DNA of 35,121 bases, taken from positions 1-35,121 of the forward strand of contig REBU01000076.1 in assembly GCA_007692585.1 (NCBI GenBank). The letters run 5' to 3'. The stretch's first letter is position 1; every line of letters begins with the position of its first letter. The translations under genes and the position numbers were made by a program. Of this stretch, positions 1-35,121 are shown piece by piece. The notes beneath the pieces were generated by a model that ran no database searches, was not told where the DNA came from, and saw only the letters and a list, made by a program, of their open reading frames with translations. Origin of the DNA: Paracoccaceae bacterium (lineage in GTDB: Bacteria; Pseudomonadota; Alphaproteobacteria; Rhodobacterales; Rhodobacteraceae).

Positions 1-2
1 CC

Positions 3-95
3 GTTGTCGATGAAGCCGTCGATAACGCCGTAAAACCCCGCTCAACAGCAGGGCGTCCTGGGCAGCGTGGGGGGAAGGCGCGGAAGCGAAGGTAA
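3..95 (+). CDS. 3' end of an unidentified protein with a basic tail (partial)
   Basis: An open frame enters from the left edge and ends at a TAA at 93-95, giving 30 visible residues. They start with an acidic stretch (VVDEAVDNAV) and finish with a glycine, lysine and arginine rich tail ending GGKARKRR. Such tails are common in nucleic-acid-binding proteins, but no family can be named from this piece. Codon use is GC-rich like the rest of the chromosome, unlike the AT-rich stretch that follows. It could be chance, because only 93 bases are visible. Confidence 0.35.
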   Translation, partial: VVDEAVDNAVKPRSTAGRPGQRGGKARKRR

Positions 96-157
96 ATCAG
101 AGACTAGGGGCAGACCTTACGCTCGCGCGTCCTGTGCAAAGTATATGACACGTCTGC

Positions 158-190
158 AAAAAAAAACATCCAGCATGGGTATGCTGGATG
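158..190 (-). terminator. Rho-independent terminator of the lasso-like precursor gene
   Basis: On the minus strand a perfect 10-bp stem (arms 181-190 and 167-176) with a 4-base loop is followed directly by nine T residues (plus-strand A run 158-166). It begins 22 bases after the stop codon of the 213-368 gene. This is a textbook intrinsic terminator, so that gene appears to be transcribed alone and not with anything to its left. Confidence 0.9.
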
Positions 191-212
191 TCACATCTGA
201 AAATCCGCCTTA

Positions 213-368
213 TTAGCTAGTCATGCCGAGACCAACCACTTCTTCGGTTCCGAAGAACAGACCGGTCTTAAAGCCTTCGGAAGCAAGTGTGAAGTTCCCA
301 CTCATGGTTCTGGTCACGTCGAGGGTTTCGAGAACGGGTGAATTCCATGTTTCTTTTTGATTTGTCAT
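213..368 (-). CDS. Putative lasso peptide (RiPP) precursor, orphan
   Basis: This 51-residue protein has no signal peptide. The leader (residues 1-22) reads W8-x-x-P11-x-L13-x-x-L16-D17-V18 and then T21 just before the likely cleavage site. This follows the YxxPxLxxLG/D...T pattern that the RRE protein and leader peptidase of lasso peptide systems recognise, with Trp in place of Tyr. If Thr is at -2, as is usual, the core begins SGNFTLASEGF and Glu31 is core residue 9, the right distance for a 9-residue macrolactam (Ser1 to Glu9). Starting at Gly24 instead gives an 8-residue ring with Thr at -3. The tail is about 20 residues, rich in Phe and Gly, with bulky residues (Phe33, Phe38, Phe39) that could act as plugs. 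GGAG lies 6 bases before the ATG, a promoter-like pair lies upstream and a strong terminator follows. No lasso cyclase, peptidase or exporter gene is in the window, so it is either matured from elsewhere or a relic. The assignment is by pattern recognition only. Confidence 0.7.
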   Translation of the reverse strand: MTNQKETWNSPVLETLDVTRTMSGNFTLASEGFKTGLFFGTEEVVGLGMTS

Positions 369-860
369 AGTGGGCTCCAATACGTCCATTTGTTATTATT
401 TTTGTATTTATCATGTAGGCGACAGGCTGGCAACTGAGATTGCGCGCTGCGACATTTGATACCGCGAAATGGTTAATATTACAACATGACACGCCTTCTG
501 CGTGCAATAGGCTGAATTCTGATCGCCTTTTGGTGGCGCGTCTTTCCATTAAAGTATCGCCTTTAAAGAAAAATTTTATGCATGGGCGCATAGTTGCCTG
601 AGTTCCCGAAAATGAGCGCAAACGGTGTGTAGAACGGCCTCGAGCGCCCGAATGTCGCAGCGCCTGCCCGTATTGAGGCCGAATGATGCGGGTCAGAACG
701 AATCGGTCGCCGTTTGTGCGGCATCGCGAGGCAGCAGGGCCTGTCGCTGAAAGCGGTCATCTGTGCTCTGATATCTGGACAGGTCGCGGCTGGGTTGGCT
801 TGCGTCCACATTGCGTTCGGAGCCTTTACAGAGGGGCGGTTGGCCCTTATCTGCGGAGAC
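369..860. other. Long non-coding gap, AT-rich on its left side
   Basis: The left 200 bases are AT-rich and hold the promoter-like sequence of the precursor gene. The right 260 bases return to the usual GC-rich composition and should hold the smpB promoter, although I see no convincing -35/-10 pair. Open frames here on both strands (for example a minus-strand frame at 268-621 that crosses the precursor gene) have no family resemblance and are taken as chance. I see no tmRNA or other structured RNA. Confidence 0.5.
375..433 (-). promoter_or_regulatory. Promoter-like sequence and ribosome binding site of the lasso-like precursor
   Basis: On the minus strand TTGCCA (428-433) and TAAATA (405-410) are separated by exactly 17 bases, a reasonable sigma-70 type pair. 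GGAG (375-378) then sits 6 bases before the ATG at 368. The transcript start would fall near 398. The bases around it are much richer in A and T than the flanking genes. Confidence 0.5.
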
Positions 861-1334
861 ATGGTCCAGAAATCAGATCCGAATTACCGCATCATCGCTG
901 AAAACCGCCGGGCGCGGTATGATTACGCGATCGAGGAAGACCTCGAATGCGGGATCATGCTGATGGGGTCTGAGGTGAAATCCCTGCGCACGGGCCAGGC
1001 GAATATCGCCGAGAGCTATGCGACGGTCGAGGATGGCGAGCTGTGGCTCGTCAATTCCTACATTGCCCCCTACACGCAGGCCAAGACCTTCGGGCATGAT
1101 GAGCGGAGGCGCCGCAAGATGTTGGCGTCAAAGCGGGAATTGGCGCGCATGTGGGCGGCGACTGCCAAGCAGGGGATGACGCTTGTGCCCATCGTGATGT
1201 ATTTCAACCATCGCGGGTTGGTGAAGCTGAAGATCGGCATCGCCAAGGGCAAGAAGCTCGCCGACAAGCGCGCGACCGAGGCCAAGCGCGACTGGGACAA
1301 GCAGAAGCGCCGTTTGCTGAAAGAGCATGGCTGA
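861..1334 (+). CDS. smpB: SsrA-binding protein SmpB
   Basis: This 157-residue protein binds tmRNA and brings it to stalled ribosomes for trans-translation. It starts with the usual alphaproteobacterial N-terminus ([18 protein letters not shown]) and contains the core motifs [31 protein letters not shown] and the [14 protein letters not shown] basic loop. It ends with the KxDKRxxxAKRDW tail that enters the ribosome decoding centre. The frame is open back to 714, but the ATG at 861 gives the family's normal length and N-terminus. GGAG lies unusually close to that ATG. The ssrA gene itself is not in the window. The gene converges with the lrgB-like gene. Confidence 0.96.
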
Positions 1335-1391
1335 GGCTTTTTCGCCATATGAAATGCTTTTTCAGAACGGGACGATTCCGCGGATTCTGAG

Positions 1392-1413
1392 CGTCTGATT
1401 TTTTCAACAGACG
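1392..1413. terminator. Weak hairpin between smpB and lrgB
   Basis: CGTCTG (1392-1397) and CAGACG (1408-1413) form a 6-bp stem around a T-rich loop in the 89-bp gap between two convergent genes. It is followed on the plus strand by an A/T-rich stretch. It may serve as a bidirectional terminator, but the stem is short. Confidence 0.3.
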
Positions 1414-1423
1414 AAATTTGATT

Positions 1424-2137
1424 TCAGAATAATCCAAGCGCCCATGGGGCCAGAAGTGCGGTCAGCATCGCATTCAGCGCCATGCCGATGCCGGCAAACG
1501 CGCCGGCTTGCGGGTGCACCTGAAGCGCGCGCGCCGTGCCGATGCCATGGGCGGCAACACCCGTCGCAAAGCCGCGCGCGCGCCAGTCGCGGATGCGCAG
1601 GGCGTTCATCAGCGGCGTCACGACGATGGCTCCGATGATGCCGGTCAGGATGACCAGAACCGCCGTGAGGGTCGGCGAGCCGCCCAAGCCTTCGCTGATG
1701 CCGAGCGCGACAGGGGCGGTGGTGCTCTTGGGGGCGAGTGTTGCGAGCAGCTGCGGCGAGAGCCCCATCGCATGGCCGATTGCCAGCGCCGAGAGCACAG
1801 CCGTCGCGGAGCCAGCCAGCAGCGCGGCGATGATCGGCAGAAGCGCAGGGCGCAGCGCGTGGCGCTGGGTCCAGAGTGGCACGGCGAGGGCAACCGTCGC
1901 GGGGCCGAGCAGGAAGTGGACGAATTGCGCGCCCTCGAAATAGGTGGCGTAGCTGGTGCCGGTCAGCCAGAGCAGCAGCCCGAGAAGGATCGCGGCGACC
2001 AGCACCGGGTTCATCCATGGCGCGCGTCCGACAGTGCGTGAGGCGGCGTCACCGAGGACATAGGCCACCAGCGTGGCGCAGAGCCACAGCAGCGGGTCGC
2101 CCGCGAGATAGGACCAGATCTCGGTGAAATCACGCAT
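1424..2137 (-). CDS. lrgB: LrgB/CidB-family membrane protein
   Basis: This 237-residue polytopic membrane protein belongs to the LrgB family. In staphylococci its members modulate murein hydrolase activity as a holin/antiholin-like system, and in other bacteria and plants they have been linked to export of small organic acids. The family signatures are present: a PLWTQR loop near residue 88, APKSTTAPVALGISEGLGG near 135-153, and the C-terminal AAHGIGTARALQ segment (about residues 194-205). The start codon overlaps the end of lrgA by 8 bases (ATGCGTGA), so the pair is translationally coupled. The function in this organism is inferred only from the family. Confidence 0.9.
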   Translation of the reverse strand: MRDFTEIWSYLAGDPLLWLCATLVAYVLGDAASRTVGRAPWMNPVLVAAILLGLLLWLTGTSYATYFEGAQFVHFLLGPATVALAVPLWTQRHALRPALLPIIAALLAGSATAVLSALAIGHAMGLSPQLLATLAPKSTTAPVALGISEGLGGSPTLTAVLVILTGIIGAIVVTPLMNALRIRDWRARGFATGVAAHGIGTARALQVHPQAGAFAGIGMALNAMLTALLAPWALGLF

Positions 2138-2486
2138 CGCTCCGTCCCCCGGTCAGGCGGGCGACCAGAACGAATGTGCCAGCCCCCACTGCGAGCGCCA
2201 GCACGGTCGAGACGATCAGTGCGAGTGCCACACCCAGACCATTGGCCGCAAGCGTCGGCAGGTGTCCGACGACGCCGACTGCCGCGGGCACGAAGAGAAG
2301 CGAGAGATGGCGCAGGATACCTGCGCCCGTGGGCACGATCAGCCCCGCCAGCCGCGCATTCGCCAGCATCAGCGCGAAGAGCATCGCCATGCCCAGCACC
2401 GGGCCGGGGATGGGCCATCCTGCCAGCCGGGTCACGGTTTCCCCGGCGAGTTGACAGATCAGGATCAGGGTAAGGGCGTGGATCAT
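2130..2486 (-). CDS. lrgA: CidA/LrgA-family membrane protein
   Basis: This 118-residue protein has four predicted membrane helices and belongs to the CidA/LrgA holin-like family. The signature is the IPGPVLGMAMLF segment after the first helix, followed by LSLLFVPAAVGVV. Length and topology match the family. It is the first gene of the lrgAB pair and overlaps lrgB by 8 bases. A short divergent gap (2487-2584) separates it from the DMT transporter on the other strand, so the promoters of both genes must lie there. Confidence 0.88.
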   Translation of the reverse strand: MIHALTLILICQLAGETVTRLAGWPIPGPVLGMAMLFALMLANARLAGLIVPTGAGILRHLSLLFVPAAVGVVGHLPTLAANGLGVALALIVSTVLALAVGAGTFVLVARLTGGRSDA

Positions 2487-2584
2487 GGGGGAAACCTTTC
2501 ATGCGCAGCTCCCATAGGCCCAGATTGGCGTGCGAAAGGGAAGGGGGTGCTTGACGCGGTGCCATCTTGCGGGCAGGGGGACGC

Positions 2585-3514
2585 ATGAGCGATCATCTGA
2601 AAGGCTTGCTGGTCACGACGCTTGGGGTGCTGTTTCTGGTGCCCGATTCGCTGTTTGTGCGGCTGATCGGGGCGGAGGCGCTGGCGATTGCGTTCTGGCG
2701 CGGGCTGATCGCGGGCGGGCTGATCCTGTGCTTCGTGCTGATCCGCAGCGGCACAGCGCCACTGCGCGCTGTGGTGCAGGGCGGGCCACCAGTCTGGATC
2801 TACACGCTGCTCTATGGGATTTCCGCGCCGGGATTCGTGCTGGCCGTGTCGATGACCAGCGTCGCGAATGTGGTCTTCATCCTTGCGGCCATGCCGGTCT
2901 TTGCCGCGATTTTCAGCCGGATCTGGTTGGGCGAGTTGATCACCCGGCGGATGGTCTGGACGATGTTGGGAGTATTCGTGGGGCTGTCGATCATCGTGCT
3001 CGGCTCGAGCGCGCAGCCGGGAACGGACTGGCGGGGCGATGCGCTGGCGCTTCTGGTCGCAGGCTGTTTTGCGGCCGCGCTGACGGCGGCGCGGCGGGCG
3101 CGCGGCACGCCGATGTTGCCAGCCGTACCGCTGGCGCTGATTGGCGGCGCGCTGTTGATCTTGCCTTTTGTCGATATCTGGGGGCCATTGGCGCAATGGT
3201 GGCCGCTATTTGCCGCCCATGGGCTGTTCATCGCCTTTGCCAGCGGGCTGATGGTGCTGGGGCCGCGCTATGTCAGTTCCGCCGAGGTGGCGTTGCTGAT
3301 CCTGCTCGAATCGATCCTCGCGCCGCTTCTGGTCTGGGCGGTCGTGGGCGAAAACCCCGGATCCTGGGGGCTGGCGGGTGGTGCTGTGGTGGTGGTGGTG
3401 CTGTTGGTGTCGAACGCGGTTGTGCTGTTGCGGCGCGGGCCGGGGGGCGGAGTGCGTATCAACCGGGGTGGCGCGGCGGGGCGCGACAGGATTGCGCGCG
3501 ACAGCGAAAGCTAG
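2585..3514 (+). CDS. EamA/DMT-family transporter
   Basis: This 309-residue inner-membrane protein has about ten hydrophobic segments arranged as two EamA repeats, the drug/metabolite transporter superfamily layout. The first repeat ends around residue 140, after the helix TMLGVFVGLSIIVLGSS. The second repeat contains the usual ALLILLESILAPLLVWAVVGE motif near residues 236-256. The substrate cannot be predicted. ATG at 2585 is preferred over an upstream TTG at 2567 because AGGGGGA lies just before it. The C-terminus is a basic, glycine-rich tail. The stop codon interlocks with that of the convergent irr gene. Confidence 0.9.
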   Translation: MSDHLKGLLVTTLGVLFLVPDSLFVRLIGAEALAIAFWRGLIAGGLILCFVLIRSGTAPLRAVVQGGPPVWIYTLLYGISAPGFVLAVSMTSVANVVFILAAMPVFAAIFSRIWLGELITRRMVWTMLGVFVGLSIIVLGSSAQPGTDWRGDALALLVAGCFAAALTAARRARGTPMLPAVPLALIGGALLILPFVDIWGPLAQWWPLFAAHGLFIAFASGLMVLGPRYVSSAEVALLILLESILAPLLVWAVVGENPGSWGLAGGAVVVVVLLVSNAVVLLRRGPGGGVRINRGGAAGRDRIARDSES

Positions 3515-3948
3515 AGACGGCGCAGGCGGATCACCACATCTACGCGGCTGATTTCGGCGCCTTGCGGGGGGTCGGGCAGGCGCGAGAACGCCACCGCGCC
3601 CGAGGGGGCGTCGGTCAGTTCCTGCGTGTCTTCCCAGAAGTAATGCGGGTGATCTTCGACGCAGGTGTCGAAATAGGAGCGCGTCGCGTCGACCGTGATT
3701 TCGTTCATCAGCCCTGCATCGCAAAAGGCGCGCAGCGTGTTGTAGACGGTGGCAAGCGACACGGCTTCGCCGCTGGACTTGGCCGCGAGAAAGAGGCTTT
3801 CGGCGGTCACATGGCGGTCCTGGCCGTCGCCGACCAGAAGGCTGGCGAGCGACAGCCGCTGCCGCGTCGGGCGGACATTGGCATGGGCCAGCCAGCGTGC
3901 GCCCTTGGAGAGCGCGGTGTCGTCGAGTGAAGCAAATTCCTGATCCAT
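3511..3948 (-). CDS. irr: Fur-family iron response regulator Irr
   Basis: This 145-residue Fur-family regulator has an N-terminal winged helix (RPTRQRLSLASLL and SLATVYNTLRAFCDAGLMNE, residues 27-84) followed by a dimerisation/metal domain with DHPHYFWEDTQEL (99-111). That HxH-containing segment and the lack of a C-terminal CxxC zinc pair point to Irr, not classical Fur. In alphaproteobacteria Irr responds to haem/iron status. No CP-type haem regulatory motif is visible near the N-terminus. The frame is open to 3984, but the ATG at 3948 gives the normal family start. The gene is divergent from fabA, the usual neighbour of irr in this group. Confidence 0.87.
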   Translation of the reverse strand: MDQEFASLDDTALSKGARWLAHANVRPTRQRLSLASLLVGDGQDRHVTAESLFLAAKSSGEAVSLATVYNTLRAFCDAGLMNEITVDATRSYFDTCVEDHPHYFWEDTQELTDAPSGAVAFSRLPDPPQGAEISRVDVVIRLRRL

Positions 3949-3977
3949 GATGTGTATATAGAGGATAACCGGCCCCG

Positions 3978-3991
3978 ATTTCAAATGAAAT
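3978..3991. promoter_or_regulatory. Inverted repeat in the irr-fabA intergenic region
   Basis: ATTTCA-AA-TGAAAT is a perfect 6-bp inverted repeat 30 bases upstream of the irr start and about 96 bases upstream of fabA. Its A/T-rich dyad form and position would fit an operator for a Fur-type protein such as Irr itself. I do not recognise a canonical ICE or Fur box, so the link is inference. Confidence 0.35.
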
Positions 3992-4087
3992 TGAGTCGCA
4001 ACAGTCTGCGCGGGGGAGCAGGTGCCGGACTTGTCAGCAAGATTGTCACAGTGCTAGAGGGGGGAAACCCTTTGGAGGAGCGCAGAA

Positions 4088-4597
4088 ATGGCCGATTTTC
4101 CCACATCATTTGACAAGGAGGGCCTGCTGGCCTGCGCGCGCGGCGAGCTGTTCGGCCCCGGCAATGCACAATTGCCCGCCCCGCCGATGCTGATGATGGA
4201 CCGCATCACCGAGATCTCGGGGGATGGCGGCGCACATGGCAAGGGGCATGTGGTGGCGGAATTCGACATCACGCCGGATCTTTGGTTCTTCGAGTGCCAT
4301 TTTCCGGGCAATCCGATCATGCCGGGCTGTCTGGGGCTTGATGGACTGTGGCAGCTCACGGGCTTCAACCTTGGCTGGCGTGGCTGGCAGGGGCGCGGCT
4401 ATGCGCTGGGCGTCGGTGAAGTGAAGCTGACGGGCATGGTGCGCCCGGACCGCAAGATGCTGACCTACAAGATCGATTTCACCAAGGCCCTGCAGACGCG
4501 GCGGCTGACCATGGGCGTGGCCGATGGGATCGTCGAAGCCGATGGTGAAGTCATCTATCAGGTCAAGGATATGAAGGTTGCGCTGTCAGAGGCCTGA
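4088..4597 (+). CDS. fabA: 3-hydroxydecanoyl-ACP dehydratase/isomerase FabA
   Basis: This 169-residue hot-dog fold enzyme dehydrates 3-hydroxyacyl-ACP and isomerises trans-2- to cis-3-decenoyl-ACP, the branch point for anaerobic unsaturated fatty acid synthesis. The active-site segment [20 protein letters not shown] carries catalytic His71 and Asp85, and length matches the family. GGAGGAG lies about 7 bases before the ATG. The partner condensing enzyme gene fabB, which commonly follows fabA in related genomes, is not next to it here: the next gene is an unrelated haem-motif membrane protein. Confidence 0.96.
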
Positions 4598-4736
4598 GGG
4601 CGCAGCAGTCTGTGTTTGATCCGGCTGTGGGCAGGCGGCGTATAGAGTCTAATGTCGCCTGCTCCAGAATCCGCGCGCCTCATCTGACAGGCGCTATGCG
4701 CTGCGCAAGCGACCACGCTGGAAAGGCGGGTTTGGC

Positions 4737-5963
4737 ATGGCGCATGACACTCTTGACCAGAACAGTCCCCTGATCGGGCGGTTCGACCAGTCCTTTCTGA
4801 TCCATATGATCCGCGATTTCTTCGTGATCCTGATCGCGGTCACGGTGCTGGAATTCACGCTGAAAGCGGGGCTCGTCTATTACGATTTCCGCGTCAACGG
4901 GCCGGGTCAGGTCGAAAGCGCCGCCGGTGATCTGGCGGAGAATGTGCATTCGATCATGCGCAACGAGGGCGGGCCCGTGGCCGCGCGCACGGTCTACCCG
5001 ATCATCAACCGGAACTGGAATGATCTGGGCTACCGCATCGCGATCATTCCCGCGCCGGTCACGGTCACCTCGATCGAGGAGTCTTTCGGCTTCAGACCCG
5101 AAGGCGTGCCGCTGGGTGACTGGCCAGAGGCGCGGCATAATGCGGCGCAGATCGACATCAGGGCGGAAACCTTCTGTCTTGGCTGTCATACCGGGGCTGA
5201 TCTGGGCGACGTGCTGGGCAGTGTGATCGTGCGCCGCGATCTGCGGACGGATTTCACCAAATGGATGGAGGATGTGCGCATCACCGGCATGTTGTCGCTG
5301 GGCAAGATCGTGCTGCATTCCTTTCTGCTGTTTCTGATCCTGCGCGCGCGTTTGGAACCGCTTCTTGGCCTGCGCGCGGTCGTCAGCAACCTGGCGCGGG
5401 CCTATGGCGGGCTGACGCATCGCGCCGACATCCGCACTGCGGATGAATTCGGCGTGCTGGCGCGCGATCTGAATGTGTTTCTGGACCGTGTGGGCCGTCT
5501 GGTAGAAGAACTGGACTCGGTCCTGAACCGTGTCGTGGTGATCAATGACGACATGATGACCATTCAGGGCGATCTGCGCGAACGGATCGATGCGCTGACC
5601 GGACGGATCCGTCAGATGGAGCGGTCGGTTCTGAATTCGGCGCGCACCGACCCGCATCTGGCGCAGGTCCGGCTCGATCATGTGCAGCGCAACATGCGTG
5701 CGCTGCAGGAGCGCGCGGGTGCTGGGCTGGCAGGATCGGAGATGGCCGCGATGGCCGAGGAATTGCAGAGCTTCCTCACCCATGCCGAAGCGCAGGTGAC
5801 GAGCAGCGAGCGTGTTTTCGCGGATCTTGCGGCGCTCGGCGATGACAGCGAGCGGCTGAAGGGCGCGCTGGGCGAGATGGTGCGGCTGGAAGAGCGCATG
5901 AAGGGCGTGGCAGAAACCGGCAGCAATCTGGTGGAGCGTCTGCGTCCGGCGGGGGCCGGGTAG
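4737..5963 (+). CDS. Membrane HAMP protein with periplasmic CxxCH haem c motif
   Basis: This 408-residue protein has transmembrane helix 1 near residues 26-47 and a periplasmic region to about 183 that contains CLGCH (147-151), the covalent haem c attachment motif. Helix 2 is near 186-203, followed by a HAMP-like linker (LEPLLGLRAVVSNLARAYGGLTHRA, 206-230, in two pieces) and a long helical coiled-coil region to the C-terminus. This resembles haem-sensing signal proteins of the Tll0287/DUF3365 type, but there is no kinase, cyclase or methyl-accepting output domain, so any signal must pass to a partner through the coiled coil. A possible promoter is TTGATC (4616-4621) with TATAGA (4641-4646), 19 bases apart. 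The gene is followed by a strong hairpin. Its function is unknown, and a redox or gas sensor is an inference. Confidence 0.75.
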   Translation: MAHDTLDQNSPLIGRFDQSFLIHMIRDFFVILIAVTVLEFTLKAGLVYYDFRVNGPGQVESAAGDLAENVHSIMRNEGGPVAARTVYPIINRNWNDLGYRIAIIPAPVTVTSIEESFGFRPEGVPLGDWPEARHNAAQIDIRAETFCLGCHTGADLGDVLGSVIVRRDLRTDFTKWMEDVRITGMLSLGKIVLHSFLLFLILRARLEPLLGLRAVVSNLARAYGGLTHRADIRTADEFGVLARDLNVFLDRVGRLVEELDSVLNRVVVINDDMMTIQGDLRERIDALTGRIRQMERSVLNSARTDPHLAQVRLDHVQRNMRALQERAGAGLAGSEMAAMAEELQSFLTHAEAQVTSSERVFADLAALGDDSERLKGALGEMVRLEERMKGVAETGSNLVERLRPAGAG

Positions 5964-5991
5964 CCTCGACGCCGCGGGGGCGGCGTCGAGG
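5964..5991. terminator. Strong hairpin between convergent genes
   Basis: A perfect 12-bp GC-rich stem (5964-5975 with 5980-5991) with a GGGG loop lies one base after the TAG of the CxxCH protein gene and 16 bases from the stop of the isocitrate dehydrogenase gene on the other strand. The plus-side tail GGTGTTTGGTGTG is only moderately T-rich. It probably terminates transcription from both sides. Confidence 0.65.
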
Positions 5992-6007
5992 CGGTGTTTG
6001 GTGTGTG

Positions 6008-8215
6008 TCAGCCGATGATGGCGTTCAGCGTGGCCGAGGGCCGCATCACGGCTGCGGTCTTGGCCGGGTCGCCGTGATAATAGCCGCCCAAGTCCACGGG
6101 CTTGCTCTGCGCGTCCAGCAATTCCTGCACGATGGCCGTTTCCCCGTCGGCCAATGCCTTGGCGATGGGGGCGAAATGCGCGGCGAGGTCCGCGTCATCG
6201 CTTTGCGCCGCCAGTGCTTCGGCCCAGTAGCGGGCGAACCAGTAATGGCTGTGGCGGTTGTCGGGCTGGCCTGCCTTGCGGCCCGGCGAGCGGTCATGGT
6301 CGAGCACGCCCTGCGTCGCCGCGTCAACCGCATCGCCCAAGACCCGCGCTTTGGCATGGCCCTTGGCATCGGCGAGGAAGCGGAAGCTTTCGCCCAATGC
6401 GCAGAATTCGCCCAAGCTGTCCCAGCGCAGATGGCCGGTCGCGACCAGATCCTGCACATGTTTCGGGGCCGAGCCGCCCGCGCCGGTTTCAAACAGCCCG
6501 CCGCCCTGCATCAGTTTGACGATGGACAGCATCTTGGCCGAGGTCGCCAGCTCCAGGATCGGAAACAGGTCGGTCAGGTAGTCGCGCAGCACGTTGCCGG
6601 TGATCGCGATGGTGTTCTCGCCCTTCGTGATCGTCTCAAGCGAGGCGCGGGTGGCGTCGCGCGGGGCCATGATCTCGAATTTATCGGCCACGCCTGCGGC
6701 TTCCAGGATCGGGGTGACATAAGCGATGAGTTGCGCATCATGGGCGCGATCCTTGTCGAGCCAGAAGATCGCGCGGAACCCTGTCGCGGCCTGCCGGTCG
6801 ATGGCAAGCTGAACCCAATCCTCGATGGGGGCCTTGCGTGCGGATGCCGAGCGCCAGATATCGCCGGCCTCAACCTTGTGTTCGTGGATCACGGTCCCGT
6901 CTTCGAGCATCATGCGCACAGTGCCCGCATGGGCGATTTCGAATGTGGTGGGATGGCTGCCGTATTCTTCGGCTTTCTGCGCCATCAGGCCGATATTCTG
7001 CACGGTCCCTGCGGTCGCCGGGTTGAGCGCGCCATTGGCTTTGAAGAATTTGATCGTCTCGTCATAGACGGGCGCGTAGGAATTGTCGGGGATGACACAA
7101 TTCGTGTCATGTTCCTGCCCGTCCGGTCCCCAGCCCTTGCCGCCAGCGCGGATCAGCGCGGGCATGGAGGCGTCGATGATCACATCTGACGGCACATGCA
7201 GGTTGGTGATGCCGCGGTCGGAATTGACCATATACATCGGCGGGCGGGTCGCGGTTGCGGCGTCAATCGCGGCCATGATCTCGGCATCATCCTTGACCTG
7301 CTCCAGCAGCGTGCCAAGGCCGGAATTGGGGTTCACGCCCAGCGCCTTGAGCTTGTCGCCATGGGCTTCAAACACAGGCTTGAGCCAGGCGCGGACGGCA
7401 TGGCCGAAGATGATCGGGTCCGAGACCTTCATCATCGTGGCTTTCATATGCAGTGAAAACAGCGTGCCCTTGTCCTTGGTGCGCGCGATTTCCGCGTCGA
7501 GGAAGCTGGCGAGCGCCTTGGCCGAGAGATAGGTGGCGTCGACCACGGTTCCGGCAGGGTAGCTGAGCCCGTCCTTGAGCACTGTTTCCGTGCCATCCGC
7601 GCCGGTCAGCACGATCTTGGCCTTGGCGGCGTCTTTCAGCGTGACAGATGTCTCATTCGAGAAGAAATCGCCACCCGACATGGACGAGACTTCGGTCTTG
7701 CTGTCGGCGGTCCATTTGCCCATCCGGTGGGGGTTAGCCTGGGCGAATTTCTTGACGGCGGTGGCCGCGCGCCGGTCGGAATTGCCTTCGCGTAGCACCG
7801 GGTTCACCGCCGAGCCCTTGATCGCGTCATAGCGGGCGCGGGCGGTTTTTTCGGCGTCTGTCGCAGGGGCTTCGGGGTAGTCGGGCAGCGCATAGCCCTG
7901 CGATTGCAATTCCTTGATCGCGGCCAGAAGCTGGGGGCCGGAGGCGGAAATATTGGGCAGTTTGATGACATTGGCCTCAGGGGTTTTTACCAATTCGCCC
8001 AAATCGGCAAGATCGTCGCTGATGCGCTGGTCCTCGGTCAGGTGTTCGGGGAAGGCCGAAATGATGCGGCCTGCAAGCGAGATGTCGCGCGTGCCGACGC
8101 TGACACCGGCAGCGCTGGCGAAGCTCTGGATGATCGGCAGGAGCGAGGCCGAGGCCAGTTCGGGCGCTTCGTCCACCTTGGTGTAGATGATGTCGGGAAT
8201 GGTTTTGTCAGTCAT
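6008..8215 (-). CDS. icd: Monomeric NADP-dependent isocitrate dehydrogenase
   Basis: This 735-residue cytoplasmic enzyme converts isocitrate to 2-oxoglutarate with NADP in the TCA cycle. Its length and sequence are those of the monomeric (~740 aa) class, unrelated in length to the ~420 aa dimeric type. Segments include [54 protein letters not shown] and [14 protein letters not shown]. The frame stays open upstream to 8425, but ATG 8215 with AAGGGGG ahead gives the family N-terminus ([18 protein letters not shown]). The upstream gap holds a GTATAC-centred palindrome that may be an operator. Confidence 0.96.
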
Positions 8216-8635
8216 GGTACAAGCCCCCTTTTCGATGCTGGGCGCACCATAGGGGGATTCTGCGGCGGCGTAAACAGTGCACAATGGTATACAATGAAAA
8301 TTTCTGTCAGATCGTGTGGCAGTCCGGCAGCTATGCGGGACTTTTCTGCCGGTCGCGCCGTCCGCCCATACCCCTTCGCTGTTGCCGCGTGACCGACGTG
8401 ACGGACGGAAAGCCGCCTGTGACATCGCGCCAGGCCGGTAGCGGCTAGGCTAAAGCGGCCATTGGCCGAAACCACACGGTTCAAGCAGCAGGCCAAGGAC
8501 CAAAGAGATTGCGTTGCATCATCTCGGCTGACTGCGCGATATCAGATAGACCGCTCCCAGCGACCATGCCTCGCAAGATCAGACAAGACCCGGGGTGGCT
8601 GATCGGCGGGGTCTGGCTGTTGACGCAACCGACGC
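8216..8635. other. Non-coding gap between icd and arsJ
   Basis: The 420 bases hold the icd upstream region (right of 8215) and the end of the ars operon. Apart from the palindrome at 8284-8295 I see no gene, RNA or clear terminator. Open frames here do not resemble known proteins. Confidence 0.5.
8284..8295. promoter_or_regulatory. GTATAC-centred palindrome upstream of icd
   Basis: ATGGTATACAAT is a dyad matching in ten of twelve positions, about 70-80 bases upstream of the icd start. GTATAC-centred dyads of this kind are typical operators of FadR-subfamily GntR regulators. No GntR gene is adjacent, so the assignment is by motif shape only. Confidence 0.35.
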
Positions 8636-9889
8636 TCATACGGAATTGAGCCGCCTTGCGGCAAGCCAGCTTGCCAGCGCCATCAGCCCGGCGGTGGTGA
8701 GGCAGAGCGGCAGCCCACCGATCTGAAAACTGATCCCCGACAGCAATGTGCCGATCAGCCGCCCTGCTGCATTGGCCATGTAGTAAAAACCCACATCCCG
8801 GGTGATCCGCTCAGCGGCACCGAAGGCGAGGATCAGGTAGGAATGCACCGAGGAATTGATCGCGAAGACGAAGCCAAACAGCAAGAGCCCTGCGACCAGC
8901 GTGGCGCTCAGCCAGCCCGCGGGATCGCCTGCGACAAACGCCGCGAGCGCGAGCAGAAAAGGGATCGGCACCAGAAGCCCCGCCCAGAGGATCGCCTTGG
9001 CGACGGTTGCGGCCTCGGGCTGGCCCCTGGCTCTCAGAATGCGCGGGGCAAACGCCTGCACAGCCCCGTAACCGATGATCCAGAGCGCCAGAAACCCGCC
9101 GATAAGAAAGAACGCCTCACGCCGCCCCTCTGCCGTGCCGTCCGACAGCACGGCCTGGAAATAGACCGGGATGCCCACCACAAACCACACATCGCGCGCG
9201 CCGAACAGAAACATCCGCGCAAGGCTCAAACGGTTCACGCGCGGATCGGTCGAGCGCCAGCCCGCCCAAGTATCCGCGCCTTTCATTCGCCCCGGCAGCC
9301 CCGCAGGCAGGAACAGGACCACTGCGAGCAAGATCACCGCGAGCGCAGCCGCCATGCTCCAGACCGCCGTCTGAAACCCGGCCAGCGCCAAGAGCGCCGC
9401 GCCAAGGAAGAAGCCTAAGCCCTTGACCGCGTTCTTCGATCCGGTCAGCGCGGCAACCCAGCGGAACAGGCCCCCATTCTCGGACGGGGCCAGAACCTTG
9501 ACGGCAGATTTCGAGGACATCTTGGCCAGATCCTTGGCCACGCCAGACACCCCCTGCACCGCCATCACGAAGATCACCGATGCCGTGATGCCCCAGGCCG
9601 GGTCCATCTGCGCCAGAGCCGCCAGCGCCGCGATTTGCAGTGCCAGCCCCGCACGAAGCGTCGCTGCCAGCCCGAACCGTGCAGCGAGCCAGCCGGCGGC
9701 CAGATTGGTGACGATGCCCGCGATTTCATACAGCAGGAACAGATAGGCAAGCTGGATCGGCGTGAAGCCCAGCGAATTGAAATGCAGCAGCACGAGCATC
9801 CGCAGCGCACCATCCGACAGCATGAAAGCCCAATACGAGCCTGTCACGGCGATATAGGCGCGCAGGGGATTTGGGGCGGACAGGGTCAT
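8636..9889 (-). CDS. arsJ: Organoarsenical efflux MFS permease ArsJ
   Basis: This 417-residue major facilitator protein has about twelve hydrophobic segments. It resembles ArsJ, which exports 1-arseno-3-phosphoglycerate made by a partner glyceraldehyde-3-phosphate dehydrogenase from arsenate. Notable segments are LSDGALRMLVLLHFNSLGF near the N-terminus, GVAKDLAKMSSKSAVKVLAP (about 115-134) and TRDVGFYYMANAAGRLIGTL (about 366-385). The strongest support is context: it lies directly downstream of a GAPDH gene in an operon led by arsR and acr3. AAGGAGAG precedes the ATG. Confidence 0.92.
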   Translation of the reverse strand: MTLSAPNPLRAYIAVTGSYWAFMLSDGALRMLVLLHFNSLGFTPIQLAYLFLLYEIAGIVTNLAAGWLAARFGLAATLRAGLALQIAALAALAQMDPAWGITASVIFVMAVQGVSGVAKDLAKMSSKSAVKVLAPSENGGLFRWVAALTGSKNAVKGLGFFLGAALLALAGFQTAVWSMAAALAVILLAVVLFLPAGLPGRMKGADTWAGWRSTDPRVNRLSLARMFLFGARDVWFVVGIPVYFQAVLSDGTAEGRREAFFLIGGFLALWIIGYGAVQAFAPRILRARGQPEAATVAKAILWAGLLVPIPFLLALAAFVAGDPAGWLSATLVAGLLLFGFVFAINSSVHSYLILAFGAAERITRDVGFYYMANAAGRLIGTLLSGISFQIGGLPLCLTTAGLMALASWLAARRLNSV

Positions 9890-10001
9890 CGAAGTCTCTC
9901 CTTATGGAAAGCCCCGGGGGCGCTTGGCCCCGTCGCCATTGTGCTCGAACCAATGGCGCATAATGGCGACCCCAGAGGATATTTGTGCAAAGATGAAAAG
10001 G

Positions 10002-11012
10002 TCAGAGGCTTGTCGCCACCATTCGGGTGATATCGGACAGACGGCAAGCATAGCCCCATTCATTGTCATACCAGGCATAGACCTTCAGCTGCGTGCCATT
10101 GATCACCATGGTGGACGGGCCGTCGATGATGGCTGAGCGCGGGTCGTTGGTGTAGTCGGATGAGACCAGCGGGCGGTCCTCATAACCCAAGATGCCCTTG
10201 AGCGGGCCTTCGGCAGCGGCGCGGAACAGGGCGTTGACCTCCTCCGCCGTTGTCGCGCGCTCCAACTCGAACACGCAGTCGGTCAGCGAAGCATTCAGCA
10301 GCGGCACGCGCACGGCATGACCGTTCAGCCGCCCCTTGAGTTCGGGATAGATCAGGGTGATCGCTGTTGCGCTGCCGGTGGTGGTCGGGATCAAGTTGGT
10401 CAGGGCAGACCGTGCGCGGCGCATGTCCTTGGCGGGGCGATCGACGATGGTCTGGGTGTTGGTCACGTCATGGATCGTGGTGATTGATCCATGGCGGATG
10501 CCCAGCGCCTCGTGGATGACCTTGACCACGGGTGCGAGGCAGTTGGTGGTGCAGGACGCCGCCGTGATGATGGTCTGGCTGCCGTCATAGAGGTGGTGAT
10601 TGACGCCATAGACAAGGTTCAGCGCGCCGCTGTCCTTGACGGGGGCAGAAACGATGACCTTCTGAACTCCCGCCTTGAAGTAAGGCGCGATCTTCGCTGC
10701 CGTCTTGAACACGCCCGTGCAGTCGATCACCAGATCGACGCCCATCTCGGCCAGCGGCAGCGCTTCGATGGTGCGCTCTTGGGTCAGGCGGATGGGCGTT
10801 TCGTTCAGGACCAGAGCGTCCTCGGCGGCGGAAACGGGCGTGGTCCAACGGCCATGGACCGAGTCAAACTCCATCAGCAGCGCATGCTGCGCCACATCGC
10901 CGACCGGATCGTTCAGGAGCACGATCTCGCCCCCCGCGCCACTGTCGATCAGCTCGCGCAGAACAAGTTTTCCGATGCGGCCAAGGCCATTGAGGGCTAT
11001 GCGTAAGGTCAT
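10002..11012 (-). CDS. ArsJ-associated glyceraldehyde-3-phosphate dehydrogenase
   Basis: This 336-residue type I GAPDH has a Rossmann NAD-binding start ([15 protein letters not shown], residues 8-22), catalytic Cys154 in ASCTTNC and His181 in the [10 protein letters not shown] loop. In ars operons this isoform uses arsenate in place of phosphate and yields 1-arseno-3-phosphoglycerate, which ArsJ then exports. Its position between acr3 and arsJ supports that detoxification role over central glycolysis. ATG 11012 is preferred to a GTG at 11021 because AGGTGAG sits a few bases before the ATG. The gap to arsJ is 112 bases. Confidence 0.93.
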
Positions 11013-11092
11013 GGGGCTCACCTATCGTTTTCGTTTTTCAGTGCGCGTCGCAGGCATATGGACGCAGCTTTGAAACGGATTGATGACACCTT

Positions 11093-12127
11093 TCAAACTG
11101 CAAAGCTCTGCCGTGTCCGATTGGCGAACCACACCAGCGACAGCATCACCGGCACCTCGACCAGCACGCCGACCACAGTGACCAGCGCCGCGACTGAGTT
11201 CAGGCCGAAAAGGCCGATGGCCACCGCCACTGCCAGTTCGAAATGGTTCGATGTCCCGATCAGCGCGCAGGGTGCCGCCACGTTATGCGGCACGCCCCAG
11301 CGCCACGCCGCCGCATAGGCCAGCGCGAAAATGCCGTAAGACTGAACCAGGATGGGGACCGCAATCATCGCGATCAGAGCCGGGCGATCCAGAATCACAT
11401 CACCCTGAAACCCGAAGAGCAGCGTCACCGTGCCCAGCAGTCCCAGCACCGAGAACGGCTTGAGCCGCGCCGTGAAGGTCGTGACCGCGCCCTCGGCCTG
11501 CGCCGCATCGCGCGCGCGGCGGCTGAGCAACAGACGTGTCAGCACCCCGGCCACCAGCGGCACCACCACGAACAGCACCACCGACAGAAGCAGCGTGTCC
11601 CAAGGCACAGTCAGTTCGGTCAGACCCAACAGAAGCGCCACAAGGGGCGCATAGAGCACCACCATCACCACATTGTTCAACGACACCTGGGCCAGCGTGT
11701 AGTTCGGATCGCCCTTCGTGAGCTGCGACCAGACGAACACCATCGCCGTGCAGGGGGCCGCCCCCAGCAGGATCAGCCCGGCGATATATTCACCTGCCGT
11801 GCCGGGGTCGATGAAGGGGGCGAACAGATATTCAAAGAAGATCACGCCCAGCACTGCCATGGTAAAGGGCTTGATGGCCCAGTTCACCGCCAGAGTGATG
11901 ATCAGCCCCTTGGGACGTTCATGCACCTGTGCGAGGGCGGCGAAATTTACCGCCACCATCATCGGGTAGATCATCACCCATATCAGCACTGCGATCACAA
12001 GGTTGATCTTTCCGATCTCCCACCCGGCAAGCGTGGCGAACAGATCGGGGAACAGCGCGCCGAGCGCCAGCCCGGCGAGGATGCTCAGCCCCACCCAGAT
12101 CGAGAGATACCGTTCGAATGTGGACAT
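11093..12127 (-). CDS. acr3: ACR3-family arsenite efflux transporter
   Basis: This 344-residue protein has ten predicted membrane helices and belongs to the ACR3 (BART superfamily) arsenite/H+ antiporters. The family's essential cysteine lies in [20 protein letters not shown] (Cys126), with [12 protein letters not shown] after it and [20 protein letters not shown] near the C-terminus. The frame runs open to 12271, but ATG 12127 gives the normal start and leaves 10 bases after arsR. It would export As(III) from the cytoplasm, complementing the ArsJ route for As(V). Confidence 0.95.
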
Positions 12128-12137
12128 GGGCGGTCTT

Positions 12138-12482
12138 TCATCTCTTGTCAGGGGTAACGCAGCAGGCAGGGTCGCTGGATGCGGCCTGAAGCGCGCCGAC
12201 CAACTCCGCCAGCGGTGCCAGCGCATGGGGGGCGAGCGCATAGCAGACACGCGGCGGGTCAATCTGCCCATCGATCACACCTGCCGCCTTCAGAATGCGC
12301 AGGTGTTCGGACACGGTCGATTGCGCCAGCCCCACCGCCTGCACGATATCACCGCCGATGCATCCGGGCGTGCGCGCGAGCAGCGCAAGGATTCTCAGCC
12401 GCGCAGGATGCGCCAGTGCCTTGGCGAGCACGGCCAGCCGTTCATCATCAGCTGTTTCCGCAAGACTTGAGTCGGAGAGCAT
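12138..12482 (-). CDS. arsR: ArsR-family arsenic-responsive repressor
   Basis: This 114-residue winged-helix repressor contains a helix-turn-helix at [20 protein letters not shown] (about 45-64) and heads the ars operon. The classical ELCVCDL metal site is absent. Cysteines are at 41, 80 and a terminal pair at 107-108, so As(III) may bind through the C-terminal Cys-Cys plus another cysteine, as in the Acidithiobacillus-type ArsR. A GTG at 12491 would add three residues and has AGG four bases ahead, so the start is not certain. A promoter-like pair and an overlapping palindrome lie just upstream. Confidence 0.93.
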
Positions 12483-12513
12483 GGGAATCACTTCGCCTAT
12501 CGTCGGTAAACGA

Positions 12514-12553
12514 TTTATAAGGGTGTTTCAGAAGTTGCACAAGGGCTTGTGCA
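12514..12553 (-). promoter_or_regulatory. ars operon promoter with overlapping palindromic operator
   Basis: On the minus strand TTGTGC (12537-12542) and TATAAA (12514-12519) are 17 bases apart, 32 bases or less from the arsR start. The -35 region lies inside an 18-base dyad, TGCACAAG-GG-CTTGTGCA (12536-12553, perfect 8-bp arms). A palindrome over the -35 element is where an ArsR repressor would be expected to bind. Confidence 0.55.
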
Positions 12554-12865
12554 GCCTGTGTGTCAGCCTTCCCGATGGCCCGAACGTCCGTTAGGGGCGG
12601 ACGATCCCTGTTCCGCAATGAGCTGGTTGACTCGCGGTTCAGCTGCGGCTTTCAGGATGGTTTTGTGTTTCGGGCGGCCATTTTCATGTCTCAACCAGAG
12701 AGACCCATGGACAGTTGCGCTAGCAGCGGTCTGGCCTCTGTGTTTTGCGCAATGCTGCGCAGCCGGCAGACCTTGCGGACAAATTCACGCGACCCGGCCC
12801 GTCTGCGGCTTTGGGGCGCGCGTGCACATCCCTCGCCGTGGGGGGGGGGCGTCGCCGGGGAGAGG
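12554..12865. other. Gap without recognisable genes
   Basis: About 310 bases between the ars promoter region and the dehydrogenase remnant. It contains a run of ten G (12840-12849). Short open frames occur on both strands, but none looks like a known protein. It may hold further decayed sequence. Confidence 0.4.
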
Positions 12866-13132
12866 CTAGGGCATGGACGGGATCATCTGTTCCGGCGGGC
12901 GGTGGCCGTCGGCGAAGGTCTTGATGTTCAGGATCACCTTTTCGCCCATCTCGATAGGCCTTTCGCGCGTGGCCGAGCCCATATGCGGCAAGCGCACCAC
13001 ATTCGGCAGGTCGCGCAGCCGCGGGTTGATGTCATGGCCGCGCTCATAGACATCCAGCCCCGCGCCCGCGATCTCGCCTGCGCGCAGGCCCCGCCTCAGG
13101 GCGAGGATGTCGCGCTGCCTGAGAGCTTGCAA
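12866..13132 (-). pseudogene. C-terminal remnant of a D-2-hydroxyacid dehydrogenase
   Basis: From about residue 12 of this frame the sequence matches the C-terminal part of NAD-dependent D-isomer-specific 2-hydroxyacid dehydrogenases (glyoxylate/hydroxypyruvate reductase type): LRAGEIAGAGLDVYE, DINPRLRDLPNVVRLPHMGS with the catalytic His, and EKVILNIKTFADGHRPP. Intact members are about 310-330 residues. Here the N-terminal catalytic part and most of the Rossmann domain are missing, because only about 48 bases separate the frame from the leuB stop and they hold the leuB terminator. The first residues (LLQALRQRDILALRR) no longer match the family well. No ATG start is present, so this is a truncated relic. 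Confidence 0.8.
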
Positions 13133-13136
13133 CAGC

Positions 13137-13169
13137 GATCTGCCCGCATATGAGGGTTGCGGGCAGATC
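13137..13169 (-). terminator. Hairpin downstream of leuB
   Basis: A perfect 12-bp stem (GATCTGCCCGCA at 13137-13148 with TGCGGGCAGATC at 13158-13169) and a 9-base loop begin about 11 bases after the leuB stop codon. There is no T run behind it on the minus strand, so it may act as a Rho-dependent or 3'-end-protecting hairpin. Confidence 0.6.
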
Positions 13170-13179
13170 TGGTCACGGG

Positions 13180-14283
13180 TCAGAGGCTGGTGTCGAGCGC
13201 CGACAGGATCGCGTCGCCCATGCCGGAGGTCGAAACAGGCGTACCGCCTTCGGGGCCCATCAGATCGGCGGTGCGCACCCCATCGGCCAGCACGCGCTCG
13301 ATGGCGGCTTCCAGCCGCGTCGCCTCATCGCCCTGATCGAAGCTGTAGCGCAGCGCCATGGCAAAGCTGAGGATACAGGCGATGGGGTTGGCTTTGCCTT
13401 GGCCTGCAATATCGGGGGCGGAGCCGTGGACCGGCTCGTAGAGCGCTTTCGGGCGGCCGTTCTCCATCGGCGCGCCAAGGCTTGCCGAAGGCAGCATGCC
13501 GAGCGAGCCGGTCAGCATGGCGGCGAGATCGGACAAAAGGTCGCCGAACAGGTTGTCGGTCACGATCACGTCGAATTGCTTGGGCCAGCGGGTCAGTTGC
13601 ATCGCGCCGGCATCGGCATACATGTGGCTGAGCTCGACCTCAGGGTAGTCGCGGCCCACTTCGGTCACAACCTCGCGCCACAGGATGCCCGATTCCATCA
13701 CATTGGCCTTTTCCATCGAACACAGCTTCTTGTCGCGCTTCATCGCCAGCTCGAACGCCGAGCGTGCGACGCGGGCGATTTCCGATTCGGTGTAGCGCTG
13801 GGTGTTGATGCCGACGCGCTCATTGCCTTCGGTGAAGATGCCACGCGGCTCGCCGAAATAGACGCCGGATGTCAGTTCGCGCACGATCATGATGTCGAGC
13901 CCCGCGACCACATCCTTCTTGAGCGAGGAGAAATCCGAGAGCGCGTCGAAACATTGCGCCGGGCGCAGGTTGGAAAACAGATCCATTTCCTTGCGCAGCC
14001 TGAGCAGCCCGCGTTCGGGCTTCACGCTGAAATCGAGCGCGTCATATTGCGGGCCGCCCACAGCACCCAGAAGCACCGCATCAACCTCCTGCGCGCGCGC
14101 CATCGTGTCATCATGCAGCGGCGTGCCGTGCTTGTCATAGGCGCAGCCGCCGACCAGATCCTCGCTCACGTCGAAATTCAGGCCACGTTCGGCGCCGAAC
14201 CAATCGATGATGCGGCGCACTTCGGCCATGACTTCGGGGCCGATTCCGTCGCCGGGCAGGATGAGCAGGGAAGGGGTGGTCAT
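13180..14283 (-). CDS. leuB: 3-isopropylmalate dehydrogenase
   Basis: This 367-residue cytoplasmic enzyme oxidises and decarboxylates 3-isopropylmalate to 2-oxoisocaproate, the third step of leucine synthesis. Family segments include [17 protein letters not shown] (residues 8-24), [25 protein letters not shown] and the NAD/metal region [36 protein letters not shown] follows near the C-terminus. ATG 14283 is chosen over an open upstream extension because it gives the standard N-terminus. leuC and leuD are not adjacent in the window. Confidence 0.97.
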
Positions 14284-14415
14284 GGTCTGTCCTCTCTCTT
14301 GGTTGCACCACTCGCTAGACCTTCGACAAATTTCCGTCAAGCCGAGCCGGAGTGGTTTGGTCTTCTTGCGCGATTGTGGTAAGCTTGCTGCCTGTCAAAT
14401 ACGGGAGGATTTGCC

Positions 14416-14598
14416 ATGACACGTCACCTGATCGATCACCCCAAAACCGCGCCAAGCGAGCGGCTGATGCGATTCTTGCGTCTGGAGCGCGCGGCCATGC
14501 CTGGGCAGCGGAGCAAGGCGCTGATGCTGCGCCTGCAGCACCGGAGCAGTGACCGGCTGAAGGCCTATACGCGGATCGCGCGCGGGGTGAGCGCATGA
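14416..14598 (+). CDS. Small basic protein of unknown function
   Basis: A 60-residue open frame starts at an ATG preceded by GGGAGG at good distance. The product is arginine-rich and without hydrophobic segments (RLMRFLRLERAAMPGQR in the middle, ending in YTRIARGVSA). I do not recognise it. It lies between the divergent leuB and the glycosyltransferase on the same strand, 63 bases before the latter. The ribosome binding site and absence of a better frame support a real gene, but conservation is untested. Confidence 0.5.
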   Translation: MTRHLIDHPKTAPSERLMRFLRLERAAMPGQRSKALMLRLQHRSSDRLKAYTRIARGVSA

Positions 14599-14661
14599 CG
14601 CTGTAACTTTCGGCGAAATCTGTTAAGACGCGCAGATCTTGGGTGTTTCAAGGGTGATCTG

Positions 14662-15624
14662 GTGTCTTTTGATGTCGTCGTTATCGGACGAAATGAGGGG
14701 CTGCGCCTGGGCGCGGCCCTGCGCGCGGCGAAGGGGCTGGCGCGGAGGGTGATCTATGTCGATAGCGGGTCGCGCGACGACAGCGTGACCCAGGCGCGGG
14801 CCTTGGGGATCACCGTCTGTGCGCTCGACCCTGTGCGCCCCTTCACGGCCGCGCGGGCGCGAAACGAAGGGTTTGCCGCGCTCGGGCCGGATCGGGCGGA
14901 ATTCGTTCATTTCGTCGATGGTGATTGCATCCTGCAGCCCGACTGGCCGGCGCAAGCGTTGGATTTCATGCGCGAACATCCACAGGCCGGGCTGGTCTTC
15001 GGGCGGCAATTCGAAGCGCGACCTGATGCATCGGTCTATAATTTCCTGACCGATTGGGAATGGGACAAGCCAGCGGGGCGGGATGCGCTCAGCGCGGGCT
15101 GCGTGCTGGTGCGCACCACCGCCATGGTCGAGCTTGGCGGCTATGACGAGGCGCTGATCGCCGGGGAAGACGACGATTTTTGCCTGCGGTTGCAAGCGGC
15201 GGGCTGGGAGACCTGGCGCATCGGCGGGGCGATGACCGAGCATGACGCGCGGCTGTTGAGTTTCGCGCCATGGTGGCGACGGATGCTGCGCGCGGGCTAC
15301 AGTTATGGCGCCCTCGGCCAGCGCCACGCCCAAAAGGGGCGTGCGCAGCGGGTGCGCGCGTTGGTCTGGGGCGGGGTTGTGCCGCTGTTGGGCCTGATCG
15401 GGCTGGTGTTCTGGCTGCCGCTGTTTTTGCTGATGGCTCTGGCAATTGCGCTTTCGCTGACACGCCAGACGCGGCGCTTCATGCGCATGGAACTTGATCC
15501 CGACCGCGCCTTTCGCGCCGCGAGCGTGCTGATGCTTGGCAAACATGCTGAATTGCAAGGGCTGGTCCGTTTCTGGCGGGATCAGCGCGCGGGTCGGGTC
15601 AGTGGCTTGATTGAATACAAGTAG
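14662..15624 (+). CDS. Family 2 glycosyltransferase, membrane anchored
   Basis: This 320-residue GT-A fold glycosyltransferase has an N-terminal nucleotide-sugar binding region (VVVIGRNEGLRLGAAL and YVDSGSRDDS), a DGD metal motif at 86-88 and the acidic GEDDD segment at 168-172 with the likely catalytic base. Two hydrophobic helices around 234-265 probably anchor it in the inner membrane. The start is a GTG at 14662 preceded by AAGGGTGA. Sugar donor and acceptor cannot be predicted. No polysaccharide cluster surrounds it, so its pathway is unknown. Confidence 0.88.
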   Translation: MSFDVVVIGRNEGLRLGAALRAAKGLARRVIYVDSGSRDDSVTQARALGITVCALDPVRPFTAARARNEGFAALGPDRAEFVHFVDGDCILQPDWPAQALDFMREHPQAGLVFGRQFEARPDASVYNFLTDWEWDKPAGRDALSAGCVLVRTTAMVELGGYDEALIAGEDDDFCLRLQAAGWETWRIGGAMTEHDARLLSFAPWWRRMLRAGYSYGALGQRHAQKGRAQRVRALVWGGVVPLLGLIGLVFWLPLFLLMALAIALSLTRQTRRFMRMELDPDRAFRAASVLMLGKHAELQGLVRFWRDQRAGRVSGLIEYK

Positions 15625-15674
15625 CCGTCTGACATGCCGTGGTGGTGCGATATGCAGATGGGGCCGGATGCGGG

Positions 15675-16100
15675 TCAGTCGCGCACGATGTAGACGGATT
15701 GTCTGGCGTGGCGCACGATCCGCGCGGCGTTGGGGCCGAGCAGATAGCTCTTCGCCTCGGGGCGATGGGCTGCGAGAATGATCACATCAACGTCGAGCTT
15801 GTCGGCCGCGCGCAGGATTTCATCGTAGATATTGCCATGCAGCACATGGGGATGCACTTCAATCGCTCCGGGAACATGTTGCCGGACCCATGTGCGCAAG
15901 GCATCGCCGAAATGGTGCAGTGCGGTTTGCTCGAACCCGGCCTTGAAGAACGTCCCGACCATCGACATGCCGAAATCGGGCAGGACGCTGACGACATGCA
16001 GCTCCCCGCCTGTGGCCAGCATGGTCTGCGCTTCGCCCAGCGGTTTGATCCAGGAGGCGGGCGCGTTCAGGTCGATGGGGAGGAGGACTTTCCGGGCCAT
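15675..16100 (-). CDS. Universal stress protein (UspA family)
   Basis: This 141-residue single Usp domain starts with MARKVLLPIDLN, followed by a variable middle and a C-terminal DVIILAAHRPEAKSYLLGPN plus ARIVRHARQSVYIVRD segment. That matches the nucleotide-binding loop and final strand of the family, although the usual G-x2-G-x9-G(S/T) pattern is only partly conserved. The frame is open to 16163, but ATG 16100 with AAGGGAG ahead gives the family start. It converges with the glycosyltransferase gene. The ~190-base gap upstream includes a perfect 10-bp palindrome, GGACATGTCC (16158-16167), of unknown role. Confidence 0.9.
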   Translation of the reverse strand: MARKVLLPIDLNAPASWIKPLGEAQTMLATGGELHVVSVLPDFGMSMVGTFFKAGFEQTALHHFGDALRTWVRQHVPGAIEVHPHVLHGNIYDEILRAADKLDVDVIILAAHRPEAKSYLLGPNAARIVRHARQSVYIVRD

Positions 16101-16290
16101 GGTGCTTTTGCTCCCTTGCTGCCGCTTCTTGCGGGTGGTTGTGACACATGCCCAAGTGGACATGTCCTGCGCGGAAGAATCAAGCCTGAAGCGCGGGGCG
16201 AGTGGTCCCGGTGTCGTTTTTCGCCTTCCAGCTGCGCGGCGCAGGTGCGTCCGGGCGCGCTTGGTGAAGGGGGCGGAGCTTGGCGGCAGG

Positions 16291-17136
16291 TCAGCCGGTC
16301 ATGCTGGTCTTGAGCTGCGAGACCCGCCACGGCGCTTCGGTCGTGGGCGCGCCGAAGAAATAGCCCTGCAGGCAATCGACCCCCATATCGACGAGCATGC
16401 GCGCATCTTCGACGGTTTCGACGCATTCGGCGACAGTGAACATGTCGAAATGGCGCGCAATGGAGACCAGCGCCTGCACCAGGATCTGATTGTCAGGTGA
16501 CTGGCCGATATCGCGGATGAAGGTGCCGTCGATCTTGACGATATCGAAGTAGAAATCCTTCAGGTAGCGAAAGGCCGTATAGCCTGCGCCAAAATCATCG
16601 AGCGCAAAGCAGATCCCGCGTTCCTGCATGTCCTGCATGAAGACCGTGACCAGATCGGGCATCAGCATGGCCGAGGATTCGGTGATTTCGAGAATCAGCC
16701 GTTCGCCGATGCTCTTGTCCTGGCGCAGGCCGCGTTCGAGGGTCGACAGCCACGCCGGGTATCCAATGGAGCGCGCCGACATGTTGATCGACAGCCGGAT
16801 CGAGGGTTCTTCGGCGAGGGTCCGCAGCCCGTGTTCCAGCGCCAGACAGTCGATGCGCCGCCCCAGTTCGTTGGTTTCCACGGCGTCCATGAAATCGCCT
16901 GCCGGGATGATGCGCCCGGTATGGTCGATGATCCGGATCAGTCCTTCGTAAAATGCTGCGCGTTTGGACATGCGCGCCTGCACGACAGGCTGATAGGCCA
17001 AGACGCTGCGCTTTTCATCAAGCGCCTCGCGCACCATCGCCAATGTGTCGAGCCGTTTTTCTTCGGCCGCCGAGGACAAGGGTGAGGAATGGACAGGATC
17101 ATACACGGGAAACTGGTCGGACTGGCTGGGGGGCAT
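16291..17136 (-). CDS. EAL-domain cyclic-di-GMP phosphodiesterase
   Basis: This 281-residue protein consists of a stand-alone EAL domain after a ~45-residue N-terminal tail, with no membrane or sensor domain. Metal and substrate residues of active PDE-A enzymes look conserved: Glu64 in the YEGLIRI motif, Asn in INMSAR (118), Glu150 in LEITES, Asp180-Asp181 in the DDFGAGY loop, Lys201 in VKID, Glu in AECVE (237/240) and Gln257 before GYFF. The signature itself is EGL in place of EAL. This suggests an active enzyme hydrolysing c-di-GMP, with biochemical activity unverified. GGAG lies 8 bases before the ATG. Confidence 0.9.
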   Translation of the reverse strand: MPPSQSDQFPVYDPVHSSPLSSAAEEKRLDTLAMVREALDEKRSVLAYQPVVQARMSKRAAFYEGLIRIIDHTGRIIPAGDFMDAVETNELGRRIDCLALEHGLRTLAEEPSIRLSINMSARSIGYPAWLSTLERGLRQDKSIGERLILEITESSAMLMPDLVTVFMQDMQERGICFALDDFGAGYTAFRYLKDFYFDIVKIDGTFIRDIGQSPDNQILVQALVSIARHFDMFTVAECVETVEDARMLVDMGVDCLQGYFFGAPTTEAPWRVSQLKTSMTG

Positions 17137-17254
17137 CTACTCGGCTCCATGATTTCCCCCAAATTCACCCAATGCGCTTAATTGGCAGTTAAAGTGGCGT
17201 GCATTAGATAAAATGCTATGCAGTTTGGCCCCAGCGCCCTGCCTTCGCGCTTGA

Positions 17255-17283
17255 TTGCCATCACCGCGCTGCGCGCGTATAGG
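17255..17283 (+). promoter_or_regulatory. Promoter-like sequence of the argH operon
   Basis: TTGCCA (17255-17260) and TATAGG (17278-17283) are separated by exactly 17 bases and end 40 bases before the argH start codon, inside the divergent gap shared with the EAL gene. This fits a sigma-70 type promoter for the argH-lysA gene string. Confidence 0.5.
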
Positions 17284-17322
17284 CCAAAGCGCGAGATGGG
17301 GCAGCGCCGGAGAGGGGACGTC

Positions 17323-18714
17323 ATGGACAAGACAGCAGCCAACCAGATGTGGGGCGGGCGGTTCAGCGCTGGGCCTGATGCGATCATGGAGGCGATCAAT
17401 GCCTCGATCAGCTTCGACAAGCGACTGGCCCCTCAGGATATCGCAGGCTCGCGCGCGCATGCCGCGATGCTGGCGGCGACGGGGATCATCACGCCGGGCG
17501 ACGCCGCCGAGATCGACCGCGGCTTGAGCCAGGTGCTGGCCGAGATCGAGGCGGGCGAGTTCACCTTTTCCACTGCGCTGGAAGATATTCACATGAATGT
17601 CGAGGCCCGGCTGCGCGAGATCATCGGTGCGCCTGCGGGCCGGCTGCACACGGCGCGCTCGCGCAATGATCAGGTGGCGCTCGATTTCCGGCTCTGGGTG
17701 CGGGAGCAATGCGACGCAGCGATTGGGGGTCTGGAAGCGCTGATGCGGGCGTTTCTTGCACAGGCCGAGGCGGGTGCGGAATGGGTCATGCCCGGTTTTA
17801 CCCATCTGCAGACCGCGCAGCCCGTGACATGGGGCCATCACATGCTCGCCTATGTCGAGATGTTTGCCCGCGACCGGTCGCGCTTCATCGACGCGCGGGC
17901 GCGGATGAATGAATGCCCGTTGGGGGCTGCGGCGCTGGCGGGGACGTCCTTTCCGATTGACCGCCACATGACCGCCGCCGCTCTGGGCTTTGATCGGCCC
18001 ACGGCAAATTCGCTCGACACCACGGCGGACCGCGATTTCGCGCTGGAATTCCTTGGCGCTGCGTCGATCTGTGCGATGCATCTGTCGCGTTTCGCCGAAG
18101 AGCTGGTGATCTGGTCTTCGGCGCAGTTTCGGTTCATTCGCATGTCGGATCGCTTCTCGACCGGCTCCAGCATCATGCCGCAGAAGCGCAACCCCGATGC
18201 GGCGGAGCTGTTGCGCGCCAAGCTCGGGCGCATTCTGGGCGCGACTGTGGCGCTGTTCACTGTGATGAAGGGCCTGCCGCTGACCTATTCCAAGGACATG
18301 CAGGAAGACAAGGAACAGGTCTTTGATGCCGCCGATAACCTGCTCCTGGGGCTTGCCGCGATGGAAGGGATGGTCAGCGACCTGACCGCCAATCGCGCCG
18401 CCCTCGAAGCCGCGGCCAGCAGCGGGTTTTCCACCGCGACCGATCTCGCCGATTGGCTGGTGCGTGAATTGAACCTGCCGTTTCGGGACGCGCATCATGT
18501 CACCGGCAGCCTTGTGAAGCTCGCCGAGGACAAGGGCTGCGATCTGCCGGATCTGTCGCTGGACGAGATGCAGAAAATCCATGGCGAAATCACCCAGGCG
18601 GTCTATTCTGTGTTGGGGGTGCAGAATTCCGTCGCCAGCCGCACCAGCTACGGCGGCACTGCGCCCGATAATGTCCGCGCTCAGATCGCGCGCTGGAAAG
18701 AGGTTCTGGGATGA
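17323..18714 (+). CDS. argH: Argininosuccinate lyase
   Basis: This 463-residue cytoplasmic enzyme splits argininosuccinate into arginine and fumarate, the last step of arginine synthesis. It begins [20 protein letters not shown], has the substrate loop [16 protein letters not shown], and carries the fumarase/lyase superfamily signature [12 protein letters not shown] with the catalytic serine loop. The frame is open upstream to 17218, but ATG 17323 with GGAGAGGGGA ahead gives the normal start. Its TGA overlaps the start of the next gene (ATGA), so it leads a tightly coupled string. Confidence 0.97.
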
Positions 18715-18839
18715 AATACGCAGCCCTCGCGGCAGTTCTGGCCCTTGCGGCCTGCGGCGCCGATGCCCCCCCGCAAGCGCCCACACCCGGCGTCAGCATT
18801 TCGGGCGAAGCGCGCATCGGCGTGAGCGGTCGGCTATGA
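18711..18839 (+). CDS. Small lipoprotein
   Basis: This 42-residue product has a lipoprotein signal peptide: [15 protein letters not shown] with a LAAC lipobox and predicted lipidated Cys15. The short mature part is rich in Pro and Gly. Start and stop both overlap neighbours by four bases (ATGA with argH and with the DUF2834 gene), which strongly supports translation. Small lipoproteins in this position after argH are familiar in Rhodobacterales. Their role is unknown. Confidence 0.75.
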
Positions 18840-19153
18840 GCCCGCTGCGCATACTCTATCTCGCCCTCGCCATCTGGGGCACGATTCACCCGATGTATTG
18901 GTTCATCACCTGGTTTGTGGAAAATGAGTGGTCGCTGATGGCCATGGTCGATGCCTGGCATGTCAACGCTGCCACATCGGGTCTGGTCTGGGATCTGACC
19001 ATTGCGGCGGTCGCGCTGACCGTTTTCGTGCTGGTCGAGACCTGGCAGAGGCGGCGCTATCTGGGCCTCTTGGCCATTCCCGCGACGTTCTGCATCGGCG
19101 TCTCTTGCGGGGTGCCGCTTTACCTCTTCCTGCGTTCGAAGCCCGATACCTGA
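18836..19153 (+). CDS. DUF2834 small membrane protein
   Basis: This 105-residue protein has three hydrophobic segments (about residues 4-25, 45-66 and 74-98) and a WGTIHPMYWFITWF motif near the N-terminus, typical of DUF2834 proteins. It starts inside the stop of the lipoprotein gene (ATGA). The function is unknown. Membership in an arg/lys biosynthetic string may reflect only shared transcription. Confidence 0.8.
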   Translation: MSPLRILYLALAIWGTIHPMYWFITWFVENEWSLMAMVDAWHVNAATSGLVWDLTIAAVALTVFVLVETWQRRRYLGLLAIPATFCIGVSCGVPLYLFLRSKPDT

Positions 19154-19233
19154 CATTTTCTTGTCCCAAATACCCCCGCCGGAGGTGCACCGCGCTTGCG
19201 CCCCGGCCTGACGCCTGACCGAGAGCTTACCCT

Positions 19234-20514
19234 ATGGATCATTTCCTCTACCGCGACGGCCTTTTGCATGCCGAAGACGTGGCCTTGACCGAAATCGCCG
19301 CGTCAGTTGGCACACCCTTTTATTGCTATTCCACCGCCACGCTGACGCGGCATTTCCGGCTGTTTCAGGACGCGCTTGCGGGGCTCGATCATCTGGTCTG
19401 TTTCGCGATCAAGTCGCTCTCCAATCAGGCGGTGCTGCGCACGCTGGGCAATCTGGGCGCGGGCATGGATGTGGTGTCGGGGGGCGAGTATCGGCGCGCG
19501 CAAGCCGCAGGCGTGCCGGGCGAACGGATCGTGTTTTCCGGCGTGGGTAAGACGCGCGAGGAAATGGCCTATGCGCTGACCCACGGGATCCGGCAGTTCA
19601 ATGTAGAATCGGCCGAGGAGTTGCGCGTCCTGTCTGAGGTCGCCACGGCCCTCGGCAAGACTGCGCCGATCACCTTGCGCGTGAACCCTGATGTCGATGC
19701 GAAAACCCATGAAAAGATCGCCACAGGCCGCAAGGAGGACAAGTTCGGCGTGCCCATCGCCCGCGCGCGCGAGGTCTATGCGGAAGCTGCGCGCCTGCCG
19801 GGGATCGAGGTCGTGGGCATCGACGTGCATATCGGCAGCCAGCTGACCGATCTTGCGCCGTTTGAGGCCGCTTTCAGCAAGATCGCCGATCTGACGCGGG
19901 AGTTGCGCGCCGATGGCCATACGATTCGTCGTCTCGATCTGGGGGGCGGCTTGGGGATTCCCTATACGCGGTCGAACGAAACCCCGCCTTTGCCGCTGGA
20001 CTATGGCGCGATGATCCGCCGCGTGCTCGGTGATCTCGATGTCGAGATCGAGATCGAGCCGGGCCGCCTGATCGCGGGCAATGCCGGGGTGCTGGTGTCC
20101 TCCGTGCTCTATCTCAAGCAAGGCGAGGGGCGGGATTTCCTGATCCTTGATGCAGCGATGAATGACCTGATCCGTCCGGCCATGTATGGCGCGCATCACG
20201 ACATTATCCCGGTGATTGAAGCGCAGGCCGCCACGGACCAGCGCCCGGTCGATATCGTGGGCCCGGTCTGCGAGACCGGTGACACCTTCGCGCGCCAGCG
20301 CAGCCTGCCGCCGCTTGCGCCGGGCGATCTGGTGGCGTTTCGCTCGGCGGGGGCTTACGGGGCGGTGATGGCGTCGGAATATAACACCAGGCCGCTGATC
20401 CCGGAGGTTTTGGTGCATGGCGATCAATATGCCGTCATTCGGGCGCGTCCGTCCTTTGACGACATCCTCAATCGCGATACATTACCTGCATGGCTAGAGA
20501 GCTCTACACCATAA
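19234..20514 (+). CDS. lysA: Diaminopimelate decarboxylase
   Basis: This 426-residue PLP-dependent fold-type III decarboxylase converts meso-diaminopimelate to lysine, the last step of lysine synthesis. The PLP lysine is Lys60 in CFAIKSLSNQAVL. Other family segments are VNPDVDAKTHEKIATG, GIDVHIGSQLTDL, the phosphate-binding EIEPGRLIAGNAG and the dimer-interface cysteine motif GPVCETGDTFA. The length is normal. It lies 80 bases after the DUF2834 gene and 10 bases before the TIGR02302 gene on the same strand. Confidence 0.97.
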   Translation: MDHFLYRDGLLHAEDVALTEIAASVGTPFYCYSTATLTRHFRLFQDALAGLDHLVCFAIKSLSNQAVLRTLGNLGAGMDVVSGGEYRRAQAAGVPGERIVFSGVGKTREEMAYALTHGIRQFNVESAEELRVLSEVATALGKTAPITLRVNPDVDAKTHEKIATGRKEDKFGVPIARAREVYAEAARLPGIEVVGIDVHIGSQLTDLAPFEAAFSKIADLTRELRADGHTIRRLDLGGGLGIPYTRSNETPPLPLDYGAMIRRVLGDLDVEIEIEPGRLIAGNAGVLVSSVLYLKQGEGRDFLILDAAMNDLIRPAMYGAHHDIIPVIEAQAATDQRPVDIVGPVCETGDTFARQRSLPPLAPGDLVAFRSAGAYGAVMASEYNTRPLIPEVLVHGDQYAVIRARPSFDDILNRDTLPAWLESSTP

Positions 20515-20524
20515 GCGAGCGCGC

Positions 20525-23041
20525 ATGATCAGACGTCGCCCCCGTGCCGATATGCCCCCCGCCCTGACCCGCGCGCTGCGCGGAACACTGGCGGGGCTCT
20601 GGGCCGAGCGGATCTTGCGCGCCCTCTGGCCCTTTACGACAGTGGCGCTGATCTGTGCTGCGGCGCTGGGGCTGGGTGCGCAGGATGCGGTGTCGGGCAC
20701 CGTCGCGATGTGGATGGCGTTTGGTGCCTTGCTTGCGCTGATGGCAACCCTGATCATTGGCCTGTGGCGTTTGCGGCTGCCCACGCGGGCCGAGGCAGCG
20801 GCGCGACTTGATGCGGCCATGCCCGGACGCCCACTTGCGATGCTGGCAGATGAGCAGGCCATCGGGGCAGGCGATCCCGCATCGCGTGCAGTCTGGATGG
20901 CGCATCTGGCGCGGATGCAGGCGCTGATCGCACAGGCACGCGCGGTCCCCGGCAATCTGCGCCTTGCGGCCTATGACCGCTACGGGCTGCGCTACATCGC
21001 GCTGACAGCGTTCATCGTGGCGGTGGTCTTCGGCGCGCCATCGCGCGTGGCCGAGATCACCGAGATTGCGCAGGTTCCGTCGCGCGCCGAGGCTGTGGCT
21101 CTGGGGCCAAGCTGGGAAGCCTGGGTGCAGCCGCCGGGCTATACCGGGCGGCCAAGCCTCTATCTGAACGACGTGGATCGCACCAGCCTGCAACTGCCGC
21201 AAGGCAGCCGGGTGACGGTGCGATTCTATGGCCAGCAGGGGATCATGTCAGTGCATGAAAGCCTGTCAGATCGTGCCGAGGCCGATCCCGCCGAGATGGC
21301 GCAGGATTTCGAGATCGAGCGTTCGGGCCGTCTGTCGATCCGCGGGCCTGCGGGGCGCGACTGGGAAGTGATTGCGCTGATCGACCAGCCCCCTGTCGTC
21401 CAGCTTGTGGGGCAGGCCGAGCGCGAGCGCGGCGGGGTGATGCGGCAGGATTTTGTGGCCCGTGATGATTATGGTGTGACCGGGGGCGAAGTCCGCGTGG
21501 CGCTTGATCTGGGCGAGGTGGACCGCCGCTACGGGCTGGCGTTGGAACCCGAGCCGCGCGATGCGCTCAGCGTCCCGTTGCCGATGCCGACTTCGGGCTC
21601 GCGCAGCGAGATCGAGGACGCGTTCATCGAAGATTTCTCGCAGCACCCATGGGCCAATCTGCCGGTCACCGTCGCTTTCGCGGTCGAGGATGCGCGCGGA
21701 CAGGAGGGCGAGAGTGCCACGACCCCGATGGTTTTGCCGGGGCGGCGGTTTTTTGACCCGATGGCGGCGGCGGTTATTGAGCTTCGCCGCGATCTTCTGT
21801 GGACGCGCGAAAATGCGCCGCGCGTCGGGCAGTTGATGCGCGCGATTGGACATCGGCCCGAAGATACTTTCCGCTCGGCCGAGGCGCGCACGCGCTTCAC
21901 CGAAACCCGCGGCATCTTGCTTGCGAGCCTTGATCACGGATCGCTGGACGAGGCCACGCGCGATGATCTGGCCCAGCGGATGTGGGATCTGGCGGTGTTG
22001 CTGGAGGAAGGCGATCTGGCCGATGCGCGCGAGCGTCTGCGCCGCGCGCAGGAGCGCTTGGACGAGGCGGTGCGCAATGGCGCGGACCCGGCTGAAGTGG
22101 CCGAGTTGATGGACGAGCTGCGCGAGGCGATGCGCGATTACATGCAGCAACTGGCCGAACAGCCCCGCGAACGTGGCGAGGCTCCGGCAGATGGCGAGCG
22201 TATGGAGGTCACGCAGGATCAGATCCAGGAGCTGCTCGACCGCATTCAGGAGCTGATGGAAGAAGGCCGCATGGATGAGGCGGCCGAGCTTCTGGCGCAG
22301 TTGAATGCGCTGCTGGACAACCTGCAGGTCGCCGAAGGGCAGGGCGGTGAAGGCATGCCCGGCGATCAGGCGATGGAGGGCTTGGGCGAAACGCTGCGCG
22401 AGCAGCAGAACCTGTCGGACGAGACATTCAACCAGTTGCAGGACGAATTCCGCAACGGCGCACCGCAGCCCGGTGAGGGCGACAGCCAGGGTCAAGGCCA
22501 GGGTGAGCAGCGCGGCGAGGGCGATCAGCCGGGCGAGGGGCAGCAGCCAGGTCTTGGCGACCGGCAGCGCGATCTTGCCGAGCGGTTGCGCGAGCAGCAG
22601 TTGCAGCCGTTACCGGGTGAGGGCACCGCAGAAGGTGACGCGGCGCTTGAGGCGCTGGAGCGCGCTCAACGAGCGATGGAAGAGGCCGCAGAGGCGCTTG
22701 AGCAGGGCGAAACCGGCGAGGCGCTGAGCCGTCAGGCTGATGCGATGGAAGCCATGCGCGAGGGCATGCGAGCGATGAACGAGGCCCGCAATCAGGAAGC
22801 GCGTGAGCAGCAGGGCGGCGATCAGGCTGCCGACGCGCAAGGCGACGGACCCCAGCGCGACCCGCTGGGCCGTGAGCGCAGTCAGGGCGGCGAGGTTGGC
22901 ACGGATGAGAACCTGCTGCAGGGCGAGGATGTCTATCGCAGCGCGCGTGATCTGCTCGACGAATTGCGCCGCCGCTCGGCGGAACTCGACCGACCCGAGG
23001 CAGAGCTCGACTACCTGCGCCGCCTGCTCGATCGGTTCTGA
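20525..23041 (+). CDS. TIGR02302/DUF4175-family membrane protein
   Basis: This 838-residue protein has three hydrophobic segments near the N-terminus (about 33-53, 60-80 and 155-172). A large periplasmic-type region follows, and then a long helical, acidic and glutamine-rich C-terminal part from about residue 480, with a Gly-Gln-Glu low-complexity stretch around 650-690 (repeats of GQGQGEQ / GEGDQPGEG type). This architecture matches the TIGR02302 family found downstream of lysA in Rhodobacterales and relatives. Its function is not established. An envelope role is likely from topology. It ends convergently with the DUF11 cluster. Confidence 0.88.
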   Translation: MIRRRPRADMPPALTRALRGTLAGLWAERILRALWPFTTVALICAAALGLGAQDAVSGTVAMWMAFGALLALMATLIIGLWRLRLPTRAEAAARLDAAMPGRPLAMLADEQAIGAGDPASRAVWMAHLARMQALIAQARAVPGNLRLAAYDRYGLRYIALTAFIVAVVFGAPSRVAEITEIAQVPSRAEAVALGPSWEAWVQPPGYTGRPSLYLNDVDRTSLQLPQGSRVTVRFYGQQGIMSVHESLSDRAEADPAEMAQDFEIERSGRLSIRGPAGRDWEVIALIDQPPVVQLVGQAERERGGVMRQDFVARDDYGVTGGEVRVALDLGEVDRRYGLALEPEPRDALSVPLPMPTSGSRSEIEDAFIEDFSQHPWANLPVTVAFAVEDARGQEGESATTPMVLPGRRFFDPMAAAVIELRRDLLWTRENAPRVGQLMRAIGHRPEDTFRSAEARTRFTETRGILLASLDHGSLDEATRDDLAQRMWDLAVLLEEGDLADARERLRRAQERLDEAVRNGADPAEVAELMDELREAMRDYMQQLAEQPRERGEAPADGERMEVTQDQIQELLDRIQELMEEGRMDEAAELLAQLNALLDNLQVAEGQGGEGMPGDQAMEGLGETLREQQNLSDETFNQLQDEFRNGAPQPGEGDSQGQGQGEQRGEGDQPGEGQQPGLGDRQRDLAERLREQQLQPLPGEGTAEGDAALEALERAQRAMEEAAEALEQGETGEALSRQADAMEAMREGMRAMNEARNQEAREQQGGDQAADAQGDGPQRDPLGRERSQGGEVGTDENLLQGEDVYRSARDLLDELRRRSAELDRPEAELDYLRRLLDRF

Positions 23042-23154
23042 CCCCCAAGCGTGCCTGCGCGAGACGCAAAGATCGCTCTGGCTGACCATGGGAAAAACCG
23101 AGTGTCGTGCATGGGCGCGGCAGTCGTGTCCAGCCGGTCTATGCGCGCCTCATC

Positions 23155-23330
23155 TGATCTTGATCACGCTGCCTGCATGGAGTTGGTTGCCCATCGGCGC
23201 GCTGCATCTGTTGCCCAGCGCGTGGGTGACCGGGACATGACACCGTCAGGTCGGCGGACAGGCCATCGTGCAGGGTGATCAGCACTGCGGCGAGGGGGGC
23301 GGGCGTCGCGATGCTGGCCGTTGGCGCTGG
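23155..23330 (-). pseudogene. Decayed DUF11 domain, copy A
   Basis: On the minus strand this stretch encodes pieces such as AAVLITLHDGLSADLTV. These match the intact C-terminal domain of the neighbouring 1304-residue protein (AAEQITLRDELPADLTL), with a further weak match to its cysteine/valine region near 23160. Base-level similarity is visible over most of the stretch (for example GTCAGGTC-GCGGACAGG against GTCAGGTCAGCGGGCAAC), but there is no start and the frame is disrupted. It is a relic of a tandem duplicated domain or of a lost neighbour gene. Confidence 0.65.
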
Positions 23331-23354
23331 CGGTTTTGACGCGCGGCGCGCTCT

Positions 23355-23565
23355 GTCGATTATCGTGCGGATCTTCGCTCTGGCTGTCGCTCCCGCAGTG
23401 ATGGGGCCGGGTTCCACCTTGATCACGCAGCCTGCCCCAGGCCAGCGGGTGAAAGGGGCCGCGGGCCTGCCGCCCAAGTCAGGTCAGCGGACACAACATC
23501 GCTGCGGGTGATCAGCTCTGCACTGGCCGGGCCAGCAGTCGCGACGCTGACATGGCACGCCATGC
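23355..23565 (-). pseudogene. Decayed DUF11 domain, copy B
   Basis: On the minus strand this encodes PGAGCVIKVEPGPITAGATA. It closely matches the end of the intact neighbour (PGAGCVIEVEGGRIAAGATA), followed by an altered ARAKIRTII in place of ARVIIRAVL. The remainder of the domain, toward 23565, is recognisable only at DNA level. The frame then runs on without the expected stop into copy A, so these two relics lie in series downstream of the intact gene. Confidence 0.72.
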
Positions 23566-23576
23566 GCAGCGGCGCT

Positions 23577-23603
23577 GCGCGGGGGGGCTGTGATCCCCCG
23601 CGC
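23577..23603. other. GC-rich hairpin downstream of the surface-protein cluster
   Basis: GCGCGGGGG (23577-23585) pairs perfectly with CCCCCGCGC (23595-23603) around a 9-base loop, about 86 bases after the stop of the 1304-residue protein gene. No T run follows on the minus strand. It may end or protect the long operon transcript. It lies beside the decayed DUF11 copies. Confidence 0.4.
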
Positions 23604-23688
23604 GGTTATTCTGGACTGGCCACTGTTTTCCGCGCTCCGCCCCTGACAATTTACGCGCGGGGGCAGATTTGCGGCAGGCGCTGAAAGA

Positions 23689-26600
23689 TTACCTCAGCAC
23701 TGCGCGGATGATTACTCTGGCCGTGGCGCCGGCTGCGATGCGGCCGCCTTCGACCTCGATCACGCAGCCTGCGCCGGGGCAGTCGGGCGAGAGGGTCAGC
23801 GTGCCTTCTGCCCAGTCTGGTCGCAACTCGGCGGCGCTCAGCGTCAGGTCAGCGGGCAACTCATCGCGCAGGGTAATCTGCTCTGCGGCGACGGGGCCGG
23901 TATTGGTGATGGTGATCGTGTATTCCATGCAAGCGCCGGGGATCGCGGTGGCGGGCAGACTGCCCGTATCTGGGGGCGCGGCCGTCAGATCATCGCAAGC
24001 GCTGCCGGATTCGGAAAACACGCGGACCGTCTTGGTGACGGAGAGTTCGGCCTGTCCCTGCAAGGTGATCGTGACGCTATCCGTGGTGACCAGTCCGAAA
24101 GCGTCGGTCACGGTGATCTGAAACACCAAATCCTCACTGGCGGCACCGCCTGCGGGGGCCGTGGCGGTAAAGCCGGGTTGCAGGATGTTGGCATCTGTCA
24201 GCGTGACAGTCGTCCCCGCGGTCTGGGTCCAGCTGATGGAGGTGATGTTGTCATCGGGGTCCGAGGCCGTGCCGAGGAGCGTGATCTCCTGCCCCTCGGT
24301 CGCGGTGACATCCGCGCCTGCATTGGCCTCGGGGCCGGTATTGATGACATAGCGCGCCACCACGATCCCCGATCCGCCATTGCCGCCCGCGTCGCGTCCG
24401 AAGCCCGCGCCGCCCCCGCCGCCGCCGGTATTGGGCTGGCCATCCCCGGGCAGGGCCGCGCCCGCACCGCCGCCGCCGCTGCCGCCGCCATGCGAGGCTG
24501 CGCCGACTGTGTCGGCATTGGCGATCATGCCGCCGCCCCCGCCGCCGCCATAGCCGCGCAGGCTGCCAGTGATCGCAGAGGTAATGCCTGCGCCCCCGGC
24601 CCCTGCGACGCGGTTTTCGCCGTTAACACCAGGTCCGCCTGCGCCGCCGCCGCCACCGCCTGCGCGATTGGTCAGCGTGCTGCCATGTCCATTCCCGGCT
24701 CCGCCGGCATGGCCCTGACCCGGCGTCCCTGCCGCGCCGACGGTTGTCTGGCTGTTGACGCGCGCGCGCCCGCCGCCGCCGCTGCCGCCCACGCGCGGGG
24801 TGCCCGCGATCGCACCGCCACCGCCCCCACCGCCGAGGGCCGTCTGGCCCGCGAAGGAACTGTCTGTGCCGTTTTGCGCCGCAAGGCCGAGCGCCTGATT
24901 GCCGCCCTGTCCGCCTGTACCGATGATCGCCGGGTAGCTGCCCGCTGTCAGTGTCTCGGTCCCGACAAGAAGGCCGCCCGCGCCACCGCCGCCTGCGGAG
25001 AAATTCAGCAGCGGATCGGGTGAGGTGCCCGAATTGCCGCCACCCCCGCCACCCGCGACGATCAGATATTCGACTTCGGTCGGATCGCTCAGGGACAGCG
25101 TGCCATTCCCGAAGTAGCTATGCGCGCGCCAGGTCACATGGCCTGCGATGTCGTTGTATTCAACGACTGTGCCGCCTGCGCCGGGGGGCGGGGGCTGGGT
25201 CTCGGTGCGCGGGGTCACGGTGATCGTCACCTCGCTGGTCGAGACAAGGCCGAACGGATCAGTGACGGTCAGGCGGAAGGTCAGATCCTCGGAGATGCCA
25301 TTGACGGGCTGGGGCGCGGTGAAACCCGGCGCGGTGCTCGCGGGGTCGCTGAGCGCAACCGTGGTGCCTGCGATCTGCTCCCATTCGTAGATCAGCGCAT
25401 CACCATCGGGGTCGCTGGAGCCAGTGCCGTCGAGGCTGACCTGCGTGAAGCCCGTGACCGATTGCGCGGGGCCTGCATCCGCGGTGGGGCCAGTGTTGAT
25501 GACATAGCGCAGCACCACGATCCCCGAGCCGCCATGGCCTCCGCTGAACCCATCGCCCGAAAAAGAGCCGCTTGCCCCGCCGCCACCGCCGCCAGTACCA
25601 GCGGTGGCATTCTGACCCGGCCCGCGTGTCGCGGGTGCGCCTCCGCCGCCGCCGGTGCCGCCAGATCCGCCTGTTGCCCCGTCAAAGCCACCACCACCGC
25701 CGCCGCCTGCATAGACCTGATCTGTTCCGGTGATGCCGCTGATCTGCCCTGCACCCCCGTCCGCGCCGGAATTGGACATGACTGATCCGCCCGGCGCCCC
25801 GGCCCCGCCGCCACCTGCACCGGCGACATTGAATGTGGCGTCACCATCGCCAGTCCCGCCCGAATTGCCCTGGCTTGGCGTGCCCGCGCCGCCCCCACCA
25901 GACGAGGTCAGACGGCCACCGCCACCGGACCCCCCGGCGGCCCCGGAACTGTTGCCCACAAAGCTACCGCGCCCGCCGCCAAGCGCGATGAGTCCGTCGA
26001 AGCTGGATGCGCCGCCATTGGTGCCTGCAGTGCAAGTGGCGCCACAAATGGCCCCTGCACCAGCTTGCCCGACGGTGATCGAGAAAGACCCTGCCGCGAC
26101 AGAGCGCGTGCCCTCAAGCATCCCGCCAGCCCCGCCGCCGCCCGCGCCGCCTGAGGGGCCTTCGGCTATACCACCCCCCCCGCCGCCCCCGCCGACGATC
26201 AGGTAGTCGAGCGTCGTGGGCGCGCTGAGCACCAGCGTGCCATCCCCGAAGAAACTTTGCGCGCGCCAGGTCACATGGCCGGGGATGTCGTTATACTCGG
26301 TGACGCTGACACCTGTGCCGGGTTGGGGCGGATCGGGCAGGGCCGCGACCGTGATCGTGACTTCATCGGTGTCGGTCTGGCCCGAGGAGGTCACAGTGAC
26401 GCGGAAGCGCAAGGTCGCAGGGCCCGATGGGGCGGTAAAGCCGGGCGTCGCCGTATTTGCGCCGCTCAGCGTGACGGCGGGGCCTTCGATTTGCGCCCAC
26501 GCGTAGCTCAGCGCCTCGCCGCCACTGGCGCTGGAGCCGCTGGCGTCCAGCGTGACCGGGGTTGTCTCATAAACGGTCTGATCGGGGCCTGCATCGGCCG

Positions 26601-27603
26601 TGGGGACGGGCTCATAGACATAGCGCAGGATCACGATGCCCGAGCCGCCATTGCCGCCGCGCGACTCAAGGCCCTCATTGCCGATCCGTCCGCCCGCGCC
26701 GCCGCCGCCCCGGCCGTTGAGGCCGTTATTGCCTGCTGCAACATCGTTGCGCGATTCGCCCCCGCCGCCCGCGCCGCCGGAATTCGTCGACACGCCCGGC
26801 CAGCGTAGATCGCCGCCGCCCGCGCCCCCGCCGCCATAAGTGACGCTGCTGCCGCTGATGCTGGACGAAACCCCGTTGCCCCCCCGCCCGGCCTGCGAGC
26901 TTGTGCCCGCAAAGCCCGCCTGACCGGCCCCGCCGCCGCCGCCGCCAGAGGAATCGCCGCCGCCAATCGTGCCGGTCGCGCCGCTATTGCCCTGACCCCC
27001 TGTGCCACTGCCGGGCGCACCAACATGCGACGCGCCGCCGCCCGATCCGCCATTGCGGCCTGCGCCATTCAGGGTTTGGTTGTTATAGGTGCCGCCGCCG
27101 CCACCGCCTGCGGCCTGATCGCTGAAACCTGCGCTGAAAATCCCGCTGCGCGTGCCGTTTCCGCCACCGGGCACGGGCGCGTTGGGCCATGTGGTGCGGA
27201 AATCGCCCACCCCCCCGGCCCCGACTTCGATGGTGAAGGGGCGGACTTCGCTGAAAAAGCCATTGCGCACCCCACCTGCGCCGCCGCCACCGCCTGCAAG
27301 CGCCCCACCACCGCCGCCGCCACCGACGAGCAGGTATTCGACGCTGCGCGACCGGAGCAGCTCGAAGTCGTGGGTGCCGACTGTGGTGAAGGTGTGGATG
27401 CAGAATTGCTGCGAATCGACCGTGATCCGCGTGACGGTGCCGCCTGTGGCATAGGCAGCGCAGGCCGGGTCTGCCTGCGCGGGCGTTGTGCCCAGCAGAC
27501 ACAGCAGGGTAAGCAGCAGCACGCCAAGGCGCGCCGCTAGGCCGGGGCGGCGCGGGCTGGCCGGGGTTCCGCGCGTCGGGGCGGTGGGGCGAGGCTGTGC
27601 CAT
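23689..27603 (-). CDS. Secreted modular protein: glycine-rich, PKD-like and DUF11 domains
   Basis: This 1304-residue protein has a signal peptide ending TTPAQA around residue 44. Three large glycine-rich domains follow (about 87-329, 463-700 and 841-1087). Each opens with a VEYLLVGGGG-type strand and closes with a GGNGGSGIVILRYV-type strand. Each is followed by a PKD/Ig-like domain beginning ADAGPDQTV or similar (about 331-418, 705-797 and 1090-1187). Modules 2 and 3 are preceded by a repeated EYNDIxGHVTWRAxSxFGxGTL linker. A cysteine-bearing DUF11 domain ends the protein (about 1187-1304, with PGACMEYTI and CPGAGCVIEV). It is probably exported to the cell surface. ATG 27603 lies 4 bases after the upstream gene's stop. 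An extended frame to 27678 exists but would overlap that gene. Function unknown, with adhesin or matrix protein as inference. Confidence 0.82.
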   Translation of the reverse strand: MAQPRPTAPTRGTPASPRRPGLAARLGVLLLTLLCLLGTTPAQADPACAAYATGGTVTRITVDSQQFCIHTFTTVGTHDFELLRSRSVEYLLVGGGGGGGALAGGGGGAGGVRNGFFSEVRPFTIEVGAGGVGDFRTTWPNAPVPGGGNGTRSGIFSAGFSDQAAGGGGGGTYNNQTLNGAGRNGGSGGGASHVGAPGSGTGGQGNSGATGTIGGGDSSGGGGGGAGQAGFAGTSSQAGRGGNGVSSSISGSSVTYGGGGAGGGDLRWPGVSTNSGGAGGGGESRNDVAAGNNGLNGRGGGGAGGRIGNEGLESRGGNGGSGIVILRYVYEPVPTADAGPDQTVYETTPVTLDASGSSASGGEALSYAWAQIEGPAVTLSGANTATPGFTAPSGPATLRFRVTVTSSGQTDTDEVTITVAALPDPPQPGTGVSVTEYNDIPGHVTWRAQSFFGDGTLVLSAPTTLDYLIVGGGGGGGGIAEGPSGGAGGGGAGGMLEGTRSVAAGSFSITVGQAGAGAICGATCTAGTNGGASSFDGLIALGGGRGSFVGNSSGAAGGSGGGGRLTSSGGGGAGTPSQGNSGGTGDGDATFNVAGAGGGGAGAPGGSVMSNSGADGGAGQISGITGTDQVYAGGGGGGGFDGATGGSGGTGGGGGAPATRGPGQNATAGTGGGGGGASGSFSGDGFSGGHGGSGIVVLRYVINTGPTADAGPAQSVTGFTQVSLDGTGSSDPDGDALIYEWEQIAGTTVALSDPASTAPGFTAPQPVNGISEDLTFRLTVTDPFGLVSTSEVTITVTPRTETQPPPPGAGGTVVEYNDIAGHVTWRAHSYFGNGTLSLSDPTEVEYLIVAGGGGGGNSGTSPDPLLNFSAGGGGAGGLLVGTETLTAGSYPAIIGTGGQGGNQALGLAAQNGTDSSFAGQTALGGGGGGGAIAGTPRVGGSGGGGRARVNSQTTVGAAGTPGQGHAGGAGNGHGSTLTNRAGGGGGGAGGPGVNGENRVAGAGGAGITSAITGSLRGYGGGGGGGMIANADTVGAASHGGGSGGGGAGAALPGDGQPNTGGGGGGAGFGRDAGGNGGSGIVVARYVINTGPEANAGADVTATEGQEITLLGTASDPDDNITSISWTQTAGTTVTLTDANILQPGFTATAPAGGAASEDLVFQITVTDAFGLVTTDSVTITLQGQAELSVTKTVRVFSESGSACDDLTAAPPDTGSLPATAIPGACMEYTITITNTGPVAAEQITLRDELPADLTLSAAELRPDWAEGTLTLSPDCPGAGCVIEVEGGRIAAGATARVIIRAVLR

Positions 27604-27607
27604 GGTG

Positions 27608-28873
27608 TCAGTTGATCGAGGCACGTAGGGTGAGCTGGCGGGACGTTTGTGCCGGGATCGTCCCGTGGATGATTTCAATCACACATCCCGGACCCGTGCA
27701 ATCCGGGGTGAATTGCAGCTCCGCGTCTGCGCCCCAGTCACCGCCGAGCGTGGCCGCGCGCAGGGTCAGCTGGGACGGGAGCGCGTCCGCAAGGGTCACG
27801 TCGGTCGCGGGCACGGGGCCGGAATTGGTGACAGTGATCACATATTCGATGCAGGCACCTGGGATCGCAGCTGGCAGGGCCGGGGCCGCGGGCGGGCTGG
27901 CGGCGGGATCGGCACAATTGCTTCCTGTTTCGGACCAGACCGAAACGGTCTTGCTGGCAGTCACAACAGGCACGCCCTGCACAGTGATCGCGACTGTGTC
28001 AGTCGCGCTGTTCGCTGCGGCATCGGTCACGGTCAGCTGAAAGATCAGCGTTTCGTTTGCCCCGGCGGGCTGGAGCGCAGTGAAGCTGGGGCTGGGACTG
28101 GCGGGATCACTGAGGGTGACGGGGGGGCCTGAGATCTGTTGCCAGAGATAGCTGGTGATGTCGGCCTCGGGCGATGAATTGGTGCCATCCAGCTGAACCG
28201 AATCGAAAGCGGAAACGGATTGGTCAGGGCCCGCATCAGCGATGATCGGGGGTGCAGGGGCCGGGGTGCTGCTGGCATAGAGGATGATGGCGCGCTGATT
28301 TTGGTCGGGGTTGGCAATGCCGTCTATATTACGAATTTCGAGCGTGCCAGAGGAGCTCTGCGCGTCGAAAGGAATCAGGGAAATGATGATCTGTTCTGTC
28401 ACGACAAGAGGATCAACGCCCGGTATTGCTATCCCGAAATAGTAATCGAGCTCGCCAGAGAGCGGGTATTCATCCAGATCCACAAATGGAGCGTTATCGA
28501 TGCTGACAGAGAGCAGCATCTGACGTGGCCCGCCTGGATTCCTTAAAATGTTGACCCAGAAATCAGTGATTTCATAGACATAGCCTTGCGTGCTGAATCC
28601 GAACCTGAATTCCTTCGTGCGGTCGAGTGCGCCAGACCACCCCCGCGCGCCGAAACCATGCGTGCTGGGGACGAATTCGACGCCGATCCGCTCCAGGGGC
28701 ATCGGGACGAGACCTGGCCCGAGCGGTGTGGGCATGGCCGACAGGCTGGGTTGTTCGGGTGCGCCGGGAACCGGGTCCTGGGTTTCGGTTTGGTACGACA
28801 GGACCAACTGCGAAGACAACGCAGGCGGGACATAGATGATGAGGATCAGAAAAGCGCAAAGCAGCGATCTCAC
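27608..28873 (-). CDS. Secreted protein with PKD-like and DUF11 domains
   Basis: This 421-residue protein has a signal peptide of about 20 residues (hydrophobic LLCAFLILIIYVPPALS). The N-terminal part, to about 200, is of unknown type and likely beta-rich. A PKD/Ig-like domain follows (ADAGPDQSVSAFDSVQLDG onward, about 215-300). Last is a DUF11 domain with the cluster's cysteine pattern: Cys in SNCADP, PGACIEYVITVTNSGPV, and CTGPGCVIEI near the end. It begins with a GTG that overlaps the TGA of the upstream beta-barrel gene by 4 bases (GTGA), so it is translationally coupled to it. The function is unknown; a surface partner of the barrel protein is inferred from coupling. Confidence 0.78.
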   Translation of the reverse strand: MRSLLCAFLILIIYVPPALSSQLVLSYQTETQDPVPGAPEQPSLSAMPTPLGPGLVPMPLERIGVEFVPSTHGFGARGWSGALDRTKEFRFGFSTQGYVYEITDFWVNILRNPGGPRQMLLSVSIDNAPFVDLDEYPLSGELDYYFGIAIPGVDPLVVTEQIIISLIPFDAQSSSGTLEIRNIDGIANPDQNQRAIILYASSTPAPAPPIIADAGPDQSVSAFDSVQLDGTNSSPEADITSYLWQQISGPPVTLSDPASPSPSFTALQPAGANETLIFQLTVTDAAANSATDTVAITVQGVPVVTASKTVSVWSETGSNCADPAASPPAAPALPAAIPGACIEYVITVTNSGPVPATDVTLADALPSQLTLRAATLGGDWGADAELQFTPDCTGPGCVIEIIHGTIPAQTSRQLTLRASIN

Positions 28874-31800
28874 CGGAACATCCCCCGCAGGGTGTCTGCG
28901 TCGAATTTCAGGCGGAACTGCATGAACGGGCCTTTGTCGGTCTGGCCGAGCGCCGCGAAATCGGGGTCGTGGAAGCCCGCGAAGTTATAGCCCAGCGACA
29001 GCCAGCCATTGTCAAACGGCGTCAGCCCCAGCGACAGCCCGAGGCTGTGCGACATCCGGCCCGTGCGCGCGGCATGCATCGCGGTGCCGTGCAGGCCCAG
29101 ATCGAGGGTTTCGGACAGATCGCGGCGATATTCCGCGCCAATCAGGTTCAGCAGATCGTCCACGCTGCCTGTGCGCAGCTTGGCACGGTCGTATTTCAGC
29201 CCGTAGCGCAGGTTCAGGTAATCGACATCCGACAGATATTGCGACCGGTAGGCCGAGGCAATCGCGGTCATGCTGTCGATCCCGCCCTGATCGCGCTGGC
29301 GCAACTCGCCTTGCAGGAGCGTGATCGGGTCGCGCGGGCCTGCGCGATGGGCGGCGCTGGCCTGCAGCCTGACCTCGTGGCGCATGTCCTGCCCGGAATT
29401 GCGGGTTGCGCCGAAAAACGCTTCGGCCCCGGCGCTCCATGTCTCGGAGATCTCGCCATCCATGCGCAGGCGCAGATTGGCCGTCGTGCTGTTGCGCGTG
29501 CGACGCGCTTCGACATCCAGCCCTGCGCCCCATGTCTCGGTTTCATGGCGCAGGCCGCTGCGCAGGGCGGCGAAGCTCTCGGCGATATAGGGGTTGCCGA
29601 TGGACTGGCCCATGGGCACGGCATTCGCGCCCAGATCCCACTGGATATCCCCGCCGAGATAGGCCGTCGTGCCCTCGCGCAATGTGTAGTCGTGATCCGC
29701 GCCCAGAAACAGCGCCTGCCCGCGATACTGGTCATTGCCCGCCCAGGACAGTGCGCTGCGATAGGCGCGGCCTTCGCTGGGGGTGAATTCGGCGCCGAAT
29801 GTGGCGCGGCGACCCTCGGAGGCGCTCTGGCGTTGGCTTTCCACCTCGAATGTGCCGAAGGCGGACCAGTGTTCGCTCAGCGCATAGCTGAAGCTGAGTT
29901 CGATCTTGTCGCCGGCCTGCGCGCCATCCGGGCGGACCGAGACTTCGGTGCCAAGTCCTTGCGTCAGGCGGCCATCTTCCGACGTGGCTGTGCCGCGATA
30001 GACCATGCGCAGGTCGCGGGTCGGGCCGGTCGCGCTGTCACTGCGCAGCCCGCGCAGACCCACGGATTGCGTCTTGCCCGCGCGCTCGCGGGTCAGCAGC
30101 AATTCGCCATCGCGCTTGCGGGTTCCCTGGGCGCGGTCGTTCTCGGCCAGCAGCAGCGCGTCGATCAGCCAGCGTTCCGACGGGGTGTCGGGATCGGCCC
30201 AGATCTGGTGGCGCAGGCTGAGGCCCGCGACCGTGGTGTCGATGCGGCGGTCGGCCGCGGTGAGCGCGACATGCCCGCGCTGGCGGCGCAGATAGGCGGC
30301 GATCTGCGTGCCGTCGCGGTCGAATTCGGCGCGGATCTCGCTGCGCAGGCCGGTGTCATTGTGGCTGAGGAAATTGCGCCGCGCGGCCAGCACTTCGGCG
30401 CTGAGCGTCAGCGCGTCGCTGGCCTGATAGCTCAGATCAAAGCCCATCAGCGTGATGTTGAGGCTCTGGCCTTCGACGCGGCGGGCATGCACAGCAGTCG
30501 CCCCGGCGCGCAGGCGGGGGCTGAGTTCGGCCTCGGCGCGGATGCCTGCGACCAGCGCATTGCGCAGATCGGCATCGGCCTCATAGTCGATGACAAGGAT
30601 CTGACGGTCGAGATTTTCGGTGAAGGCCGGCAAAGGGCGGCGCAGGAAAATCTGCCCGGTGGTGAAGCTCACGGCATAATCGACGCCCGTGACCAATGTG
30701 CGGCTGCTCAGTTCTTCCGAGGCGTCAAGGCGCGACACGGTGACCAGTCGCACGGTCTGCGAATGGGGCACGATATCGCGACGGCTGAGTTGGTAGGGGC
30801 CGATGGTGCCGTTCAGCGCGATGCGGTCTTCGACGAGGTGGTTCGAGGTCTGCGCGGCGAAGGCCATGACGCGCCAATCTTCGGTCTCGAACACGGCGCG
30901 CGCGCCGGTGACCTGCTGGTTGATCGCGATCCCGCCTGCATTGAGGTTGGTGTTGAAATCGCCGATCAGGACTTCCGCCCCTTCGCGGCGCAGGCGCAGA
31001 TAGAGCGGGAAACGGCTTTGCGCGGCATTGCCTTGCGTCGAGCGGTCGCCATAGACGATGTAATCGGCGTCCGGGTCGATGCCGTAGAAGCTGTCGCGCT
31101 CCTGCGCGCTGTCATAGCGCAGTGTCAGCAACCATTCGCCGCGGATTACTCCTTCGGCAAAAAAAGCCACACGGCCCGAAAGCGCGTTGCCGATTTCGCC
31201 CTCGCGGCGCATATGGTCGCGCACGCGGCGATGCGCCAGCGTGCCTTCGGCCAGCCCCACCAGCACCCAGGGGCGGTTCGCGACTGAAATCGGCACGTTA
31301 AGCGTCAGATTGCGGTTGGGCGCAGGGATGCTGAGCCGCGCCGTGCCGCCTTCGAGCACTGGGGCGAGGGCCACGGAGATGATCCCGTCGTCCTGCACCG
31401 TCGCGGTGACGCGGCTTTGCGGCGCGCGCTCGGCTGCGGGCTGGGAGCGGCGCTGTGGGCCATCCGGGGCGAAGCCGAAGGGGCTGTCCACGCTGACTGT
31501 GACCTGTGTGCCGGGGCGGATCGGGATACCTGCAGCATCGGTCAGGCGCATCGTGATCTGCGGGGCGCTGCGCCCGTCGCTTTCGAGCATGCTCGCCGTG
31601 CGGACCAGCTCCAGCTGTGCGAGGCGCAGGCCGTAGAGCACGTCGCGGGTGGTGCGGTGCAACTCGCGACCCTCCGCGCTGGTGATCACCAGCGCCAGCG
31701 TATTGCGCCCCTCCGTGATGCGCACGGCGCGGTAGCGGACCAGTTCCCACGCCCCGTCGCTGGACCGGATCGCGGGTTCGCGGCGGATGGCGGGGATGGC

Positions 31801-33822
31801 CTCGCCGTTCAGCAGCAGCTCCGCGCGCGCGCCGAAGGGGCGGAGATAGACAAGATCGATGGCGTTGGTGCGGGGCAGGTGGCCTTGGGTCGGGGCTAGG
31901 AAGCCCGCGCCGTGACGCGCGGCGTGGCGGTCGAGCCAGTCGCGGTCGAAGCGCGTGAGCGGGGACGGCGCGGGCGCGGCAGGGCTGGCGGGGGGGGCAA
32001 TGGTCGCTGGTTCTTCGTCGAATTCGATGTAGAATTCGACCCGCGCCATCATGCCGGGGCGCAATTCGACGAATTGCGAAATCGCGCTGCCTGCGCTGCG
32101 GGTGGTGGCATGGCACAGGACGGGCCGCGCGCCTGCGGGCAGGGTGGTCACATCCATCTGCACAACGCGCGGGCGGCGGTAGATGTCGCGGAAGCTGAAT
32201 CGCCCGTCGCTGTCGGTAAGCGCATATTCGCCGTTTTCCAGCAGCACGCGGATGCCCGACAGATCGTAGTCGGGATCGGTCCCGCCACAGCCGCCTGCGC
32301 TGATCTGGCCAAGGATCGCCACCTGATCGAGCCCTAGTGCATCGCGCACGCGCAGGCTGTGATCGGCGCGCAACGCACGCCCCCCGTTGAGCGTGGCGTC
32401 ACTGACAGAGCGCAGGGTCTGGCCCGCACGCGCCGGGGCCACGACCTGCGCGCCATAGGTGATGGTGACTGTATCGCCCGCCAGCAGGTCAGGCAGGTCA
32501 TAGACCAGCGCGCGGCCGCTATCCTGCAGCCGAGGGGTGAGGGGCTGGCCATCGACCAGCATCGTTCCGGGCAGGAACACGATGCCCGCAGGCAGGCTGT
32601 CGGTCAGTGTCATGCTGCCGGGATCGGAGACAGTCAGCGTGACGGTGTATTCGAGAAACTCCCCCAGCGCGGCATCGGAATGTGACGCAGTGCGCGTGAT
32701 CTGCGCAAGCGCCAGCGGGTCCATCGGGATATCGATGCGCAACGGCGGGCCGGGGCTGACCTCGAACGGTTCCAGCCGCGCGGCGGGGCCGAGGAAGAAA
32801 GGCGCATTCGCGAGGCGTTGCAGATCGTCCTCGCTGCGCAGGCTTGGTGCGCTATGGGTCGCGCTCGGGGTGATGTCGATGCGGTAGCGACCGGGCGCGA
32901 CAAAGGGGAAGCGGTATTCGCCGGGATGGTAATCATAGACCCGGCCCGCGCTGTCGGTGACACGCCCGCCACTGATCAGCGTGGCAGGGAAGGTCGCGGC
33001 CATATCATCGCCAAACACTTCCGCTGGCTGGCCGGTGGCCATGTCGATCAATGTCAGCTCCACCCCGCTGAGCGGCGCACCCGAGCGGCTGTCAAAGACC
33101 ACACCGAAGGGATCAATGGGGCCGACACTGACATCGACTTCAAGATTGTTGACGGTATTGCTGGATTCGACATATTCCGCTCTGATCACGGAGAGCGCGC
33201 GGGTTGCAAGTTGCCCGTCGCCGGGTTGGGCTGTTGCGTCAACCGTATTGATCCAGCCTGAAAACACGCCGGTATCAGGGCCGGTCTCGTAAAAGCGCAG
33301 CTCCTCGCGGTCGCCTGTGACGCTGTCGATGACGGTGACAACGACTGTTTCGACCGCGCTGGGGTCGCGGTTCAGCCCGTCATCTTCAAGCGTGAAGAAG
33401 ATCGGCACGCCGATCCGGACGCGGTCTGTGCGAAACACCCGCAGAGGGGCGCTGCGGTCGATAGGGGTCGCATCACCGGTCAGGGTGGAGCGGTCGACCG
33501 GCTCGGGCATGGGGGTGAAAGGGTTGACGCGGTAGTCGGCGGCGGGAAAGAAAATTTCCTCGAAAGGGCCGTCGGTCAGGCCGCGATCAAGCTCCCATGC
33601 GGTCAGCACCGCGTCGCTGCGGGGCGGTCGCGCGACGGTGAAACGGGCTTCAGGGGCCAGCCCGTCGCCCTGATCGACGCCATCCACCTGCCATGTGACA
33701 TGGGCTGTGTTGACGATTTCGGTCCCCATCACTGTCTGCGCCAGCGCGGGTGTCGCGGCCAACCCCAGCAACAGGGCTGCCGCGCCAATCCGGGCGAGGG
33801 CAGAGGGAAGAGAGAGGAGCAT
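28870..33822 (-). CDS. Large outer-membrane beta-barrel protein with DUF11 and Ig-like domains
   Basis: This 1650-residue protein has a signal peptide ending ATPALA at residue 28. The N-terminal half is built of beta domains. These include a DUF11-like repeat around 371-470 (EFLEYTVTLTVSDPGSM, TLTDSLPAGIVFLPG), a carboxypeptidase-regulatory-like segment near 520-547 (TDSDGRFSFRDIYRRP), and an Ig/invasin-like segment around 748-780 (RLTDAAGIPIRPGTQVTVSV). From about 910 the sequence has long runs of alternating amphipathic strands, with a GVDYAVSFTTGQIFLRRPL motif near 1045-1063. It ends in QFRLKFDADTLRGMFR, consistent with an outer-membrane barrel, although the terminal residue is Arg where an aromatic residue is usual. 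It may be a secretion or anchoring pore for the neighbouring DUF11 proteins; this is inference from context. Confidence 0.78.
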   Translation of the reverse strand: MLLSLPSALARIGAAALLLGLAATPALAQTVMGTEIVNTAHVTWQVDGVDQGDGLAPEARFTVARPPRSDAVLTAWELDRGLTDGPFEEIFFPAADYRVNPFTPMPEPVDRSTLTGDATPIDRSAPLRVFRTDRVRIGVPIFFTLEDDGLNRDPSAVETVVVTVIDSVTGDREELRFYETGPDTGVFSGWINTVDATAQPGDGQLATRALSVIRAEYVESSNTVNNLEVDVSVGPIDPFGVVFDSRSGAPLSGVELTLIDMATGQPAEVFGDDMAATFPATLISGGRVTDSAGRVYDYHPGEYRFPFVAPGRYRIDITPSATHSAPSLRSEDDLQRLANAPFFLGPAARLEPFEVSPGPPLRIDIPMDPLALAQITRTASHSDAALGEFLEYTVTLTVSDPGSMTLTDSLPAGIVFLPGTMLVDGQPLTPRLQDSGRALVYDLPDLLAGDTVTITYGAQVVAPARAGQTLRSVSDATLNGGRALRADHSLRVRDALGLDQVAILGQISAGGCGGTDPDYDLSGIRVLLENGEYALTDSDGRFSFRDIYRRPRVVQMDVTTLPAGARPVLCHATTRSAGSAISQFVELRPGMMARVEFYIEFDEEPATIAPPASPAAPAPSPLTRFDRDWLDRHAARHGAGFLAPTQGHLPRTNAIDLVYLRPFGARAELLLNGEAIPAIRREPAIRSSDGAWELVRYRAVRITEGRNTLALVITSAEGRELHRTTRDVLYGLRLAQLELVRTASMLESDGRSAPQITMRLTDAAGIPIRPGTQVTVSVDSPFGFAPDGPQRRSQPAAERAPQSRVTATVQDDGIISVALAPVLEGGTARLSIPAPNRNLTLNVPISVANRPWVLVGLAEGTLAHRRVRDHMRREGEIGNALSGRVAFFAEGVIRGEWLLTLRYDSAQERDSFYGIDPDADYIVYGDRSTQGNAAQSRFPLYLRLRREGAEVLIGDFNTNLNAGGIAINQQVTGARAVFETEDWRVMAFAAQTSNHLVEDRIALNGTIGPYQLSRRDIVPHSQTVRLVTVSRLDASEELSSRTLVTGVDYAVSFTTGQIFLRRPLPAFTENLDRQILVIDYEADADLRNALVAGIRAEAELSPRLRAGATAVHARRVEGQSLNITLMGFDLSYQASDALTLSAEVLAARRNFLSHNDTGLRSEIRAEFDRDGTQIAAYLRRQRGHVALTAADRRIDTTVAGLSLRHQIWADPDTPSERWLIDALLLAENDRAQGTRKRDGELLLTRERAGKTQSVGLRGLRSDSATGPTRDLRMVYRGTATSEDGRLTQGLGTEVSVRPDGAQAGDKIELSFSYALSEHWSAFGTFEVESQRQSASEGRRATFGAEFTPSEGRAYRSALSWAGNDQYRGQALFLGADHDYTLREGTTAYLGGDIQWDLGANAVPMGQSIGNPYIAESFAALRSGLRHETETWGAGLDVEARRTRNSTTANLRLRMDGEISETWSAGAEAFFGATRNSGQDMRHEVRLQASAAHRAGPRDPITLLQGELRQRDQGGIDSMTAIASAYRSQYLSDVDYLNLRYGLKYDRAKLRTGSVDDLLNLIGAEYRRDLSETLDLGLHGTAMHAARTGRMSHSLGLSLGLTPFDNGWLSLGYNFAGFHDPDFAALGQTDKGPFMQFRLKFDADTLRGMFR

Positions 33823-33849
33823 TCATGAAATCCCTACAACAGGATAGGG

Positions 33850-33874
33850 CCCCATGGTCATATCGACCATGGGG
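33850..33874 (-). other. Intercistronic hairpin between the DUF11 gene and the barrel gene
   Basis: CCCCATGGTC (33850-33859) and GACCATGGGG (33865-33874) form a perfect 10-bp stem with a 5-base loop in the 59-base gap. No T run follows, so full termination is unlikely. A structure here could pause transcription or stabilise the upstream mRNA, making more of the 365-residue protein than of the barrel. Confidence 0.6.
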
Positions 33875-33881
33875 GCTTGGC

Positions 33882-34979
33882 TCAGTCTATCGTGGCGCGG
33901 ATGAAGAAACTTGCCGTCGTGCCCGGTGGCAGTCTCTCGATCACTGCAGTGATTGTTCCGCCACTTTGGGATGGTTGGGATGTGAAGGTGGCACCAAGGG
34001 GGATACTAGAAAACTGGCTTACAGCCGCAAATGTGATGCCGGCGGGCAAGTCATCCGTAATGTCAATATTGGTCGCGTCTGTGCTCGCGCTGGTGTTCGC
34101 GACACTGATCCGATATTGAATGCATGCCCCTGGAATGAAAACGAGATCAGATGCGGGCGGTGGTGTTGGGGCAAGGCTGCTGCAGTCGAAATTCGGGTCT
34201 TCGCTTCTGACGGAGACGGTTTTTTCAGCAGTTATCGTCGGTACAGTGACCTGCAAACGCGCCTGATCGGCATCTGCGCCATCGCGCTCGGGATCAATCT
34301 CCGTGGCTGGCGTCAGCGTTGATTGCGTTGCCACATCCACCAGAACCGTGTTCAGATCCATCGGGTCGGTGCTGCGTTGCTCTGCGACCAGATCATTGGT
34401 GTCTGGCTCAGTTGTTCTTGCGCGCAATGTGAAGACTTGTGCATCGGCTTCAGCCGATCCCGACGGAACATGCGCGACGATCCAGACATAGACCGTGTCC
34501 CCGGGGTTCACTGAATCGATGTTCGCCCCGGAGGCTAATGGACTGCCTGCACTGAAATTATCTGTTGTACTCACAATGATCGAATATTCCCCGGAGGCGG
34601 GGGTCGCTGTCGGTGTACTTGCTTCCGTGAAATCGACCATGCTGTTGCCCAAAGCCTGATCGACAGACAATCTGAAGCTCAGAGGGGCGTTGCTGAGATT
34701 GACCAGTTCGAAGCCGAGACGCGCTTGTGGATCACCTGAGCTTACTGTAATCGAAGTTTCTTGCGTCGCCCGCGATGTCAGGGTGAGATCGATTTTCCGG
34801 TCGACCCGGAAAGCAACCTCCCCTTCGACCGGCGCGGCAGCACCATCAAATGTCACGCTGACTGTGTTAGTGATGACAGTATCTGCTGCTGTGCCAGTAC
34901 TCTGGGCGAAGGCCCCGCTGCCGAGGACGGCGGTCAAACTTGCGCCGAACGCCAAGGTTCTGAGAAATTTATGGATCAT
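33882..34979 (-). CDS. Secreted DUF11-domain protein
   Basis: This 365-residue protein has a signal peptide ending GSGAFA at residue 25. The N-terminal region begins with TVITNTVSVTFDG, a strand pattern shared with the start of the beta-barrel protein (VNTAHVTWQVDG). The middle region resembles bacterial surface beta domains. The C-terminal DUF11 domain (about 250-365) has TAEKTVSVRSEDPNFDC, FIPGACIQYRISVANTS and TDDLPAGITF. Unlike its two relatives in the cluster it lacks the second cysteine pair near the end (SQSGGTITAVIERLPPG there). AAGGAG lies 11 bases before the ATG. It is the second visible gene of the run and its function is unknown. Confidence 0.78.
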   Translation of the reverse strand: MIHKFLRTLAFGASLTAVLGSGAFAQSTGTAADTVITNTVSVTFDGAAAPVEGEVAFRVDRKIDLTLTSRATQETSITVSSGDPQARLGFELVNLSNAPLSFRLSVDQALGNSMVDFTEASTPTATPASGEYSIIVSTTDNFSAGSPLASGANIDSVNPGDTVYVWIVAHVPSGSAEADAQVFTLRARTTEPDTNDLVAEQRSTDPMDLNTVLVDVATQSTLTPATEIDPERDGADADQARLQVTVPTITAEKTVSVRSEDPNFDCSSLAPTPPPASDLVFIPGACIQYRISVANTSASTDATNIDITDDLPAGITFAAVSQFSSIPLGATFTSQPSQSGGTITAVIERLPPGTTASFFIRATID

Positions 34980-35018
34980 TGCTGAAAAAGCTCCTTGAGA
35001 TCAACCTTGCGCGATTCT

Positions 35019-35121
35019 TCAGCGCAGCGTCGCACTATATTCGATGCTGATCTGGGCTTTGGGCTGCAGTTCAGGCAGGGTCAGCCTGAGTGCGCGCAAA
35101 AGATCGAGATCAGCGGCCATG
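35019..35121 (-). CDS. C-terminal end of another protein of the cluster (partial)
   Basis: The last 33 residues of a minus-strand frame run off the right edge and end at TGA (35019-35021), 39 bases before the 365-residue protein gene. The visible end, LTLPELQPKAQISIEYSATLR, looks like the closing strands of a DUF11-type domain (a T-L-x-L-x-P-x-A pattern followed by a final beta strand). It is probably one more secreted member of the cluster, which therefore extends beyond the window. Confidence 0.5.
   Translation of the reverse strand, partial: MAADLDLLRALRLTLPELQPKAQISIEYSATLR

Follow-up and report, generated by a model that had tools for sequence, protein, structure and literature searches.

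A short gene on the minus strand, lying between uvrB and smpB, raises the question of whether it encodes a genuine lasso peptide precursor and, if so, how such a precursor could be matured at a distance from any lasso enzyme. The window, i.e., the whole stretch of 35,121 nucleotides that was analysed, belongs to an alphaproteobacterial genome (G000), and the gene lies close to its left edge, with the following features around it.

6 to 92, plus strand: 3' end of uvrB (context), with the remainder on contig C41
155 to 192, minus strand: intrinsic terminator, 12-pair stem and T run (terminator scan)
213 to 368, minus strand: lasso precursor gene A, 51 codons and TAA (above the NF033524 cut-off)
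216 to 218, minus strand: C-terminal Ser51, predicted phosphorylation site (Ser at the end of 10/10 precursors; kinase-like genes; the paeninodin site)
216 to 302, minus strand: core, residues 23–51, 29 aa (translation and alignment with the orthologue)
276 to 302, minus strand: predicted 9-residue ring, Ser23 (core 1) to Glu31 (core 9) (Ser or Thr at 23 and Glu at 31 in 10/10 precursors; closure predicted)
303 to 368, minus strand: leader, residues 1–22, WxxPxL...LDV...T-M (invariant residues; no replacement changes relative to the orthologue)
375 to 378, minus strand: ribosome-binding site GGAG (sequence; kept in the orthologue)
405 to 433, minus strand: conserved upstream block, possible promoter (TTGCCA-17-TAAATA by eye, with a weak -10; alignment with the orthologue)
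861 to 1331, plus strand: smpB (context), divergent from the precursor (SmpB, 180.6 bits)

A precursor gene in the uvrB–smpB gap

The frame runs from an ATG at 368–366 to a TAA at 215–213, a second TAA follows directly, and the plus strand over 213–368 encodes no 51-aa lasso-like protein. The sequence-only reading had described it as an orphan lasso-peptide-like precursor and had proposed the paeninodin-family model as a check. The precursor passes that model (NCBIfam NF033524) with 28.8 bits (E 7.2e-7) against a cut-off of 27, an excess of 1.8 bits only, and homologous leaders are found in relatives, both of which bear the description out. Neither a Pfam search with the 51-aa protein nor a search of a plasmid collection returned a match. 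Judged from its sequence, the gene appears to be a true, conserved paeninodin-type lasso precursor, one that belongs to a known family and lies outside a cluster.

The GGAG ribosome-binding site (378–375) and the terminator on the minus strand (192–155) that had been described are both present. Support for the terminator comes from the length of its stem (12 pairs), as the two terminator-like sites in positions 1–900, against a shuffle mean of 1.1 (sd 1.1), are a count near chance that says nothing. The -10/-35 pair was not confirmed, with a sigma-70 scan finding 0 sites where 0.5 were expected by chance; an upstream block (TTGCCA, GCCTGTCGC; 433–419) is nevertheless common to the precursor and its orthologue in alignment.

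The claim that the gene stands alone is upheld by the surroundings on both sides. Contig C41 of the same assembly begins inside uvrB and overlaps the first 55 bases of the window, all of them identical. The two contigs (C41 at the start of L149, and C111 at window positions 1–55) share exactly these 55 bases and are probably neighbours; exact short overlaps between contig ends are a frequent outcome of k-mer assemblers. When nine lasso proteins (B1, B2, the kinase, the exporter, three cyclases and two precursors) were searched by tblastn at 1e-3, the window matched only at the precursor itself, and no match fell on 20,000 of the 20,798 bases of C41, giving a span without other lasso matches of 20 kb to the left and 34.7 kb to the right. 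Cluster neighbours hidden across the contig edge were rejected on these grounds. The clustering of precursor and enzymes that is expected of a lasso system was not found here. Of the ten precursors aligned below, only this gene and its orthologue have no lasso enzyme match on their contig, the other eight having one or more. Elsewhere in the window (23689–28873, minus strand), two adjoining long frames of 1329 and 421 aa carry PKD domains, one of them also a glycine-rich domain, and are possibly surface or secreted proteins.

Conservation and the predicted ring

A sister genome (G009), taken to be the MAG Natronohydrobacter sp. CSBr16_62 (Paracoccaceae), carries an orthologue in the same uvrB–smpB gap, the contig in question being just 3.7 kb long. 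The orthologue passes NF033524 with 29.1 bits, and the TGA inside its match is its own stop. Across the 22 leader codons there are five silent and no replacement changes, against ten silent and eight replacement changes in the aligned core (26 codons before a length difference). When the alignment is set so that the C-terminal Ser residues pair, the two cores agree at 19 of 27 positions, which include Glu9, Gly10 and that Ser. In 200,000 trials of five randomly placed leader substitutions, the protein was left unchanged in 78, or 165 with transition bias. Over the first 28 codons, a boundary picked after viewing the alignment, there are nine silent and no replacement changes, and the protein was unchanged in 0 and 1 of 200,000 trials. 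Judged by this codon pattern, the leader is under selection and the core varies.

The distribution of the gene is narrow. smpB was found in 33 genomes out of the 37 of the genus. Around smpB in 31 of these (30 loci and L075), with some loci ending early upstream, the precursor is seen in G000 and G009 alone. Searches of all 37 genomes as a whole, 13 of them 71–88% complete, revealed the orthologue in the same two genomes only, and no others pass the NF033524 cut-off. At E ≤ 1 the model is noisy, matching 30 of the 37 genus genomes and five of 14 controls (no control above the cut-off), and weak matches therefore mean little. The precursor protein itself, searched against 100 relatives, gave matches at E ≤ 1 in eight, of which five were counted as carriers (G000, G009, G013, G030 and G034). 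G060, G071 and G075, whose matches are weak (E 0.05–0.43), were not counted, the translations of the first two looking unrelated. A sixth genome, G002, has a weak NF033524 match (14.9 bits) that was accepted because a B1 match adjoins it. These six genomes supplied the ten precursors that were aligned. A contig scan with a single peptide pattern gave three loci from two MAGs.

Residues W8, P11, L16, V18, T21, G24 and E31 are invariant in all ten precursors, this gene included, which places a WxxP leader, a Thr at -2 and an acidic ring acceptor (Glu31, core position 9) in every one of them. Core position 1 is Ser in eight and Thr in two, and the last residue, as read from the sequences, is Ser in all ten. 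Trp8 and Ser1 had been regarded as unusual, which does not agree with the alignment, as Trp8 is found in 10/10 and core position 1 is only ever Ser or Thr, so that both are normal for these precursors; in paeninodin-like precursors of Bacillota, moreover, WxxP is reported to be almost invariant (PMC13381572).

Lasso precursors have been described as conserving a threonine next to the last residue of the leader (PMC10368454), and two rings had been proposed for this core. The 9-residue ring between Ser1 and Glu9 is favoured by the sequence because Thr21 then sits at -2, and it stands with T21 and E31 invariant. The 8-residue ring starting at Gly24 was rejected, because Thr21, which does not vary among the ten, would be shifted out of -2. 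By analogy with paeninodin, for which phosphorylation at the C-terminal Ser is known (PMC9266682), the precursor is probably phosphorylated at its last Ser.

Maturation genes on other contigs

A set of maturation genes is present elsewhere in the genome. On contig C108, a stretch of 12 kb (L071 6561–18904) holds genes for a second precursor, B1, an exporter, B2 and an HprK-like kinase, and a Poly_export gene lies among them. B1 matches Pfam PqqD with 69.2 bits, and the lasso-specific NF033536 with 66 bits against a cut-off of 80, whilst B2 matches NF033537 with 58.4 bits, above the cut-off of 33; PF13471 (B2) also matches two of 14 control genomes, one of them above the cut-off. The MsbA-like exporter is below the cut-off of each model among the 25 listed, and the kinase-like gene (L071:17993–18904) reaches 26.8 bits with TIGR04352 against a cut-off of 200. 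Read by eye, the kinase-like protein does show His, a P-loop Lys and Asp-Asp in the order that is described for lasso kinases, enzymes that modify the C-terminal Ser (PMC9266682). No interruption is seen in the frames of B1, B2, the kinase or the exporter, and the same set is found on contig C62 of G009, where the proteins are 93% (B1), 89% (B2), 90% (kinase) and 97% (exporter) identical.

In G009, a further contig of 11 kb, C297 (L072 929–4571), carries a cyclase-like gene, a kinase-like gene and two precursors, with a flippase-type polysaccharide gene nearby and no match to B1 or B2. The cyclase-like protein has Asn_synthase and GATase_7 domains, its best match being lass_lactam_cya at 195 bits (cut-off 525). 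Both precursor cores start with SGNxT and contain E9-G10, features also found in the orphan precursor. At E 0.1, NF033524 gave no match for one of these two precursors and 16.6 bits for the other, and no match for the second precursor of G000. By eye, each C297 precursor apparently has a terminator-like hairpin to itself.

The cyclase is the one component that was not found in G000. In this draft assembly (116 contigs, 97.97% complete), PF00733 has four matches of at most 27 bits, none at 1e-9; two of them resemble, by eye, what we take to be QueC and MnmA. The G009 cyclase used as a query found no match, and the 11 kb C297 region, compared at the DNA level with 40 of 273 candidates scored, gave a kinase match only. 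A gene flanking the G009 island had no match in G000 or G002 in a search without a positive control. In the wider genus, B2 matches reach 55 bits or more in ten genomes, and in nine of these PF00733 is matched at 1e-9; four genomes whose B2 matches are weaker lie outside this count. Three of those nine (G018, G023 and G024) have two matches each, one of at least 335 bits and one of 64–70 bits, and the higher-scoring proteins may be ordinary asparagine synthases.

Contig C108 stops 185 bases past the kinase, and its last 55 bases are found only at that end in the assembly. At the matching place G009 has tRNA-Val followed by a frame that looks Lon-like by eye, and a cyclase would therefore not be expected past the contig end by synteny. 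An assembly gap is nonetheless likelier than loss, since no other frame of the set is interrupted and parts are missing from drafts here, as in G013, where a precursor, B2 and C lie on one contig with no match to a B1 query that may be too distant. The search for B1, B2 and C that the sequence-only reading had proposed was successful for B1 and B2, with a kinase and an exporter in addition, and unsuccessful for C in this draft. What that reading had named as evidence against itself, a lack of homologous leaders in related genomes together with a lack of lasso B and C genes, is not what was observed, as homologous leaders and both B1 and B2 exist.

Explanations and known systems

The precursor belongs to the paeninodin family, is conserved, and lies remote from B1, B2, kinase-like and exporter genes that the same genome carries. 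It is probably a working, free-standing paeninodin-type lasso precursor that is matured in trans. B1 of C108, a separate protein with a PqqD-like RRE, would bind the W8xxP11xL leader, the HprK-like kinase would phosphorylate Ser51, B2 would cleave between Met22 and Ser23, which leaves Thr21 at -2, a lasso cyclase would link Ser1 and Glu9 so that the ring encloses the tail, and the product would leave by the MsbA-like exporter of C108. The B1, B2, kinase and C steps follow the paeninodin pathway as described (PMC5067487; PMC9266682), and it is by this analogy that we infer the expression, trans processing, ring, phosphorylation and export of this precursor. Points against this reading are that the gene was found in only two of 37 genus genomes, that the searches of G000 gave no cyclase, that several lasso parts score below the lasso-specific cut-offs, and that NF033524 and PF13471 also match control genomes.

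The gene could instead be a relic, left after the loss of an island like that on C297, with the machinery incomplete and no lasso peptide made. The absence of a cyclase from the searches of G000, the recovery of only a kinase match with the C297 region and the resemblance of the orphan core to the G009 C297 precursors would all fit such a loss. However, the leader has five silent and no replacement changes, the ribosome-binding site, terminator, Glu9 and terminal Ser are kept, and the B1, B2, kinase and exporter frames are intact. The presence of PF00733 in 9/10 of the genomes with stronger B2 matches, and the loss of parts from drafts such as G013 (though the query there may be too distant), also argue against decay, making a relic rather unlikely. 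That the frame arose by chance, or encodes some other small protein merely resembling a lasso leader, might be suggested by its shortness, its narrow excess over the family cut-off and the lack of a Pfam match, but this is highly improbable given an orthologue with such a pattern of codon changes, and nine other precursors that have the same leader residues, Glu9 and last Ser, a lasso enzyme match being present on the contigs of eight of them.

Another explanation is that both precursors of G000 are cut, phosphorylated and exported without a ring, like the linear polyphosphorylated peptides (LPPs) of Bacilli, whose clusters are described as lacking a cyclase and as found in capsule loci (PMC13381572). 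C108 is compatible with this, holding a precursor, B1, B2, a kinase-like gene and an exporter beside a polysaccharide-export gene, with no lasso cyclase match. The LPPs are, however, described as using a SipW-like signal peptidase and YxxP leaders (PMC13381572), whereas here there are B2 and WxxP; Glu9 is invariant in 10/10 precursors, as ring closure would require; and C62 of G009 is also without a cyclase match, yet G009 has a cyclase on C297. A linear product is accordingly improbable. A broader possibility, which we consider unlikely, is a dispersed lasso system in which one maturation set by polysaccharide genes serves scattered precursors and the cyclase lies on another island. The cyclase would then have been lost in the species of the window and the orphan released linear and phosphorylated at its last Ser, half-way between lasso peptides and LPPs.

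The nearest known system is paeninodin (PadeA, with PadeB1, B2, C and the kinase PadeK; NF033524). Shared with it are the WxxPxL...LDV...T-x leader, an acidic residue at core position 9, the split B1 and B2, an HprK-like kinase, the C-terminal Ser and a neighbourhood of polysaccharide genes. Paeninodin is, however, from Bacillota, whereas this precursor is from an alphaproteobacterium, is remote from its enzymes and belongs to a genome in which C was not found. Paeninodin also has Asp at core position 9 and Ala at position 1, against Glu and Ser in this precursor. SyanA and SyanK of Sphingobium yanoikuyae (PMC9266682), likened here by description, are also proteobacterial, with a tailoring kinase and a C-terminal Ser, and the account of them in that source, as far as available, mentions no remote precursor. 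The LPPs resemble C108 in having an RRE, an HprK-like kinase, an MsbA-like exporter, a capsule or polysaccharide locus and a cluster without a cyclase, and differ in their YxxP leaders and SipW-like peptidase from a system with WxxP in 10/10 precursors, B2 and an invariant Glu9 (PMC13381572).

The B protein has been described as intact in all proteobacterial systems characterised until 2016 (PMC5067487), and paeninodins were called restricted to Bacillota in 2026 (PMC13381572). The main text of a biosynthetic-cluster survey of Roseibaca and relatives does not contain the word "lasso" (PMC10584327). No description of remote lasso precursors was found in the literature searched (titles and the starts of abstracts, with most subscription journals outside the search). 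The present findings place the paeninodin-type set of WxxP, split B, kinase and terminal Ser in alphaproteobacteria.

Lasso peptide mining usually starts with the enzymes and then seeks adjoining precursors. The present precursor, conserved and without a lasso enzyme match for 20–35 kb to either side, in a genome that has B1, B2 and the kinase at other places, illustrates what such enzyme-first searches can miss. It would also allow an easy check on whether remote precursors are served by one RRE. Both enzyme sets, on C108 and on C297, lie near polysaccharide genes, which bears on what their role may be.
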